A DNA stretch of 64,000 nucleotides, taken from assembly GCF_023204875.1 (NCBI RefSeq), contig NZ_CP096247.1, positions 1,116,001 through 1,180,000 on the forward strand, read 5' to 3'. The notes beneath the pieces were generated by a model. The model was not told where the DNA came from. It made no database searches and saw nothing but the letters and a program-made list of their open reading frames with translations. This document shows positions 1 to 64,000 of this stretch, one piece after another. The position numbers and the translations under genes were made by a program. The stretch is from Prevotella sp. E15-22. Lineage in GTDB: Bacteria > Bacteroidota > Bacteroidia > Bacteroidales > Bacteroidaceae. Positions within the stretch are counted from its first letter, which is position 1. Every line of letters begins with the position of its first letter.

Positions 1-42
1 CGTTCGAAGGCTCCGAGTTAAAAAAAAGAAAGGAAAAGAAAA

Positions 43-402
43 ATGAAAAAGATTGTTTTGATGGTAGTTGCCATGTTCGTAATGACTGCAGCTTTTGCTG
101 AGAACGAGAACAACAGTACAATGAAGAGCGTTGAGGCCTACGATATGACGATCAATATGCGTAAGTTGGCCGTGACACTTGACCTGACCAGCGACCAGAT
201 GGAAGCCGTACAGGACATTCACAACGCCTTCTGCAACGACATGATGCTGGCTGCTCATGCTCAGAGCGACGAGCGCAGTAACATGGTAAACCAGGCAGTG
301 AAGAAGGACATGCGTTATATGCACTACATCCTTAACGATGCACAGTACAAGAAGTATGAGCTTCTTCTGATGACCACGCTGAAGAACCGTGGTTTGAAGT
401 AA
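43..402 (+). CDS. small secreted protein of unknown function
   Basis: The 119-residue protein starts with a signal peptide (Lys-Lys, then a hydrophobic stretch ending in AAFA around residue 19), so the mature form of about 100 residues is probably periplasmic. It is helical and rich in Met, Asn and Gln, with a segment reading LDLTSDQMEAVQDIH near residues 46-60. This resembles the LTxxQ-type helices of Spy/CpxP-like proteins, but the likeness is weak. A terminator hairpin follows within 80 bases, so it is probably a single-gene unit or the end of one starting left of the window. I do not recognise a specific family. Confidence 0.8.
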   Translation: MKKIVLMVVAMFVMTAAFAENENNSTMKSVEAYDMTINMRKLAVTLDLTSDQMEAVQDIHNAFCNDMMLAAHAQSDERSNMVNQAVKKDMRYMHYILNDAQYKKYELLLMTTLKNRGLK

Positions 403-440
403 AAAGAAAGAAAAGAGAATAGTATAGAGATTGTTGTTGA

Positions 441-481
441 GTAGAGAGGGAAGCCTTTTATTGAGGCGTCTCTCTTTTCTT
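441..481 (+). terminator. rho-independent terminator after the small secreted protein gene
   Basis: An imperfect stem joins AGAGAGGGAAGCC to GGCGTCTCTCT across a loop of about nine bases and is followed by a run of T residues with one C. It lies about 40 bases after the upstream stop codon. Confidence 0.7.
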
Positions 482-494
482 TTTTGTATAAATC

Positions 495-526
495 TTTGGC
501 CTTTTGCTCCAGTTTTCGTAATTTTG
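495..526 (+). promoter_or_regulatory. Bacteroidota-type promoter of the M48 peptidase gene
   Basis: A TTTG box at 495-498 is followed after 20 bases by TAATTTTG at 519-526. This fits the -33/-7 consensus (TTTG, TAnnTTTG) with its normal spacing and lies about 28 bases before the ATG. Confidence 0.7.
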
Positions 527-554
527 CAGAAACTTTTTAAACGCAAACAAACTT

Positions 555-1454
555 ATGAAAGCTATGAAAATTGTTGTGATGTCGTTGTTGGCCGCCCTTC
601 TGGTGGGCTGCGGCACCACGAGTACAGTGCCCATCACGGGTCGTAAACAAACATTGCTGGTGACCGACGGCGAAGTACTGAGTCTGTCAACCCAGCAGTA
701 CAAGCAGTACATGCAGAGCGCCAAGCCCTCGACCAACGCCACCAACACCGCCATGGTGAAGCGAGTGGGGCAGAACCTGGCCAATGCCGTGAGCACCTAT
801 CTCACCAACAACGGCATGAGTGCCGAGCTCCAGAACTACGCCTGGGAGTTTAACCTCGTGCAGGACAATCAGGTGAACGCCTGGTGCATGCCTGGTGGCA
901 AGATTGTGGTTTATGAAGGCATCCTGCCCATCACCCAGGACGAGGCCTCGCTGGCCATTGTCCTTGGTCACGAGATAGCCCATGCCGTGGCCAAGCACTC
1001 GGCCGAGCGCCTGAGCAACGAATATAAGAACCAGTATGGCACAGCCATCCTTGGCGCTGTGGTCCAGGGAGCAGGTGTCAGCGAAAAGACGCAGGCCCTC
1101 ATCTCGCTGGGTCAGCAGTTGGGTGGCGCCCTGTGGACCTCAGGTTTTTCTCGTAAGCAGGAGAGCGAGGCCGACCACATGGGACTCATCTTCGCAGCCA
1201 TGGCCGGCTACGATCCTCAGGTGGCCACAGCCTTCTGGCAGCGCATGGCCGCACAGGGCACTGGTGGTGGCGGTCTGTTCTCTGACCACCCCTCCGACGA
1301 GAAGCGCATCAAGGATATTCAGGGTTGGATGCCCGAGGCCTTGAAGTACTACGTGCCCAAGACCACCACGACTACGAAGAAGACCACTTCTAGCACGAAG
1401 AAGACAACCACCAAGAAAACCACCACGAAGAAGACTACCACCAAGAAAAAGTAA
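555..1454 (+). CDS. M48-family zinc metallopeptidase, lipoprotein
   Basis: The protein begins with a lipoprotein signal (hydrophobic core, then LLVGCG), so it should be anchored by a lipidated Cys around residue 19. The zinc site is seen as HEIAHAVAKH (HExxH at about residue 139), with the downstream glutamate in QESEADHMGL around residues 202-210, as in LoiP/YcaL and other periplasmic M48 peptidases that degrade misfolded envelope proteins. The last 30 residues are a low-complexity tail of Thr and Lys (TTKK repeats), unusual for the family and possibly wall- or nucleic-acid-contacting. An ATG nine bases further in is an alternative start. A promoter lies directly upstream and a terminator downstream, so it appears monocistronic. 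Confidence 0.92.
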   Translation: MKAMKIVVMSLLAALLVGCGTTSTVPITGRKQTLLVTDGEVLSLSTQQYKQYMQSAKPSTNATNTAMVKRVGQNLANAVSTYLTNNGMSAELQNYAWEFNLVQDNQVNAWCMPGGKIVVYEGILPITQDEASLAIVLGHEIAHAVAKHSAERLSNEYKNQYGTAILGAVVQGAGVSEKTQALISLGQQLGGALWTSGFSRKQESEADHMGLIFAAMAGYDPQVATAFWQRMAAQGTGGGGLFSDHPSDEKRIKDIQGWMPEALKYYVPKTTTTTKKTTSSTKKTTTKKTTTKKTTTKKK

Positions 1455-1485
1455 TCCCTTCGTTGAGGTTGATACAAATAAAAAT

Positions 1486-1526
1486 AGAGGCCGCTCGTCA
1501 TCACGACGAACGGCCTCTTCGTTTTT
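1486..1526. terminator. bidirectional terminator between convergent genes
   Basis: A 13-bp stem with one C/A mismatch (GAGGCCG...CGGCCTC) is capped by TCGTC-ATCAC-GACGA. T-rich tracts lie on both sides, so it can serve the M48 gene on the plus strand and clpA on the minus strand. The apex recurs at 16297 and 21316. Confidence 0.8.
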
Positions 1527-1544
1527 GCTTAATGATTCATTAGG

Positions 1545-3749
1545 TCATATCTCAATCTTTCCGCCCTGCTTCAAAGTGCCAAACAGGATCTCGCGCATCA
1601 GTTGCGGCTTCAGTCGCTGACCAATCACGCGGTCCATCTCTCTTGCGCCATATTCCTGTGTGTAGCCCTCTTTCAGCAGCGCCTCAAAAGTCTCGTCCTT
1701 CAGTGTCAGTTCCACCTTTTTCGCTTTCAACTTCTCCTGCAGCTCGCCCACCTTCTTCCTCAGAATCAGTTCGGCCATGTGGCGATCCATGTCGTTGAAC
1801 ACCACCGTGCCACTCAGTCGGTTGATAAACTCAGGCTTAAACGTCTTCTTCACCTGCTTCATCATGGCCTCGCCTCGGCTCACGCCACCCTGAAAACCAA
1901 TCGACTGGCCGGCATACTGAGCCCCAGCGTTCGACGTCATAATCAGAATCACGTTGCGGAAGTCGGCCTTGCGCCCCTTGTTGTCCGTCAGTCGGGCGTA
2001 GTCCATCACCTGTAGCAGAATGTTATAGATGTCCTGGTGCGCCTTCTCAATCTCGTCCAGCAGCAGCACGCAGTGGGGCGTCTTGCGAATGGCGTCCGTC
2101 AGCAGTCCGCCGTCCTCGTAGCCCACATAGCCAGCAGGCGAGCCAATCAACTTAGCCACCGTGTGTTTCTCCGTATATTCGCTCATGTCGAAACGCAGCA
2201 GCTCGATGCCCAGTTCCTTGGCCAGCACGCGTGCCACCTCCGTCTTGCCCACGCCCGTGGGGCCCACAAACAGCAGTGCCGCCGTTGGCTTGTTGTCGTC
2301 CAGCAGTCCTGCCTTCGCCATCTGCACGGCCTCCACCACCTGTCGGATGGCCTCGTCCTGGCCGTAGATTTGGGTGGAGAGTGTAGAGTTGAGCGTGTAG
2401 AGTTTAGAGTTTGCTTCCGCTGTGGAGTCGTCCTCCACCTTGCAGGTTCTGGCTAAAACTTCGGCTATGAGAGCCTTTGTTACGAGTGTAGAGTTTTCAC
2501 TCTCTCCACTCTCCGCTCCACACTCAACAAGTGCGCCTGCCTCGTCCATCAGGTCGATGGCCTTGTCGGGCAGGAAGCGGTCGTTAATATATTTCGCACT
2601 CGCCTCCACAGCATAGCGCAGGGCCTCGTCGTCGTATTTCACGTGGTGAAACTCCTCATATCTGGGGCGCAGCTGCATCAGGATGTTCACGGCCTCGTCG
2701 ATGCTGGGCTCCAGGATGTCAATCTGCTGAAAGCGGCGTACCAGTCCCTTGGAGCGCGAAAAGTGGCGGTTATACTCCTCGTAGGTTGTCGAGCCGATGA
2801 AGCGCAAGTCGCCACGCTCCAAGTAGGGCTTCAGCATGTTCGACGCATCCATCGAGCTCTCGCCCACGGCACCAGCGCCCACCAGGTTGTGAATCTCGTC
2901 AATGTAAACAATATTATTCGTGTTTTCGCCAGCCACGCCGTCCATCACCATCTTGATGCGCTTCTCAAAGTCGCCCCTGTACTGCGTGCCAGCCAGCATG
3001 GTGCCCAGGTCAAGCATATAGATCTTGCTGCCCTTCAGTCGTTCAGGCACGCGCCCACTGTTGATGCGCTCAGCCAGTCCGTAGATCAGCGCCGTCTTAC
3101 CCACGCCAGGCTCGCCCACGTGCAGCGGGTTGTTCTTGTCCCTGCGGCACAGCACCTGGATGGTGCGTTCCAACTCAGCCTCGCGCCCAATCAGGGGGTT
3201 CTTCTGGTCCAGCACGTCGTTCATGCAAGTCACCAGTCGTCGCCATCCGCTGGCCTCGCTGGCCTGCTCGTCGTCGCTGTTGTTAGTGGCGTCAGTGGCC
3301 TGCTCGTCGTCCATCTCGTAGTTCGATATGATGTCGCTCACAAACTCCGACTCGCTCTCGCCCAGGTACTTTTTCAGCAGATAGGTCGCCCACGACTTCT
3401 CCAGCTGCAGCAGGGCCACCACCACGTGGGGCGTGTCCAGCGCCTCGGCACTGCTCGAAATCACCTGCAGCGAGGCCTCGCCCATCAGTTGCGTATAGAG
3501 GTCCGACGGCATCAGCTGATAGTCCACCTCCTCAGGCACACGGTCCATCTCGGCCAGTTTCTCCTCCAGCTCGTCCTCCAGTGCCGTGATGTCGCAATAG
3601 AAGTCGATCACCGAACAGAACACATCCTCGCCCAGCAGTGCGTGCAGCACCACCTCAGGCGTGATGAATTCGTATCGGCGCTCCTTGCACAGGTCCACGC
3701 ACTCGGCGAACAAGTCGTTCAGTCGTTCAGTCAGTTTTATATCTTCCAT
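1545..3749 (-). CDS. clpA: ATP-dependent Clp protease ATP-binding subunit ClpA
   Basis: This 734-residue AAA+ unfoldase feeds substrates to the ClpP peptidase. It has an N-terminal Clp_N repeat domain (about 1-150), a first ATPase module with HVGEPGVGKTA near residue 210 and VYIDEIHNLVGAGA, and a second module with FVGPTGVGKTE near 493 and LLLDEIEKAH near 560. SIGFQGG matches the IGL/F loop that docks on ClpP, which separates it from ClpB. Length is close to the E. coli protein. The adaptor gene clpS lies nine bases upstream on the same strand, so the two form an operon. The segment between the two ATPase modules is encoded partly by GTGTAGAGTT-like repeats, an oddity described under findings. 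Confidence 0.95.
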   Translation of the reverse strand: MEDIKLTERLNDLFAECVDLCKERRYEFITPEVVLHALLGEDVFCSVIDFYCDITALEDELEEKLAEMDRVPEEVDYQLMPSDLYTQLMGEASLQVISSSAEALDTPHVVVALLQLEKSWATYLLKKYLGESESEFVSDIISNYEMDDEQATDATNNSDDEQASEASGWRRLVTCMNDVLDQKNPLIGREAELERTIQVLCRRDKNNPLHVGEPGVGKTALIYGLAERINSGRVPERLKGSKIYMLDLGTMLAGTQYRGDFEKRIKMVMDGVAGENTNNIVYIDEIHNLVGAGAVGESSMDASNMLKPYLERGDLRFIGSTTYEEYNRHFSRSKGLVRRFQQIDILEPSIDEAVNILMQLRPRYEEFHHVKYDDEALRYAVEASAKYINDRFLPDKAIDLMDEAGALVECGAESGESENSTLVTKALIAEVLARTCKVEDDSTAEANSKLYTLNSTLSTQIYGQDEAIRQVVEAVQMAKAGLLDDNKPTAALLFVGPTGVGKTEVARVLAKELGIELLRFDMSEYTEKHTVAKLIGSPAGYVGYEDGGLLTDAIRKTPHCVLLLDEIEKAHQDIYNILLQVMDYARLTDNKGRKADFRNVILIMTSNAGAQYAGQSIGFQGGVSRGEAMMKQVKKTFKPEFINRLSGTVVFNDMDRHMAELILRKKVGELQEKLKAKKVELTLKDETFEALLKEGYTQEYGAREMDRVIGQRLKPQLMREILFGTLKQGGKIEI

Positions 3750-3758
3750 GTTGATTTT

Positions 3759-4061
3759 TTAATCAGGTTCGTACGTCAGCCTCAGTGGAAATCCCTCTTT
3801 GCGTGCCATGATGGTGGCCTTTCTCACCTTCGACACGGCAATGTCGTAGGTATAGATGCCCACCACGGCCTTGTCCGAGTGGTGCACCTGCAGCATCAGC
3901 TGTTCTGCCTCGGCCGGCTGTTTAAAGAATACCTGCGTCAGCACCTTGACAACAAAGTCCATGGGGGTGAAGTCATCGTTGTGGATGGTCACCTTGTAGC
4001 GTGGCGGCTCGCGCAGGTCTGTGCGCTGCCTCTCCTTGATGTGTGATTGTTCCTGTGGCAT
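3759..4061 (-). CDS. clpS: ATP-dependent Clp protease adaptor ClpS
   Basis: The 100-residue protein carries the ClpS core PPRYKVTIHNDDFTPMDFVV and the later VVGIYTYDIA segment. ClpS delivers N-degron substrates to ClpA. I chose the ATG at 4061 because a TAACTTTG promoter box lies at about 4066-4073 on the minus strand, which rules out the longer frame starting at 4136. The gene is the first of the clpS-clpA operon with nine bases between them. Confidence 0.93.
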   Translation of the reverse strand: MPQEQSHIKERQRTDLREPPRYKVTIHNDDFTPMDFVVKVLTQVFFKQPAEAEQLMLQVHHSDKAVVGIYTYDIAVSKVRKATIMARKEGFPLRLTYEPD

Positions 4062-4065
4062 AACA

Positions 4066-4073
4066 AGTGCAAA
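4066..4073 (-). promoter_or_regulatory. promoter of clpS-clpA (TAACTTTG)
   Basis: The minus strand reads TAGTAACTTTGCAC just before the clpS ATG, a good -7 box. The region upstream of it on that strand is A/T-rich and carries no clear TTTG at ideal spacing. Confidence 0.6.
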
Positions 4074-4300
4074 GTTACTAAATTTCGGATGGAAATGCAA
4101 GTTTTTTGCTGAAAACATGGGGGGACATAGTCTCAATTCTCATGACAAAAGCCCCTCTGAGATTTAAAAATTCTCCACCAAAATTTTTTCGCGCGCGTAC
4201 AGGCGAAATATGAGCAAATAAGCAATGTGCTGATATTCAAGCGGTTGTAAAAACACCTCCAAAAGTGTAAAGAATCAGAAAGCGTTCGCATATTCGTTTA

Positions 4301-4396
4301 GGGTGCAACGGAGCCTGTTTTACCTTGCAACGGAGCCTGAGTTGCATTGTAAAACAGGCTCCGTTAGGGTGTAACTCAGCCTCCGTTGCATCGTAA
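4301..4396. repeat. four-block palindrome cluster inside repeat copy 1
   Basis: Four versions of AACGGAGCCTG alternate in orientation. The first block (4307-4323) is a perfect 17-bp complement of the third (4349-4365). The second (from 4327) pairs imperfectly with the fourth (4370-4390). The perfect pair therefore encloses the second block and leaves the fourth outside. Confidence 0.8.
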
Positions 4397-4526
4397 AATC
4401 GATAGGGGTCAAAAATGGGCGAAAATCAAGCGAAAAAAGAGCCAAAAATACCCCTTTCGCCACTCTAGTTTGTCCATTCTCAGACCCCTAATTTTTAGCA
4501 CTTTTTCTTTACATCAGTATTTTGTC

Positions 4527-4735
4527 TACCCATACACCCATACACCCATACACGCATATCATTTCGTTTTTCGCTTTTCATGATGGGAGGATGAAGGAGG
4601 GTAGTAAATATTTATATATTATATATATATTATAATATATATATAATATATAAATATATATATCCCTTTTTTTGATACGCCACATACATATCGATTTACC
4701 AAATGATATGCGTGTATGGGTGTATGGGTGTATGC
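4527..4735. repeat. inverted arms of 8-bp units flanking an A/T palindrome (copy 1)
   Basis: The left arm (4527-4564) contains three CCATACAC-type octamers followed by GCATATCATTT. The right arm (4700-4735) is its exact reverse complement over about 34 bases. Between them lies a pure A/T palindromic tract (about 4606-4662). A third, direct run of the octamers follows at 4789-4822. The arms could extrude a cruciform or fold as a long hairpin. Confidence 0.88.
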
Positions 4736-4876
4736 CTAAAACTTTAATACAGCCGAGTGGTTTCTTGAGCCTGTCGAGCCATCTTAGCTACCCATACACC
4801 CATACACCCCTACACCCATATCATTTCGTTTTTTCATTTTTCATTTCCCCAATTTTTCCAGATAAAATGTAAACAG

Positions 4877-4900
4877 TTTGCATTTTTTTTACTACCTTTG
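4877..4900 (+). promoter_or_regulatory. promoter at the 3' end of repeat copy 1
   Basis: TACCTTTG at 4893-4900 is a consensus -7 box. A TTTG at 4877-4880 lies only 12 bases upstream, shorter than the usual 19-21, but AAACAGTTTGC is conserved in all three repeat copies. Transcription should start near 4907, giving a leader of about 385 bases before the helicase gene. Confidence 0.65.
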
Positions 4901-4906
4901 TAGGCA

Positions 4907-5282
4907 AGTATCGGCAAACCGTCGTAAACGACGCCTGCCCCAGGCAAGAAATCGTTCGCAAGAACCCCTTGCTGCAAGGCAAAAATCTCTGAGTGCAGAG
5001 TGCTGATATGATTTTAGTGGGTAAATATAATAGCATCAGCTATTTATTCAGAGCGTCGTGAAACCTAGGAAATTTCAAAGATGTAATATAATGGATAAGT
5101 CAGTTGGTGTCCGTGCGATAGCGCGGGCATGACTTATATCTTATATATTACAGGTTATTCCTAGGACCTCACGATGCAAGAGAAGAGCCATGACTCGCGC
5201 TTCTTTTGTGTCCTGAGGTCTTATTGTGATTACCTGTAAGCTAACCTGAAGATATAGTTTTGGTGCTTGCTAAAACTATATC
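4907..5282 (+). ncRNA. long structured leader RNA upstream of the helicase-methyltransferase operon
   Basis: Between the promoter and the ATG at 5291 there is no coding frame but dense pairing potential. Perfect small stems occur at 4920-4933 (CGTCG/CGACG), 4933-4945 (GCCTG/CAGGC), 4954-4965 (GTTC-GCAA-GAAC, a GNRA loop), 4967-4979 (CCTTG/CAAGG), 4987-5000 (CTCTG/CAGAG) and 5002-5040 (GCTGAT/ATCAGC). A long compound hairpin follows at 5053-5177 with five stems of 9, 8, 9, 8 and 8 bp. A competing hairpin covers 5148-5239. A perfect 11-bp stem occupies 5251-5282, eight bases before the start codon. The structures are seen in the sequence. That the segment is transcribed and regulatory is inference. 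It could act as a riboswitch-like leader or as a separate ncRNA. It matches no RNA family that I recognise. Confidence 0.65.
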
Positions 5283-5290
5283 GTTAATCT

Positions 5291-8200
5291 ATGCTTATAG
5301 ACAATCGTAACGATCGTTATCCCCCAAGTGGCTTGGGTATCAAGACCGTGTGGGATTTCATCAACATGTATTCTGGTAACCAGTCACAGCAGATGGGACG
5401 TCTGGATATTGTGACAGGCTACTTCACTATCCGTGCGCTGAGTAAGCTATACAGGGAAATTCCTGAAACGGATACCTTCCGCATTGTTTCTTCTGAGATG
5501 GTAAGACCAGACGAGGCGACTGATGACATTATCGACCTGTTGAATGGCGACCAGAGTATTGACACAGCCCTCGAGTTGGACGAATATGCTGAGGAAGCAA
5601 AGGCTTTCTTGGAGCGTAACAACGTGCAGGTAAAAAGCATTCTGAATGCATTCTGCCATGCAAAGGCCTATATGTTTAAGAACTCCAACCCTCGTGGTCA
5701 GGGTTACTATCTGACAGGCAGCAGTAATATGACAGATGCTGGTCTTGGTCTCAAGAAAACCTCAAATGTGGAGCTGACTATTGGCGAAGCTGTTAATGGT
5801 GCCAATCCAGACTATACAGAGGTTTGTTCTTGGTTTGAGGACATCTGGCGTGATGCTAAAGATAAGATTCAAGATCCTGATGACAGTAAGGCAGGCTTGA
5901 TTAGTGTAAAAGAATTCTTTATTCGCAAGATAGAGGAATACTTCAAGAAATACACACCTGAGGAAATCTATTACAAGATACTTTATGAATTGTTCAAGGC
6001 TGATTTAGACCTTGACGGCACGTCACTCGAACATCAGCAAGATATGTCGTTGCTGCAAACTAGTGAGATATGGCGCACCCTGTTCAATTACCAGCAAAAG
6101 GGAGTTATCTCGTTGATTAAAATGCTGCGAAAGTACAATGGCGCCATCCTTGCCGATGCTGTTGGTTTGGGTAAGACCTTCTCTGCATTGGCAGTCATAA
6201 AGTATTTCCAGATTCAAGGTTACACCACCGTATTGCTTTGCCCTAAGAAATTGCAGCAAAACTGGACGCAATATCTGAAAGGAGCTGGTTCACGCTTTGA
6301 CAAAGATAAGTTCGACTATCAAGTGCGCTTCCATACAGATCTTCAGAATGAGCGCCTGCAAACGGCCTACGATACATTCCGTTTGGATTATTTGCAAAAA
6401 CGTGAAAAGTTATTGTTGGTTATTGACGAGAGCCACAACCTTCGCAATGAGAAATCAGGCCGCTATCAGGAACTGATGGAAAAACTCATTCAGGTTCAGT
6501 CGCAAAAAGAGGGACACCAACTAAAGGTGCTCATGCTTTCTGCTACGCCTATCAATACAGGACTGCGCGATGTGAAAGGGCAATTCAATCTGATTGGCCG
6601 TGGAAAAGATAATGCTTTTGATACTGATGATTTTGGTGTTGAGTCACTGCGAAACCTCTTTGCTGATAGTCATAGAAAATACACGGAATGGTGTAAAGAC
6701 CCAGATCGCACAATAGGCTCGTTCATTGCCAAACTGCAACCTAAGTTCTTTAACTTGACAGATAAACTTATCGTAGCTCGTACACGCCATTTGATCGAAA
6801 AAACATTAGGTGAGGATATGGGCTTTCCAGAGAAGGCAAAACCACAAAATGTTTATCAGGGCGTTGACCATTTTGGCAAGTATCAGAGTACAGATGAAAT
6901 CTATGATGCCTTCGATAAATTGACACTGACGGCTTACCAACCAAGTCTATTCCTACCTGATTCACAGCAGAAAGCCAAGAAGGGAGCAAAAAGCGATTGG
7001 GAAGACAACGTAAACCGTGAACGCTTCCTTGTGAAGATGATGGGCATCCTGTTTATGAAGCGACTGGAGAGTTCGTGGTTTTCTTGTATGCTCACCGTCA
7101 AGAAAGTACTTGATGTGCATGAGCAAACGCTGCAAAAGGTGCTCGAATATAAGGAACACCAAAGAAATGGAGAGTTAGATATTGATGTACCTGATGAGGA
7201 TGAGAACTTCGATGTTGACGATATGTTCACTCTTCGCAAAGGAACTATTCGTCTGAGCGACATGAAGAATCTTGGCGGTTTCGAGGCTGGCTTGCGCTAC
7301 AATGTGAATCGTCTGAATGAAATCTATAAGAGTCTGCAAACCTTTGAAGAAGACTATCATAATGGTTTTGAGCAAGACTTGAAGATGGAGGAGCTTATCA
7401 GGATTCTCAAAGAGAAGCAAAAGGCAAACAATAAAAAAGTGGTTGTCTTTACTGCTTATAGTGATACAGCCAAGTTTCTCTATGATGAACTGCAGAAGCG
7501 AGGCTTTGCACATATTGCTACAGTTTCAGGTTCTGATATTCATAGTTCAGGAAATCATCATACCAATGACTTTCAAGAAGTTCTGCAAAGTTTTGCACCT
7601 TATAGCAAACTCTACAAGGAAAAGGATTGGAGTACGCTTTATGAAGATTCGAAACTCGATACAGAACAGTATTACAATGCAGAAAAGCGCCAGTGGAATG
7701 TCCCTTATGAATTGTGGGAGCAATTGGTCAGAGAGAGAGAACCAGCTACGGCTCGTCTGCTTGATGATCCTGTCGATATTCTGATAGCCTCAGACTGTCT
7801 ATCAGAAGGTCAGAATTTGCAAGATGCTGATATGCAGGTGAATTACGACATCCATTGGAATCCTGTTCGTCTAATCCAGCGTTTTGGCCGTATTGACCGT
7901 ATTGGCTCACCTAATAAGTTGGTGCAATGTGTTAATTTCTGGCCTGCAAAATCCTTTGAACAATACCTCCGTTTGGAAAGTCGCATCATGAATCGAATGG
8001 TGACCATGAATCTTGTTGGTTCAGAGACCCAGGAACTGAACGATGCCTATTTACAGATGGAAAAAGATAACCCTCTGATTGACAAGAATGCAGACCGTCT
8101 CTTGGCAGAGTTGGAAAACAACAGCATCAGCGACATCGAATCTCCACGTACCTTGTCGCTCAAAGACTTCTCACTCGAAGTTTATCGTCAGGATTTACTC

Positions 8201-8704
8201 GACTACTTTGAACGCTACAAGCAGCAGTTAGAAAGTATGCCGAATGGTATCTACTCAGGTTTTAGAAACGAAGATACGCTTTTTGAGCATGTTCCAGAAT
8301 CGTTGGTGGCTGTCATTGGCTATCCCAAACGTGAACAGAATACCAAGAGTCATCACTATCGTGAAATCTATCTGATGTGCCAACCCGCCGACAAATCGCA
8401 GGCTCCCACTTTCACAGAAATGAATCGTGCAGAGGTACTAGACTTCCTGCGTAAAAACAAATATCAGGATCGCTATCTGCCAGACTGGATTGAGAGTCAT
8501 CAGAAAGAGCGTCTGTCGAAGTTATCTGCCATTGTGCAGGAATGGATGGAGGAGAAGGTGCCACAACAGGCGGTTATAGATATGAAAGATCGCTTCCGCT
8601 CTAAAGGAAGTATGACAAAAAAATCTGCTGAAGAGGAAAGCCTAGACAAGAAATTTCAGAAGGAGAACTTTGACCTCATCGCATGGGAGTATGTAAGCAA
8701 ATAA
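5291..8704 (+). CDS. PLD-domain SNF2-type helicase of a defence-like operon
   Basis: This 1137-residue protein starts with a phospholipase D-like domain. HAK in FCHAKAYMF (about residue 122) and GSSNMTDAGLG (about 143) form the HxK...GSxN half-site found in PLD nucleases. A superfamily 2 helicase of SNF2 type follows, with DAVGLGKT (about 288), DESHN (about 377), SATPINTG and QRFGRIDRIG (about 862). Such proteins move along or remodel duplex DNA, and the PLD part may cleave it. It is the first gene after the structured leader, and nine bases separate it from the methyltransferase gene. Single PLD-helicase chains beside methyltransferases occur in several restriction-like systems, DISARM being the nearest well-known relative in domain content. 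The drmA and drmB genes of DISARM are absent, so I do not assign it to a named system. Confidence 0.88.
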   Translation: MLIDNRNDRYPPSGLGIKTVWDFINMYSGNQSQQMGRLDIVTGYFTIRALSKLYREIPETDTFRIVSSEMVRPDEATDDIIDLLNGDQSIDTALELDEYAEEAKAFLERNNVQVKSILNAFCHAKAYMFKNSNPRGQGYYLTGSSNMTDAGLGLKKTSNVELTIGEAVNGANPDYTEVCSWFEDIWRDAKDKIQDPDDSKAGLISVKEFFIRKIEEYFKKYTPEEIYYKILYELFKADLDLDGTSLEHQQDMSLLQTSEIWRTLFNYQQKGVISLIKMLRKYNGAILADAVGLGKTFSALAVIKYFQIQGYTTVLLCPKKLQQNWTQYLKGAGSRFDKDKFDYQVRFHTDLQNERLQTAYDTFRLDYLQKREKLLLVIDESHNLRNEKSGRYQELMEKLIQVQSQKEGHQLKVLMLSATPINTGLRDVKGQFNLIGRGKDNAFDTDDFGVESLRNLFADSHRKYTEWCKDPDRTIGSFIAKLQPKFFNLTDKLIVARTRHLIEKTLGEDMGFPEKAKPQNVYQGVDHFGKYQSTDEIYDAFDKLTLTAYQPSLFLPDSQQKAKKGAKSDWEDNVNRERFLVKMMGILFMKRLESSWFSCMLTVKKVLDVHEQTLQKVLEYKEHQRNGELDIDVPDEDENFDVDDMFTLRKGTIRLSDMKNLGGFEAGLRYNVNRLNEIYKSLQTFEEDYHNGFEQDLKMEELIRILKEKQKANNKKVVVFTAYSDTAKFLYDELQKRGFAHIATVSGSDIHSSGNHHTNDFQEVLQSFAPYSKLYKEKDWSTLYEDSKLDTEQYYNAEKRQWNVPYELWEQLVREREPATARLLDDPVDILIASDCLSEGQNLQDADMQVNYDIHWNPVRLIQRFGRIDRIGSPNKLVQCVNFWPAKSFEQYLRLESRIMNRMVTMNLVGSETQELNDAYLQMEKDNPLIDKNADRLLAELENNSISDIESPRTLSLKDFSLEVYRQDLLDYFERYKQQLESMPNGIYSGFRNEDTLFEHVPESLVAVIGYPKREQNTKSHHYREIYLMCQPADKSQAPTFTEMNRAEVLDFLRKNKYQDRYLPDWIESHQKERLSKLSAIVQEWMEEKVPQQAVIDMKDRFRSKGSMTKKSAEEESLDKKFQKENFDLIAWEYVSK

Positions 8705-8713
8705 GGAAAAGGT

Positions 8714-11700
8714 ATGGAACAAACTTTGAAACAATTTATCAACGGCAATCTTTTTGATGCCACTAACTTATTGCTGGGTGAACTCAATATCAAGCATACG
8801 CAAGAAATACCTTCACCCATACAATACAGCGACTTTTTTGACGGAGAAGTACCTCTGTATATCAAGAATGCTCTATCATTAACAACAAGGTGTTATTATA
8901 TAGGTGAAGTAAGCGATGATTCACTATCTGGTAACAATAAAGATGCAACTACCCTCAGCGAGGACCTACAGAAACTGAGAGATAATGCCAAATATAAAAG
9001 CATGATGCTCTTTGCCGTTGACTTGCATTCTGATGCTAGCATCACCCGCTCCAATATGGCTGTACTGACTCGTGCTTTCAACCGCTTAGTGTATAACTTC
9101 CCTGTAACCGTCATTTTCCGTCAAGGGCATCTGCTGAGCATCGGCACTTGTGAACGTACAGAGTTCAAACAGAAATGGAAACAAGGTCAAGGAGAGAAGT
9201 TGGGACGTGTCACAATTTTAAGGAATATTGATTGTAATAATCCACATCGTGCTCAAATCGACATTCTTTCTCAAATGAATGCAGAGGAATGCACGAACTT
9301 TGATGACCTCTACAGAAAATGGATGACGGAGTTCGACATTTCGCTGCTCAACAAACAGTTCTATAAGGAATTGCAGGAATGGTTCTATTGGGCAGTTGAC
9401 GAGATTAAGTTACCTCAAGTCATATATAGTAATCAGGACGATGACCAGCAAGCCAAAAACTTCATTGTGAGGATGCTCTCACGTCTGATGTTCTGTTGGT
9501 TTATAAAGGAACGTGGCCTCATAGAAAAACAACTATTAGAGCTAACTGACTTCAATAATCATAGATACCCTATCGTAAAAGATATTGATGATGAGAATTT
9601 CCTTGATAGCAACAGTTACTATCGTGGCATCTTGCAAAACATGTTCTTCAATGGTCTTAACAAACAGAACAAGTCAACACAAAAGGATTTCAAGTGTACG
9701 AACTATCTGCCTGATGGTTTTGACTACAAGCGTTTCCTCAATCTGCCATTCCTCAACTGTGGAACTTTCGACCCTTTGGAAGAGGACTTTAACAAGGAAT
9801 CGATTGAAGACACTGTAATCTCAGTACCCAACCGACTGTTCTATGGTGATGACGAAAACAAAGGTATTAACAAAATTTTTTGTAGTTACCACTTCACTAT
9901 CGAAGAGAATACACCGCTTGATATTGACATTGCCTTAGACCCAGAGATGCTTGGTTTGGTATTTGAGAATCTGCTAGCAGAAATTGACCCCAATAACGAT
10001 GACGCTACCACCAAGAGTATTCGCAAGGCTACAGGTTCTTACTATACACCTCGCCCTGTAATTCAGTCTATGGTTAATGAAAGTCTATTAGTCTACTTGA
10101 AGAAGTGTATCGGATTTGAGGCAAACGAAAATGCAACGGAGTTCCTGACCAACTTGATTTATCACGATGTTCTAAATAATGATAGGCATAATCGTCAGAT
10201 TGTAGAGGGCCTCTATGAAATTAGAGCATTAGACCCGGCTTGTGGAAGTGGTGCTTTTCCTATGGGCATGTTACAGCGAATTGTGGACTTATTGAAGATA
10301 GTCGATCCTGGTAACAGCCTTTGGCTTGATATCATGCTGGAACCGATAAAAGACTGGACTGTTCGTGAGAACTTCAAAAAGCAATTGGTTTGTCATCAGG
10401 ATGACTACTCTCGCAAATTGGGTATTATACAGAACTGTATCTATGGTATCGACATTCAGCCTATAGCCGTACAGATTACAAAACTGCGTTTCTTTATTTC
10501 TCTTCTCATAGACCAAAAAATTGACAAGAATGCCGATAATGCAGGTGTTACTCCATTGCCAAATTTGGAAACGAAAATTGTATGTGCTGACTCATTGAAA
10601 AGCCTCAGTGCAGATGTTTTTGAAGAAGATCTGAAGGCCAAGATGATTCTTGAACGCGAGAAGTATTATCAGCCTGATGTTACATCTGATGAGCGTAAGG
10701 AGATTGCTGGAAGAATAGCAGATATGATGGATGTCTTATATCCCACATTTGCGATTAGACTCGGGATGAAGCAGGTTTCTAATAAAGCCGTTTTGAAGAA
10801 GTGGTTTATGACTGGTAGTGTCAATGCCCCATTCTTCGATTTGAAGACTTTTTTCCCAGAAATTGAAAATGGCTTCGACATTGTAATTGGCAATCCACCG
10901 TACGGAGGTTTCAAGATAGAAGATGATGTAAAAGATGGCCTTGGACTTGGAAACAAAGATCCATACGGAGCTTTTATAGCTCGTTTCTTGGGTAATGGCT
11001 CAAGAATCACACCTCTAAAATATGGAGGCGTATTATCCTATATTGTCAGCGACACCTTTATGACTATTGGCACACATCTGAAGCTTCGTCAACAGATGAT
11101 GCACAACAAGATATACAAGATGGTACGCATGTCTCCCAAAACATTTAGTGCCACAGTCAATACCGTTGTTATTGTCTGTGAGAAATGCAGAGCAGATGCT
11201 ACCGACTCTGCCATTGAGGGAAATATCTGTCAAATGGCCGATATGTCAAACATAGATATTCATGAGGATTTTGAGCATTTCATGGACATCCTTTCTCGAA
11301 GCACTATGCAAATAATCAATGTTGCCAATGAGGAATATGCTATTTACAACTATGAGCAGAAACTAATCAAGAACTGTTCTAACCTTCCGTTCTTTGTGGC
11401 TTCACCAAAGATATTTGGTTTGATGAATGATGCAGATAGGAACGCAATTAGAGGTACAACGCAATTGGGGGGTATAAGTATCCCTTTCAGACAAGCAAGC
11501 ATAAACGAATCTATCATAAGAGTTGTAAATCTGGGCCTCGTATCTGAAGTCAAAACCGGACTTCAAACAGGCGACAACCCAGCATATCTTTTTCAAGATC
11601 CTGATGCAAGAGGTACCTATAAAGATATAAACTTATTTGTTGAAAAAGTCCTTAACGATGAAGATTTCAATAGAATCTCCAAAGACAAGAAGTTGCGTTT

Positions 11701-12454
11701 GGATATCATTTCAAATGGAATAAGTATAGATAATACACGTTCTCAGAGATATTTTGGAGGTAGGTATATACTCCCATATGACAAGGGTGGAGAAAGTGAT
11801 AGCGATGGAGGTTGGCTCCCCAATTATTACGTCCCAACAAATTATTATATTGATTGGAGTGAATGGGCAGTTAATAGAATGAAATCACTGACCATAGCTG
11901 ATCGAATAAGAATTAATAAGGAGAAAAAGAAAATAAACGCACGTGCAGAAAACACCTTAGCTGCTGTTATTAGAAGCCCTCAAACTTATTTCTTACCAGC
12001 AATAAATGTTTCGCGAGTTGGTATGTATAGTCCAACATTCAGAGTGTCATCCAATGCTCCATACGACTCTGGGTGTAATAACATCTTTACAGATTTGGAT
12101 ACAATTTACCTGATGGGTATACTTTGTAGCAAATTTTACCGTTTCTTGTTTATTAACTATGTAAATGGTACTGTAAACAGTCAGACGGATGATCACTTAT
12201 TGCTACCGATAGTGGTTGATGAAATCAGTGGATTGAAAGAAAAAGTAGAAGCAATTATAAAGAAACAGCATGAGCCTGGCAATCTCCGATATGACTATGC
12301 TTCTCATGAACAAATTGAGATCGACAAATTAGTTTATAAAGCCTATGGCTTAAACGAAGATGACATCAACGAGGTTGAAACATGGTTTGCTCGTCGTTAT
12401 CCCAAACTTGCATCGGCTCAACGTAGTAATCTTGAAAAGTTGAAGAGAAAATGA
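8714..12454 (+). CDS. Eco57I-like N6-adenine DNA methyltransferase
   Basis: The 1246-residue protein has the SAM-binding motif LDPACGSGAFPMGML (about residue 505) and the catalytic motif GNPPYGGF (about residue 725), which mark an N6-adenine methyltransferase of the Eco57I/type IIG class. The spacing between motifs includes a helical insert. About 450 residues precede the motifs without an obvious PD-(D/E)xK nuclease, and about 500 follow, probably containing target recognition. The stop codon overlaps the next start (ATGA), so expression is coupled to the EVE protein. It should mark host DNA while the helicase-PLD partner acts on unmarked DNA; this division of labour is inference from context. 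Confidence 0.9.
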   Translation: MEQTLKQFINGNLFDATNLLLGELNIKHTQEIPSPIQYSDFFDGEVPLYIKNALSLTTRCYYIGEVSDDSLSGNNKDATTLSEDLQKLRDNAKYKSMMLFAVDLHSDASITRSNMAVLTRAFNRLVYNFPVTVIFRQGHLLSIGTCERTEFKQKWKQGQGEKLGRVTILRNIDCNNPHRAQIDILSQMNAEECTNFDDLYRKWMTEFDISLLNKQFYKELQEWFYWAVDEIKLPQVIYSNQDDDQQAKNFIVRMLSRLMFCWFIKERGLIEKQLLELTDFNNHRYPIVKDIDDENFLDSNSYYRGILQNMFFNGLNKQNKSTQKDFKCTNYLPDGFDYKRFLNLPFLNCGTFDPLEEDFNKESIEDTVISVPNRLFYGDDENKGINKIFCSYHFTIEENTPLDIDIALDPEMLGLVFENLLAEIDPNNDDATTKSIRKATGSYYTPRPVIQSMVNESLLVYLKKCIGFEANENATEFLTNLIYHDVLNNDRHNRQIVEGLYEIRALDPACGSGAFPMGMLQRIVDLLKIVDPGNSLWLDIMLEPIKDWTVRENFKKQLVCHQDDYSRKLGIIQNCIYGIDIQPIAVQITKLRFFISLLIDQKIDKNADNAGVTPLPNLETKIVCADSLKSLSADVFEEDLKAKMILEREKYYQPDVTSDERKEIAGRIADMMDVLYPTFAIRLGMKQVSNKAVLKKWFMTGSVNAPFFDLKTFFPEIENGFDIVIGNPPYGGFKIEDDVKDGLGLGNKDPYGAFIARFLGNGSRITPLKYGGVLSYIVSDTFMTIGTHLKLRQQMMHNKIYKMVRMSPKTFSATVNTVVIVCEKCRADATDSAIEGNICQMADMSNIDIHEDFEHFMDILSRSTMQIINVANEEYAIYNYEQKLIKNCSNLPFFVASPKIFGLMNDADRNAIRGTTQLGGISIPFRQASINESIIRVVNLGLVSEVKTGLQTGDNPAYLFQDPDARGTYKDINLFVEKVLNDEDFNRISKDKKLRLDIISNGISIDNTRSQRYFGGRYILPYDKGGESDSDGGWLPNYYVPTNYYIDWSEWAVNRMKSLTIADRIRINKEKKKINARAENTLAAVIRSPQTYFLPAINVSRVGMYSPTFRVSSNAPYDSGCNNIFTDLDTIYLMGILCSKFYRFLFINYVNGTVNSQTDDHLLLPIVVDEISGLKEKVEAIIKKQHEPGNLRYDYASHEQIEIDKLVYKAYGLNEDDINEVETWFARRYPKLASAQRSNLEKLKRK

Positions 12455-12855
12455 GATACTGGATGGTAAAGTTCGCTCCATTTCGTGTAAGTTGGGAAGA
12501 CATCTTGGCTTCAGGAAAGTTTGAGATTTATAGCGTGAGGAATCCTCAGTCGCGCAACAATCTCGAACAGATGAAGGTTGGCGATCTTGCTTTCTACTAT
12601 CATAGTCAGACTGATAAACGAGTGATGGGCATCATGCAAGTAGGTCAAGAGGCCCATCAGGACTTCACCACTTCAGACACTCGTTGGAAGTCTGTCACCT
12701 TCGAACCTGTTGAAACACTTAAATGCCCCATTACTCTACAAGCAATCAAGGATACAGAAGAGTTAAGTCAAATAGCACTCGTTCGTCAACCTCGTTTGGC
12801 AGTAAGTGAGTTGACAAAAGAAGAATACGAAACCCTTAAACAATTATCAATATGA
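12451..12855 (+). CDS. EVE-domain protein, probable modified-base reader
   Basis: The 134-residue protein is essentially one EVE domain of the PUA-like superfamily: YWMVKFAPFRVSW at the start, VRNPQSRNNLEQMKVGDLAFYYHS near residues 30-55, then VMGIMQVG. EVE domains bind modified bases in DNA or RNA and often sit beside restriction or methylation genes. Four-base ATGA overlaps join it to the genes on both sides, so it belongs to the same translational unit. In this operon it could recognise methylated or hypermodified DNA; that role is inferred. Confidence 0.85.
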   Translation: MRYWMVKFAPFRVSWEDILASGKFEIYSVRNPQSRNNLEQMKVGDLAFYYHSQTDKRVMGIMQVGQEAHQDFTTSDTRWKSVTFEPVETLKCPITLQAIKDTEELSQIALVRQPRLAVSELTKEEYETLKQLSI

Positions 12856-13520
12856 CGAAACTTGAAAAGCTATACAGCATCATAGAGAACTCTCGTGAGG
12901 TGGGAGTGAAGCTAAGCAAGGATGTCCTTCAACAAGTAGAGGAATTGGAGGAAGGTATTATCAAGGAAGAGATATTGCCTGCGTTGGGCAACGATATTGC
13001 GCCACGTTTGGAACCAATCAAGCGTGACTTGGTTCTGGTAGTGGAGTATCACCCTGGTGAACCCATCAGCGTGGCCCTGAGCCGTAAGACAAAGATTAGT
13101 GAGATTATGGGAGCTAAGACGCTGACACCTCGAAGCAGCACGCCTGTAAAGAGTGATGAAGAACCAGTAGAAGTAGAGCCACACGAACCCAAGAAGCACA
13201 TAGAGAACACTACAAAGGGTATGCGCGTCACTTTCCCAGACGGCACAGTCATTTGGTATCGTCAGGCCATTGATACCTTCATTGATGCTCTACGTAAGAT
13301 AGGGTTAGAGCGTATTCCTGAGGTTGGCATTATTCATAGCGACTTCAATCTTGTCAGCAAGGAGAAGCGCCCCACAGTTCCAGGTCGTATCTGGCAGCAT
13401 GAGTGTGATGGCTGGTATATTTACTCGAACATCAGCAACGTAACCAAGAAAGAAGACCTGAAACGCATCTCAGACTACTATCACCTTGGACTAAAGATAG
13501 AAGATGGGAAACCAGAGTAG
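12852..13520 (+). CDS. fourth gene of the helicase-methyltransferase operon, unknown function
   Basis: I do not recognise a named domain in this 222-residue protein. The first ~65 residues are helical and end in a basic-acidic region. Residues ~65-75 resemble the motif EYHPGEPISVALSRK. A charged Glu/Pro linker follows at about 95-120. The last ~100 residues form a compact-looking domain with MRVTFPDGTVIWYRQAIDTF and DGWYIYSNISN. Proteins with a similar pattern (a DGT-I segment, an 'IGLERI' helix, and a Trp-Tyr-Ile-Tyr strand) are found near restriction genes, but this is memory, not a search. The ATGA overlap with the EVE gene shows that it is part of the operon. Confidence 0.75.
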   Translation: MTKLEKLYSIIENSREVGVKLSKDVLQQVEELEEGIIKEEILPALGNDIAPRLEPIKRDLVLVVEYHPGEPISVALSRKTKISEIMGAKTLTPRSSTPVKSDEEPVEVEPHEPKKHIENTTKGMRVTFPDGTVIWYRQAIDTFIDALRKIGLERIPEVGIIHSDFNLVSKEKRPTVPGRIWQHECDGWYIYSNISNVTKKEDLKRISDYYHLGLKIEDGKPE

Positions 13521-13590
13521 TTGGTCAGTAGGTAATATGAATGATGAAGGAGGGAGGAAGTAAGAAATAACGTGAAAGTATAATAATTTA

Positions 13591-14241
13591 ATGGCGTACA
13601 GAAGTAATAGTAATGGGTGTGGTTGTATAATAGTCTTTATAATAGTGATGGCTATTATTGCTGGTATCAGAGGTTGCACAGAAAAACTAATTAATGGCGA
13701 TCTAAAACTGCCAAAGCTTGGTTCCAGTCATGTTGGTAGTGGCTCTGGAGGTAATGGGACTTCTAATGGTTACAATGTGGAATACAATCAAACTTCATCA
13801 CCCAGCAACAATGGGAGTTTAGAAGATTATACACATACAAATGACCAGCCAACAGAATATCAAGATGGAAGAAGTACATCTCCATCATCTTCGAATTCTG
13901 TTTATGACTCTCCTTCTCGTTCGATGAGTGTTGATAATTCGTCCTCGAATTATTCATCTTCATCCGCTGCTGGAAACAATACAACTATTTCCAATAGACA
14001 AGGGGCTAAAACCTACTACAAAACATGTGGTTTATGTGGAGGTAAAGGTAAAAGGACCATTAATGAATGGTACTTTGGAGAAGTAATGTGGGGACGGGCG
14101 TGTCCAAAATGTGGCCGTTCTGATGAACATTGTCATAGCGAAATCGTAGAGTGTGACGTATGTTCTGGTAAGGGAAAAATTAAGATGGAAATAGTAGATG
14201 GACCATTTGGCGAGATGGAGATAAGGGCTTGGGATATTTAG
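13591..14241 (+). CDS. membrane-anchored protein with DnaJ-type zinc motifs
   Basis: The 216-residue protein has one N-terminal membrane helix (about residues 11-27, CIIVFIIVMAIIAG), then about 110 residues of Ser/Asn/Gly-rich low-complexity sequence. The C-terminal domain contains CGLCGGKGK and CDVCSGKGK, which match the CxxCxGxG repeats of the DnaJ zinc centre, plus CPKCGRSDEHC between them. These are probably two zinc sites. It lies 70 bases after the operon on the same strand and could be a fifth member or an independent gene. Convergent genes follow. Function is unknown; the motifs suggest protein binding at the membrane. Confidence 0.75.
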   Translation: MAYRSNSNGCGCIIVFIIVMAIIAGIRGCTEKLINGDLKLPKLGSSHVGSGSGGNGTSNGYNVEYNQTSSPSNNGSLEDYTHTNDQPTEYQDGRSTSPSSSNSVYDSPSRSMSVDNSSSNYSSSSAAGNNTTISNRQGAKTYYKTCGLCGGKGKRTINEWYFGEVMWGRACPKCGRSDEHCHSEIVECDVCSGKGKIKMEIVDGPFGEMEIRAWDI

Positions 14242-14298
14242 CAGCATTATAATGGTAGGTACCAGTCTCCTGCCATCGCTAAAGGTTAATTCATGTTT

Positions 14299-14991
14299 TT
14301 AAGACTGGCCGAACTGATTTGACAATGTATCGTGGATAGGAACAAGCAATTCTTTTGCCATCTGGATGATGTCCTTATGAAAAACTATCAGCAAATCTTG
14401 TATCTTGTTTAAATCAACATGTTTTTTTGTTTCATCTGAGTTGTATTTGCCTTTCACAACGTTGAAGAATTCTTCGTACAGTATATAACTGCTGTTCTCT
14501 AAATACTGGCGATGCTTAAGCCTGTTTGCCAAATCAAGCACTTCCTTATGGCGCTTCTCGAAATTAGAAATTGGGTTGTCGTCTTTGTTCTGATACAGTA
14601 GTTTTTTTATCTGAGAGATTTTGCACCTTCGCAATATTTCTTCCATATTCTGTCCTGTCAATTCTGTTGGTGCATATAGCTGGTGATTAAACCAGAGACA
14701 TTGCAACACCATATCGAAGCTGTTGTGATACCAGATAAGTGCCGAATATAGATAATGCTGTTTGAAATATTCCGTTTTGAACTTGTTGCCAAAGTCTTTT
14801 TCTTCCACTATGTCCAAATAGGGATGCTTGTATGACATCGCCAACATAAAACGTGCCGTTTCAAGTTCACGCACGAAATCAATAATACGACGTCTGGTTT
14901 CCATATCTTCAGGAGTCACAGGTTGTACCTCCCCTAAATCCCTAAGAAAATTTGCCGATTCTAATACGCAATAAGCATCTCTTGTTGTCAT
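14299..14991 (-). CDS. hypothetical helical protein, HEPN-like
   Basis: This 230-residue, almost entirely helical protein has no signal peptide. Features that can be seen are a Trp/Tyr-rich stretch (SALIWYHNSFDMVLQCLWF, around residues 80-100) and LANRLKHRQYL around residue 155. The NRLKHR segment resembles the R-x(4-6)-H or N-x-x-KHR signatures of HEPN-type proteins, which are often RNases in defence or toxin modules. The match is suggestive only. It is read convergently with the helicase operon and is followed on the same strand by no close gene. The CoiA-like gene lies 132 bases upstream. Confidence 0.65.
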   Translation of the reverse strand: MTTRDAYCVLESANFLRDLGEVQPVTPEDMETRRRIIDFVRELETARFMLAMSYKHPYLDIVEEKDFGNKFKTEYFKQHYLYSALIWYHNSFDMVLQCLWFNHQLYAPTELTGQNMEEILRRCKISQIKKLLYQNKDDNPISNFEKRHKEVLDLANRLKHRQYLENSSYILYEEFFNVVKGKYNSDETKKHVDLNKIQDLLIVFHKDIIQMAKELLVPIHDTLSNQFGQS

Positions 14992-15123
14992 AATGATAAA
15001 ATACGAATAATAATTGGTAATAATCTCAAATTGAGGAGGGAAATGTTAGATGGCAGGTGCCAATCCACTGTCATCCTCCCTGTCGTCTGGACGAAACAGT
15101 GACCTGACCTAGTTTCTTTATTG

Positions 15124-15888
15124 CTAATAGCCATAACGCCATAATCGATTTTTATAGTTAATTGCCTGATTAACAGTATTAGCAATGTTTCTATAATTAA
15201 AACCTAAAACTCCTTTCTGTAACATTTCAATCACTTTCTTACGGTCTGCACATACCAACACTTTAACATTCGTTCCTTTGAATTGTAAAAGACTCCATAA
15301 TGGTTCTCGTAATGGATCATTGTCATAATTATCTTCGTCTTGCGCAAGTAGTCCTTTGAAATCAAAAATTACAGGAACATTGCTATTCAGCCATTCTTTG
15401 GGTAGATATCTTTCTGGACATTCAAGAACAAAGATATCACTTTTAGGACTCGTTGGCCAGATTACACAATATTCAAAGGCATCCTTAAAATGCTTAAAAT
15501 CAAGTTTGCGTCTAGTCCCGTCTACAATCCACATCATGTATTCGTAAAACTTTTCGCGTGAGGTCCTTTCAGCCTCCGAGATATTTGAATGTTGGAATTC
15601 TATAACCATATTCCTATTTGTTTTTATATCAGCGATATGTTTCTCTCCAGTCTTTTCGTCGTAAGAGATAACCTCTTGCCACTCTTGGGGAAACAAATTC
15701 TTCCATTGTCTATGCCATTCTGTCTCATTCTCCCACCATGAGTCACAATGTTTGCAGCTTTTATGTGCCCAATGATCGGCCTTGAATTGACCACATTTTG
15801 CAATTACTGGCTGATTACACAAAGGGCAAAGTCCTTTTAGACCTTTCTTTGCCTCTATTTTCTGGTTGTCAACAATAGCATATTTCAT
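15124..15888 (-). CDS. CoiA-like nuclease with zinc-binding N terminus
   Basis: The 254-residue protein begins with a zinc-binding segment (CPLCNQPVIAKCG, then HWAHKSCKHCDSWW, residues ~21-52). A PD-(D/E)xK-like core follows: EKHIADIKTNRNMVIEFQHS, with Asp and Glu-x-Gln placed as in the CoiA family. CoiA proteins were first linked to competence, and many relatives appear in mobile or defence regions. Length is shorter than in classic CoiA. It lies next to the HEPN-like gene and behind a two-hairpin element at 15930-16005 on the same strand. A nuclease role is well supported by family likeness; the substrate is unknown. Confidence 0.78.
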   Translation of the reverse strand: MKYAIVDNQKIEAKKGLKGLCPLCNQPVIAKCGQFKADHWAHKSCKHCDSWWENETEWHRQWKNLFPQEWQEVISYDEKTGEKHIADIKTNRNMVIEFQHSNISEAERTSREKFYEYMMWIVDGTRRKLDFKHFKDAFEYCVIWPTSPKSDIFVLECPERYLPKEWLNSNVPVIFDFKGLLAQDEDNYDNDPLREPLWSLLQFKGTNVKVLVCADRKKVIEMLQKGVLGFNYRNIANTVNQAINYKNRLWRYGY

Positions 15889-15929
15889 AATCGTAATATT
15901 TATATTAGGGATAAATACAAATTATATGC

Positions 15930-16005
15930 CAAAATAAAAAGGGACGCACCAAAGTGCGTCCCAACCAAGTAGATCTAAATTGAGAATCACAATTTCATTT
16001 AGATG
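15930..16005 (-). ncRNA. candidate small RNA or attenuated leader with two hairpins
   Basis: On the minus strand a TATCTTTG promoter box (16009-16016) is followed by an 8-bp hairpin (ATCTAAAT/ATTTAGAT, 15973-16004). A perfect 9-bp hairpin comes next (GGGACGCAC-TTTG-GTGCGTCCC, 15941-15962), then TTTTTATTTT. This is the layout of a ~70-nt transcript ending at a rho-independent terminator. It could be an independent sRNA or a terminator-controlled leader of the CoiA-like gene, whose ATG is 42 bases further on. Confidence 0.5.
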
Positions 16006-16008
16006 GTG

Positions 16009-16044
16009 CAAAGATAAGTTTTATATTTGGATTATACAAACAAA
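16009..16044 (-). promoter_or_regulatory. promoter driving the two-hairpin element
   Basis: The minus strand reads TTATCTTTG (16009-16017), with TTTG boxes at 16037-16040 and 16041-16044. The spacing of about 20 bases fits the Bacteroidota consensus. Confidence 0.6.
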
Positions 16045-16077
16045 TCACAAATAAATTGTGAAATAAATCTTTGAATC

Positions 16078-16212
16078 TTATAAATCGTCTTCTGCAACTG
16101 ATAATTGGTCAATGACCATATCAGGTGTAACATATGTGAGTGAGACGTAGTCTGTATCTACTCCTCCTACTAATACATGACTAACGATGACGTAGGGACA
16201 GGTGAGTGACAT
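16078..16212 (-). CDS. possible 44-residue peptide
   Basis: A short minus-strand frame starts with ATG and reads MSLTCPYVIVSHVLVGG, then VDTDYVSLTYVTPDMVIDQ, and ends in an acidic AEDDL. The composition is protein-like (alternating hydrophobic residues, few rare codons) and the region otherwise holds no gene. No ribosome site or family is recognised, and it could be a remnant of a larger gene or chance. Confidence 0.3.
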   Translation of the reverse strand: MSLTCPYVIVSHVLVGGVDTDYVSLTYVTPDMVIDQLSVAEDDL

Positions 16213-16280
16213 TGGCGATGGCTGAGGGAAGAAGTAGGATGGTTGATGGTTGATGTCTGATGTCTGACGCTATGCCATAA

Positions 16281-16316
16281 AAAAGACGAGACTGGCTCGT
16301 CATCACGACGAACCAG
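16281..16316 (-). terminator. terminator after the small minus-strand gene pair
   Basis: The hairpin CTGG-C-TCGTC-ATCAC-GACGA-A-CCAG (16292-16316) is followed on the minus strand by T-rich sequence (TCTTTTTTATGG). It has the same apex and the same C/A mismatch as the hairpin at 1494-1510. Confidence 0.65.
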
Positions 16317-16345
16317 CACACAAAAACAAAATTGTTATAATAAAA

Positions 16346-16717
16346 CTAAACGTTATTGCGGCGTAAAGCACGCATACGTTTTAATACTACGGCTGCAAAG
16401 ATACGTATTCTCAGGCGAACTTCCAAATGTTTTGCAAATTTTTCTTGGGAAACTTTGAGAGGACGAAAGCTGATGGCTGAGGGCTGAGGGCTGATTTCAC
16501 TCTCTTGTCTACCCATATGTGCGTCGTATCCCGAATGGGTGTCCTCTCGCTTTCGAAAGCCAAACTGATAAGTATCGCACCCACCCAGTGGTACGTCTTC
16601 GAGGAAACTGACACTATATCTTGTGCCCGAATCAGTGGTAAAATCAAAGTCGCCATTGTTGAGGGTAACCTCGTATGGCGACTTCCGATTGATATCTTCG
16701 AGAGTAATCTTTATCAT
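16346..16717 (-). CDS. hypothetical protein, DUF6169-like N terminus, probably C-terminally altered
   Basis: The first ~65 residues (ITLEDINRKSPYEVTL, then FDFTTDSGTRYSVSFLED and CDTYQFGF) look like a compact beta domain similar to Bacteroidales DUF6169 proteins. After about residue 72 the sequence becomes low quality (Ser/Pro-rich, then Arg-rich). The DNA there is a GGCTGAGG-type simple repeat, so the original C terminus seems lost to an insertion or frameshift. The start overlaps the stop of the gene upstream (ATGA), so the two are coupled. The product may be a non-functional remnant. Confidence 0.5.
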   Translation of the reverse strand: MIKITLEDINRKSPYEVTLNNGDFDFTTDSGTRYSVSFLEDVPLGGCDTYQFGFRKREDTHSGYDAHMGRQESEISPQPSAISFRPLKVSQEKFAKHLEVRLRIRIFAAVVLKRMRALRRNNV

Positions 16718-16848
16718 ACCAAAGCTATTTTCTGCTGGTCTTCATTAGCCCAGCGCTCAGCAACTTTACGTTCCCATTCGCGTTTGATTTCCAACGAATG
16801 CTTCCATCGACGTAATGCCTCTTCGTGTGTAATTTTCTTGATATCCAT
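16714..16848 (-). CDS. 44-residue basic helical protein coupled to the next gene
   Basis: The start at 16848 gives MDIKKITHEEALRRWKHSLE followed by a helix rich in Lys, Arg, Glu and Trp. The frame could extend upstream to 16923 but that part reads as membrane-like noise over an A/T-rich promoter region. The ATGA overlap with the gene at 16717 makes a two-gene unit of the size seen in toxin-antitoxin or partner modules. No family is assigned. Confidence 0.55.
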   Translation of the reverse strand: MDIKKITHEEALRRWKHSLEIKREWERKVAERWANEDQQKIALV

Positions 16849-16990
16849 AATGGCAGTCCATTTTGATTTCTGCTGCAAAATTAAGAATATTTTCCGAATA
16901 AACAAATAAAAACAAACAGACATTAGGGACAGGCGAGCGTCTCGCTCTTGAATCCCTTTAATCGGGAAAGGGCAGCTTATGAATAATCAA

Positions 16991-17266
16991 TCACTTGTCA
17001 TCGTAATGCCCATAAGCAGAAAGCACATCTACGTAAACTTCGGTTTCGAAGATGCGATACACCAAACGATGTTTCTTGGTAATCTGACGGCTCCAACGAT
17101 TCTCAGGCTTACCCTTCAGTGGTTCTGGATGGCCAGTACCAGTTTGAGGATGGTCTACAATCTCGTTGAGCAATTTGACAGCTTTCTTATAAGATGCGGG
17201 TTCGCTGCGCTTTAGTTTGGCAAGTCCCTCTTTAGCTTCGGGGGCATATGTAATAGTGTATTTCAT
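16991..17266 (-). CDS. yoeB: Txe/YoeB-family mRNA interferase toxin
   Basis: The 91-residue protein (start MKYTITY) has the RelE/YoeB fold signature: KEGLAKLKRSEPASYKKAVKLL, then GTGHPEPLKGKPENRWSRQI, KHRLVYRI, and a final SAYGHYDDK. YoeB toxins cut mRNA at the ribosome. The conserved Glu in HPEPLKG, the Arg of RLVYRI and the C-terminal His-Tyr are present, so it should be active. The start overlaps the antitoxin stop by one base (TGATG), the usual translational coupling. The six extra N-terminal residues of the longer frame fall inside the antitoxin gene and were left out. Confidence 0.9.
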   Translation of the reverse strand: MKYTITYAPEAKEGLAKLKRSEPASYKKAVKLLNEIVDHPQTGTGHPEPLKGKPENRWSRQITKKHRLVYRIFETEVYVDVLSAYGHYDDK

Positions 17267-17511
17267 CAGAGCGAATCTAACCAAGCATTCATGTCGTCTT
17301 TATTTGTAAAGGTGATACCTTTACCCTCAGCGATTTCTTTCTCTGCTTTATCTACACGAGTAAAGAATTCCTCCTTCGTCATGAGCGTCGGATCTTCTTT
17401 TTCTGCCACAAGCTTGCGCAGATATTTGGCTGCACGCTTCAGCAGATTTTCGTCCTCTGCTATGATGCTCATATTACGGAGCAGTTCGGCATTCATCTGT
17501 ATTGCTGTCAT
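17266..17511 (-). CDS. antitoxin of the YoeB module
   Basis: The 81-residue protein (start MTAIQMNAEL) has an N-terminal segment that could form a dimeric DNA-binding part. The acidic/basic C-terminal half (MTKEEFFTRVDKAEKEIAEG, ITFTNKDDMNAWLDSL) resembles the toxin-wrapping tails of Bacteroidota YoeB/RelE antitoxins. It precedes the toxin with one base of overlap. The start at 17511 was chosen because the extension to 17595 is a Phe/Ile-rich read-through of the promoter region, where TATTTTTG is seen at about 17526-17533. Confidence 0.85.
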   Translation of the reverse strand: MTAIQMNAELLRNMSIIAEDENLLKRAAKYLRKLVAEKEDPTLMTKEEFFTRVDKAEKEIAEGKGITFTNKDDMNAWLDSL

Positions 17512-17671
17512 ATCATAATTTTTTTTCGATGCAAAAATAGAAATAAAAACTGAAAATACAAAATAATATATGGAAAAACTGAAAATGCAAACCACGAATA
17601 GATGACGTAGGGGGTTGACAGTTTCCTATGTCCCCCCATGTTTTTCCAAAAAATGTTGCAAATACACTATT

Positions 17672-17690
17672 TTTTTAGTACCTTTGCATC
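17672..17690 (+). promoter_or_regulatory. promoter of the BspA-like gene
   Basis: TAGTACCTTTGCATCC lies about 80 bases upstream of the ATG and supplies a consensus TACCTTTG box. Confidence 0.65.
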
Positions 17691-17761
17691 CTGTTTGCCG
17701 TGCGCGTGTTCAAATTTACACGCATTCGACCATAAAAAGTAACGATTAAAAAATAATATAA

Positions 17762-20485
17762 ATGAAAACAAATGCTATGATGCTGGCCCTGCAAGGATGC
17801 CTGGGGCTACAAGGATTCAGGGGCGCACTCCTGCGCCTGAGTATGACGCTGCTGTTAGTAATGCTCACCGTCACGACGGCATGGGCGGACGATAGTGGCA
17901 CATGTGGTGACAACCTGAAATGGGAATTCACGTCGAGCGACAGTACGCTCACCATTAGTGGTACAGGCGATATGGATGACTATGATCCTGGAAAAGATCC
18001 ATGGCGTCATTATATATCCAAAATAAATAAAATCATATTGCCTGAAGGCTTGAGTAAAATCGGTAGTTGGGCATTCTACAATGCTGGTAATCTGAAAGAG
18101 TTAACCATTCCAGCAAGTGTCACACAAATCAATGAATATGCTTTTACGTACGTAGGACTCGATAATGGCTGCACTTTGACCTTTGCCCAGGGAAGCAAAC
18201 TCTCTTCTATCGAAAAAGAGGCATTCAAGTCCTTCAAGGGCAACGTAGATTTGCATGAATGCACAAACCTGACCACTATCGGTAAATACGTATTCGCCAG
18301 TGGCTATTTGCTGAAAAAGATAACCATTCCGGCAAGTGTAGAAATAATCGATGATTATGCTTTTCAGGACGTGGGAAGCGAACTCGATAATGGCTGCACT
18401 TTGACCTTTGCCCAAGGAAGCAAACTCTCTTCTATCGGAAACTATGCATTCAAGAGATTCAAGGGCGACATAGATTGGCTTGAATGCACAAGCCTGACCA
18501 CTATCGGTCAATACGCATTCTCTGGTGCTGTTAATTTGGAAAAGATAACCATTCCTGCCAGTGTAGAAAGATTCGAATCCTATGCTTTTCAGAACGTGGG
18601 AAGTAAACTCGGTAAAGGCTGCACTTTGACCATGGCCCAAGGAAGCCAACTCAAGTATCCCAAAGCCAATGCATTCAATGGCTTCAAGGGCGATATAGAT
18701 TTGCGTGAATGCACAAGCCTGACTATTATCCATAAGAATACATTTGAAGGATACCAGGCTGGCACCCTCAGGCTACCAGTCAGCCTATCAATAATCGAAA
18801 AGGATGCATTTATAAATTCAAAACCGAGTAAAGTCTATGTTGCCTACAAGAACTGCGTTCTCTATGTCAACGACAAATATAGGTCTGTTAACCCAGACAC
18901 AAAATACGTTGGGGCGAATATCAAGTCTAATCTAAGAATTACTGCTAATGGCAGTAAGAAACTTGATTTCACACGCGTTTCCTTCGATGACATTGCCATA
19001 TCATTTGACGAACAGGATACAACCTACGTCATCTCGCAAAAGCAAGGATTAATTGATCTTGGTGATAAATTGGCCGAAGAATTACAGAGTTTTAGGCTCA
19101 AAGGCCAGAAGGTAAAACTTGCGGCAGACCTTGACTTCACAAATATGCCGTTAGACTGTGAGATTACTTCAAATCAAAGAGGAAACTTCATGCCAATCGA
19201 TATTTATTTATCTTCGATATATTTCTCATTCGATGGGCAGGGACATACCATAAAGGGACTCAAATTCAGCGGTGAAGAAAATGTAGGACTATTCAGTACC
19301 ATCACAACGAATTCGATTGTCAAGAACGTAACCCTTATCGCCCCAAACTTTAGCGGCACTAATAGTATTGGCGGCATTGCAGGCAATAACAATGGTGGTA
19401 GTATTACTAATTGTAGCGTTATTGCTCCATCTATAAGTGGCGATTCGCATCTTGGTGGCATTGCAGGCAAAAATGAAAAAGGAACTATTAGCGAGTGCAA
19501 TGTTATTGATCCATCTATCAGTGGCACAGGTTCATTTATAGGTTGCGTCATCGGTGGTGGCAAAATCCCCGTTAGATGCGACTTCGATGTCAGCACGGGA
19601 CTGGATATTTACGGTGAGGACGTGGATGTCCCATTTCTTGATGCAAGACTCGCCAAAAACAGGCCTCTCCTTCATCTGAATCTCGACTATGGCATAACAT
19701 CAACCAAAGCCATTACTATCAGAAACTACACTATGGGTGAGCTGTACGATAAAATATGGCTTTATGCAAATCGTGCGGGATATGAATTGGTAAATTACAA
19801 AAGCGAGGAAGTTACTATCGAGGATAACTCGTTCCAAATGCCACAGAAGAACGTGAGTGTTACGGCCGTTTGGGAGCCTATGAATGATATCATCTTTAAG
19901 GGCAGTCTGAATGAAGGTGTCAACTGGAGCACCTTCTATTGTGGCGATGCAGGCTATCGCATTAATGAGGAAGAGAATGCCTGCGCCTATACCGCTACGT
20001 TGGGCGACGACGAGATCACCCTCCACCAGCTGGGCAAGGTGATTCCCAAGGGCACGGCCGTCATCATTGCCAGCGAGAACAACGACATCAGCATGACTCG
20101 CGATGATGTCTCGGCTGCTGAATATAAAGTTGAGAACGACCTTAATGGCGTGGACCTGCCGACGGCTCGCACCTCACTCACCAACAACGATGCCCAGACG
20201 CTCTTTATGCTGAGCAACAAGAACGACCACTTTGGCTTCCACAAGTTTGGTGGCGCCAATGTGCCTGCTCGCAAGGCCTACTTCACCGTTTCGACGTCGA
20301 CCGACGCCCGTTCGTTCAGCATGGTGTTCGAGGACGAGAGCACACGAATTGTTTCGACCACGGATAGAACGGATCAATCGGATAAGGCTGACGCATGGTA
20401 CACCCTCGACGGACGTAAGCTCCAGGGTAAGCCCACGCAGAAGGGACTGTATATCGAAAATGGACACAAGGTGGTAATTAAGTAA
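17762..20485 (+). CDS. BspA-type leucine-rich repeat surface protein with GLUG motifs
   Basis: This 907-residue protein has an export signal, set back by a 25-residue N-terminal extension (hydrophobic core at about residues 29-42, ending TTAWAD). BspA-type repeats follow at about 90-340, each with ITIPASVxxI and YAF/CTLTFAQGSKL. Two GLUG-like motifs (GGIAGNNNGG, GGIAGKNEKG) lie around residues 540-575. An InlB-type repeat region reading VTAVWEP follows, and the end is a WYTLDGRKLQG...KGLYIENGHKVVIK tail seen in exported Prevotella proteins. Such proteins bind host matrix or other cells. The leucine-rich block is made of near-identical ~220-bp DNA repeats, which suggests expansion by recombination. 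A 58-residue peptide gene follows after 18 bases. Confidence 0.88.
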   Translation: MKTNAMMLALQGCLGLQGFRGALLRLSMTLLLVMLTVTTAWADDSGTCGDNLKWEFTSSDSTLTISGTGDMDDYDPGKDPWRHYISKINKIILPEGLSKIGSWAFYNAGNLKELTIPASVTQINEYAFTYVGLDNGCTLTFAQGSKLSSIEKEAFKSFKGNVDLHECTNLTTIGKYVFASGYLLKKITIPASVEIIDDYAFQDVGSELDNGCTLTFAQGSKLSSIGNYAFKRFKGDIDWLECTSLTTIGQYAFSGAVNLEKITIPASVERFESYAFQNVGSKLGKGCTLTMAQGSQLKYPKANAFNGFKGDIDLRECTSLTIIHKNTFEGYQAGTLRLPVSLSIIEKDAFINSKPSKVYVAYKNCVLYVNDKYRSVNPDTKYVGANIKSNLRITANGSKKLDFTRVSFDDIAISFDEQDTTYVISQKQGLIDLGDKLAEELQSFRLKGQKVKLAADLDFTNMPLDCEITSNQRGNFMPIDIYLSSIYFSFDGQGHTIKGLKFSGEENVGLFSTITTNSIVKNVTLIAPNFSGTNSIGGIAGNNNGGSITNCSVIAPSISGDSHLGGIAGKNEKGTISECNVIDPSISGTGSFIGCVIGGGKIPVRCDFDVSTGLDIYGEDVDVPFLDARLAKNRPLLHLNLDYGITSTKAITIRNYTMGELYDKIWLYANRAGYELVNYKSEEVTIEDNSFQMPQKNVSVTAVWEPMNDIIFKGSLNEGVNWSTFYCGDAGYRINEEENACAYTATLGDDEITLHQLGKVIPKGTAVIIASENNDISMTRDDVSAAEYKVENDLNGVDLPTARTSLTNNDAQTLFMLSNKNDHFGFHKFGGANVPARKAYFTVSTSTDARSFSMVFEDESTRIVSTTDRTDQSDKADAWYTLDGRKLQGKPTQKGLYIENGHKVVIK
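18102..18765 (+). repeat. three tandem ~220-bp repeats inside the BspA-like gene
   Basis: The string TAACCATTCC recurs at about 18102, 18321 and 18546 (219 and 225 bases apart, both multiples of three). The sequences between are highly similar, with shared blocks such as GGCTGCACTTTGACC and CCCAAGGAAGC. Each unit encodes 73-75 residues. Confidence 0.85.
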
Positions 20486-20503
20486 TTAAGTAAGAAAAGC
20501 AAT

Positions 20504-20680
20504 ATGAAAAAAGAATATATGAAACCCACGATGTGCGTGGTAATGTTGACCAACAGCTGCTCTCTGCTTGCAGGCAGTAAGAAAGGTTTTAATAATTATA
20601 AAGAACTTGGCGACACGCCCATCCCTACATACCCGGACGACGATGATGATGATATCATCGACGAGGACGATGTGATTTAG
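20504..20680 (+). CDS. 58-residue acidic-tailed peptide of the Bacteroidales 'YMKPTM...LLAGS' type
   Basis: The product begins MKKEYMKPTMCVVMLTNSCS, continues LLAGSKKGFNNYKELGD and ends in PTYPDDDDDDIIDEDDVI. I recall many Prevotella and Bacteroides genomes encoding short proteins with the same N-terminal YMKPTM/VV-x-L/LLAGS pattern and a variable tail, commonly after exported-protein genes. The conserved head and the Ala-Gly-Ser step look like a leader with a processing point, so a secreted or modified peptide is possible. It lies 18 bases after the BspA-like gene and is probably cotranscribed. Confidence 0.72.
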   Translation: MKKEYMKPTMCVVMLTNSCSLLAGSKKGFNNYKELGDTPIPTYPDDDDDDIIDEDDVI

Positions 20681-20782
20681 GACTGTCCCCTGCTGTTTTT
20701 GAATAGAATTTGTGGGAATTTTTTGGATGATGCCAAATTATTTTTTATATTTGCAGTCGTAGAATTTTAATAATGTTATACT

Positions 20783-21292
20783 ATGAAGAGGATTATTCTT
20801 TGCGCTATCTGCGCTATGTGGGGCTTTGTGGCTGTCAATGCCCAGGGTAAGTTCGGCCATGTTAATTCAGCGGAGATTATTCAGGCGATGCCTGAGTACA
20901 CAACGTCGCAGAAAGAAATAATGGCGCTGCAACGGCAGTATGAGAAAAAACTGGATGAACTGCAGAATGACGTTCGGAAGAAAATGGAGGGGTATCAGAA
21001 AATGCCTGCAAACACGAGCGAGGCTGCCAGGAAGAGTCAGGAGGAGGACATAAGAATGGCGCAGTCGGTTGTTCAGGGCTACTATGAGAACAGTCAGAAG
21101 GCGCTGGCCGACGAGCAGGAAAAGAAACTGAAGGTTATCAGGGATAAGATTCTCGAGGCCGTTCAGGCTGTGGGCAAGGCTGGTGGATATGTCTATATCA
21201 TGGACACGACGCAGGGCATCCCCTATATCTCGACTACGCTCTCTACTGACGTGACCAAGGAGGTGAAGGCTAAGTTGGGGATAAAAAAGTAG
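20783..21292 (+). CDS. OmpH/Skp-family periplasmic chaperone
   Basis: The 169-residue protein has a signal peptide ending near residue 20 (AVNAQ). The OmpH/Skp pattern follows: KFGHVNSAEIIQAMPEY, a long charged coiled coil (about 40-125) and a C-terminal strand region reading GGYVYIMDTTQGIPYIS. Skp proteins hold unfolded outer-membrane proteins in the periplasm. A TATATTTG promoter box at about 20745-20755 precedes it and a strong terminator follows, so it is probably monocistronic. Bacteroidota often carry several paralogues; this is likely one of them. Confidence 0.9.
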   Translation: MKRIILCAICAMWGFVAVNAQGKFGHVNSAEIIQAMPEYTTSQKEIMALQRQYEKKLDELQNDVRKKMEGYQKMPANTSEAARKSQEEDIRMAQSVVQGYYENSQKALADEQEKKLKVIRDKILEAVQAVGKAGGYVYIMDTTQGIPYISTTLSTDVTKEVKAKLGIKK

Positions 21293-21301
21293 GAAAGGGA
21301 T

Positions 21302-21344
21302 AAAACAAGATAGGCTCGTCATCACGACGAGCCTATCTTGTTTT
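21302..21344. terminator. 19-bp perfect terminator hairpin
   Basis: AAAACAAGATAGGCTCGTC pairs without mismatch with 21326-21344 across an ATCAC loop. A and T tracts at the two ends make it usable from both strands: the OmpH gene (+) and the LruC gene (-). It shares its TCGTC-ATCAC-GACGA apex with the hairpins at 1494 and 16292. Confidence 0.88.
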
Positions 21345-21392
21345 GAAAAGAATTTGTAAAATTATATCAGTTATTCTTTATGAAAATGGTGG

Positions 21393-23369
21393 TTACTTCC
21401 ACCAGAAATCGTCGACAAAGTAACCCTGCACATAGTCGGTGAAGCGATCGTGCTCGTCGGCTATGTTCATGCGCTCTGGCACTGGGGCGAAGGTGTCGTC
21501 CACCAGAATCTTGCAGGCTGCCTCGCCAGTGGTGGCTCTGAGTTCCATCCAGACGCCACTCTTCAAGACCTCGATGGTGATGTTCTTGATCTGCTCTGGC
21601 GTGGTGTATTCGCCATCGACCTCGAAGGTGACTGGGTCGACCGTGGGTCCTGCGCCTGTGTTAAACATCTGATAGGTGCCGTTGGCGTTGGGCGTGGTCT
21701 GGCCAAAGAGACCGTGAACCTCGATGCCCATGACGCGCAGAGGCAGGGTGCCACCTGCGCAGATGAGCTTCAGGGTGGTCTTGCCATTCTGGGCCTTCAC
21801 CACATCGAACACGACATCGTTGAAGTCGAAGTCGCCTGCCTCTGAGGCAGACAGGTCCTCGGCAATGACGCGATAGAGTGGGGTGCCGCCTGTAAAACCT
21901 GGGTTACAGGGCGATGGGGCAATGGTGATGTTGGGCTTGCCTGGGAGGAAACCTGCAGCAAAGAGGTTGGTGGCGATGCTGAAGCCGTCGGCCTCGTTGA
22001 TGAAGGGCTTGGGCTGGGCAGAGCCACTGCCATCGCTGTCGTAGCCCTGAGCGAAATGGGTCTGGGCCGACACGTAGAGATTACCTCCATAGGTTACTGC
22101 GCCATGACTGTTGATGCTGGCCAGATAGGGGTCGCGAACGATGTCCTTGGCCTGGAACACGGCATAGCCATCGGGCGAGATGCCAAAGATGCCATAGCCC
22201 TCGTCGACGGCTGTGCCTGACTCGAGCTGGGCTGTCTGATGGACAACGAAGACAGCATCCTCACCCATCTCGATCTTGAACGGACCTGTGACAACGCCCT
22301 GACGGGTGTCACGTCCGCCATAGAAATTCTCTGTGACCACGCCACAGCCGGCATCAATCTTGAAGGTGCCCTGGGCCGATGAGATGTTCATCTCGAAATC
22401 GTGACCCACCTCGAGGAAACAGTTGTTGATGACGTTCTCGCTGCCTCCGATATAGGCGTAGTCGTAGGTGGTCCAATGGCCATTGTTCACCCAGCCTGAG
22501 TTGTTGGACTGAACACGGGTGGTGGCTGTGGCTGTGAACGTGCCATTGTTCTGAATGGCGCCTGCATTCACAGTGACGTTGGCCACATAGGCTGTGCCGT
22601 CGTTAACGATGCGACTGGTATTACTCTCGACATTGACGCTGCCTGCTTCCAGTCGGCCTACGTTATAGAGGAAGCTGGACATGTTGACCTGGAAGGTGCC
22701 TGCCTTCAGCGTGCCGTGGTTATAGACCTTGGTGTTGGTGTTGGCCGTGAGTTCTGTGGCGGCCTCGAGTGTGGCTCCCTGGGCAATATAGATGGCTGCT
22801 ACGTTGAGGGTGCTGGCGCTGACCTTGCCCAACTTGAGTGTGGCGCCCTCGATCAGATAAATCTCTGAACGATAGTCGGGGGCGAAACGTGGGCTTTCGG
22901 CCGAGAGGTCGCCTTCGGACAGGTCGACAACGCCTGTGACGTAGATCTTGCTGGCGCCTGACCACGTGGAAACGCTCTGGGTGGTGGCGTCAATATAATA
23001 GGAACCTGCACCTGCTCCCCAGGTGGGCAGTTTGTTGACACCCTCAGGAACGGCTGCCAGGAAATTGCTGGCGGCACAGTCGGTGGGGAACGAAATGGTG
23101 GGCTGCAGACTCCTGCGGAACATGGCATTGGTGCCCATGGCGCGAGCCGAGGTGCGCAAGCTGGAAGGGTTACTGCTGAAGCCCCAGTCGACATTGGGGG
23201 CCACTTTGCCAAAGGCGTTTTCGAAGGCCTGGGCATAGGTGGCGTTGACGGTCTCTTCGATGCTGCCACCGTTGAATGAGTCGTCGTGCCTACATGATGT
23301 GAATAGCGCTGTGGTGCTTAACATGGTTGCTCCAACCAGTATCAATGCGAGATGCTTGTTGTTTCCCAT
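21393..23369 (-). CDS. LruC-domain lipoprotein
   Basis: The 658-residue protein has a lipoprotein signal (ALFTSCRHDD, Cys at about residue 26). The middle is a repetitive beta-rich region (NVESNTSRIVNDGTAYVANV) that looks like a beta-helix. The C-terminal LruC domain contains EDLSASEAGDFDFNDVVFDV around residues 525-545. LruC proteins are surface lipoproteins first named in Leptospira and are common in Bacteroidota. Function is not established; attachment or capsule-related roles have been suggested. A TATATTTG promoter box lies at 23419-23426 on the minus strand, and the gene ends at a shared terminator. Confidence 0.85.
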   Translation of the reverse strand: MGNNKHLALILVGATMLSTTALFTSCRHDDSFNGGSIEETVNATYAQAFENAFGKVAPNVDWGFSSNPSSLRTSARAMGTNAMFRRSLQPTISFPTDCAASNFLAAVPEGVNKLPTWGAGAGSYYIDATTQSVSTWSGASKIYVTGVVDLSEGDLSAESPRFAPDYRSEIYLIEGATLKLGKVSASTLNVAAIYIAQGATLEAATELTANTNTKVYNHGTLKAGTFQVNMSSFLYNVGRLEAGSVNVESNTSRIVNDGTAYVANVTVNAGAIQNNGTFTATATTRVQSNNSGWVNNGHWTTYDYAYIGGSENVINNCFLEVGHDFEMNISSAQGTFKIDAGCGVVTENFYGGRDTRQGVVTGPFKIEMGEDAVFVVHQTAQLESGTAVDEGYGIFGISPDGYAVFQAKDIVRDPYLASINSHGAVTYGGNLYVSAQTHFAQGYDSDGSGSAQPKPFINEADGFSIATNLFAAGFLPGKPNITIAPSPCNPGFTGGTPLYRVIAEDLSASEAGDFDFNDVVFDVVKAQNGKTTLKLICAGGTLPLRVMGIEVHGLFGQTTPNANGTYQMFNTGAGPTVDPVTFEVDGEYTTPEQIKNITIEVLKSGVWMELRATTGEAACKILVDDTFAPVPERMNIADEHDRFTDYVQGYFVDDFWWK

Positions 23370-23525
23370 AATTTTAATAGGTTAGATTGGTTAGTATTCT
23401 AATTATTAAGATTTTGCGCAAATATAGGCAAAAAAATAACAAGTTGTATGTGATAACGGGTTAAAAAAAGTTAAGTGTAAGATAACACATGGGAGGGAGA
23501 AGGCCTGAAAATGCGTTATTTTTCG

Positions 23526-23533
23526 TACCTTTG
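23526..23533 (+). promoter_or_regulatory. promoter of the NhaC antiporter gene (TACCTTTG)
   Basis: TACCTTTG is followed by GCAGGC and lies 22 bases before the ATG. It is divergent from the LruC promoter at 23419-23426. Confidence 0.68.
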
Positions 23534-23554
23534 CAGGCAAATTGCAAAAATTAA

Positions 23555-25000
23555 ATGATGAATCGACTTCCCCATCCCCTTGTGGCAACCATTCCGCTGG
23601 TGGTTCTGATTGGATTGCTGGCCGTGATTATTGCGCTGTTTGGCAGCGATTCGCTGAGTGGCGGCAGTCAGGTGAGCCTGCTGGCAGCCATGGCCGTGTG
23701 CGTGTTTATCTCGATGGTGTTCTATCGCAATCCGTGGAAGGCTTTCGAGGCGCAGATTGAGAAGACGGTGGGGGGCGTGGCCGTGATGATCCTGATTCTG
23801 CTGGCTGTGGGTATGCTGGCTGGAGCGTGGATGATCAGTGGCGTGGTGCCTACGCTGATTTATTATGGCGTGCAGATGCTGTCGCCTCAGTTTTTCCTGG
23901 TGTGCGCCTGCGTGATTTGTGCACTGGTGTCGCTGCTGTCGGGCAGTTCGTGGACCACAATAGCCACGATTGGCGTGGCACTGCTGGGCATCAGTCATGC
24001 ACTGGGCATCAACGAGGCTATTGCGGCTGGTGCCATCATATCGGGTGCTTACTTCGGCGATAAGATGTCGCCACTGAGTGATACAACCATCCTGGCATCA
24101 TCGTCGGCTGGGGTGGACATCTTTTCGCATATCCGCTATATGATGCTGACCACGATGCCGGCCTTCCTGATTACGCTGCTGATTTTTACGGCCATGGGAC
24201 TGGGTTTCGACGCTGACGACAGTATTCATGTGCACCAATATACGGAGGGACTGTCGAAGACGTTCAACATCTCGCTGTGGACGCTCTTGGTGCCTGTGCT
24301 CACGGGCGTGCTCATTGTGAAGCGTGCGCCCTCGCTCATCGTACTGTTCCTGTCGGCCATGATGGCTGGCGTGATGGCGCTGATCCTGCAGCCACACATC
24401 CTGACGGAGATTGCCGGCGATGCTGAGTTGAGCAGGGTGGGGGCGCTGACCAAGGGACTGGTGATGACGTTCTATGGTCCTACGGCCATCGAAACGGGCT
24501 CGGCCGAGTTGAACGATCTGGTGTCGACGGGTGGCATGGCTGGCATGCTGAACACCATCTGGCTGATTGTGTGCGCCATGTGTTTTGGTGCAGCGATGGT
24601 GGCCAGCGGCATGATTGAGAGTATCACGAAGGTGGTGATCAGTTGGGTGCGCAGCAGAGTGGGTCTGGTGGCTTCGACAGCCAGTACGGGCTTGTTTCTG
24701 AATGTGGCCACGGGCGACCAGTTTATCAGTATTGTGCTGACGGTAAACATGTTTAAGGACGTGTATAAACGGCAGGGCTACGAGGCGCGACTGGTGAGCC
24801 GTACGGCTGAGGACTCGGCCACGGTGACCAGTGTGCTGGTGCCTTGGAACACGTGTGGACTGACGCAGAGCACGGTGCTGGGCGTGGCCACGATTGCTTA
24901 TCTGCCTTATTGCTTCTTTAATATCCTGAGTCCGCTGATGACGATTCTGGTGGCGGCTGTGGGATGGAAGATCAGGAGGAAGATGAGAAATGAAAAATGA
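23555..25000 (+). CDS. nhaC: NhaC-family Na+/H+ antiporter
   Basis: The 481-residue membrane protein has about 11 hydrophobic segments and the family core GAYFGDKMSPLSDTT (around residues 165-180), preceded by LLSGSSWTTIATIGVA. NhaC proteins exchange sodium for protons and support pH and salt tolerance. The length is typical. It lies 67 bases upstream of the C1 peptidase gene, across a stretch of ATGATAAAATGATA-type simple repeats, and may be cotranscribed with it. Confidence 0.93.
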   Translation: MMNRLPHPLVATIPLVVLIGLLAVIIALFGSDSLSGGSQVSLLAAMAVCVFISMVFYRNPWKAFEAQIEKTVGGVAVMILILLAVGMLAGAWMISGVVPTLIYYGVQMLSPQFFLVCACVICALVSLLSGSSWTTIATIGVALLGISHALGINEAIAAGAIISGAYFGDKMSPLSDTTILASSSAGVDIFSHIRYMMLTTMPAFLITLLIFTAMGLGFDADDSIHVHQYTEGLSKTFNISLWTLLVPVLTGVLIVKRAPSLIVLFLSAMMAGVMALILQPHILTEIAGDAELSRVGALTKGLVMTFYGPTAIETGSAELNDLVSTGGMAGMLNTIWLIVCAMCFGAAMVASGMIESITKVVISWVRSRVGLVASTASTGLFLNVATGDQFISIVLTVNMFKDVYKRQGYEARLVSRTAEDSATVTSVLVPWNTCGLTQSTVLGVATIAYLPYCFFNILSPLMTILVAAVGWKIRRKMRNEK

Positions 25001-25067
25001 AAGATATGAGATGATAAAATCATAAAAATGATAATATGATAAAATGATAAAATGATAATATGAAAAT

Positions 25068-26465
25068 ATGAAAAACGTAGTACTATTTGCTGCTTTGTGC
25101 GTCGCAACGACGGCAGCAGCACAGACCAAAACGGGAGGCATCAGCACAAAGATGCTCAACGAGATTCAGAGTGAGAACAGCCTGAAGGCTACGGACCGTG
25201 CGCTGGTGAACGCCATTGCTGGCAACGCCATCGACGACCTGGCGAAGAACCATCAGAACGCCAAGGCGCTGGACACGCACTTCAGCATCGAAACGAAGAA
25301 ACAGTCGATCACGGACCAGAAGTCATCTGGTCGCTGCTGGATGTTCAGTGGCATGAACGTGCTGCGCTCTGACTTCAACCTGCGCTCTGACTCGCTGACG
25401 GTGGAGTTTTCGCAGGCTTACCTCTTCTTCTGGGATCAGCTGGAGAAGGCTAACCTGATGCTGCAGGGCTGCATCGAGACGGCTAAGAAGCCCATGGACG
25501 ACGTGCGCGTGCAGTTCTTCTTTAATCATCCCATTGGTGATGGTGGCACGTTCTGTGGTGTGGCCGACCTGGCCGAGAAATACGGACTGGTGCCCACGGA
25601 GGTGATGCCTGAGTCGTTCTCGAGCGACAACACTACGAAGGCGCGCGCCCTGATCTCGTCGAAACTGCGCGAGTTTGGACTGCAGTTGCGCGACATGGTG
25701 CAGAAGGGTCAGAAGCCTGCTGCCATCGAGAAGGCCAAGACGGGCATGCTGAGTCAGATTTATCGCATGCTGCAGTTTGTGATTGGCGACCCTGTGAAGT
25801 CGTTTACCTATGCCTTCAAGAACGAGAAAGGCGAGACCGTGGGCGAGGCTAAGGAATATACGCCGCTGTCGTTCTATCAGGAGGTGGTAGGACAGAAGTT
25901 GAACGGCACGTTTATCATGGTGATGAACGACCCTCGACGCGAGTACTATAAGACCTATGAGGTGGAGCTCGACCGTCACACGCAGGATGGTCATAACTGG
26001 AAGTATGTGAACCTGCCTATGGACGACATCGAGGAGATGGCTATCAGCGCCCTGAAGGGTGGTCACAAGCTGTACAGCTCGTACGACGTGGCTAAGATGC
26101 TGGATCGCAAGCGTGGCTATGCCGATACGGAGAACTTTGACTATGGCTCGCTGTTTGGCACGTCGTTCTCCATGGACAAGGCACAGCGCATCTCGACCTT
26201 CGACAGTGGCTCGACGCACGCCATGACGCTGACGGCTGTCGACCTGGACAAGAACGGCAAGGCCACGAAATGGAAGGTGGAGAACTCGTGGGGCGCTACA
26301 TGGGGTCAGCAGGGTTGCTTGATTATGACCGATCGCTGGTTCCGTGAGTATATGTTCCGCCTGGTGGTGCCCAATGAATTTGTGCCTGAGAAGGTGATGA
26401 AGGCCTACAACACCAAGCCTGTGATGGTGATGCCTGAGGATCCTTTGTTCCAGTATGATGAGTAA
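25068..26465 (+). CDS. secreted C1-family aminopeptidase (bleomycin hydrolase-like)
   Basis: The 465-residue protein has a signal peptide (AALCVATTAAAQ) and the papain-like active site of PepC/bleomycin hydrolase: QKSSGRCWMFSGMN (Cys near residue 93), GSTHAMTLTAVDL (His near 386) and VENSWGATWG (Asn near 407). The cytoplasmic PepC enzymes are hexameric aminopeptidases; here the signal peptide points to a periplasmic or secreted form, which is common in Bacteroidota. The gene ends before a terminator hairpin facing the outer-membrane barrel gene. Confidence 0.92.
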   Translation: MKNVVLFAALCVATTAAAQTKTGGISTKMLNEIQSENSLKATDRALVNAIAGNAIDDLAKNHQNAKALDTHFSIETKKQSITDQKSSGRCWMFSGMNVLRSDFNLRSDSLTVEFSQAYLFFWDQLEKANLMLQGCIETAKKPMDDVRVQFFFNHPIGDGGTFCGVADLAEKYGLVPTEVMPESFSSDNTTKARALISSKLREFGLQLRDMVQKGQKPAAIEKAKTGMLSQIYRMLQFVIGDPVKSFTYAFKNEKGETVGEAKEYTPLSFYQEVVGQKLNGTFIMVMNDPRREYYKTYEVELDRHTQDGHNWKYVNLPMDDIEEMAISALKGGHKLYSSYDVAKMLDRKRGYADTENFDYGSLFGTSFSMDKAQRISTFDSGSTHAMTLTAVDLDKNGKATKWKVENSWGATWGQQGCLIMTDRWFREYMFRLVVPNEFVPEKVMKAYNTKPVMVMPEDPLFQYDE

Positions 26466-26490
26466 AAAAAAGGTAGAAAGATAAATGATA

Positions 26491-26534
26491 AAAAAGAATG
26501 CCTGGCACGATGGTGTGTCAGGCATTCTTTTTTT
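26491..26534. terminator. bidirectional terminator between convergent genes
   Basis: AAAAAGAATGCCTG pairs with CAGGCATTCTTTTT across a 14-base loop that itself contains a short stem. A tracts on the left and T tracts on the right serve both strands. Confidence 0.85.
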
Positions 26535-26540
26535 ATTGTT

Positions 26541-29375
26541 TTATCGCTCCTTGGGGGTCATATTGAACTTATAGGCCACGGAGAGCATGAGATAGCGTGG
26601 AATACAGTTGTTCCAGGTCTCTGTGCGACCTTGGGCGTTGATGCTGTACTGCTTGTTGGACAGGCGATGCAGAAGGTCGAAGGCTGTGAACTTGAGCGTG
26701 AGCTTCTCGCTGAAGAACGAGCGCGCCAACTCGGCATTCCAAACGAGGTCGTCTGTGTTCATCATCTCGCTTTGATAGCCGCGGCGACTGTACATGCGGA
26801 TGTCTGTGGCCAGGCTGAGCTCGACCCAGGGGATGACGTAGCGCAAGAGGCCACCGTAGTTATAGTCGAAGGCGGAGATGTTCTGGAAGTCCTGGCGATG
26901 ACTGGTGGAACGGCGCCAACTGACATCGCCGCTGAGGCCAATGGTGAGCTTGTCTTTCTGATACTCTACACCCAGGTGCTCGTTGACAGTCCAGTTGTGA
27001 ACGGTGCTTCGGCCGAAGCTGACATCCTGGAAGGGCACATCCTGCTCGTAGGCCATGGCGAAGTCGACTGAGTGGGTGTAGTTGGCGCTGGCACGCTGCT
27101 CGAGGGTGAAGTGCTTGGCGCTGTCGAGGGGCTGCTCGTAGTTGGTGTTCAGACTCCAGGTCCAGTTGCCATTGATATTGTCTTGCATATAGGTATAGGC
27201 ACCCGTGGTGGGGTCGTAGAGGGTGCGCATGCCAATGGCGTTCTGGGTGATAGAGGCATTGGTGTTGATATTGAGGAAATGGCGCGTAGAGTCGTTGGCG
27301 AAGCGGAAACCCATGCCAAAATAATGGGTGAGGGTGGACTTCAGATCGGGATTGTTGATGCTGTGCGACAGGGCATTGCTGGTATCATCAACAGGCATCA
27401 GGTCGGCCAGCGAGGGGCGACTCATATTCATGCTGTAGTTCAAGGAGTTGAGGCCGTTTTTCTTGCCCCAGCGCGACCAGAAGATGTTGGGAGTTACCTC
27501 GACAAAGCGGCGATGGGCAATGGTGTCGAGACCAGCGAAGTCGTTGTACCACAGGCGCTCGTGCGTGCTGTTGATGGGCAGGCGCAGCGAGAAATAGTCG
27601 TTGTCGGTGGAGTGCATCAGTTGCAGCACGGCTCCTCCTGTGCGCGTGAGCAACTGCTGTTCGTCGCAGTTGTTCATATCTTTCACACTGAGCAGGGCCT
27701 CGTGGGTGGAGGGCAGCCATTCTGTCTGGTACTTGTCTTCAGCAAGGCGGTCCAGACGGTAGCGCAGGTTGTTGCTGTTGGTCATCGACTGATTATAGGT
27801 CATGCTGGCCTCTATAAACCATCTGTTGAGCAGCTGGAGGGTGTAGCCCAGACTGGCGTCGTAGCTATAGTTGTCGCCGTGGGTGTCGATGTAGTTGTGG
27901 CGCAGGTCGGTGTCGCCTGTCTGATTGAAGTTGGTGCGATCCATGGTCCAACTGTCGCTGGGCTTCTGTCGCGAGAAATTGCCTGAGAGCGAGGCAATGA
28001 TATAGTCGCCCCAGTCGAACTTATGCTGCATACCGATGTCAAAGCCCAGGTTCAGCGTGCGATAGCGTGTCAATCCATCGCTGAGGCTCTGGTTGATGAG
28101 CGACTCGCGATAGGTGGAGTCCTGACTGCCATGGGTGCGACGGCCATTGGTATAGCTGGCGTTGAATGTGCCATAAAGGGTGACGGGCTTCTTGATCTGG
28201 AAGTAGTCGTAGGCCGAGAAACGGAAGTCGTTCTGCTTGTTCCACGACTCTGAACCGCCAAGGATGCTGCCGCCTGTGGCGAAGCGCTCGCTGGAGGTGC
28301 GACTCTGGTTGTTGGCATCGTTCCATTCGAAGGTGGCATCGAGGTTGGTCTCCCAGTTTTTGTCGGCATCCTCAGTCTCCAGGTGCAGGCCTGTCTGTTT
28401 GGTGGTGCGCAGACCTTGGGGCATGTTGGAGGGACGCCATTCGCCCTCGCTGCCTGGACGGTGCATCTCGTTGATATTGTTCGTATTGGCAAAGACGCTG
28501 ACACGCGAGTGGTCGTCGTAGTAGAGACCGAAAAGGCGCGCCATATAGCGATCGTCTGTGCCATAGCCGCCCTCGACGTTGGCCAGATAGCCACGGTTGT
28601 ACTCGCGCTTCAGCTGCACGTCCATCACGTAGTCTTTCTTCTCAACGTCGTGGCCAATGAGCTCGCTCTGCTTGGTACTCTTGTCGAAGACCTTCAGTTC
28701 CTTGACGGTGTAGTAGGGCAGGTTGTCGAGCATCACCTTGTTCTGGCCCTTGAAGAAGTCCTTGCCGTTGAGGGTGAGATAATCCACCTTCTTGCCGTTG
28801 ATATAGATATCGCCATTGTCCTTCAACTCGGCGCCAGGCATCTGGCGAATGAGGCCGTCGAGCATCGAGCCCTCTGGCAGGTTGAAGGCCGAGGCATTAT
28901 ACACCAGTGTGTCGCCACGATAGGTGAGCTTCACCTTGGTGCCTGTGACCACCACGCCGCCAAGTCCCACCTCTTTATATACGTCGTCCTCGCTGCGCTG
29001 CTTCTTCTTCATGAGGATGCGAGGCAGTTCGAACCATGAGTTGCGCGCAATATGGCGCAGGTTGTAGTTTAGGTAGGTGGTCTCGTAGCCATCGGCCGTG
29101 GCACGGAGGATAAAGTCGTCGTTCTTGGCAGGCACCTTGAACTCATAGTACGACGAGGTGCCCCATGTCCAGCAGGTCATGGAGTCGACAAAGGTAGAGT
29201 CTTTCTTCATCAGTGTGATGAGGGCCTTCACCTTGGCCTTGGTAAACGAGTCGTAGACCTCGCCAGTGAGTTCTACCTTTCTTTCTTTTTTCTTCTTGGT
29301 TTGCAGAGAGTCGGTCTGCGCACATAGTGCTGTTGCTATCACTAGTGACAGCATCATGATGACTGTTCTTTTCAT
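26541..29375 (-). CDS. TonB-receptor-like outer-membrane beta-barrel protein
   Basis: The 944-residue protein has a signal peptide (SLVIATALCAQ) and a carboxypeptidase-regulatory-like domain (VELTGEVYDSFTKAKVKALI, about 32-120). A plug-like region follows (GVVVTGTKVKLTYRGDTLVYNASAF, then GDIYINGKKVDYLTLNGKDFF), and then a long barrel with alternating aromatic strands. No TonB box is obvious. Such proteins are related to TonB-dependent receptors but often lack a known ligand. It is the last gene of a five-gene minus-strand cluster, 25 bases after serB. Confidence 0.85.
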   Translation of the reverse strand: MKRTVIMMLSLVIATALCAQTDSLQTKKKKERKVELTGEVYDSFTKAKVKALITLMKKDSTFVDSMTCWTWGTSSYYEFKVPAKNDDFILRATADGYETTYLNYNLRHIARNSWFELPRILMKKKQRSEDDVYKEVGLGGVVVTGTKVKLTYRGDTLVYNASAFNLPEGSMLDGLIRQMPGAELKDNGDIYINGKKVDYLTLNGKDFFKGQNKVMLDNLPYYTVKELKVFDKSTKQSELIGHDVEKKDYVMDVQLKREYNRGYLANVEGGYGTDDRYMARLFGLYYDDHSRVSVFANTNNINEMHRPGSEGEWRPSNMPQGLRTTKQTGLHLETEDADKNWETNLDATFEWNDANNQSRTSSERFATGGSILGGSESWNKQNDFRFSAYDYFQIKKPVTLYGTFNASYTNGRRTHGSQDSTYRESLINQSLSDGLTRYRTLNLGFDIGMQHKFDWGDYIIASLSGNFSRQKPSDSWTMDRTNFNQTGDTDLRHNYIDTHGDNYSYDASLGYTLQLLNRWFIEASMTYNQSMTNSNNLRYRLDRLAEDKYQTEWLPSTHEALLSVKDMNNCDEQQLLTRTGGAVLQLMHSTDNDYFSLRLPINSTHERLWYNDFAGLDTIAHRRFVEVTPNIFWSRWGKKNGLNSLNYSMNMSRPSLADLMPVDDTSNALSHSINNPDLKSTLTHYFGMGFRFANDSTRHFLNINTNASITQNAIGMRTLYDPTTGAYTYMQDNINGNWTWSLNTNYEQPLDSAKHFTLEQRASANYTHSVDFAMAYEQDVPFQDVSFGRSTVHNWTVNEHLGVEYQKDKLTIGLSGDVSWRRSTSHRQDFQNISAFDYNYGGLLRYVIPWVELSLATDIRMYSRRGYQSEMMNTDDLVWNAELARSFFSEKLTLKFTAFDLLHRLSNKQYSINAQGRTETWNNCIPRYLMLSVAYKFNMTPKER

Positions 29376-29400
29376 TCTCTATTGTATGGTCTTGGTTTTC

Positions 29401-30657
29401 TTAGAGTTTGCCCTGATCGCCCAGATACGAGTCTTTGAAGCCCAGGAAATAGAGCACACCGTCGAGGCCGATGGTGTTGATGCTCTGCTTGGCGTTGGCT
29501 ACCACACGCGGCTTGGCGTGGAAGGCTATGCCCAGTCCTGCCTCTGAGATCATGGGCAGGTCGTTGGCACCATCGCCCACGGCAATGGTCTGCGCCAGGT
29601 TCACCTTCTCGACCTGTGCGATGAGCTTCAGGAGCTCGGCCTTGCGAGTGCCGTCGACAATCTCGCCTACGTAGTTGCCTGTGAGTTTGCCGTCGTCGCC
29701 AATCTCCAACTCGTTGGCATAGACGTAATCAATGCCGTAGCGACGCTGCAGGTATTCGCCAAAGTAGGTGAATCCACCACTGAGGATGGCAATCTTATAG
29801 CCACAACGCTTCAAGGTGGTCATTAAACGGTCGACACCCTCAGTGATGGGCAGATGCTCGGCAATGTCCTGCATCACGCTGACGTCGAGGCCCTTGAGCA
29901 ACTTTACACGGCGTGTAAAACTCTCCTTGAAGTCGATCTCGCCACGCATGGCACTCTCTGTGATGGCGCGCACCTCGGCTCCCACACCATTGCGCTCGGC
30001 CAACTCGTCGATACACTCGGTCTGGATGAGGGTGGAGTCCATATCGAAACAGATGAGGCGGCGCATACGGCGGAACATGTCGTCGCGCTGGAACGAGAAG
30101 TCGATTTCCATCTCGGCCGACAGCTTGAGGAACTTCGACTGCATCTCGTGACGGTCGGCAGGCTCGCCACGCAGCGAGAACTCGATGCAGGCACGTGTGT
30201 GCTTGGCTGGGTTCTTGATGCTCTTGCGTCCTGTGAGGCGGATGATGGAGTCGATGTTCAGACCCTGGTCGGCAATGATGCGAGTGGCTGCCTCAATCTG
30301 CTTGGCTTCCAACTGGCGACCCATCACCATGAGGATATAGCGGTTCTTGCCCTGATGGCCCACCCAGTCTTCGTACTCGTCGTCTGAGATGGGGGCGAAG
30401 CCGATGTTCACGCCCAACTCGGTGGCCTTGAACAGCAGTTCCTTCATCACCTGGCCTGAATGAGATTCCTCCATGCGGATGAGAATGCCCAGCGACAGGG
30501 TGGCGTGGATGTCGGCCTGACCGATGTCCAGAATCTGTGCGTCGTATTTTGCCAGGATACTCATCACTGAGGCTGTGAGTCCAGGACGGTCCTGACCTGT
30601 GATGCGTACCAATATCTGTTCTTCTTTCTTTGTTATAGCATTTTCCATTGTAGTCAT
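29401..30657 (-). CDS. serB: phosphoserine phosphatase with N-terminal ACT domain
   Basis: The enzyme removes phosphate from phosphoserine in the last step of serine synthesis. The first ~180 residues hold regulatory ACT-like sequence (ILVRITGQDRPGLTASVMSIL). The HAD core follows, with CFDMDSTLIQTECIDELA (DxDST near residue 205), AILSGGFTYF and VGDGANDLPM. I set the start at 30657 (MTTMEN); another Met lies three codons further on, and an in-frame extension to 30690 is less likely. The gene sits 51 bases after the YjjG-like gene. Confidence 0.93.
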   Translation of the reverse strand: MTTMENAITKKEEQILVRITGQDRPGLTASVMSILAKYDAQILDIGQADIHATLSLGILIRMEESHSGQVMKELLFKATELGVNIGFAPISDDEYEDWVGHQGKNRYILMVMGRQLEAKQIEAATRIIADQGLNIDSIIRLTGRKSIKNPAKHTRACIEFSLRGEPADRHEMQSKFLKLSAEMEIDFSFQRDDMFRRMRRLICFDMDSTLIQTECIDELAERNGVGAEVRAITESAMRGEIDFKESFTRRVKLLKGLDVSVMQDIAEHLPITEGVDRLMTTLKRCGYKIAILSGGFTYFGEYLQRRYGIDYVYANELEIGDDGKLTGNYVGEIVDGTRKAELLKLIAQVEKVNLAQTIAVGDGANDLPMISEAGLGIAFHAKPRVVANAKQSINTIGLDGVLYFLGFKDSYLGDQGKL

Positions 30658-30708
30658 GTTATTTTTATCTTGTTTCTTTATTGTTTTCACCTTGTTGCTT
30701 TTTTACTG

Positions 30709-31413
30709 TTATAGTATGGTCATTATCTCTTTGAGCGACTTGACTTCATGAGTGACGGGTTCTGTGGCAGGATACTCTGGCCTGCGGTTGAAGAAGATGG
30801 TGTCGAACCCTGCGTTCTTGGCGCCAAGGATATCGGTCTGGAAGTTGTCGCCAATCATGATGGTGGTTTCCTTGTGGGCACCCGACTGCCTCAGGGCGTA
30901 GTCGAAGAACAAGGGCGAGGGCTTGTTGACACCTGCATCCTCGCTCAGGATGACGGTGTCGAAATGGGGCTCCAGGCCGCAACTCTTCAACTTTCTGTAT
31001 TGCACCTCGTGAAAGCCATTGCTGGTCATGTGGAGCTTGTAGCCTTTCTGCTTCAGATAGTCCATCAACTCGTGGGCTCCCTCAATGACGCCTGGCTTGG
31101 TGGAGCAGTAGTCCAGAAAGACATCGCTCACCTGAAGACAATAGTCGGGCGTGGGCTCTAATCCCTTTCCCAGGGCCAGCGGATGACGGAAACGCTCAAC
31201 AATGAGGTAGTCGCGTGTGATTTCGCCCTTGGCATAGCGTCCCCACAGGTCGACGTTGGTGTTCCAATAGTCTTCATAAAACACTTCAGGGTCGTCGAAA
31301 TAACGGCCCAGCTGGAAGTGCTCAAACGTCTCGGCAAGGGCTATCACAGCATTGCCGTGGGTATCATAAAGTGTATCGTCGAAATCTAAAAAAATGTCTG
31401 TATACTGTTTCAT
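30709..31413 (-). CDS. yjjG: YjjG-family HAD pyrimidine nucleotidase
   Basis: The 234-residue protein starts [20 protein letters not shown], with the nucleophile motif DFDDTLYD, then [14 protein letters not shown], and [21 protein letters not shown]. These are HAD motifs I to IV as in YjjG, a phosphatase acting on noncanonical pyrimidine nucleotides such as damaged or modified dUMP/dTMP analogues. The ATG at 31413 overlaps the upstream stop by four bases (ATGA); a longer frame to 31524 runs inside the upstream gene and is not used. Confidence 0.88.
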
Positions 31414-32759
31414 TCGTCTCTTTTCAGTTGTTCCATCAGGTCGGCAATCTTCTTCAGCTCCTGAGGAATACGTATTTTCTGTGGACAGGTCTTCACCTCG
31501 ATGCAATGGTTGCACATGATGCAATGATCGGGCTGACGGTCCTTGGGGATGGCACGGTCGAGGCTGATGAGGTAGTTGCGACGGTTCTTGCGATAGTTCT
31601 CGTCGCCCTGGTCTTCAGGCAGTTTCTTTTCTACCACCCATTTGTTGTAGTGAACAAAGATACTGGGGATGTCGATGCCATAAGGGCAGGGCATGCAGTA
31701 TTGGCAGTTGTTGCAGGGAATGGTGCCCATCTCCATCATCTGTTGGGCAATCTCTGTGTCGAGGAAACGCTGCTCCTCTTCTGTGAGGGGCACCAGAGGG
31801 CAATAGGAGAGGAGGTTGTCTTTGAGGTGCTCCATGAACGTCATGCCACTGAGCACGGTGAGGACGCCCTTGGGGGTGCCTGCATAGCGAAAGGCCCACG
31901 AGGCAATGCTCTTCTGTGGGTCGCGCTGTTTCAGTTCGTTGATGGCATACTGGGGCAGGTCTTTCATCAGTCGGCCGCCCAGCAATGGCTCCATGATAAC
32001 GGCTGGGATGCCGCGTTTCTGGAGTTCGGCATAGAGGTAGGAGGCATCGACGTTGAAGTCGTTAATCTCGTTAGCATAGTTCCAGTCCAGGTAGTTCAAC
32101 TCAATCTGTACGAAGTCCCAGTGATACTGGTCGACCATGGCGAGGACCTCGTCGAACACCTCTTTCTGACCATGGAACGAGAAGCCCAGGTTGCGAATGC
32201 GACCTGCCTCGCGTTCGGCCATAAGGAATTCGAGCATGCCGTTGTCCACATAGCGCTTGCGGAACTCCTCCATGCTGCCACCAATGGCGTGGAGCAGGTA
32301 GTAGTCGATATAGTCTACCTGCAACTCCTTGAACGAGTTGTTGTACATCTGCATGGAACCTTCGCGAGAAGCGTCGCCGAAGTTGGACAACTTGGTGGCT
32401 ACGAGGTATTCCTCGCGCTTGTGGCGACTCAGGGCGATGCCTGTGCAGCGCTCAGAGAGTCCGCGACAGTAGACGGGCGACGTGTCGAAATAGTTGACAC
32501 CGTGCTCCAAGGCATAGTCTGTCTGACGGTTGATCATTTCTTGGTCAAACTCTTCAGAATCAGGTAGTTGCGGTAGTCGCATCATACCATAGCCCAGAAT
32601 CGACACCTTATCGTTGTTCTTGGGGTTGGTTCGATAGGTCATCTGACCAACAGGAGGTTCGCCAATGGCATTGTCCTCGTTGTTCTTCTTGTCAGCGCAG
32701 GCCGCCAAAGCAGCAGCCGAGCCCAGTCCCATATATTTTAAGAAATCTCTTCTATCCAT
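31410..32759 (-). CDS. Tat-exported aldo/keto reductase with ferredoxin-type clusters
   Basis: The 449-residue protein begins [20 protein letters not shown], a twin-arginine signal. An aldo/keto reductase barrel follows ([36 protein letters not shown], about 50-340). The C-terminal Fe-S segment has [17 protein letters not shown] and [15 protein letters not shown]. Members of this family are oxidoreductases of unknown substrate that pair with membrane Fe-S proteins. Here the upstream neighbour is such a protein, 27 bases away. Export through Tat is consistent with the tatA/tatC genes at 37839-38793. Confidence 0.88.
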
Positions 32760-32786
32760 AATCTTTCATCTTTCATTTTTCATCTC

Positions 32787-34280
32787 TCAAATCATCTTGT
32801 GAACCTCGTGGCCCTCTACATGGATGGCCGACAAGGGACGTACAGGACAGAGGTGCTCGCAGGCGCCGCAGCCGATGCACATGGCTTCGTTGACGGCAGG
32901 TACAGAGGGCGAGAGGTCGTCGTCAGGATCGCTGGGCACCATCTCGATGGCACCAGCAGGACAGTGGCGCGCGCAGTTGCCACACTCAGCCTCGCCCAAC
33001 GCCGAGATGCAGAAGTCGGCAGCCACCACGGCGTGACCAATCTGAATGCCTGTCTTCTCTTCTTTGTCGATGAGTTTGATGGCGCCTGCAGGACAAACCT
33101 CAGAGCAACGCGTGCATTCAGGACGGCAGTAGCCTTTCTCGAACGACATCACAGGCTGCATCAGACTGGCGATGTCCATGCTGGGGCGCAGCACGTCGTT
33201 GGGGCATTTCGATACGCAGAGTTGACAGCCTGTGCAATGCTGGGTCATGTTCTTCAGCGAACGGGCACCAGGAGGCACCACGGGTGTCAGTCGCTCTGGG
33301 GCTTTCTTCTCGATGATATCGGCCAGTCCGCCATCCACGTGCTTGGCTTCCTGAGCCAGGGCAGCCGTGGTGAGCAGGGCACTGGAAATGAGGAACGCGC
33401 GCTTGCTGGGGTCTTGGGCAGAATGGGCCTCTTGGGTTGAATGGGTTTTATGGGCCCCATGAGGCCTGTTAAAACCATACTTCAGTGCCCCAAACTTACA
33501 ACTCTCGACGCAGTCGCCACAAACCACACAACGGCTATAGTCCACCTGATGGTTCTTGAAATCAATGCAGGCCGCCTTGCAGTTCTTGGTGCACAGCGAG
33601 CAGTTGCGACACTTATCCTCGTTGAAGTGGATCTTCAGAAGTGAGAAGCGCGAAATGAACGACAACACTGTGCCCACAGGACAGATGGTGTTGCAATACG
33701 TTCTGCCGTTTCGCCAGGCTAATACTGCCAGAACGACCAGCGTAATCAGGGAGATGGCGAAGACAGGGAGCGACTTCATCCATACGTCGACGCCATAGAA
33801 CGCATAACTCTCATAGTGCTCGGCTACTAGCGCCAGCACATTGTTGCCCAGCATCCACAGGGGTTGCAGTAGCATGGTGGCAATGCGACCAAAGGCAGAG
33901 TAGGGGGCCAGCAGTTCAATGATGGTGCCGACACCTGCCAGACAGCCTGCAACAAAGATGACGAGCATGGCGTAGCGCAGCCATCTTACTTCCTTGGAAA
34001 AGGTATAGCGATTCTTCTTGGATTTCTTTCCCAGCCATCCGAAAAGGTCCTGCATCACGCCCAGCGGACAGATGACAGAACAATAGATGCGTCCAAAGAC
34101 AAACGTGAGCACCACGAGGCCAATGATAATCACCACGTTGAGTGCCAGAACGGCCTCCAACGCCTGAACCTTGGCCATCCACCCCAGATAGTGGTGGAGC
34201 GTGCCTGTGAAATCTAAGAATAGCAGCGTCAGTCCAATCAGGAAGAGGCTGCCCAGTGTTACTCTGATTTTTTTAAGCAT
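32787..34280 (-). CDS. membrane-bound polyferredoxin, NapH-like
   Basis: The 497-residue protein has about five N-terminal membrane helices with the NapH/RdxA-type pattern (FGRIYCSVICPLGVMQD, CNTICPVGTVLSFISR). A ferredoxin part follows (CRNCSLCTKNCKAACIDF, CVVCGDCVESCKFGAL), and then a periplasmic-looking region with four more cluster sites (CTGCQLCVSKCPNDVLRP, CTRCSEVCPAGAI, CGNCARHCPAGAI, CIGCGACEHLCPVRPL). It probably moves electrons across or along the membrane to the reductase encoded downstream. Its promoter box, TACCTTTG on the minus strand, lies at 34301-34308. This is the first gene of the five-gene operon. Confidence 0.88.
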   Translation of the reverse strand: MLKKIRVTLGSLFLIGLTLLFLDFTGTLHHYLGWMAKVQALEAVLALNVVIIIGLVVLTFVFGRIYCSVICPLGVMQDLFGWLGKKSKKNRYTFSKEVRWLRYAMLVIFVAGCLAGVGTIIELLAPYSAFGRIATMLLQPLWMLGNNVLALVAEHYESYAFYGVDVWMKSLPVFAISLITLVVLAVLAWRNGRTYCNTICPVGTVLSFISRFSLLKIHFNEDKCRNCSLCTKNCKAACIDFKNHQVDYSRCVVCGDCVESCKFGALKYGFNRPHGAHKTHSTQEAHSAQDPSKRAFLISSALLTTAALAQEAKHVDGGLADIIEKKAPERLTPVVPPGARSLKNMTQHCTGCQLCVSKCPNDVLRPSMDIASLMQPVMSFEKGYCRPECTRCSEVCPAGAIKLIDKEEKTGIQIGHAVVAADFCISALGEAECGNCARHCPAGAIEMVPSDPDDDLSPSVPAVNEAMCIGCGACEHLCPVRPLSAIHVEGHEVHKMI

Positions 34281-34300
34281 AGTCTTAGAGATTGTGGCGA

Positions 34301-34308
34301 CAAAGGTA
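34301..34308 (-). promoter_or_regulatory. promoter of the Fe-S/AKR/yjjG/serB/barrel operon
   Basis: The plus strand CAAAGGTA reads as TACCTTTG on the minus strand, 20 bases before the first ATG of the operon. Confidence 0.65.
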
Positions 34309-34445
34309 CGGAAAAATAGGATAATTACAAAATAAATAGGTGATAAATTGTTCTTTTAGGGTAGTATTTATCCAATTCTTTTGGACGTTTTTAAAAAAAA
34401 GCGTAACTTTGTCGTCGATTAATTATAACGTAAACAACCTATAGG

Positions 34446-36272
34446 ATGAAACAACTGAACTATTTGATGCTAACCTTGATGCTCACATGCGGTTTCGTGG
34501 CATGTGGCGATGATGATTTTTCTAAGGATCCTGAGATTCCAACCCAAGAGGATACTGAGACGCCTGAAAAGCTTTATTATAAGGAACGTTTAGTGCCCGT
34601 TGTGACCCCGCAGAATGAGTCGTGCGGCGTAATAACCCTGCGTTTCTATCGTGATATGCCTTTTGTTCCCTATGTCAATGTGAGCAACTTTCAAAGCATG
34701 ATGTTTCCTGGTACTACCATACAGACGTATAAAACGGCCGATAATCAATATGTACTGACGAACCCCTTTGGCACGGCAACGGTTGATACGGATAAGGATG
34801 TCTTTGAGAGCGACGACTATGAGGCTTTTACCAACATGATGGGAATGGTACAGTTGGGCATGCCGAATACAACCTATGATGCGCTGCCCATTATCCGATG
34901 GAAGTCGCTTGAGAAACAGCCGCAGAACGTCCATGTGGCACTGGACTACGGAAAGTTTGGTATCGACTTGAGGGCTGATGATAAGGGCGTTTACTTCCCC
35001 TTTGCAACCATTGCCGACCTCTATGTGGATGGTTATATGCACCTGGCTTCCTTCAACGGCGATGTAGTGATGGTGGCACCTAATGGGGCCTATAGTTTGT
35101 TGGATGGCTATCCCAAGTTCTTCATTACACCTATTCTGCAGGAAACGCGTTCAGGTGATATGGCTGATTATGCCTATCGTAACCTGTGCTTCACACTTAC
35201 GAACTTCTTTGGCTATCCAGGACGAACGCTGCTTGAGGAGAGCATGCATGAGAAGGGATTGGATCAGGCTTTGCTGGATTATGGCAAGGCTGGTCAGATG
35301 GTGCGCGACCTGTTGCGGTCGACCAATATGTACGAGTATATTGCTGGCACTGCCACACTGGGGAGGATGCTGGACGACGGTGGTCATACTTATACGGACG
35401 TGACCGTCATCAGTGACCTCAAAGGTAATATGTCATTTAAGACGCGAGTAGACAGCATTGTCCAGGTCAAGATGATGGAGTTTGAGTCGTATTGTCCTGA
35501 GAGTAAGGCTTATACAAAAGTAATGGACGACAGGCGGGCTATGGCCAAAGAACTGAATCAGAAGCGTACTGAGAAGATAGGAAAGAATGTGAAATATCGT
35601 AAGGAGGGCAATACTGCCTATTGCTGGTTCGACAGCTTTTTCTGCAATGACGCTGGATGGCGTAAATACTATAAGGGTGAAGGAGCCAAACCAACAACCA
35701 AAAACTATCCGAACGACTGGCTGATTAGTCTGACAGGCGCTTTGGATAAGGCTGAGAAGGATCCCGACGTGAAGAATTTTATTCTCGACATCTCGACCAA
35801 TGGTGGCGGTTCATCGGATATTGTGGTGTTTATCACCTCAATCTTCTGTAACAAGAATGATATTTATTATGAGAACGTGCTTACAGGTCAGAAGATGAAA
35901 TGCTCGTACGAGGTGGACCGCAATCTGGATGGTAAGTTTGACGAAAAAGACAATGAGGTGAAATATCATTTGAACTTCGCCCTGCTCACCAGTTGCTATA
36001 GTTTCTCGTGTGGTAACCTACTGCCTGCGCTGCTGAAAGACTATGGTATTCCCATTATTGGTCAGACGTCGGGTGGCGGCTCGTGCTGCGTGCTATTTAA
36101 CCCGTCGGCGGATGGCTTTGGTTATCGTTACTCAACCCACAGAGCTCGTTTGAACAATACAAAGGGTGAGAACATCGACGAGGGCATCACGCCCACCTAC
36201 ACGCTCGACTCAACGGATGATTACTTCGATATTCCTAAGTTGACAGAGCTTGTGGAGAGCTATTATAAGTAG
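34446..36272 (+). CDS. S41-family peptidase, lipoprotein
   Basis: The 608-residue protein has a lipoprotein signal (GFVACGDDD, Cys near residue 21). Its C-terminal half carries S41 tail-specific protease features: NFILDISTNGGGSSDIVVF, TSCYSFSCGNLLPALLKDYG (probable nucleophile Ser near residue 520) and IGQTSGGGSCCVLF. The N-terminal half (about 40-330) has no domain I recognise. A promoter (GTAACTTTG, about 34404-34412) precedes it. The SLC13 permease gene follows after 35 bases. Substrate is unknown. Confidence 0.85.
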   Translation: MKQLNYLMLTLMLTCGFVACGDDDFSKDPEIPTQEDTETPEKLYYKERLVPVVTPQNESCGVITLRFYRDMPFVPYVNVSNFQSMMFPGTTIQTYKTADNQYVLTNPFGTATVDTDKDVFESDDYEAFTNMMGMVQLGMPNTTYDALPIIRWKSLEKQPQNVHVALDYGKFGIDLRADDKGVYFPFATIADLYVDGYMHLASFNGDVVMVAPNGAYSLLDGYPKFFITPILQETRSGDMADYAYRNLCFTLTNFFGYPGRTLLEESMHEKGLDQALLDYGKAGQMVRDLLRSTNMYEYIAGTATLGRMLDDGGHTYTDVTVISDLKGNMSFKTRVDSIVQVKMMEFESYCPESKAYTKVMDDRRAMAKELNQKRTEKIGKNVKYRKEGNTAYCWFDSFFCNDAGWRKYYKGEGAKPTTKNYPNDWLISLTGALDKAEKDPDVKNFILDISTNGGGSSDIVVFITSIFCNKNDIYYENVLTGQKMKCSYEVDRNLDGKFDEKDNEVKYHLNFALLTSCYSFSCGNLLPALLKDYGIPIIGQTSGGGSCCVLFNPSADGFGYRYSTHRARLNNTKGENIDEGITPTYTLDSTDDYFDIPKLTELVESYYK

Positions 36273-36307
36273 ATTAGACAAAAGAAAATGCTAAGATAAT
36301 CTGTATC

Positions 36308-37822
36308 ATGGAGACGTTTGTTTTTTTAGGTTTTGGTGTTGACGCTTGGATTACCATCGTCACGGTGTTGAGCATGTTTTCCGTTCTGCTTTTCACCAAA
36401 CTGCGTGCTGACCTGGTGTTTCTGGCTGCCGTTGGTGTTCTTTACGTCACAGGTGTGCTCGATGCCAAGGAAGCCTTTTCGGGTTTCAGTTCTGCGTCGG
36501 TAGTGGTCATTGGCGTGTTGTTTGTGGTAGTGGCAGGACTGACACAAACGGGTGTGCTTCAATGGATTGTGAAGAACTTGCTGGGCCAGCCAAAGAGTTA
36601 TTCAAGGGCCGTCACCCGACTGATGCTGCCTGTGGCTTTGCTCAGTTCGTTTCTCAGTAACACCACTGTTGTGGCCCTCTTTGTGGGCGTAGTGAAGATG
36701 TGGTCAAAGAAACTTGGTATTTCGCCTTCGAAACTGCTGATTCCATTGAGTTATGCATCGGGCATGGGTGGTGTGTGTACGTTGATTGGCACGCCGCCCA
36801 ACCTGATTATCAGTGGACTTTACGAGAACAATACGGGTGAGGCGATGAACGTGATGGCTACCACTATCCCAGGCTTGTTCTGCCTGGCCATTGGTGTTCT
36901 TTCGATCATCGCTATGCGACGCTTGTTGCCTGATAGGAAAGCACCTGAGTCTGACTTTGAGGATACGGTAGAATATACGATGGAATTGCTGGTTCCGTCG
37001 GACAATAAATTAATAGGTGAGACATTAGGTTATGCAGGCTTGATGGACGTGAAGGGAGGTAGACTGGTTAAGATGTACCACTTTGACCGAGTGCCTGTAC
37101 CCATCAATGCCAATGAGTTTATCATGGGTGGCGATCACTTGGTGTTTGCTGGCCATATCAAGGATATCCTCGAACTGACCAAGAGTCATGGACTGGTGGC
37201 GGGCGAGGAGGTTATCAACGTGGGCATCAAGACATTTCTATCTACGGTCATTATGATTGCCATGGTGGCACTCTCGGCCTTTGGTGTCATGTCGCTGCTC
37301 CAATGTGCTTTCATTGCCGCTGCCGCCATGCTTGTCTGTAACTGTTGCAATGCTAATCAAGCTATGAAGGCCATCAACTGGGACATCCTGATGGTCTTTG
37401 CTGGTAGTGTGGTCCTTGGCCTTGCCATCCAGAAGACGGGCATCGCTGAGCGTCTGGCCTTTGGCATCCTCGATACCTGTGGCACCAATCCATTGGTGGT
37501 GATGACGGCCATCTGTTTTGTGGGCACTTTTGTCACAGAGTTTATCTCGAACACGGCGGCAGGTGCCATTTTCTTTCCCATTATGTACGAAGCTGCCGAA
37601 AAACTGGGCTATGAGCCTTATCCTTTCCTCATAGCCTTGATGATTAGTGTGAGCAGTAGTTTTGCAACGCCTATTGGCTCGCCCACGCACATGCTGGTCT
37701 ATGGCCCTGGCGGCTATCGCTTCAGTGATTTTATGCGTGTGGGATTGTTGATGAATATCATTATCCTGGCTGCCAACATCTTGATTGTTAATCTGATATA
37801 TCCGTTGACGCCCTTGCAATAA
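36308..37822 (+). CDS. SLC13/DASS-family anion permease with RCK_C domain
   Basis: The 504-residue membrane protein has the halves of an SLC13-type sodium/anion symporter: SNTTVVALFVGVVKMW and GTPPNLIISGLYENNTGE in the first half, SNTAAGAIFFPIMYEAAEKL and TPIGSPTHMLVYGPGGYRF in the second. Between the halves (about 225-300) sits a soluble RCK_C/TrkA-C domain, as in the sulfate- or dicarboxylate-related subgroup. The substrate cannot be read from the sequence. Confidence 0.88.
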   Translation: METFVFLGFGVDAWITIVTVLSMFSVLLFTKLRADLVFLAAVGVLYVTGVLDAKEAFSGFSSASVVVIGVLFVVVAGLTQTGVLQWIVKNLLGQPKSYSRAVTRLMLPVALLSSFLSNTTVVALFVGVVKMWSKKLGISPSKLLIPLSYASGMGGVCTLIGTPPNLIISGLYENNTGEAMNVMATTIPGLFCLAIGVLSIIAMRRLLPDRKAPESDFEDTVEYTMELLVPSDNKLIGETLGYAGLMDVKGGRLVKMYHFDRVPVPINANEFIMGGDHLVFAGHIKDILELTKSHGLVAGEEVINVGIKTFLSTVIMIAMVALSAFGVMSLLQCAFIAAAAMLVCNCCNANQAMKAINWDILMVFAGSVVLGLAIQKTGIAERLAFGILDTCGTNPLVVMTAICFVGTFVTEFISNTAAGAIFFPIMYEAAEKLGYEPYPFLIALMISVSSSFATPIGSPTHMLVYGPGGYRFSDFMRVGLLMNIIILAANILIVNLIYPLTPLQ

Positions 37823-37838
37823 GAAAAATGGTGAGTTT

Positions 37839-38588
37839 TTATTTCCTCATCAGATTCACTACCAGAATGCTGATCTCATAAAGTAGCCAGATGGGTAGCG
37901 AGACGATGAGAAGCGTGAAGACATCGGTGGTGGGGGTGATGATGGCTGCCACGATGAGGATGGCCACAATGGCGTGACGGCGATAGCGGGTCATGAGTTT
38001 TGAGGTGAGGAAACCCAGTTTGCCCAGAATGGCGCAGACAACGGGCAGCTCAAAGATGACGCCCATGACTAGGCACATCGAGATGAGTGTGTCGGTATAC
38101 GACTGCAGGGTGAGCATGTTGTCTACCTCAGGACTGACTTGATAGGTGCCCAGAAATCGCACGGTGAGGGGGAAAATGAGAAAATAGTTGATCAAAGTGC
38201 CCAACATAAACATCACATAGCCCGAGGATACCATCCACAGACCTGCACGCCGTTCGTTCTGATAGAGTCCTGGCGACACGAAACGGAAAAGTTCGTAAAT
38301 AATATATGGGGCTGCGCATAGCAATCCGGCATACATGGCCACACGCATGTGGGTCATGAACTGCTCGGTGAGACCTGTGTTCATCAAATGGATGCTGAAC
38401 GGTTCGACACCCAGCCATCGAAAGGTGATAAACTCGCTCGTTCTGGGAGCCAAGACCACCGCAAAGAGCCGATCCTTTAGACAGAAGGCTACAACGGCAA
38501 AGACCACTGCCACGCCCAGCGAACGCAGAATGACCCAGCGCAGAATGTCGAGATGCTGCCAGAAGGTGGCCGCCTCGTTATTCTTCAT
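37839..38588 (-). CDS. tatC: Sec-independent protein translocase TatC
   Basis: The 249-residue membrane protein has the TatC features [18 protein letters not shown] at the start, [17 protein letters not shown] in the first half, and six hydrophobic segments. TatC recognises twin-arginine signals. The gene overlaps the end of tatA by 11 bases, so the two are cotranscribed. No tatB is seen, which is normal for the minimal systems of this phylum. Confidence 0.93.
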
Positions 38589-38793
38589 CCTTTTTTACTT
38601 CGTTCTCGATGTCTTTTTTTACCTCGTCAACCTCTTTCATACCCTCTTTAAAGCTCTTGACACCCTTGCCCATGCCACGCATCAACTCAGGAATCTTAGC
38701 ACCTCCGAACAGCAGAAGAACAATGAGGGCAATGAGCAGAAGCTCCTGTCCGCCCAGGCCGAAGAGTAGTAATGTTTTTAGTCCAAGCATCAT
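38578..38793 (-). CDS. tatA: Sec-independent protein translocase TatA
   Basis: The 71-residue protein has one N-terminal membrane helix ([23 protein letters not shown]), the FGGAKIPE hinge of TatA/B and an amphipathic charged tail ([17 protein letters not shown]). It probably forms the pore component with TatC. A TATCTTTG promoter box at 38826-38833 on the minus strand precedes it. Confidence 0.93.
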
Positions 38794-38887
38794 AATTTTT
38801 GTGATTAAATGATTTAATTTGTTGGCAAAGATACGAAAATAAATTCTTTTTTTGTATATTTGCAGTCAAAAATTAAAAAATATTGTT

Positions 38888-39766
38888 ATGGGATTCTGGA
38901 AATCGTTTTTCGGAGGGGAACCTGAAAACCCTGAGGAAGAGAAGAAAAATGCCGAGGCTAAGAACTTCGACGTGTTTAAATACGACGGTGTAAAAGCCAT
39001 GCGTATGGGGCAGTTTGACTATGCTGAGCGCTGCTTCCGCGAGGCGATGAAGATAAAGGACGACTTGGAGGTGAACGATTATCTGTCGCAGACACTGATG
39101 CGCCTGGGTCGACTGGACGAGGCGCTGGCCGAGATGAAGATTATGATTAACGCCCAACCGTCGAATGCGGCCTTGTTGCTTCAGGCTGCGCATGTAGCCT
39201 ATATGCTGGAGGACTATGACGAGATGAAGAAATTGTGCGAGCAGGCGTTGAGTCAGAACAGTGAACTGGCCATGGCTAACTACATGCTGGCGCAGGCTGT
39301 GCTGGGTCAGGGCGATATGATTAGTGGCATTGCTTACCTGACTAAGGCCATTAGTCAAAACGAGCAGTTGAGCGACGCCCGTCTGCTGAGGGCCAAGACC
39401 CTGCTGAAGATGAGCGACGTGAAAGGGGCATCGGAAGATGTGGTTTGGCTGCTGGAGCATACCGAGGCCGATGAGGACGTATTGCTGATGGCGGCTCGTG
39501 TGGCTCACCTGTCGGGCAAGGACGACACCGCTTTGGATATATATAATAAGGTTATCGACCTGAACCCATTCCAGATGGATGCCTATCGTGAACGTGGACA
39601 GATACGTTACGAGCAGGGCGACAAGAAGGGGGCAGAGGAGGATATGCAGAAACTGCTTGAGATGAACCCCAACGAACTAGCCGATGTGAGTGGTGATTAC
39701 TCGGCCGAGGGGGTAGAGCAGGCCATGAAACGCGTGTATTCTGCCATTAATCCCTTTGGATTATAA
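38888..39766 (+). CDS. tetratricopeptide-repeat protein
   Basis: The 292-residue protein begins MGFWKSFFGGEPENPEEEKK and then consists of TPR-type helix pairs (MGQFDYAERCFREAMKIKDD, LGRLDEALAEMKIMIN, EDYDEMKKLCEQALSQ, DTALDIYNKVIDLNPFQMDAYRERGQIRYEQGDKKGAEEDM). It has no signal peptide and is likely a cytoplasmic scaffold. The start at 38888 was chosen because the upstream TATATTTG at about 38854-38861 is the promoter; an earlier in-frame TTG overlaps it. Its end is followed by the aromatic attenuator promoter. Confidence 0.85.
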   Translation: MGFWKSFFGGEPENPEEEKKNAEAKNFDVFKYDGVKAMRMGQFDYAERCFREAMKIKDDLEVNDYLSQTLMRLGRLDEALAEMKIMINAQPSNAALLLQAAHVAYMLEDYDEMKKLCEQALSQNSELAMANYMLAQAVLGQGDMISGIAYLTKAISQNEQLSDARLLRAKTLLKMSDVKGASEDVVWLLEHTEADEDVLLMAARVAHLSGKDDTALDIYNKVIDLNPFQMDAYRERGQIRYEQGDKKGAEEDMQKLLEMNPNELADVSGDYSAEGVEQAMKRVYSAINPFGL

Positions 39767-39783
39767 AAAAATCCTTGAAAAAG

Positions 39784-39815
39784 TTTGGTAATTTGAAAGA
39801 ATTGTTATACTTTTG
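39784..39815 (+). promoter_or_regulatory. promoter of the aromatic amino acid operon
   Basis: TTTG at 39784-39787 and TACTTTTG at 39808-39815 are separated by 20 bases, an almost ideal Bacteroidota promoter. The leader peptide ATG lies 28 bases downstream. Confidence 0.75.
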
Positions 39816-39843
39816 CATCCGAAAATTACAAATAGTAACGAAA

Positions 39844-39918
39844 ATGAAGAAATTTAATGCATACTTCTACTTTTATTATTACTTTACAAGCAATTGTGAA
39901 GCGGGTAGTCGTATGTAA
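39844..39918 (+). CDS. Phe/Tyr-rich leader peptide of the attenuator
   Basis: This 24-codon frame reads MKKFNAYFYFYYYFTSNCEA, then GSRM and stop. Eight consecutive codons (7-14) are Tyr or Phe. It has no other plausible role. It lies between a consensus promoter and a terminator hairpin in front of the phenylalanine/tyrosine genes, which is the arrangement of a translation-controlled attenuator. A ribosome starved for charged Phe or Tyr tRNA would stall at codons 7-14. Confidence 0.85.
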   Translation: MKKFNAYFYFYYYFTSNCEAGSRM

Positions 39919-39990
39919 ATAACAAAATTGAAAATTAAAAAAATAAAATAAGGCCCCGCTTCACGAAAAGTGAAAGTGGGGCTTCTTTTT
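39896..39990 (+). promoter_or_regulatory. attenuator of the Phe/Tyr operon
   Basis: GTGAAGCGGG (39896-39905), inside the end of the leader peptide, is a perfect 10-base complement of CCCGCTTCAC (39955-39964). The same segment can instead pair with GTGAAAGTGGGG (39970-39981), forming a terminator of about 12 bp with one bulge followed by CTTCTTTTT. A moving ribosome would cover the first segment and let the terminator form. A stalled one would leave it free to sequester the second segment and permit read-through. The pairing is seen; the mechanism is inferred from the layout. Confidence 0.85.
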
Positions 39991-39995
39991 AGAGT

Positions 39996-40826
39996 ATGAA
40001 GAGAATAGCAATACAAGGCATTACAGGGTCGTTTCACGATATCGCAGCCCATCAGTATTTTGAGGGTGAGCAATTGCAGCTGATTTGCTGTAACACCTTC
40101 GAACAGGTTTATGACAGTATGCGCCAAGACCCAACTGTGATAGGTATGGCCGCCATCGAGAACACCATTGCAGGTTCGCTGCTACACAACTATGAGTTGC
40201 TGCGCGATAGTGGTATGACGGTGGTTGGCGAGCATAAACTCCACATCACCCACTGCATCTGCTGTCTGCCCGAGGACGACTGGGACACCCTCTCGGAGGT
40301 ACACTCTCATCCTGTGGCTCTGATGCAGACACGCCATTATCTGGAGCGTCATCCCAACCTGCGCATTGTGGAAGGTGACGATACCGCCGGCTCGGCCAAG
40401 ATGATTGCCGAGGGGCATCACAAAGGATGGGCAGCCATTTGTCATGCGGAGGCTGCTAAGCTCTACGGACTGAAAGTGCTTGAGGATGGTATTGAGGACA
40501 ATAAGCACAACTTCACCCGCTTCCTTGTGTGCTCAGCACCCCAGAAGGCCGACATGCTGCGTCCGCTCATCGATTCGAACAAGGCCAGCATCGTCTTCTC
40601 GCTGCCCCACGAAGAGGGATCGCTCTCGGCCGTACTCGCTATTCTGTCATTCTATAAGATTAACCTGACCAAGATTCAGTCGCTGCCCATCATTGGTAAG
40701 GAGTGGGAGTATCTGTTCTATGTCGATGTGACCTACAACGACCTCACTCGCTATCGTCAGGCGGTGGATGCCATCATACCCCTGACACGCGATTTGAAAA
40801 TCCTGGGAGAGTATAAGGCGAATTAA
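39996..40826 (+). CDS. pheA: prephenate dehydratase
   Basis: The 276-residue enzyme converts prephenate to phenylpyruvate. It shows AIQGITGSFHDIAAHQYF, GMAAIENTIAGSLLHNYELL, DDTAGSAKMIAEG and NFTRFLV, the dehydratase motifs. A C-terminal ACT domain follows (SLPHEEGSLSAVLAILSF and the SLPIIGKEWEYLFYVDV segment), which in this family binds phenylalanine for feedback control. There is no fused chorismate mutase; that activity is in the gene at 42024. It is the first structural gene after the attenuator. Confidence 0.94.
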   Translation: MKRIAIQGITGSFHDIAAHQYFEGEQLQLICCNTFEQVYDSMRQDPTVIGMAAIENTIAGSLLHNYELLRDSGMTVVGEHKLHITHCICCLPEDDWDTLSEVHSHPVALMQTRHYLERHPNLRIVEGDDTAGSAKMIAEGHHKGWAAICHAEAAKLYGLKVLEDGIEDNKHNFTRFLVCSAPQKADMLRPLIDSNKASIVFSLPHEEGSLSAVLAILSFYKINLTKIQSLPIIGKEWEYLFYVDVTYNDLTRYRQAVDAIIPLTRDLKILGEYKAN

Positions 40827-40859
40827 AAGTTCATAGTTCATAGTTTATAGTTCATAGTT
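40827..40859 (+). repeat. A/T-rich 7- to 10-bp tandem repeat at the pheA-aminotransferase junction
   Basis: AGTTCATAGTTCATAGTTTA is followed by TAGTTCATAGTT. A similar short tandem repeat with different sequence (ATCAATT units) is at 56918-56940. It carries no coding sequence and sits directly before the ATG. Confidence 0.7.
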
Positions 40860-42020
40860 ATGATACAACCAGCAGACAGATTAAGTTTAGTACAGGAATA
40901 CTACTTCAGCAGAAAACTGAAGGAGGTGGCCCAACTCAATGCCGAAGGCAAGGATATCATCTCGTTGGCCATTGGTAGTCCTGATATGCCCCCGTCAAAG
41001 CAGACCATTGACAAGTTGTGCGAGGTGGCCAGTCAACCCAATGCGCACGGCTATCAGCCCACCATGGGTACGCCTGAGTTGCGCGAGGCAATGGCAAGGT
41101 TCTACCAGCGCTGGTACAATGTTGATATCGACGGCAAGACTGAGGTGCTGCCCCTGATTGGTTCGAAAGAGGGTATCCTGCATGTGACGTTGGCCTTTGT
41201 GAATCCTGGCGACGAGGTGCTTGTGCCCAATCCTGGTTATCCCACCTACACTTCGCTCTCAAAGATTCTGGGTGCGAAGATTGTGAACTACAACTTGCGC
41301 GAGGATAATGGTTGGCAGCCCGACTTCGACGAGTTGGAGAAGATGGACCTTTCGAAGGTGAAGCTCATGTGGACCAACTATCCCAATATGCCCACGGGCG
41401 GCCGTGCTCAGATGGCGACCTACGAGCGACTGGTGAAGTTTGCCAAGGACCACGATATCGTTGTGGTGAACGACAACCCCTATAGTTTTATCCTGAATGA
41501 GAAACATCTATCGCTGCTACAGGTGCCTGGTGCCAAGGACTGCTGTATTGAGTTCAACTCAATGTCGAAGAGTCATAACATGCCTGGCTGGCGTGTGGGC
41601 ATGTGTGTGTCAAATCCTCAGTTCATTCAGTGGATTTTGAAGATTAAGAGTAACGTGGATAGCGGTACTTTCCGTGGTATCCAACTAGCTGCTGCTGAGG
41701 CGCTTAATAATGATGAGGCTTGGCATCGCGAATATAACATCGAGACCTATGCCCGTCGTCGCCAGTGGGCCGAGAAAATTATGGAAGTTTTGGGTTGTAC
41801 GTACGATAAGAATCAGGTGGGTATGTTCCTTTGGGGCAAGATTCCTGCCGATGTCCAGAACGTGGAAGATCTGACGGAGCGTGTGCTCCACGAGGCTCGC
41901 GTCTTTATTACACCAGGCTTTATCTTTGGCTCGAACGGCGAACGTTATATCCGCATCTCGCTGTGTGCCAAGGAGGAGAAGATACAGGAAGCATTAGAAA
42001 GAATAAAAAAAGCAATATAA
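40860..42020 (+). CDS. PLP-dependent class I/II aminotransferase of the aromatic operon
   Basis: The 386-residue fold-type I aminotransferase shows IISLAIGSPDMPPSKQTID, VLPLIGSKEGILHVTLAF, NPGYPTYTSLSKILGA, WTNYPNMPTGG, and the PLP-binding lysine in FNSMSKSHNMPGWRVG. Its place between prephenate dehydratase and the DAHP synthase gene suggests that it transaminates phenylpyruvate and 4-hydroxyphenylpyruvate (or prephenate) to the amino acids. Close relatives include LL-diaminopimelate and other aminotransferases, so substrate is inferred from context. The next gene starts four bases after its stop. Confidence 0.88.
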   Translation: MIQPADRLSLVQEYYFSRKLKEVAQLNAEGKDIISLAIGSPDMPPSKQTIDKLCEVASQPNAHGYQPTMGTPELREAMARFYQRWYNVDIDGKTEVLPLIGSKEGILHVTLAFVNPGDEVLVPNPGYPTYTSLSKILGAKIVNYNLREDNGWQPDFDELEKMDLSKVKLMWTNYPNMPTGGRAQMATYERLVKFAKDHDIVVVNDNPYSFILNEKHLSLLQVPGAKDCCIEFNSMSKSHNMPGWRVGMCVSNPQFIQWILKIKSNVDSGTFRGIQLAAAEALNNDEAWHREYNIETYARRRQWAEKIMEVLGCTYDKNQVGMFLWGKIPADVQNVEDLTERVLHEARVFITPGFIFGSNGERYIRISLCAKEEKIQEALERIKKAI

Positions 42021-42023
42021 GAT

Positions 42024-43088
42024 ATGGAATTGGAACTTGAAAAACTGAACCTTCCGAGTGACAACGAACGTCCCTTCGTTATTGCAGGCCCTTGCTCTGC
42101 AGAGACTGAGGAACAAGTGATGACCACCGCCAAGCAACTGGCGATGAAAGGCTGCCATAACTTCCGAGCTGGAGTGTGGAAACCTCGCACCAAGCCAGGT
42201 GGCTTTGAGGGCCACGGCGAACCTGCCTTGAAATGGTTGAAGCAGGTTAAAGAGGAAACAAAGATGCTGGTGTCGACAGAAGTGGCTACGCCCGAGCACG
42301 TGGAACTGGCTCTGAAATATGGCATTGACATCCTGTGGATTGGTGCTCGCACATCGGCAAACCCCTTTGCTATGCAGGCGTTGGCCGACTCGTTGAAGGG
42401 TGTTGACGTGCCCGTGTTTATCAAGAACCCCGTGAACCCCGATCTCGAGTTGTGGATTGGTGCTCTGGAGCGTGTGAACCAGGCTGGCGTGAAGCGTCTT
42501 GGAGCCATTCATCGTGGCTTCTCGTCATACGACAAGAAGATCTATCGCAACATGCCTATGTGGCAGATTCCCATCGAGTTGCATCGTCGCATACCGGAAC
42601 TGCCCATCATCAGCGATCCCAGTCATATTGGTGGCCGTCGTGAGTTGGTGGCTCCACTGTGTCAGCAGGCCATGGACCTGGGTTTCGACGGACTCATCAT
42701 CGAGAGTCACTGTGATCCAGACAAGGCCTGGAGTGATGCCGCTCAGCAGGTGACACCCGATGTGCTCGACTATATCCTCTCGCTGCTTGTCATCCGCGAT
42801 GAGCATGCTACTACAGAGGGTATCCAGCAGTTGCGCAAACAGATTGACGAACTGGACAATCAGTTGATGGACCTCCTGGCTAAGCGTATGCGTGTGTGCC
42901 GTGAGATTGGTCAGTATAAAAAAGAACACAACATGACGGTGCTGCAGACCTCGCGCTACAACGAGATTCTGGCCAAGCGTGGTGCTCAGGGCTCGCTGCT
43001 GGGCATGGGTGCCGATTTCGTGGCAAAGGTCTTCGAAGGTATCCACGAAGAGAGTGTTCGTCAACAGATAGAAATTATCAATAAGTAA
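42024..43088 (+). CDS. bifunctional 3-deoxy-7-phosphoheptulonate synthase / chorismate mutase
   Basis: The 354-residue protein joins two activities at the entry and branch of the pathway. Residues ~15-260 are a type I-beta DAHP synthase (FVIAGPCSAETEEQV, RAGVWKPRTKPGGFEG, STEVATPEHVELAL, IHRGFSSYDKK, SDPSHIGG, ESHCDPDKAWSDA). Residues ~265-350 are an AroQ-type chorismate mutase (IQQLRKQIDELDNQLMDLLA, RMRVCREIGQYKKE). The order DAHPS-CM is common in Bacteroidota. The mutase part likely doubles as the regulatory domain. Confidence 0.93.
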   Translation: MELELEKLNLPSDNERPFVIAGPCSAETEEQVMTTAKQLAMKGCHNFRAGVWKPRTKPGGFEGHGEPALKWLKQVKEETKMLVSTEVATPEHVELALKYGIDILWIGARTSANPFAMQALADSLKGVDVPVFIKNPVNPDLELWIGALERVNQAGVKRLGAIHRGFSSYDKKIYRNMPMWQIPIELHRRIPELPIISDPSHIGGRRELVAPLCQQAMDLGFDGLIIESHCDPDKAWSDAAQQVTPDVLDYILSLLVIRDEHATTEGIQQLRKQIDELDNQLMDLLAKRMRVCREIGQYKKEHNMTVLQTSRYNEILAKRGAQGSLLGMGADFVAKVFEGIHEESVRQQIEIINK

Positions 43089-43220
43089 GACCCACCCCCC
43101 AGCCCCTCCCTAGAGGGAGGGGAGTGGTTACTTCTGAAATAATAAAAACTTAATCAAGTAGAATACCCCGACAAAACATTCTACTCCCCTCCCTCATAGG
43201 GAGGGGTCGGGGGAGAGTCT
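43085..43220. repeat. pair of REP-like palindromes before tyrA
   Basis: Two C/G-rich hairpins, AGCCCCTCCCT-AG-AGGGAGGGG (43098-43121) and CCCCTCCCTCATAGGGAGGGG (43186-43206), face each other about 65 bases apart and are also complementary to each other over most of their length. They interrupt the operon between the DAHP synthase and tyrA. They could stabilise mRNA ends or be a REP-type element. Confidence 0.78.
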
Positions 43221-43225
43221 TTTTT

Positions 43226-44020
43226 ATGCGAATATTAGTGATGGGCGCAGGTAAGATGGGAAGCTTCTTCATCGACCTGCTGAGTTTTGACCACGAGGTG
43301 GCTGTGTTCGAACGCGATGCCAAGCGCATGCGTTTCACTTACAACTGCCAACGGTTTACTACTTACGACGAGATTAAGGCATTTAAGCCAGAGTTGCTGA
43401 TTAATGCCGTTACGCTGAAATACACTATTCCTGTGTTTAAGGAGGTGATTCCTTATCTTCCCAAGGAGTGCATTATCAGCGATATTGCCAGTGTGAAGAC
43501 CGACCTGAAGGACTTCTACGAGCAGACAGGCATGCGCTATGTGTCAACACACCCCATGTTTGGACCTACGTTTGCCAACCTGCAGCAACTGTCCGAGGAG
43601 AATGCCATCATCATCCAGGAGGGCGACTGCATGGGACGCTGTTTCTTCAAGGACCTCTATCAGAAGTTGGGACTGAACATCTACGAGTATACCTTCGAGG
43701 AGCACGATAAGACGGTGGCCTATTCGTTGAGTATTCCCTTTGTTTCCACCTTTGTATTTGCGGCTGTGATGAAGCATCAGGATGCACCAGGCACCACCTT
43801 CAAACGTCATATGAAGATTGCCAAGGGAGTGTTGAATGAAGACGACTACCTGTTGCAGGAAATCCTATTCAACCCCTATACTCACGATCAGGTATCGCAG
43901 ATTCGTACAGAATTGAAGGAACTCCTTGAGATTATCGACCAAAAAGATGCCTCTGGCATGAAGCGTTATCTCACCAAGATCCGGGATAACGTGCGTGGAG
44001 ACATAGAGATTAAACGATAG
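43226..44020 (+). CDS. tyrA: prephenate dehydrogenase
   Basis: The 264-residue enzyme oxidises prephenate to 4-hydroxyphenylpyruvate for tyrosine. It has an N-terminal Rossmann motif (ILVMGAGKMGSFFID), then LLINAVTLKYTIPVFKE, SDIASVKTDLKDFYE and STHPMFGPTFANLQQL, which carry the catalytic His of TyrA. No ACT domain is attached, and it is slightly shorter than many homologues. It closes the operon and is followed by a 13-bp terminator. Confidence 0.92.
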   Translation: MRILVMGAGKMGSFFIDLLSFDHEVAVFERDAKRMRFTYNCQRFTTYDEIKAFKPELLINAVTLKYTIPVFKEVIPYLPKECIISDIASVKTDLKDFYEQTGMRYVSTHPMFGPTFANLQQLSEENAIIIQEGDCMGRCFFKDLYQKLGLNIYEYTFEEHDKTVAYSLSIPFVSTFVFAAVMKHQDAPGTTFKRHMKIAKGVLNEDDYLLQEILFNPYTHDQVSQIRTELKELLEIIDQKDASGMKRYLTKIRDNVRGDIEIKR

Positions 44021-44027
44021 AAAACGA

Positions 44028-44068
44028 AAAATCTGGTTATTCGCAATGGATAATCAGATTTTTTTTGG
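44028..44068 (+). terminator. terminator of the Phe/Tyr operon
   Basis: AAAATCTGGTTAT pairs with ATAATCAGATTTT (44050-44062, one G-T pair) across a 9-base loop and runs into a further T tract. Confidence 0.85.
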
Positions 44069-44089
44069 CGTTAATTGCGATTTATTTTG

Positions 44090-44097
44090 TACCTTTG
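44090..44097 (+). promoter_or_regulatory. promoter of pheT (TACCTTTG)
   Basis: TACCTTTGCAGCC lies 34 bases before the ATG of pheT. No leader peptide or attenuator is visible here, unlike the operon upstream. Confidence 0.68.
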
Positions 44098-44131
44098 CAG
44101 CCGAATTCGAATTTAAACAATTGTTTTAGGA

Positions 44132-46579
44132 ATGAATATTTCTTATAAATGGCTGAAAGAATACGTTGATTTCGACCTTTCGCCGCAGCAGGTATGCGAT
44201 GCACTGACCTCTACGGGACTCGAAGTTGACGCTCTGGAAGAAGTACAGTCCATACGTGGTGGACTGAAAGGACTCTATGTGGGCAAGGTGCTCACTTGCG
44301 AAGTGCATCCCAACTCTGATCACTTGCATGTTACAACGGTCGACCTGGGCAAGGGCGAGCCTTCACAGATTGTGTGTGGCGCCCCTAATGTAGCTGCCGG
44401 TCAGAAGGTGATCGTGGCCGATTTGGGCTGTGTGCTCTACGACGGCGATCAGGAATTTGTTATCAAGAAATCAAAACTGCGTGGCGTCGAGTCTAATGGT
44501 ATGATCTGTGCCGAGGACGAGATCGGCGTGGGTACCAGTCACGATGGTATTATCGTGCTGCCCGAGGACGCCGTGGTAGGTACGCCCGCTGCCGAGTATT
44601 ACAATCTGGAGAGCGACTGGCTCATCGAAGTGGACATCACCGCCAACCGTGCTGATGCTCTGTCTCACTGGGGCGTGGCTCGCGACCTCTATGCCTGGCT
44701 CAAGCAGAATGGCTACGAGACTAGTCTTCACCGTCCTTCGGACGAGGCTTTTGCCGTTGACAATCACGACCTCCCCATCGAAGTTGAGATTCAGAATACG
44801 GAGGCCTGCAAGCGCTATGCCTGCGTGAGCATCACAGGTTGCGAGGTGAAGGAGTCGCCCGACTGGCTGAAGAACAAGTTGACCACCATTGGTCTGCGTC
44901 CTATCAATAACATCGTCGACATCACCAACTATGTGATGATGGCCTATGGACAGCCTTTGCACACCTTCGATGCCGATATGGTGAAGGGCCACAAGATTGT
45001 GGTGAAGACCATGCCCGAGGGCACACCTTTCGTCACACTCGACGGTGAGGAGCATAAGCTCTCTGAGCGCGACCTGGCCATCTGCAACGCTGAGGAACCC
45101 ATGTGTATCGCTGGCGTGTTTGGCGGCAAGGGTAGTGGTACCTACGAGACCACCAAGAATGTGGTGCTCGAGAGTGCTTACTTCCATCCTACATGGATTC
45201 GTAAGTCGGCCCGTCGTCATGGCCTTTCAACCGATGCGTCGTTCCGCTTTGAGCGTGGCATCGATCCCAATGGCGTTATCTATGCCCTGAAGCAGGCAGC
45301 CCTGCTCTGCAAGGAGTTGGCTGGTGGTAAGGTGTCAATGGAGATTTGCGATGTCTATCCTGAGAAGATGGAGAATGCCATCGTCGACCTGAAGTATAGC
45401 TATGTGCACAACCTCGTAGGTAAGGATATCCCTGTGGAGACCATCAAGAGCATCTGCCAGACACTGGAGATGAAGGTGATCGAAGAAAACGCCGAGGGAC
45501 TGAAGCTGGAGATTCCTGCTTATCGTGTGGACGTGCAGCGTCCTTGCGATGTGGTAGAGGATATCCTGCGCATCTATGGTTATAACAATGTGGAAATTCC
45601 CACACAGTTGAAGTCGAGCCTCGTCATCAAGGCCGAGGAAGACCGTAAGCATAAGCTTCAGAACCTGGTGTCTGAGCAGCTTGTTGGTGCTGGCTTCAAC
45701 GAAATTCTCAATAACTCGTTGACGAAGACTGCCTATTATGGCGAGGACGAAACGGTCGTGAAGATAATGAACCCCCTGTCAAGCGACCTTGGCGTGATGC
45801 GCCAGACCCTGCTTTACGGTGGTTTGGAGAGCGTTGAGCACAATGTGAAGCGTAAGAATGCCAACCTGCGTTTCTTCGAGTTTGGCAACTGCTACTTCTT
45901 TGATCCTGAGAAGAAGAACGAGGAGAATCCCATGCAGGCCTATAAGGAGGAGAACTTCATGGGCATCTGGGTGACAGGTAAGCGCGTAGAGGGTTCTTGG
46001 GCTCATCCCAACGAAGATACCACATACTACGAGCTTTCGGCCTACGTTCAGAATATCCTGAGTCGTATTGGCATGAAGCAGGGCCTGATGGTTCAGAAGA
46101 AGAGCGAGAATCCTAACTTCTCGGCTGGCATCGTCATTGAGAATCGTGGTGGTAAGAAACTCATCGAGATGGGTATCCTGTCAAAGAAGCTTTTGAAGCA
46201 GTTTGATTTGCAACAGCCTGTTTACTTCGCTGAGCTCAACTGGACTCAGCTGATGAAGGCAACCAAGAAGAACGAGGTGACCTTCTCCGAGATCTCTAAG
46301 CATCCTGCCGTGAGTCGCGACCTGGCTCTGCTCGTTGACAATGCCGTAGAGTTTGCTCAGATTGAGCAGATTGCCCGTCAGACCGAGAAGAAGCTGCTGA
46401 AGAAGGTAGAGCTGTTCGACGTCTACGAGGGCAAGAACCTGCCCGAAGGCAAGAAGTCGTATGCCGTGAACTTCATTCTGCAGGACACAGAGAAGACCAT
46501 GAACGACAAGCAGATTGATGCTATCATGCAGAAGCTCATCGCAAATCTGAAGAAGCAGCTCAATGCAGAGCTTCGATAA
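44132..46579 (+). CDS. pheT: phenylalanyl-tRNA synthetase beta subunit
   Basis: The 815-residue protein attaches phenylalanine to tRNA(Phe) together with the alpha subunit. It shows an N-terminal tRNA-binding domain (VGKVLTCEVHPNSDHLHVTTV, about 48-160), the B3/B4 editing domain (NKLTTIGLRPINNIVDITNYVMM, LDGEEHKLSERDLAI), a B5 domain, and a C-terminal anticodon-binding domain ending at 815. No pheS is in the window, so the two subunits are encoded apart. Its position directly after the Phe/Tyr operon links the supply of phenylalanine with its use. Confidence 0.96.
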   Translation: MNISYKWLKEYVDFDLSPQQVCDALTSTGLEVDALEEVQSIRGGLKGLYVGKVLTCEVHPNSDHLHVTTVDLGKGEPSQIVCGAPNVAAGQKVIVADLGCVLYDGDQEFVIKKSKLRGVESNGMICAEDEIGVGTSHDGIIVLPEDAVVGTPAAEYYNLESDWLIEVDITANRADALSHWGVARDLYAWLKQNGYETSLHRPSDEAFAVDNHDLPIEVEIQNTEACKRYACVSITGCEVKESPDWLKNKLTTIGLRPINNIVDITNYVMMAYGQPLHTFDADMVKGHKIVVKTMPEGTPFVTLDGEEHKLSERDLAICNAEEPMCIAGVFGGKGSGTYETTKNVVLESAYFHPTWIRKSARRHGLSTDASFRFERGIDPNGVIYALKQAALLCKELAGGKVSMEICDVYPEKMENAIVDLKYSYVHNLVGKDIPVETIKSICQTLEMKVIEENAEGLKLEIPAYRVDVQRPCDVVEDILRIYGYNNVEIPTQLKSSLVIKAEEDRKHKLQNLVSEQLVGAGFNEILNNSLTKTAYYGEDETVVKIMNPLSSDLGVMRQTLLYGGLESVEHNVKRKNANLRFFEFGNCYFFDPEKKNEENPMQAYKEENFMGIWVTGKRVEGSWAHPNEDTTYYELSAYVQNILSRIGMKQGLMVQKKSENPNFSAGIVIENRGGKKLIEMGILSKKLLKQFDLQQPVYFAELNWTQLMKATKKNEVTFSEISKHPAVSRDLALLVDNAVEFAQIEQIARQTEKKLLKKVELFDVYEGKNLPEGKKSYAVNFILQDTEKTMNDKQIDAIMQKLIANLKKQLNAELR

Positions 46580-46664
46580 AAGTAAAAAGGTAATAAGAAA
46601 CTCGCTTTAGCGCTTTTGCATAGCGTAGCGACTAAAAGAAAATAGTAAAATAAAAAATAATCCA

Positions 46665-47396
46665 ATGGGAAGAGCATTTGAATATCGTAAAGCTACAAAG
46701 CTGAAGAGATGGGGCCACATGGCCAAGACATTTACAAAGATCGGTAAGCAGATTGCCATTGCCGTGAAGGCTGGCGGTCCAGAGCCCGAGAACAACCCTG
46801 CACTGCGTGCCTGCATTGCCAATGCCAAGCGCGAGAACATGCCGAAGGATAACATCGAGCGTGCCATCAAGAACGCTATGGGTAAGGACCAAAGCGACTA
46901 TAAGGAGGTAACATACGAGGGATATGGCCCTCACGGCATCGCTGTGTTTGTAGAGACCCTGACCGACAACACCACCCGTACCGTTGGCGATGTTCGTTCG
47001 GTGTTCAACAAGTTTAATGGTAACCTGGGTACTCAGGGTTCTCTGAGCTTCCTCTTCGACCACAAGTCAGTGTTCACCTTCAAGAAGAAGGACGGTCTGG
47101 ATATGGACGAGATGATCCTGGATCTGATTGACTACGGTGTAGAGGACGAGTACGACGAGGACGAGGAGGAGAATAGCATCACTATCTATGCCGACCCTTC
47201 AAGCTTCAGCGCTGTGCAGAAGCACCTTGAGGAGAACGGCTTCGAGGTTACTGGTGCCGAGTTCACTCGTATTCCTAACGACTTGAAGGACGTTACACCC
47301 GAGCAGCGCGAGACCATTGACAAGATGGTTGAGAAGCTCGAGGACTTCGACGACGTGCAGACTGTCTACACCAACATGAAGCCTGAGGAGGCGTAA
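46665..47396 (+). CDS. YebC/PmpR-family protein
   Basis: The 243-residue protein shows GRAFEYRKATKLKRWGHMAK, KRENMPKDNIERAIKNAMG, VTYEGYGPHGIAVFVE and NTTRTVGDVRSVFNK, the YebC family pattern. Members have been described as transcription factors and, more recently, as ribosome-associated helpers at proline stretches. The central acidic block (VEDEYDEDEEEN) is typical. It follows pheT after 85 bases and ends at a terminator. Confidence 0.93.
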   Translation: MGRAFEYRKATKLKRWGHMAKTFTKIGKQIAIAVKAGGPEPENNPALRACIANAKRENMPKDNIERAIKNAMGKDQSDYKEVTYEGYGPHGIAVFVETLTDNTTRTVGDVRSVFNKFNGNLGTQGSLSFLFDHKSVFTFKKKDGLDMDEMILDLIDYGVEDEYDEDEEENSITIYADPSSFSAVQKHLEENGFEVTGAEFTRIPNDLKDVTPEQRETIDKMVEKLEDFDDVQTVYTNMKPEEA

Positions 47397-47423
47397 GTCC
47401 CTCTGTCACAGATAATAAAAGAA

Positions 47424-47460
47424 AAGCGAGTTGAGAACCATCTCAACCCGCTTCTTTTTA
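47424..47460. terminator. terminator between yebC and the convergent GH43 gene
   Basis: AAGCGAGTTGAGA pairs with TCTCAACCCGCTT with one mismatch over a four-base loop. T-rich sequence follows on the plus strand and A-rich sequence precedes it. Confidence 0.82.
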
Positions 47461-47481
47461 TCTTTTTACTTTTTTACCCTT

Positions 47482-49176
47482 TTACCTTTTCACTTTCTTT
47501 CCGTTCTCAATCACGATGCCATGCACATTTCTTGAAGCGTCAATGCGACGCCCATTCAGGTCGTAAGTACCTTTTTTCGTGACTGCCTGTCTGTTGGTTG
47601 GACTCTGGATGCCTGTTGGCAACTCCTCCGAAAACTGCCAGGCGTCAAACTGCGCGTTGGTCGATTCCGTGAACACAAAGAACACATTGCCTTTTACACC
47701 CTTGAAAGTGGTAGAATCCACCTCTATCACATGATCCTCGAATGTAGTCGACGAGAACTCCACCGTGGCAAGAGCCTTGCCTGTTCTGGTGAGTCGGATC
47801 TCCATCTTACCCGTTCCTTTGGCCCTGAGCGTAAACGACTTGGCACCGTTCGAACCAAAGTCCACCTTGCGTACCGATGTCCACGAGCCAGCCTTCATCT
47901 TGATATACAAGTTCTCAGAGGCGTCGTTGCCCAGCGAACTCTTCGACACACTCTTTGTGTTCTTGTAGTCCTCGTACATCACACCACCCGACGAAGCCAT
48001 GGTCTCAGCCTGCTGCAGCTGATACGGATCCAGGTTCTTGATGGCACTGACACCTGTTTTCGACAGCGTCATCTTGTTAATCTTCTGTGTCTGCTCGTTC
48101 ACCGTGGCCTTGTTCACGCCAATAGAGCGATAGCCCGAGGCGTCGCTGTTCATCTCGCCCTTGTCCTTCATGCTGCTCTCCAGCAGTGTGGAGTGATAGA
48201 ACAGGTAGTAGTTGCCGTTAAACTTATGCAGGTGGGTGTGGTTGTTGCCCCATCCCATGCCAAAGTTGCCTTCGTTGGGCACATACTCTCCACGATATTC
48301 CCATGAGTCGGGATCCAGGGGATTGTCACTCACCATATAGCACATGCTGCACGATGAAGGCGCTGATTGTCCGTTGCGCTTGTCATACGAACTCCACTGA
48401 TTACGGTCACTCCACGATGTGTTGTAGGTATAGACATAGCGTCCGTTCATCATGTTAATCTCACTGGCCTCTAACAGATAGGGTGCAGGCAGGTTTACAG
48501 CAGCACCGTCGAGAGCCGTCATCGACGACTTCAACTTAGCTATGCGCGAGTTGCCAGGCATCAGCTTGTTGTTCGAGTTCTGTGGGTCGCCACCGCCAAA
48601 GGCAATCCAGCCCACACCATTGTCGTCAATCACCACGCCAGGGTCGAACACCCAGTTACAGGGGTCCACACCAGCCATGCCATGACGAATCATGGCCTGT
48701 CCCAGAGGCGATGAGTATGGGCCAAGAGGCGATTTCGTACTCTTCATCACGCCCACGCTGCCACCGCCATTGGCAAAATAGATAAAGAACTCCTTGGTGC
48801 CGTTCTCCTTTTCGCGCCATACGGCCGAGGGTGCCCACGACTGTCCTGCCCAGGTGCACACCTTACCCACGTCGATAGTGCCATGAAAGGTCCAGTTCAC
48901 TATGTCGTCGGTCGAGAACACCACCAGCGACTTGATGTTGCCATAGCCGTTAGAGCCCTTTTTGTTGTTCTTGATGTACTGCTGGTGGTCGTTGGTGCCA
49001 TACACGTAAAGACGTCCTTCGTACTCAATAGCCGTTGGGTCGGCACAAAACACACTAGCGCTGATGGGGTTGCCGTTCGATGTTCCTTTGTGGTCGTTGG
49101 CAATGGTAATGGTCTGCGCGCCCATCTGCATGCTGATGGCCATCAGACCAGCAGCAAGAATGAATTTCTTTTTCAT
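47482..49176 (-). CDS. GH43-family glycoside hydrolase with C-terminal CBM6-like module
   Basis: The 564-residue secreted protein has a signal peptide (LMAISMQMGAQ). A five-bladed propeller follows with the GH43 landmarks CADPTAIEYEGRLYVYGTND, IVNWTFHGTIDV, GVDPCNWVFDPGVVIDDNGVGWI and EASEINMMNGRYVYTYNT (catalytic Asp, Asp, Glu). A CBM6-like domain (about 385-525) and an export tail reading GTYDLNGRRIDASRN complete it. GH43 enzymes are mostly arabinofuranosidases and xylosidases acting on plant hemicellulose. It is probably cotranscribed after the small lipoprotein gene 33 bases upstream. Confidence 0.88.
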   Translation of the reverse strand: MKKKFILAAGLMAISMQMGAQTITIANDHKGTSNGNPISASVFCADPTAIEYEGRLYVYGTNDHQQYIKNNKKGSNGYGNIKSLVVFSTDDIVNWTFHGTIDVGKVCTWAGQSWAPSAVWREKENGTKEFFIYFANGGGSVGVMKSTKSPLGPYSSPLGQAMIRHGMAGVDPCNWVFDPGVVIDDNGVGWIAFGGGDPQNSNNKLMPGNSRIAKLKSSMTALDGAAVNLPAPYLLEASEINMMNGRYVYTYNTSWSDRNQWSSYDKRNGQSAPSSCSMCYMVSDNPLDPDSWEYRGEYVPNEGNFGMGWGNNHTHLHKFNGNYYLFYHSTLLESSMKDKGEMNSDASGYRSIGVNKATVNEQTQKINKMTLSKTGVSAIKNLDPYQLQQAETMASSGGVMYEDYKNTKSVSKSSLGNDASENLYIKMKAGSWTSVRKVDFGSNGAKSFTLRAKGTGKMEIRLTRTGKALATVEFSSTTFEDHVIEVDSTTFKGVKGNVFFVFTESTNAQFDAWQFSEELPTGIQSPTNRQAVTKKGTYDLNGRRIDASRNVHGIVIENGKKVKR

Positions 49177-49209
49177 TGTTTATGGTTACAATAAGTTGAT
49201 GATTATTAT

Positions 49210-49608
49210 TTACTGGTAATCTTCTTTGACGATAGTAATGTCAAGGTAGGTCTTCTCTGGATTTTTCGTTGAGCGATAGACATAGCGGAAGCTCACGCCA
49301 CGCTGCATCAAGGCCTTGTAGTTGGGCGTGTTTTTCAGCTCCTGAACCAAGGTTTCCTTGACGTTGGTGTTCTCCAGTGTCGTGACCACACTGTCGTTGT
49401 CTGTATCGCCAGTAAAACGGAAGTATTGCGTTTGGGTGAGGGTAGGGATGTTAAACACCACGCTGTCCATATACATGTTGTTTCCAATGGGCATTGGGCA
49501 TTTTGCCTCGGTCACTTCGCGTGCCTCGCGTGCCGCCCTCTCCTCCAGAGATTCCTGACATGCAGTCAGCAGAATGATAGTAGTAACCATCAAGAATAAT
49601 TTTTTCAT
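49210..49608 (-). CDS. small lipoprotein of unknown function
   Basis: The 132-residue protein begins MKKLFLMVTTIILLTACQES, a lipoprotein signal with Cys near residue 17. A helical charged stretch follows (EERAAREAREVTEAKCP), then a beta domain with MDSVVFNIPTLTQTQYFRF and MQRGVSFRYVYRSTKNPEKT. The start at 49608 fits the signal peptide and the TATCTTTG promoter box at 49635-49642 on the minus strand, so a frame starting at 49695 is rejected. No family recognised. Confidence 0.82.
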   Translation of the reverse strand: MKKLFLMVTTIILLTACQESLEERAAREAREVTEAKCPMPIGNNMYMDSVVFNIPTLTQTQYFRFTGDTDNDSVVTTLENTNVKETLVQELKNTPNYKALMQRGVSFRYVYRSTKNPEKTYLDITIVKEDYQ

Positions 49609-49684
49609 GAATGCTGTTATTGATAATTTGGATGCAAAGATATAAAAAAATTGCAAAAGAGCCACCAATTTACTTTCTTTTTTG

Positions 49685-49692
49685 TACCTTTG
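49685..49692 (+). promoter_or_regulatory. promoter of lepA (TACCTTTG)
   Basis: TACCTTTGCAAAC lies 25 bases before the lepA ATG. It is divergent from the promoter of the small lipoprotein gene at 49635-49642. Confidence 0.68.
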
Positions 49693-49717
49693 CAAACTAA
49701 TAGATACATATACTTAA

Positions 49718-51499
49718 ATGAAGAATATCAGAAATTTCTGCATCATAGCGCATATTGATCATGGCAAGTCGACCTTGGCCGACCGACTCCTGGAGCGCAC
49801 CAAGACCATTCAAGTGACTGAAGGACAGATGCTTGACGACATGGACCTGGAGCGCGAACGTGGTATTACCATTAAGAGTCATGCCATTCAGATGGAGTAT
49901 GAGCGTAATGGTGAGAAATATATCCTCAACTTGATTGACACCCCAGGACACGTCGACTTCTCTTACGAGGTGTCGCGTTCCATTGCCGCCTGCGAAGGTG
50001 CGCTGCTGGTGGTTGATGCCACACAGGGTGTGCAGGCACAGACCATCTCGAACCTCTATATGGCCATCGACAATAATCTTGAGATCATTCCCGTGATTAA
50101 CAAGATTGACATGCCCAGCGCCATGCCCGACGAAGTGGAGGACGAAATAGTTGACCTCATTGGCTGTGACCCTGAGGACATTATCCGTGCCTCAGGAAAG
50201 ACGGGTGAGGGTGTCGACGAAATCCTGAATGCAGTCGTCGACCGTATTCCCCATCCCGTGGGCGACGAGGAGGCTCCTCTGCAGGCACTCATTTTCGACT
50301 CAGTCTTCAATTCTTTCCGTGGCATCATTGCCTACTTCAAGATCACCAATGGTGTCATCCGCAAGGGCGACAAGGTGAAGTTCTTTAATACCGGCATGGA
50401 ATACGAGGCCGACGAGGTGGGCGTACTGAAGATGGACATGATTCCCCGTAAGGAGTTGCGTACGGGCGATGTGGGCTATATCATCAGTGGCATCAAGAAC
50501 TCGAAAGAGGTAAAGGTGGGCGATACCATCACCCATGTGGATCGTCCCTGCGAAAAGGCCATCGAGGGCTTCCAGGAAGTGAAGCCCATGGTGTTTGCTG
50601 GTGTCTATCCTATCGACCCTGCCGACTACGAGAACCTGCGTGCCTCATTGGAAAAGCTCCAGTTGAACGATGCTTCATTGACCTTCCAGCCTGAGTCGTC
50701 AGTTGCTCTGGGCTTCGGCTTCCGCTGTGGCTTCCTGGGCCTGCTCCACATGGAGATTGTGCAGGAGCGCCTGGACCGTGAGTTCGATATGGACGTCATC
50801 ACCACCGTGCCCAACGTATCGTATATGTGCTATACGAAGCAGGGCGAGGAGAAAGAGGTGCACAATCCCTCAGGACTGCCCGAACAGACACTCATCGACC
50901 ATATCGAGGAGCCTTATATCCGTGCTTCCATCATCACCGCTGCCGACTATATTGGTCCAATCATGACCCTCTGCCTTGACAAGCGAGGCGAACTCATCGA
51001 CCAGCAATATGTCAGTGGCAATCGTGTGGAACTGCATTTCATGCTGCCTCTGGGCGAGATCGTGATCGACTTCTACGATAAGTTGAAGAGCATCTCGAAG
51101 GGTTACGCCTCGTTCGATTACCATATCGACTCGTTCCGTCCGTCAAAGCTCGTAAAACTCGATATCCTGCTCAATGGCGAGCCTGTTGATGCCCTGTCAA
51201 CGCTCACACACCAGGACAATGCCGTGACCTTTGGTCGTCGCATGTGCGAGAAGCTCAAGGAACTCATCCCCCGTCAGCAGTTCGATATCGCCATTCAGGC
51301 AGCCATCGGCGCCAAGATCATCGCTCGTGAAACGGTGAAGCAGGTGCGCAAGGACGTGTTGGCCAAGTGTTATGGTGGTGACGTGAGCCGTAAGCGCAAG
51401 TTGCTCGAAAAGCAGAAACGAGGCAAGAAGCGCATGAAGCAGATTGGCAATGTGGAGGTGCCTCAAAAAGCCTTCCTTGCTGTTCTGAAGCTCGATTAA
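49718..51499 (+). CDS. lepA: elongation factor 4 (LepA)
   Basis: The 593-residue GTPase has [18 protein letters not shown] (G1, residues ~9-25), [10 protein letters not shown] (G2), [14 protein letters not shown] (G3), NKIDMPSA (G4), then EF-G-like domains and the LepA-specific C-terminal domain ([40 protein letters not shown]). LepA binds ribosomes and influences back-translocation and initiation. The length is that of the family. It is followed after 60 bases by the Crp-type regulator. Confidence 0.97.
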
Positions 51500-51559
51500 T
51501 ACACAAGACAATTCAACTACAACAATTTTACCGATATAACCGACAAAAAACAAGTAAAA

Positions 51560-52159
51560 ATGCCAAACCTAAGTTTAACCCCACGCGACGTGGCCCGCGA
51601 ATTGGCCCGCAGATACAGTACAATGACGCACGAAGAGCTCGACATCCTTGAAAGCGTGCTCGTGCCCATGAAGTTTGCAAAAGGAGAAAAAATCCTGAGT
51701 GAAGGTCAGACGTGTGAACATATATATTGGATAGTAAAGGGATTGGCACGTCAGTTCTACTTTAAGAACGGCAAGGAACTGACAGAGTATATGGCCACCG
51801 AGAACACCATCATGATGAGTATCGAGAGCCTGTTCAAAGAAAAACCCTCTATGCAGGTTATCCAGGCACTGGAGCCCACGCTCATCTACGCCATGCCGAA
51901 GAAAGAACTCGAAGCTGTGGCCATGCGTAGCGTAAACATCCAGATCCTCTATCGAAAGATTCTGGAGGAGTCGCTCATCATCAGTCAGCAGCATGCCGAT
52001 ATGCTGCGTTTCGAGAGTGCTCAGGACCGTTATCAGAAGTTGGTTAAGAGCTGTCCGCAGTTGGTGCTGCGTGCTCCGCTGGTTTATATCGCCAGCTATC
52101 TGCAGATGACCCCCGAGACGCTGAGTCGTGTGCGCACGGCCGTGTTGATGAACTCGTAA
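51560..52159 (+). CDS. Crp/Fnr-type regulator
   Basis: The 199-residue protein has a cyclic-nucleotide-binding-like domain (AKGEKILSEGQTCEHIYWIVKGLARQFYF, residues ~38-65). The C-terminal helix-turn-helix has a segment reading APLVYIASYLQMTPETLSRVR. The phosphate-binding cassette of true cAMP binders is not apparent, so the ligand is unknown. It lies 60 bases after lepA and ends at a bidirectional terminator. Confidence 0.85.
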   Translation: MPNLSLTPRDVARELARRYSTMTHEELDILESVLVPMKFAKGEKILSEGQTCEHIYWIVKGLARQFYFKNGKELTEYMATENTIMMSIESLFKEKPSMQVIQALEPTLIYAMPKKELEAVAMRSVNIQILYRKILEESLIISQQHADMLRFESAQDRYQKLVKSCPQLVLRAPLVYIASYLQMTPETLSRVRTAVLMNS

Positions 52160-52179
52160 GGTCTATCCCCAAATAATAA

Positions 52180-52207
52180 AAAAGGCTCCAAATCTGGAGC
52201 CTTTTTT
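52180..52207. terminator. bidirectional terminator
   Basis: AAAAGGCTCCA and TGGAGCCTTTT form a perfect 11-bp stem over AATC, with A and T tracts on the two sides, between two convergent genes. Confidence 0.9.
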
Positions 52208-52223
52208 TATATGAATACCTTTT

Positions 52224-53885
52224 TTATTTGTATAAGAATCGTTTGATACTCTTCTTAGGAGTCTTCTCAAACTCTTCCTCGTGAATTTCCACCTCGGCAA
52301 TCTTCTCGTAGGCAGGCAACATCTGGTTCAGCGTGTCACGGTTCTGCTCCATGATGCCCTGCAGGTCTTCCTTCGTAAAGCCCATGGCCTTCGCCTCGTC
52401 AAGGTCAGGATGAACCAGAGCCACCAGCTTGGTATCACGCTGCACCACCAGACTCTCAACCACCATGGTCATCGAGTTCAACTTATCCTCAATCTCCTCA
52501 GGATAGATGTTCTGACCATTAGCGCCCAGCAGCATGTTCTTCGAACGGCCGTTGATAAAGACGTTACCCTCGGCATCCATCGTACCCAGGTCGCCCGTGT
52601 GATACCAGCCGTCCTTGTCGATGGTAGCAGCCGTAGCCTCCTCGTTCTTATAATAGCCCAACATCACGTTCAGTCCACGAGCCAGGATCTCGCCAGGCAC
52701 ACGCTCAGGATCGGGCGAGTCAATCTTCACCTCCATGTGCACCACGGCACGTCCGCACGACTTAGGTTTGAACGTCTGCCAGTCGGCATAACAGATGATG
52801 GGCGCACATTCCGTAGCGCCGTATCCCACCGTATAAGGGAAGTTGATGCGATGCATAAACTGCTCCACCTCCTGGTTGAAGGCAGCGCCACCGATAATCA
52901 CCTCGTAGGCATTGTCGCCAAAGGCCCTCAGCACCTCTTTGCAGATCATCTCGCGCACCTTGGCCGAGATGATAGGCATCTGCAGCAGCAGGCGCATGCG
53001 GTTGTTCTGAATCTTGGGGAACACCTTCTTGCGGATAATCTTCTCGATGACCAGAGGCACGGCAATGATGATGCGAGGCTTCACCTCGGCAAAAGCCTGT
53101 GCGATGATGGCAGGCGATGGCGTACGGTTCAGGTAGAACACGTGACAGCCATGCAGGAACTCGAACAGAAACTCGAAGGCCATGCCATACATATGCGCCA
53201 TGGGCAGGATCGAGATGATGTTGTCACCCTTCTTGATGGTTGCCCCCAGCACGTTGCAGGCAAAGTCGTAGTTCGACCAGAGGGCACGATAAGGAATCAT
53301 CACACCCTTCGAGAAGCCCGTGGTGCCACTGGTATAGTTAATCAGTGCCAACTCGTCGGGACTCTGCTCGATGTAGTAGTTGATATGCTCCTGACGGAAG
53401 TATTTCGGATACTTCTGTCCGTAGAGCGCGTTCAGGTTCTCGCGAGCATACGTCAGTTTCTCCGAGCGCGACACGATGAGCGAGTAGTCCGTATTGCGAA
53501 TGATGCCCTCCAGGTGAGGCATAGCCTCAGGGTCGATGATGCCAGCCACGTAGTCGCCAGCAAACAGGAGTTTAGCGTCCGAGTGGTTCACGATGTTATG
53601 AATCTGCTCAGGCATGAATTCGTGTAGGATGGGCACAGCGATGGCGCCATATGTCAGTGTGGCGATGAAAGCCACGGCCCACTGACTGCTGTTGCGTCCG
53701 CAGAGGGCAATCTTATCGCCCTTCTGTACGCCAGAGTTCTCGAAAAGGATATGTACCTTTTCTATTTTTCGAGCTACATCATGGTATTGCAGCGTCTGCC
53801 CCTTATAGTCAGTCAGCGCATCCATATCCCAGTTAGCAATGATGCTTTGCTGGATGAGTTCGTTAAAACTAGGTATCTTTTCCAT
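52224..53885 (-). CDS. AMP-binding acyl-CoA synthetase-like enzyme (second of two paralogues)
   Basis: The 553-residue protein has the adenylate-forming signature LALINYTSGTTGFSKGVMIPY (residues ~185-205), GYGATECAPIICY, YHTGDLGTMDAEGNVFINGR and KNMLLGANGQNIYPEEIE, with a C-terminal lysine near KTPKKSIKRFLYK. It resembles long-chain fatty acyl-CoA ligases. It lies 14 bases after a highly similar 551-residue paralogue, so the pair arose by tandem duplication. Substrates are unknown. Confidence 0.88.
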   Translation of the reverse strand: MEKIPSFNELIQQSIIANWDMDALTDYKGQTLQYHDVARKIEKVHILFENSGVQKGDKIALCGRNSSQWAVAFIATLTYGAIAVPILHEFMPEQIHNIVNHSDAKLLFAGDYVAGIIDPEAMPHLEGIIRNTDYSLIVSRSEKLTYARENLNALYGQKYPKYFRQEHINYYIEQSPDELALINYTSGTTGFSKGVMIPYRALWSNYDFACNVLGATIKKGDNIISILPMAHMYGMAFEFLFEFLHGCHVFYLNRTPSPAIIAQAFAEVKPRIIIAVPLVIEKIIRKKVFPKIQNNRMRLLLQMPIISAKVREMICKEVLRAFGDNAYEVIIGGAAFNQEVEQFMHRINFPYTVGYGATECAPIICYADWQTFKPKSCGRAVVHMEVKIDSPDPERVPGEILARGLNVMLGYYKNEEATAATIDKDGWYHTGDLGTMDAEGNVFINGRSKNMLLGANGQNIYPEEIEDKLNSMTMVVESLVVQRDTKLVALVHPDLDEAKAMGFTKEDLQGIMEQNRDTLNQMLPAYEKIAEVEIHEEEFEKTPKKSIKRFLYK

Positions 53886-53899
53886 ATCTTAGATTTGTA

Positions 53900-55555
53900 T
53901 TATACGTGGTATAGATAGCGTTTAATGCTCTTCTTAGGTGTTTTCAAAAATTCCTCGTCGCGAATCACAACGCGGCTGATGCGACTGAAGTTAGGCAGCA
54001 TCTCGTTCAGGTTCTCACGGTTCTGCTCCATCACGGCCTCCAGTTCCTCCTGTCCCAGACTGGCAGTCTCGTCCTGGTCTGGATAGATCATGGCCACCAG
54101 CTTGTCGCCGTCCTGCACAATCAGGCTCTCGCTCACCATAGGCATTGAGTTCAACTTGTCCTCAATTTCCTCAGGATACACGTTCTGTCCGTTGGCACCC
54201 AGCAGCATGTTCTTGATGCGACCACGGATATAGATGTTCTTGTCGGCATCCATCGTGCCCAGGTCGCCAGTATGATACCAGCCCTCCTCGTCAATCACCT
54301 GACGGGTGGCCTCCTCGTTCTTGTAATAGCCCAGCATCACGTTGGTGCCTCGTGTGATAATCTCGCCAGGCACATTCTCAGGGTCGTTGCTCACGATGCG
54401 CACCTCCATTCTGTCCACAGGACAGCCGCACGAGCTGGGAGCAAACTCCTTGTAGTCGCGATAGCTGATGAGTGGTGCGCACTCTGTGGCGCCATAGCCC
54501 ACGGTGACGGGGAAGTTGATGCTCAGCAGAAACTCCTCCACCTCTTTCGACAAGGCAGCGCCACCCACGATCACCTCGTAGGCACGGCCGCCAAAGGCCT
54601 CATACACCTGCTGGCGAATGCGCGTCTTCACCTTATGCGAAACGATAGGCATAGACAGCAGCAGTTTCACCCTTGGCGTCTGAATCACAGGGAACACCTT
54701 CTTGCGGATAATCTTCTCGATGATCAGGGGCACCGACACCACCAGTGTGGGTCTAATGTCGGTGAAAGCCTTGGCAATGAGTGTAGGCGAAGGCAGGCGG
54801 TTGAGGAAGAACAGGTGACAACCATTGCAGAAGCCGAACAAAAATTCGATGGCGAGGCCATACATGTGAGCCATGGGCAGGATGTCGAGCAGCGGGTCGC
54901 CCGCTTTCACCTCCTTCGACAGACGGTCGATGACAAACTGCACATTGCTACAAAGGGTGCGATAGGGCAGCATGACTCCCTTCGAGAAGCCTGTTGTGCC
55001 ACTGGTATAGTTAATCAATGCCAACTCCTCGGGCTGGTCCTCGTGATAGTGCACATGCTCCTGACGGAACGCACGAGGATATTTCGAGCCGAACATCATA
55101 TTTAAATGTTCGCGCGCATAAGTCAACTTCTCCGAACGCGACACCATCAACGAGAAGTCGGGCATAAAGACGATGCCTTCCAGGTTGGGCATCTGCTCAG
55201 GGTCAATCTCCTTAGCCACGAAGTCGCCCACAAACAAGGCCTTCGCCTCCGAATGGTTCACGATATTGTGAATCTGCTCTGCATTAAACTCATGCAGAAT
55301 GGGCACAGCCACGGCCCCATAGGTCAGCGTTGCCAGGAAAGTAACGGCCCAGTGGGCAGAGTTGCGTCCGCAGATGGCAATCTTGTCTCCTTTCTGAATA
55401 CCACAGTTCTCGAAAACGATATGTAGTTTTTCGATTTTTCTTGCCACATCGTGAAACTGAAGCGTTGCGCCTTGATAGTCTGTCAGGGCATCGGCATCCC
55501 AGTTTTTGATGATAGCGTCATAGATGAGTTTATTAAAACTAGAACCAGTGTTCAT
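53900..55555 (-). CDS. AMP-binding acyl-CoA synthetase-like enzyme (first of two paralogues)
   Basis: The 551-residue protein starts MNTGSSFNKLIYDAIIKNWD and has the same signatures as its neighbour: LALINYTSGTTGFSKGVMLPY, GYGATECAPLISYRD, YHTGDLGTMDADKNIYIRGR, GANGQNVYPEEIEDKLNSMP. The ATG at 55555 was chosen because a TACCTTTG box lies on the minus strand at about 55581-55588; the 16-residue extension to 55603 would run through it. Both copies keep all the ATP- and PPi-binding motifs, so both are probably active. Confidence 0.88.
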   Translation of the reverse strand: MNTGSSFNKLIYDAIIKNWDADALTDYQGATLQFHDVARKIEKLHIVFENCGIQKGDKIAICGRNSAHWAVTFLATLTYGAVAVPILHEFNAEQIHNIVNHSEAKALFVGDFVAKEIDPEQMPNLEGIVFMPDFSLMVSRSEKLTYAREHLNMMFGSKYPRAFRQEHVHYHEDQPEELALINYTSGTTGFSKGVMLPYRTLCSNVQFVIDRLSKEVKAGDPLLDILPMAHMYGLAIEFLFGFCNGCHLFFLNRLPSPTLIAKAFTDIRPTLVVSVPLIIEKIIRKKVFPVIQTPRVKLLLSMPIVSHKVKTRIRQQVYEAFGGRAYEVIVGGAALSKEVEEFLLSINFPVTVGYGATECAPLISYRDYKEFAPSSCGCPVDRMEVRIVSNDPENVPGEIITRGTNVMLGYYKNEEATRQVIDEEGWYHTGDLGTMDADKNIYIRGRIKNMLLGANGQNVYPEEIEDKLNSMPMVSESLIVQDGDKLVAMIYPDQDETASLGQEELEAVMEQNRENLNEMLPNFSRISRVVIRDEEFLKTPKKSIKRYLYHV

Positions 55556-55680
55556 TGCACAAATTTCAAAATTTTGTGCAAAGGTACATTGTTTTTTGCA
55601 CAAAACAAAAAAAATCGTGCAGTATTTTATAGTATTATCTTAAAAAATGGAAAAAGAGAATAATTAATTCCTAAAATAGA

Positions 55681-56916
55681 CTATTCGTAGTGCATGGAGC
55701 GTGCCGGATGGATGTGCGACACCAGATAGCTTGGCGCAATCAGCACAAAGACGCTCACCAATAGCGTCACGATGTTAATCAGGGCAATCAGCACCAGGTT
55801 CACCTCCATGGGCGCCTCGTTCACATAGTAGGTCTGCGCATCCAGCTTCACCAGACCCGTATATTTCTGCAGCAGCACGATGCCCAGTCCGATGATGTTG
55901 CCCCACAGCAGTCCACGCCCAATAATAAACACGGCAAACCACAGGAACGTGCGCCTTATGGTGGCATTGCGAGCACCCAGCGCCTTGAGTATGCCAATCA
56001 TCTGCGTGCGCTCCAGGATGATGATGAGCAGTCCACTAATCATGGTGAAGCCCGCCACGGCAATCATCAGTCCCAGGATGATCCACACGTTGATGTCGAG
56101 CAGTTCGAGCCACGAGAACACCTGCGGATAGATATCCGTGATAGTATAGCTCACCGACATCTCGTTGTCGCGATCGCCCTTGCCGTGCAGGATGTCCAGC
56201 AGGTTGCGGTTCGTCTCCTTCAGTCGGTCGAAGTCGTTCACCAGCACCTCAGCACCCGTACACTGCAGACTGTCCCAGCCATTCAGTCGTTGCGTCACGC
56301 TGAGGTCCGTCAGACACATCATATCGTCGAAGCGCTTCATGTTGGTCTGGTAGATGGCACTCACCGTAAAGCGACGCGTGCGCACATCGTCGTTGCCAAT
56401 GAAATAAGCAAACAGACGGTCGCCCACATGCAGGCGCAACTTATCCGCCATGGTCTTCGACACCACCAGCGGGTATTTCGATTTCCCATCCGAGAAAGTC
56501 GGCAGTTCACCCTCCACCAGGCAGTCTTGCAGGAACTGCGTGTCGTATTCGCTGCCCACGCCCTTAAGGATCACCCCCAGAAAATCATCGTTCGTTTTCA
56601 GGATGCCCTGCGTCATGGCAAAGCGCTCAGCATGGCGCACGCCGTCAGCCTCCTCATAGGCCTTCAGCGTACTGTCGTTGATGCAGATGGGGAAGATGTT
56701 GCCCTGCAGGTTGTACACCTGGATATGACTGCCAAAGCCCACCACCTTGTCGCGAACGGTGTGCTTGAATCCCAGCACCACGCTCACCGTGATAATCATC
56801 ACGGCCAGTCCGATGGCCACACCCACGGTGGCTATGCGAATAGCCGGGCGGCTCACCTTGCGGCGGTCGCCCTGATCGCTATAAATTCTCTTGGCTATGA
56901 ATAATGGGAAGTTCAA
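55681..56916 (-). CDS. LolC/E-like ABC transporter permease
   Basis: The 411-residue protein has a first membrane helix (VAIGLAVMIITVSVVLGF, ~33-50), a periplasmic domain of ~220 residues, and three C-terminal membrane helices with the FtsX/LolE pattern (VAGFTMISGLLIIILERTQMIGILKALGARNATIRRTFLW). LolCE releases lipoproteins from the inner membrane. The ATPase (LolD) is not adjacent, so it may be encoded elsewhere. A short ATCAATT tandem repeat separates it from the aminotransferase gene upstream. Confidence 0.87.
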   Translation of the reverse strand: MNFPLFIAKRIYSDQGDRRKVSRPAIRIATVGVAIGLAVMIITVSVVLGFKHTVRDKVVGFGSHIQVYNLQGNIFPICINDSTLKAYEEADGVRHAERFAMTQGILKTNDDFLGVILKGVGSEYDTQFLQDCLVEGELPTFSDGKSKYPLVVSKTMADKLRLHVGDRLFAYFIGNDDVRTRRFTVSAIYQTNMKRFDDMMCLTDLSVTQRLNGWDSLQCTGAEVLVNDFDRLKETNRNLLDILHGKGDRDNEMSVSYTITDIYPQVFSWLELLDINVWIILGLMIAVAGFTMISGLLIIILERTQMIGILKALGARNATIRRTFLWFAVFIIGRGLLWGNIIGLGIVLLQKYTGLVKLDAQTYYVNEAPMEVNLVLIALINIVTLLVSVFVLIAPSYLVSHIHPARSMHYE

Positions 56917-56917
56917 T

Positions 56918-56940
56918 TATCAATTATCAATTATCAATTG
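56918..56940. repeat. ATCAATT heptamer tandem repeat between the permease and aminotransferase genes
   Basis: About three TATCAAT units lie inside an inverted AGTTCAATT...AATTGAACT. It occupies the operon junction and covers the upstream region of the permease ATG. Confidence 0.75.
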
Positions 56941-56942
56941 AA

Positions 56943-58145
56943 CTACTCACTCACTCTCCCCGGATAGGCCTCCAGAGCCTTCTGCAGCACCACGAGCGCC
57001 TTCATCAGGTCCTCCTTCTTCAGCACGTAGGCAATACGCACCTGATTGATGCCAGCGCCAGGCGTGGTATAGAAGCCAGCGGCAGGAGCCATCATCACCG
57101 TCTGTCCCTCGTACTCGAAATCCGACAGACACCAGCGGCAGAACTTCTCAGCATCGTCAACAGGCAGTTTGGCCACCGTATAGAAAGCACCCATGGGGAT
57201 GGGCGAATAAACGCCAGGAATGCGGTTCAGTCCGTCAATCAGGCACTTACGGCGCTCCACATACTCATCGTAAACATCACGATAGTATTCCTCAGGCGCA
57301 TCCAGCGAAGCCTCGGCCACAATCTGTCCAATCAATGGGGGAGAGAGTCGGGCCTGACAGAACTTCATCACGGCAGCGCGCACCTCCTTGTTCTTCGTGA
57401 TCAGCGCACCCACACGGATGCCACACTCCGAATAGCGCTTCGACACAGAGTCAATCAGGATGACGTTCTGCTCGATGCCCTCCAGATGGCAGGCCGAGAT
57501 ATAGGGAGAGCCCGTGTAGATATATTCACGATACACCTCGTCCGAGAACAGATAGAGGTCGTATTTCTTCACCAGGTCGCGAATCTGGTTCATCTCGCGA
57601 CGGGTGTACAGATAGCCCGTGGGGTTGTTGGGGTTGCAAATCATGATGGCGCGAGTGCGCTCGTTGATCAGCTCCTCAAACTTCTCCACCTTGGGCAGTG
57701 AAAAGCCCTCCTCGATGGTGGTGGCGATGGTACGGATCTTGGCGCCAGCCGAGATGGCAAAGGCCATGTAGTTGGCGTAGGCAGGCTCGGGCACGATAAT
57801 CTCGTCGCCAGGGTTCAGACAGCTGAGGAAGGCAAAGAGCACAGCCTCGCTACCGCCCGATGTGATGATGATATCGTCGGCCGTCACGTTGATATTGTAT
57901 TTGGCGTAATAGCTCACCAACTTCTCGCGATAGCTCTGATAGCCCTGCGAAGGCGAGTATTCCAGAATCTCGCGATCGATGGTCTTCAAAGCATCCAGTC
58001 CAACCTGTGGTGTAGGCAGGTCGGGCTGTCCGATGTTCAGATGATACACTTTTGTGCCGCGTTTCTTGGCGGCAACGGCGAGGGGAGCCAGTTTCCTGAT
58101 AGGCGACTCGGGCATCTCCAGACCGCGTACTGATATTTCAGGCAT
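56943..58145 (-). CDS. PLP-dependent class I/II aminotransferase
   Basis: The 400-residue protein shows VYHLNIGQPDLPTPQVGLDAL, ITSGGSEAVLFAFLSCLNPGDE, MICNPNNPTGYLYTRRE, YLFSDEVYREYI and the PLP lysine in IDSVSKRYSECGIRVGALIT. It belongs to the aspartate aminotransferase-like group. The Ser-x-x-Ser-Lys-Arg-Tyr-Ser variant with a following Glu is typical of a Bacteroidota subgroup whose substrate is not certain. A TAACTTTG box at 58172-58179 (minus strand) precedes it. The permease gene follows after 26 bases. Confidence 0.9.
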   Translation of the reverse strand: MPEISVRGLEMPESPIRKLAPLAVAAKKRGTKVYHLNIGQPDLPTPQVGLDALKTIDREILEYSPSQGYQSYREKLVSYYAKYNINVTADDIIITSGGSEAVLFAFLSCLNPGDEIIVPEPAYANYMAFAISAGAKIRTIATTIEEGFSLPKVEKFEELINERTRAIMICNPNNPTGYLYTRREMNQIRDLVKKYDLYLFSDEVYREYIYTGSPYISACHLEGIEQNVILIDSVSKRYSECGIRVGALITKNKEVRAAVMKFCQARLSPPLIGQIVAEASLDAPEEYYRDVYDEYVERRKCLIDGLNRIPGVYSPIPMGAFYTVAKLPVDDAEKFCRWCLSDFEYEGQTVMMAPAAGFYTTPGAGINQVRIAYVLKKEDLMKALVVLQKALEAYPGRVSE

Positions 58146-58171
58146 CTTTTTTCTGTTTGATTAAACGTTTG

Positions 58172-58179
58172 CAAAGTTA
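58172..58179 (-). promoter_or_regulatory. promoter of the aminotransferase-permease unit
   Basis: TAACTTTGCAAAC reads on the minus strand 27 bases before the ATG. A divergent TAATTTTG box at 58254-58261 serves the pseudokinase gene on the plus strand. Confidence 0.65.
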
Positions 58180-58283
58180 CGACTTTCTTTCGATATAACG
58201 GCATGTTCCGCCGAAAAAATCCTTATTTGTTTGCTCAATTCGGATTTATTGCGTAATTTTGCACGATTCTAAAAGAAAACCGT

Positions 58284-59375
58284 ATGAATTTCCAAGAAAT
58301 GCTGAATGCGCAGGAGGAGTTGAAGCCTCGTAGCGAGAAACTGCCTATAGGCGACTTCTATAGGACGCAGATAGACAGTAAATATCATTTTGTGGTGAAG
58401 CTCAAACCAAGTCTCACCGATAGCATTGCCTTTTGCGACGCCCTGAAGAAGGACGAGCAATGGTCGCTGCACCAGCGCACCCGCCAGCAGTTGCATTTCG
58501 GCGTGAAAGAAAACAACGGTACGGTGAGTGAGTTGGAGCTCGAGACCGGCAACTGGCAGACACTCTCGCAGTTGCTCTTCGCCAGTCCTGCCATCGTGGC
58601 CCAGAAGGGCTTTGTCGACCAGTTGGTCACCACGCTGATGGACTATGCCACGAAGTTGCATGCCGAGGGCGTCTATCACCTCTGTTTCTCGCCCGATAGC
58701 ATCTTTGTGCGCAAGGGCGACACCTCGCCTCTTTTGCTCACCCATGGCTCGTTCTATACGTCGCTGTCCGACCAGAACGACCTCTATGCAGGCAGCGAGG
58801 ATTTTGTGGCGCCCGAGGTGTTCAGTCATGGCACCATCGACGAGCGCAGCGATGTCTATTCGCTGGGCAAACTCATTATTCATCTCTATGGCCAGAGTGC
58901 CCTGCCGTTCGAATATAAGAAGGTGGTCAAGAAGGCCACGGCCCAGGATCCCTCGCAGCGTTTCAAGTCGGTCGAGGAGATGAAGGACACCCTCACCCAG
59001 CGTCGCAGCACCATGCGTTCCGTCTATGCCCTGGTGGGCACGGTGGTCATCGCCCTGTTCTGTTTCTATCTCTACACCGAGCTGATGCCCTCGGCCGAGC
59101 GTATCGAGTTTGTGGAGCCTGCCCAGCAAAAGGCGTCGGCCGATCCGTTCGACACCACCTTCGACCCAGAGTCGCTCGAGGACGACACGCTGATGCAGTC
59201 AGAGATGGATGCCATCTACCAGAAGAAAGCCGAGGAAATCCTCCGTCGTCGCGAGGAGCGCGCGGCCGAGGCCCTGAAGCAGCAGGAGCAGGCCCAGAAG
59301 CGCCAGATGCGTGCCAAGGGCGTGGTAGAGCCAGAGGAATCAAACGATAAGTCAAACGATAATACTAACGAATAA
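58284..59375 (+). CDS. membrane-anchored pseudokinase
   Basis: The 363-residue protein has a protein-kinase-like fold up to about residue 235, a membrane helix (SVYALVGTVVIALFCFYLY, about 247-268) and a charged coiled-coil tail. The kinase part keeps APEVFSHG and DERSDVYSLGKLIIHLYG (subdomains VIII-IX). The catalytic loop reads YHLCFSPDSIFV, without the HRD Asp or the Asn, and the DFG position reads LTHGSF. The glycine loop and the lysine are not visible either. It should bind or scaffold rather than phosphorylate. It starts a three-gene unit with DUF4494 and YggS. Confidence 0.8.
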   Translation: MNFQEMLNAQEELKPRSEKLPIGDFYRTQIDSKYHFVVKLKPSLTDSIAFCDALKKDEQWSLHQRTRQQLHFGVKENNGTVSELELETGNWQTLSQLLFASPAIVAQKGFVDQLVTTLMDYATKLHAEGVYHLCFSPDSIFVRKGDTSPLLLTHGSFYTSLSDQNDLYAGSEDFVAPEVFSHGTIDERSDVYSLGKLIIHLYGQSALPFEYKKVVKKATAQDPSQRFKSVEEMKDTLTQRRSTMRSVYALVGTVVIALFCFYLYTELMPSAERIEFVEPAQQKASADPFDTTFDPESLEDDTLMQSEMDAIYQKKAEEILRRREERAAEALKQQEQAQKRQMRAKGVVEPEESNDKSNDNTNE

Positions 59376-59396
59376 AAAATAAAGAACGAAACAAAA

Positions 59397-59888
59397 ATGA
59401 TGAGAAGTAGAACAGCAAACTGGTTTGAATGTAAGATACGTTATGAGAAGACCATGGAAGACGGTCTTCAGAAAAAGGTGACCGAGGCCTATGTCGTTGA
59501 CGCCCTGAGCTTTAGCGAGGCCGAGGAGCGCATTATCGAAGAGATGTCGTCGTATATCAGCGGCGAGTTCACCGTCACCGACATCAAGAAGGCCCCCTAT
59601 GGCGAGATCTTCTTCAGCGACCAGGAGTTGGCCGACCGTTGGTATAAGGCCAAGCTGCAGTTTATCACCATCGACGAGAAGACCGAGAAAGAGAAGAAGT
59701 CAAACGTGAACTACCTGGTGCAGGCCGGCTCGTTCAATGGCGCCGTGAAAAACCTCGACGAGGTGATGGGTGGCACCATGATCGACTATACCATTGCCAG
59801 CGTGGCCGAGACCCAGCTGATGGATGTCTTTGAACATGTGGCCAAGGGCGCTGCCAAGGCCGATGATAAGCCAGAGTACGAAGGCTAA
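59397..59888 (+). CDS. DUF4494 protein
   Basis: The 163-residue protein (WFECKIRYEKTMEDGLQKKV, ALSFSEAEERIIEEMSSYI, VNYLVQAGSFNGAVKNLDEVM) belongs to DUF4494, a family known mainly from Bacteroidota and of unknown function. It has no signal peptide. The two adjacent ATGs at 59397 and 59400 are equally possible starts. It lies between the pseudokinase and YggS, eight bases from the ATG of the latter. Confidence 0.85.
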   Translation: MMRSRTANWFECKIRYEKTMEDGLQKKVTEAYVVDALSFSEAEERIIEEMSSYISGEFTVTDIKKAPYGEIFFSDQELADRWYKAKLQFITIDEKTEKEKKSNVNYLVQAGSFNGAVKNLDEVMGGTMIDYTIASVAETQLMDVFEHVAKGAAKADDKPEYEG

Positions 59889-59896
59889 TTGTGGGT

Positions 59897-60568
59897 ATGT
59901 ACGACGTTAAAGGACAATTAAATAAAGTGCGCCAGTCGCTCCCCAATGGGGTGCGACTGGTGGCTATCAGTAAGTTCCATCCTGCCGAATATATCACGGC
60001 CGCCTATGAAGAGGGCCAGCGTGTGTTTGGCGAGAGTCACGAGCAGGAGTTGGCCCAGAAGGTGAAGGTGCTGCCCCCCGACATCGAGTGGCATTTCATT
60101 GGTCACCTGCAAACCAACAAGGTGAAATACATTGCCCCCTATATCTCGATGATCGAGGCAGTCGACTCGTTGAAGCTGCTGCGCGAAATCGAAAAGCAGG
60201 CAGCCAAGGCCGATAGGGTGGTGCGTGTGCTCCTCGAGCTCCATATTGCCGAGGAAGCCACGAAATACGGTCTCACCCTCGATGCCTGTCGCCAGTTGCT
60301 GGCCGATGGCGAGTGGCGCCAGATGTCGCACGTCCAGATCTGCGGCCTGATGATGATGGCGTCGAATGTCGACGACGAGGCCCAGATAGCCAGCGAGTTT
60401 CAAACCGCTGCCAACTTCTTCGACGAGGTGAAGCAGCAGTATTTCGCTGCCGATCCCCACTTCTGCGAGCGCTCGTGGGGCATGAGTCACGACTATCACC
60501 TGGCTGTGCAGCATGGCAGCACCATGGTGCGTGTGGGCACCACCATCTTTGGTCCGAGGGTGTATTAA
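59897..60568 (+). CDS. YggS-family pyridoxal phosphate homeostasis protein
   Basis: The protein of about 223 residues shows VRLVAISKFHPAEYITAAYEEGQRVFGESHEQELAQK (PLP lysine in SKFHP), EWHFIGHLQTNKVKYI, and SWGMSHDYHLAVQHGSTMVRVGTTIFG. YggS/PLPBP proteins bind PLP without catalysing a known reaction and regulate its level. A GTG two codons upstream at 59891 is an alternative start. The gene is the last before the second dispersed repeat. Confidence 0.92.
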   Translation: MYDVKGQLNKVRQSLPNGVRLVAISKFHPAEYITAAYEEGQRVFGESHEQELAQKVKVLPPDIEWHFIGHLQTNKVKYIAPYISMIEAVDSLKLLREIEKQAAKADRVVRVLLELHIAEEATKYGLTLDACRQLLADGEWRQMSHVQICGLMMMASNVDDEAQIASEFQTAANFFDEVKQQYFAADPHFCERSWGMSHDYHLAVQHGSTMVRVGTTIFGPRVY

Positions 60569-60582
60569 CCCTCGCGACACCT

Positions 60583-60637
60583 GTCATCTCGAGCCTGCCG
60601 AGAGATCTCTCCATGCGCTGCGCTTAGTCGAGATGAC
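60583..60637. repeat. GTCATCTCGA inverted repeat at the edge of the second element
   Basis: GTCATCTCGA (60583-60592) is the exact inverse of TCGAGATGAC (60628-60637), with an inner AGAGATCTCT palindrome. This type of short intergenic repeat is common in the phylum. It may act as a terminator after yggS. Confidence 0.7.
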
Positions 60638-60804
60638 AATAAAATGTACAAAAGCCCCTCTGAGATTTAAAAATTCTCCACCAAAAATTTTTTTCTTGCG
60701 TACAGCCCAAATATGCGCAAATAACTAATATTCTGATAGTTAGAGACTTATAAAAACACCTCCAAAATTGTAAAGAATCAGAAAGCGTTCGCATATTCGT
60801 TTAG

Positions 60805-60895
60805 GGTGCAACGGAGGCTGAGTTACCTTGCAACGGAGCCTGAATTACAGTGCAAAACAGCCTCCGTTAGGGTGTAACTCAGCCTCCGTTGCATC
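60805..60895. repeat. four-block palindrome cluster in copy 2
   Basis: The same four alternating blocks as at 4301-4396 are present, but here the perfect 17-bp match is between the first (60810-60826) and fourth (60874-60890) blocks, enclosing the other two. In copy 1 the perfect match was between first and third. Confidence 0.8.
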
Positions 60896-61028
60896 GTAAA
60901 ATCGATAGGGGAGCAAAACCACCGAAAATCAAGCCGAAAACACCCCAAAAACACCCCTTTCGCCACTCTAGTTTGTCCATTCTCAGACCCCTAATTTTTA
61001 GCACTTTTTCTTTACATGTATAATTATT

Positions 61029-61241
61029 TATGGCATAACGGCATATCGGCATATCGGCATATCATTTCGATTTTTCATTTTCATGATAGGGAGTGTGAAG
61101 GAGGGTGGTATAATAATTATATTTAATATATATTATAATATATATTAAATATAAAATATATATATCTTTTCCGTCGATGCGCCATAAAAATATCGATTTC
61201 CCAAATGATATGCCGATATGCCGTTATGCCGATATGCCATA
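61029..61241. repeat. inverted arms of 8-bp units flanking an A/T palindrome (copy 2)
   Basis: The arms at 61029-61067 and 61203-61241 are reverse complements with two differences over 39 bases. They are built from GGCATATC/GGCATAAC octamers, not the CCATACAC octamers of copy 1. The outer end ATATCATTT and the A/T-rich core are shared with copy 1. Confidence 0.88.
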
Positions 61242-61352
61242 AACCGAAAGCATCCCAAAAGTTTTCTTGACATATTCCTGACATCTCATGGAATCTCTCC
61301 TATGTCCCCCAATTTTTTCAGATAAAATGTAAACAGTTTGCGATTTTTTTAG

Positions 61353-61360
61353 TAACTTTG
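61353..61360 (+). promoter_or_regulatory. promoter at the 3' end of repeat copy 2 (TAACTTTG)
   Basis: AGTAACTTTGTAGGCAG is the same string that ends the partial copy at 63074-63089. It lies 28 bases before the Fic gene. Confidence 0.68.
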
Positions 61361-61388
61361 TAGGCAGTTAGGAGAAAATAAAACTACA

Positions 61389-62411
61389 ATGAGCTACATA
61401 CCACCATTCACAGTAAGTGCCGAAGCCATCAATCTGATTGCAGAGATTTCTGCACAGATAGAGCGTTATGCCATTCGTTTGGAGCAGGAGGATGGTTTGC
61501 GCCTTCGCAAGGCAAACCGCATCAAGACCATTCATTCCTCACTGGCCATTGAGGGCAATACGCTTTCAGAGGAAGAGGTTCGCGATGTCCTTGATGGAAA
61601 AAACGTGGTGGCTCCAGTCCGACAGATTCAGGAGGTAAAGAACGCCATAAAGACCTACGAGTTATATCCTACGCTCGATGCCTTCAAGGAGAAAGACCTT
61701 CTAAAGGCACATGGTGTGATGATGCAGGCATTGGTTGATAATGCAGGGCACTATCGTAAAGGTGGCGTGGGCGTGTTTGGCGAGAAAGGATTGGTTCATT
61801 TGGCTCCTCCTGCCGATCGTGTTCCTATGTTGATGGGCGAACTCTTTGATTGGCTGAAACATTCAAAAGATCATCTGCTTATCCGTTCCTGTGTGTTTCA
61901 TTTCGAGTTTGAGTTTATTCATCCCTTTGTCGATGGCAACGGACGAATGGGGCGCTTGTGGCAGTCACTGATACTTGGCAAATTGCATCCGCTCTTCGAG
62001 CATTTGCCTGTAGAGAATATGGTCTATAGCAATCAGCAGCAGTATTACGATGCCATCACAGCCAGTACGAATGCTGGGCAGTCAGGTCCGTTTATCGACT
62101 TTATGCTGGGTGAGATATATAAGACGCTGAAACAGCATCAGGGAAACCCTTTGTCAAATACAGCTGATGAGTTCGATGCAAAGTTCGGCAAAGAGTTCGG
62201 TGTAAAGTATGGTGTAAAGTTCGGTGTAAACGAAAAAAAGGTCTTGCTACTTTTGGCATCCAATCCATCTTTATCTGCTGGAGACCTTGCAGCTCAAATA
62301 GGATTGAGTCAGCGTGGCATAGAGAAACAATTAAAGAAGTTCCGTGACCTCGGAATTATTACTAGAAAGGGAAGTGACAAAACTGGTTACTGGGATTTCG
62401 TAAAGGAATAG
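61389..62411 (+). CDS. class II Fic-domain protein (AMPylase) with C-terminal winged helix
   Basis: The 340-residue protein carries the Fic active-site motif HPFVDGNGRMGRLW (HxFxxGNGRxxR, about residue 178) and, upstream, the autoinhibitory motif SLAIEGN ((S/T)xxxEG, about residue 53), so it should be self-inhibited (class II). Fic enzymes transfer AMP or related groups to proteins. A linker of KFGVK-type repeats (about 262-280) leads to a winged-helix domain (NPSLSAGDLAAQIGLSQRGIEKQLKKFRDLGIIT), suggesting DNA binding and possibly control of its own gene. Its promoter is the end of repeat copy 2. Confidence 0.92.
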   Translation: MSYIPPFTVSAEAINLIAEISAQIERYAIRLEQEDGLRLRKANRIKTIHSSLAIEGNTLSEEEVRDVLDGKNVVAPVRQIQEVKNAIKTYELYPTLDAFKEKDLLKAHGVMMQALVDNAGHYRKGGVGVFGEKGLVHLAPPADRVPMLMGELFDWLKHSKDHLLIRSCVFHFEFEFIHPFVDGNGRMGRLWQSLILGKLHPLFEHLPVENMVYSNQQQYYDAITASTNAGQSGPFIDFMLGEIYKTLKQHQGNPLSNTADEFDAKFGKEFGVKYGVKFGVNEKKVLLLLASNPSLSAGDLAAQIGLSQRGIEKQLKKFRDLGIITRKGSDKTGYWDFVKE

Positions 62412-62492
62412 ACCTGATGCATTGGCAATAACCCACTGTTTAATGACGATGTTCGTAGCGGCAAAAGAGTTAATGGCTAAAATTATGGGACG

Positions 62493-62737
62493 ATGAGCAA
62501 AAAGTCAATACGTTTTTATAACGAGATGGTGTTGAACTGGTTAGTATCACTAACCACTTCAAATTCGAAGCCCCAGATGGCAAGCAGCGTGCTTACCTTG
62601 ACGCAATGATAGAGAGTCAGAACGATAGTACCAAGATTAAAGAGTTACTTTCGCTGGCAATGACCGACAAGATCAATGACCGCGAAACTTTTATGAAGGG
62701 CATCGATTATTCATATTATTATGAACAAAACGATTAA
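62493..62737 (+). pseudogene. decayed gene fragment, resembles a phage-antirepressor/BRO-type protein
   Basis: An ATG at 62493 begins MSKKSIRFYNE. A change of frame near 62522 then continues as DGVELVSITNHFKFEAPDGKQRAYLDAMIE and on to YYYEQND and a stop at 62735-62737. Neither frame alone is complete. The MSKKSIRFYN start and the TNHFKFEAPDGKQR segment remind me of BRO/KilA-like accessory proteins of this phylum, but this is from memory. The most likely reading is a gene with an internal deletion. Confidence 0.5.
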
Positions 62738-62906
62738 ACCGCTGAACTGATTTGCTAACCCGATTACGGTGCTACTCTATCATTTCAGCGGGAGGAAATT
62801 GTTTCCTTTCACGCTGCAAAGATACGATTAAGTGCGCAAACTATCAAATAAATTAGGATTTATTTTTAGTTTCTAACGAAAGTACCTCGAAAATCCATAC
62901 TCCATT

Positions 62907-62953
62907 GCACCCACACCAGGAACATCCTTTTTCTTGTGTGGGTGCATTTTCTT
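62907..62953 (+). terminator. terminator-like hairpin before repeat copy 3
   Basis: GCACCCACAC (62907-62916) and GTGTGGGTGC (62935-62944) form a perfect 10-bp stem over 18 bases and are followed by ATTTTCTTTT. Confidence 0.65.
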
Positions 62954-62969
62954 TTCCCCACCACCACCG

Positions 62970-63088
62970 CTAGGCATACACCCATACACCCCTACACCCA
63001 TATCATTTCGTTTTTTCATTTTTCATTTCCCCAATTTTTCTAGATAAAATGTAAACAGTTTGCAAAATTTATAGTAACTTTGTAGGCA
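62970..63088 (+). repeat. dispersed repeat, partial copy 3
   Basis: The ~115 bases from the CCATACAC octamers to the TAACTTTG promoter are nearly identical to 4789-4903 of copy 1. The inverted arms and A/T core are absent. Confidence 0.85.
63075..63082 (+). promoter_or_regulatory. promoter at the end of repeat copy 3 (TAACTTTG)
   Basis: The box is eight bases before the ATG at 63091, so the transcript may start at or within a base or two of the start codon. Confidence 0.65.
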
Positions 63089-63090
63089 GA

Positions 63091-64000
63091 ATGAAAGAAA
63101 AGGAACTGTATATAGACTTTGACGAGTATATCCGCCAAGGTGAGCCTGGGCAGCAGGAGAAGGCTGGTTATTGGCAGACTGCTATTGGACTGCAGGCAGT
63201 AGATGGTTTGAAAGTTTCGAACTATCTTCAGGATACTGCCCGTAAGCACATCGAGGGTGATATTACCATCGATGAAGCTCGTGAACTTGTCAATCAATAC
63301 TACATCACCAAGACTGCTCATGATGCTAACGATGAAGATAAGGAGGAGGGCGACCGTGTGTCGTCGAACATTGTGAAGGTGCTTTCCAGTCCTACCTTCG
63401 ACTTCAGCACAGGTGGCTACCAGTCTATTCATCGTCGCGTTTTCGAGGGCGTGATGAAACATGCTGGTGAGCTTCGTACCTACGACATCACTAAGAAGGA
63501 ATGGGTGTTGGAAGGTGACACAGTGCTCTATCTGAACTGGGAAGACCTGCATCGTGCTCTTGACTACGACCTTGAGCAGGAACGTGCATACAGCTACAAA
63601 GGCAAAAGCCATGACGAGATGATAGCCCATCTGACACGATTCGTCTCAGGTTTATGGCAAATCCATGCGTTTGGTGAGGGCAATACACGCACAACGGCAG
63701 TTTTTACTATACAGTACCTACGTTCATTAGGTTTTGAAGTAAGCAATGATCAGTTTGCTCGTCATTCGTGGTATTTCCGCAATGCACTAGTACGTGCCAA
63801 CTATCGCAATGTGGCGAAAGGAATAGACTATTCCCCCGTTTATCTGGAGCGTTTCTTCCGTAATCTGCTACTTGGTGAGCAATGGGATTTGCGTAACCGC
63901 TACCTGCATATCCATCCCACTGAGGAGTGGAGCGAGCAGCCGAATCTGGCTTCACCCCACAAGTACCCCACAAGTACCCCACAAGTACAGGATAAGTTGC
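63091..64000 (+). CDS. Fic-domain protein, incomplete at the window edge
   Basis: The frame is open from 63091 to the end of the window (303 residues seen). The first ~75 residues (GYWQTAIGLQAVDGLKVSNY, DITIDEARELVNQYY) resemble a fused VbhA-type antitoxin helix bundle, which in related proteins masks the active site. The Fic domain has WQIHAFGEGNTRTTAVFTIQ (HxFxxGNxR, about residue 190). An 11-bp tandem repeat is read at residues 289-299 and leads into a linker. In related proteins a winged helix follows, which here would lie beyond the window. Confidence 0.88.
   Translation, partial: MKEKELYIDFDEYIRQGEPGQQEKAGYWQTAIGLQAVDGLKVSNYLQDTARKHIEGDITIDEARELVNQYYITKTAHDANDEDKEEGDRVSSNIVKVLSSPTFDFSTGGYQSIHRRVFEGVMKHAGELRTYDITKKEWVLEGDTVLYLNWEDLHRALDYDLEQERAYSYKGKSHDEMIAHLTRFVSGLWQIHAFGEGNTRTTAVFTIQYLRSLGFEVSNDQFARHSWYFRNALVRANYRNVAKGIDYSPVYLERFFRNLLLGEQWDLRNRYLHIHPTEEWSEQPNLASPHKYPTSTPQVQDKL
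63955..63987 (+). repeat. three tandem copies of an 11-bp unit inside the second Fic gene
   Basis: The unit CCCCACAAGTA occurs three times in a row without a mismatch. Because 11 is not a multiple of three, each copy is read in a different frame (PHKY, PTST, PQVQ). Three copies total 33 bases and preserve the frame. Confidence 0.95.

Follow-up and report, generated by a model that had tools for sequence, protein, structure and literature searches.

Covarying pseudoknotted leader RNAs upstream of restriction and surface-protein genes in Bacteroidia, with a predicted terminator-like site

The leader of a defence-type operon in Prevotella sp. E15-22 (NZ_CP096247.1) contains a conserved RNA core, the structure of which is kept by covariation among relatives that stand before many unlike genes. 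That this RNA family exists can be regarded as practically certain. It is apparently an undescribed class within a known kind, the structured leader RNAs of Bacteroidia, and we give about even chances to the reading that it works as a transcription attenuator built like a riboswitch.

The window analysed here is a stretch of 64,000 nucleotides, and the leader spans ~375 nt between a promoter and a helicase gene. The original prediction of a structured leader attached to a defence-type operon was supported, and both the promoter box TACCTTTG at 4893-4900 and the helicase start at 5291 were confirmed. The elements at 4877..4900 fit the Bacteroidota promoter consensus. In the helicase the PLD matches score under the Pfam cut-off, and its best PADLOC match is C3a139 HKD+Snf2. 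The operon is composed as follows.

4877..4900, plus strand: Bacteroidota-type promoter, TTTG at 4877-4880 and TACCTTTG at 4893-4900 (read from the sequence)
5291..8704, plus strand: first operon gene, PLD-like and SNF2 helicase of 1137 aa (ORF, Pfam, PADLOC)
8714..13520, plus strand: remaining operon genes (ORFs, domain searches), namely the next three
8714-12454, plus strand: Eco57I/type IIG-like methyltransferase
12451-12855, plus strand: EVE protein
12852-13520, plus strand: 222-aa protein

As predicted, the leader seems to hold no coding frame: by eye, no reading frame is conserved across leaders, and a short frame from the ATG at 5008 is not kept in relatives, which speaks against a shared leader peptide. 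At 4525-4820, immediately before the promoter, a TA-rich palindrome is flanked by copies of CACCCATACACCCATAC in inverted and direct orientation, and at 4305-4385 GGAGCCTG motifs are repeated together with their complements.

The original prediction had placed the emphasis on a run of six small hairpins at the 5′ end of the leader. Six non-overlapping perfect hairpins (stem of at least 4 bp, loop of 3-8) could indeed be fitted into 4907-5040, compared with 1.72 +/- 1.05 in dinucleotide shuffles, none of 500 of which reached six; such a run is thus rare in random sequence, as had been claimed. When a stem of at least 5 bp was required, three hairpins were observed, a count matched by 5 of 500 shuffles. 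The expectation that the leader folds better than shuffled sequence held for the leader as a whole (z -8.57; 0 of 100 shuffles equally good), but the bead part was little better than its shuffles (z -1.66; 12 of 200). For 5041-5290 the value was z -9.13 (0 of 200). Moreover, not all six named stems are the real pairings. GCTGAT (5002-5007) pairs in the MFE structure with the 5′ sequence GTATCGGC (4908-4915) and not with ATCAGC, part of which belongs to a different hairpin (5030-5043). The stem of GTATCGGC and GCTGAT covaries in relatives and closes a 5′ module.

4907..5010, plus strand: optional 5′ module, corresponding to the beads (MFE; covariation of the closing stem)
4908-4916 with 5001-5009, plus strand: closing stem of the 5′ module (z 6.1, 54 non-redundant domains)
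4920-4933, plus strand: hairpin CGTCG TAAA CGACG (MFE)
between 4933 and 4987, plus strand: variable hairpins (MFE)
4987-5000, plus strand: hairpin CTCTG AGTG CAGAG (MFE; loose pattern in 30 of 54 5′ domains of relatives)

By eye, a hairpin like CGTCG/CGACG recurs in relatives, and the loose pattern describes a CTCTG/CAGAG-like hairpin with an AGNG loop; the middle hairpins are variable. The module with its closing stem was found in only part of the 54 long non-redundant 5′ domains, and restriction genes, again by eye, lie downstream of the copies that have it. Because of the weak folding signal and the optional presence in relatives, the bead chain was rejected as the conserved unit, and the key feature is instead the covarying core at 5019-5180.

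5019..5180, plus strand: conserved core, matched by covariance model R1 with 155.7 bits (model search, covariation)
5030-5034 with 5039-5043, plus strand: hairpin Pa, part of the core
5044-5049, plus strand: strand U5′, TTATTC, pairing with 5093-5098 as a pseudoknot (permutation z 9.9, 68/83)
5053-5059 with 5171-5177, plus strand: closing helix P0 (z 27.6; 99.0% of cells paired; two-sided changes in 6 of 6 pairs)
5060..5076, plus strand: hairpin C′, GAAA/TTTC (z 5.7; 97.0% paired)
5064-5071, plus strand: 5′ strand of P1, CCTAGGAA, within the C′ loop (P1 z 20.1, 83/83)
about 5082-5091 with 5143-5152, plus strand: helix P2 (z 31.4)
5095-5102 with 5130-5137, plus strand: helix P3 (z 13.2)
5108-5116 with 5121-5129, plus strand: helix P4 (z 12.4)
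5152..5169, plus strand: hairpin K, AGGT/ACCT (z 8.4, 74/83; 67.5% paired in the column count)
5158-5165, plus strand: 3′ strand of P1, TTCCTAGG, within the K loop (P1 z 20.1, 83/83)

Pairing was counted by column in 68 aligned copies (67 distinct) with a 52-pair model; the alignment was fitted to P0-P4 and favours those helices, C′, K and U are absent from its model, and U was left out of the count. In this comparison 91.6% of the cells were paired and 41 of 52 pairs showed two-sided changes; absence of covariation, one of the refuting conditions named in the original prediction, does not apply to the leader as a whole. Two-sided changes were seen in 696 cells; shuffles gave 191 +/- 12 and slid controls 113-169. 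The low value for K is attributed to a misaligned 5′ strand of this hairpin. Compensatory changes thus keep the structure, as in a structured cis-acting leader.

The z values of the core helices were obtained with a swap test on 83 non-redundant of 147 copies (2000 permutations), in which each sequence's own strands were compared with strands swapped between sequences; some relatedness is kept by this test, and the helix windows were picked after inspection of the same sequences. Besides the helices listed above, the terminator described below reached z 8.2, a downstream hairpin A 7.0 and the lower part of a hairpin C 6.7. Three negative controls gave z -1.1, -0.9 and 3.5, and six energy-based controls were flat (26-38/83), while duplex energies supported C in 56/83 and A in 47/83 copies. 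By these comparisons P0-P4, and U at z 9.9, appear clearly above the negative controls. Since one negative control reached z 3.5 and relatedness is retained, values near 6-8 (C′, A, the terminator and K) are taken as only moderate evidence.

The covariation describes a compact fold in which P0 closes a junction of hairpin C′, the arm P2-P3-P4 and hairpin K. We read P1 as a loop-loop helix of 7-8 bp between C′ and K rather than as a helix stacked between P0 and P2; the flanking covariation is what favours this form over open C′ and K. Pa is followed by the strand of U, which pairs between P2 and P3 and forms a second pseudoknot overlapping part of P3. The cores of L034, L038, L039, L040 and L041 make up a subgroup with AGCGTTTGCTATTATTC, and secreted or lipoprotein-like genes follow them where an ORF was found.

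The leader has a second copy in its own genome (72% identity), which precedes an EcoRI-type methylase gene and then a GmrSD/HNH gene. When searching family genomes at the DNA level, 12 places were found in 11 of 151 genomes, the own genome included, and twelve aligned leaders had the core in common and differed in their 5′ part. Model R1, a covariance model of the core with 160 positions and E-values that are rough owing to a shortened calibration, matched 252 of 399 genomes of the same family (E <= 0.01). At E <= 1e-4 it matched 87 of 295 genomes drawn from the order, three of the matching genomes being of the own family, and 17 of 296 drawn from the phylum, with two of the own family. As these searches scored 5-10 candidates in each genome, the copy numbers are minimum values. 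Every match outside the order is labelled with the same class, which we infer from the named carriers to be Bacteroidia; such carriers include Prevotella communis E15-14, Xylanibacter brevis ATCC 19188 and X. ruminicola Ga6B6. Five genomes (G668, G476, G414, G570 and G669) have at least 10 matches each, some at contig ends, and the copies there may adjoin repeated genes, for instance those of BspA-type proteins.

An exact core pattern was also searched in one genome per bacterial or archaeal species and was found in 115 stretches. By their titles as read, 111 are from Bacteroidota, one is unlabelled and three are others (L087, L138 and L146). The first 80 stretches listed were analysed, 79 of which match R1, and the other 35 were left out. 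L138 and L146 are on contigs labelled Eubacterium and Alphaproteobacteria, and these copies are possibly misbinned Bacteroidota DNA.

The earlier statement that no described family matches was upheld. Rfam 15 gave no match in the window at the gathering score; in 20 relatives it gave a tRNA alone, located outside the core, and in 9 further relatives (E <= 0.5) only His_leader, at E 0.4, under gathering and outside the core. The sub-threshold matches inside the leader, RAGATH-34 (E 2.1) and mir-578 (E 4.7), are far under gathering and were discarded, as were better-scoring ones, which are microRNA models in the repeats upstream of the leader. In the literature searched, supplementary candidate lists excepted, no description of this RNA was recognised. 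It may be one of the thousands of candidates to which PMC8040213 refers.

Most copies are followed by a gene on the same strand. A first same-strand ORF was found within 900 nt in 140 of 147 copies, with a median start 102 nt after the core; 74 of the 140 start at 75-110 nt and 92 at 60-130 nt, and about one third fall outside the latter range. Pfam tallies cover 58 of 65 and 65 of 75 first ORFs in two sets, after short, distant, doubtful and near-identical ones had been dropped. SNF2 helicases (8 and 10) and EcoRI methylases (4 and 2) were present in both, together with N6, Eco57I, N6_N4, MmeI and C5 methyltransferase domains. The restriction genes in first position encode HsdM, N4/N6 and C5 methyltransferases, MmeI/Eco57I types, EcoRI methylases, SNF2 proteins and DrmD-like helicases. 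Domains outside defence were TonB plugs (4, first set), BspA repeats (3 and 2), two MBOAT and two Acyl_transf_3. In a second sample of 40 copies, hand-picked down the listed ranks and not random (33 from the family search, 7 from the order search), a DNA-methyltransferase or SNF2 domain was found in 16 of 39 first ORFs, all in the own family (16/33; elsewhere 0/6). Pfam gave no match for the first genes of L217, L219, L220 and L226 in this sample. In genomes outside the family, inspection by eye and Pfam point to secreted or membrane-bound products for many first genes, and restriction genes also occur there, e.g. in L046, L047 and L052. In Prevotella communis E15-14 (L131:4397-7240) the first gene matches DrmD of DISARM. 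Three loci (L114:2643-2939, L127:6818-7096 and L157:5569-5847) have a similar small protein of 92-98 aa as first ORF.

We also examined whether the leader is kept in homologous operons. Helicase homologues (E <= 1e-80) were found in 6 of 201 genomes, own included. L240, the sole close homologue found by protein that has enough upstream sequence, encodes a 72%-identical helicase, but the core is absent upstream of it and another folded leader (z -4.34) is present instead. The same other leader precedes L241, where the contig ends 123 nt upstream; the sequence of L242 stops short of the gene start, and L243 and L244 are distant (38 and 32%). L110, L116 and L117 do carry the core upstream of the helicase, in a set that is biased by having been found through the RNA. 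A homologous operon without the segment, which the original prediction named as grounds for refutation, thus occurs in the one close homologue that could be judged. The second leader (for example L240:1310-1500; also L241, L246 and L248-L253) has a conserved AAAGGTTTGGTCGCCTGTCGAGACACTG inside a stem, followed in several copies by a T-rich stretch, and gives no match to R1 or Rfam. It was matched in 12 of 151 genomes (E < 1e-7, including the genome it was taken from), and among eight relatives all six first genes tested contain SNF2 or HSDR_N, the latter by Pfam in L248 and L253. Operons thus exchange their leaders, and the RNA resembles a regulatory cassette that can be swapped rather than a working part of the enzyme.

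The core lies between a promoter box and a start codon on the same strand. Upstream, a TAnnTTTG box was found in 128 of 144 copies with enough sequence (shuffle mean 16.7), and downstream of P0 a T-run (at least 6 in 8) was found in 124 of 147 (shuffle mean 46.8); both shuffles preserve base composition only. In the middle half of the copies, the T-run starts 20-24 nt after P0. A hairpin ends within 7 nt of it in 61 of the 68 non-redundant copies having a T-run, and the 5′ arm of that hairpin and the P0 3′ strand overlap in 43 of these 61 judged copies. The other 22 of the 83 non-redundant copies are without a T-run (15) or without a hairpin at it (7). By prediction, an intrinsic terminator thus stands between sensor and gene, as in an attenuator.

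5178..5207, plus strand: intrinsic-terminator-like hairpin and T-run (predicted fold; T-run in 124/147)
5209..5241, plus strand: hairpin A, a post-terminator strand complementary to the 3′ strands of K, P1 and P0 (MFE; 47/83, z 7.0)
5251..5282, plus strand: AT-rich hairpin directly before the start codon (MFE)

Several leaders of restriction genes, as judged by eye, likewise contain the GAAGATATAG of the last of these hairpins. Complementarity also exists between the terminator tail (CCCACGC type) and the P4 3′ strand (GCGTGGG type), in the window 5121-5127 with 5194-5200, and likewise in relatives. This pair scored z 13.5 in the swap test, no lower than P4; the tail might duplicate the P4 5′ strand and so give the terminator another way to form.

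The predicted fold depends on transcript length. At 5207 the MFE structure in the window contains both the core and a local terminator, which there does not overlap P0; once the transcript extends from 5207 to 5250, hairpins C and A replace the core. Among the 83 copies, P0 is in the MFE structure of 82 at its own end, of 66 at the T-run end and of 40 after 90 nt. Hairpin A, which is weakly supported across relatives, is then present in 34.

The comparison of copies thus revealed a promoter box, a covarying pseudoknotted core, a hairpin and T-run within a narrow range of distances, and then a start codon. For an attenuator, transcription would begin from the promoter box and could terminate at the T-run. 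The core would fold during transcription, with a ligand or protein setting its stability. Because the 3′ strand of P0 overlaps the 5′ arm of the terminator in 43 of 61 copies, the state of the core would decide whether transcription ends or continues into the restriction or surface gene. If it continues, the downstream strand would capture the 3′ strands of P1 and P0 and dismantle the core. The two copies in the own genome, before the PLD/SNF2 gene and before the EcoRI-type methylase with GmrSD/HNH, support this mechanism, and the unlike downstream genes and the swapping of leaders would fit a regulator rather than a part. Against it counts that the downstream genes suggest no common metabolite, and so do the 22 of 83 copies without a T-run or a hairpin at it, the third or so of first ORFs beyond the 60-130 nt range and the weak support for hairpin A. 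Mutual exclusion of P0 and terminator is probably not universal, as P0 is still predicted at the T-run end in 66 of 83 copies and the local terminator of the window leaves P0 free.

The same arrangement could be explained in other ways. With promoter box and T-run bracketing the core in most copies, and P0 predicted intact at the T-run in those 66 copies, the RNA might be a stand-alone small RNA, acting in trans or, in the manner of a type III or AbiF antitoxin, neutralising the protein encoded downstream; AbiF of C. difficile has a toxin-binding RNA, according to PMC12373285. We consider this unlikely: the downstream proteins are in unrelated families, all of which a single fold could hardly bind, a close helicase homologue is without the RNA, and the same-strand first ORF in 140 of 147 copies favours cis action. 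Slightly less probable still is a processive antitermination element of EAR or put type, which would alter RNA polymerase through its fold and so carry transcription to the end of long operons. A complex 5′ RNA directly before a terminator-like site, with long restriction genes among those that follow, would suit it, but short secreted-protein genes also follow the core and Rfam models give no match. Control of translation, with strand exchange and the pre-start hairpin hiding or freeing the initiation region, is judged improbable to the same degree. The AT-rich hairpin at 5251-5282 adjoins the ATG, and in L008 no terminator separates the core from the start codon, which it adjoins directly; more general, however, is the T-run with its narrow spacing.

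The original prediction had also raised an RNA component of the defence operon as a real possibility. A role as guide or sensor within the defence machinery would be in line with the DNA-methyltransferase or SNF2 domains in 16 of 33 own-family first genes of the second sample, yet we hold it to be very improbable. The core precedes unrelated restriction enzymes as well as secreted, TonB-plug, BspA and acyltransferase genes, and the 72%-identical helicase (L240) and SNF2 genes (L246 and L250) stand behind another leader. The least credible explanation is a repeat or insertion-type element acting as DNA and not as RNA: some genomes do have at least 10 matches, in part at contig ends, but the promoter box is strand-consistent, the covariation is of RNA type including G-U pairs, and the T-run spacing is narrow. 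A phage or plasmid element was sought and dismissed, as the core pattern had no exact counterpart in viral contigs and a blastn search with window 5010-5262 matched neither phages nor plasmids.

As an attenuator, the RNA resembles attenuating and orphan riboswitches, in which an intrinsic-terminator-like site likewise comes after a core that is compact, covarying and pseudoknotted and lies in a 5′ leader. Second-messenger riboswitches occur in several copies per genome before unlike genes, as does the RNA described here. It differs in that the loop-loop helix in the junction and the outer pseudoknot match no Rfam 15 model and that many genes behind it are restriction systems; the likeness is one of predicted design. 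EAR, which we take to be the epsC motif (RF01735), and put RNA are processive antitermination elements. The epsC motif and JUMPstart (RF01707) are 5′ elements in Bacillales and gamma-Proteobacteria, as given in PMC2864571. Both resemble the present RNA as 5′ elements of variable operons, whereas their host groups differ and Rfam gives no match here. Flavo-1 (RF01705) is a Bacteroidota motif with several matches in 5′ regions, according to PMC9723704, but its model had no match in the window or the 29 relatives scanned.

RCd22 is described as the RNA antitoxin of an AbiF system in PMC12373285. Type III and AbiF RNA antitoxins are likewise folded RNAs that accompany a defence gene; each of them binds a single protein family, whereas here the adjacent proteins are diverse and fall into unrelated Pfam families. 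C-proteins are transcription factors controlling restriction-modification genes. That such genes need regulation is stated in PMC3850674. Like a C-protein, the leader would regulate a potentially toxic restriction system, in this case through RNA instead of a transcription factor.

A wider reading, which we put forward tentatively and regard as rather doubtful, is that one signal, e.g. some indication of phage attack or a nucleotide second messenger, controls the transcription of unlike restriction systems and surface proteins in Bacteroidia through a new riboswitch-like class, and that restriction operons take up existing sensor cassettes from two or more unrelated RNA families. To our knowledge, it is little understood how Bacteroidota restriction systems spare a new host from being killed, or how they increase during infection. 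With a large covarying leader common to unlike restriction operons, RNA control of restriction would become open to direct tests, and many gut and rumen genomes gain an RNA class for which a clear structural model exists. If the RNA binds a ligand, that ligand would name a signal linking defence and the cell surface.
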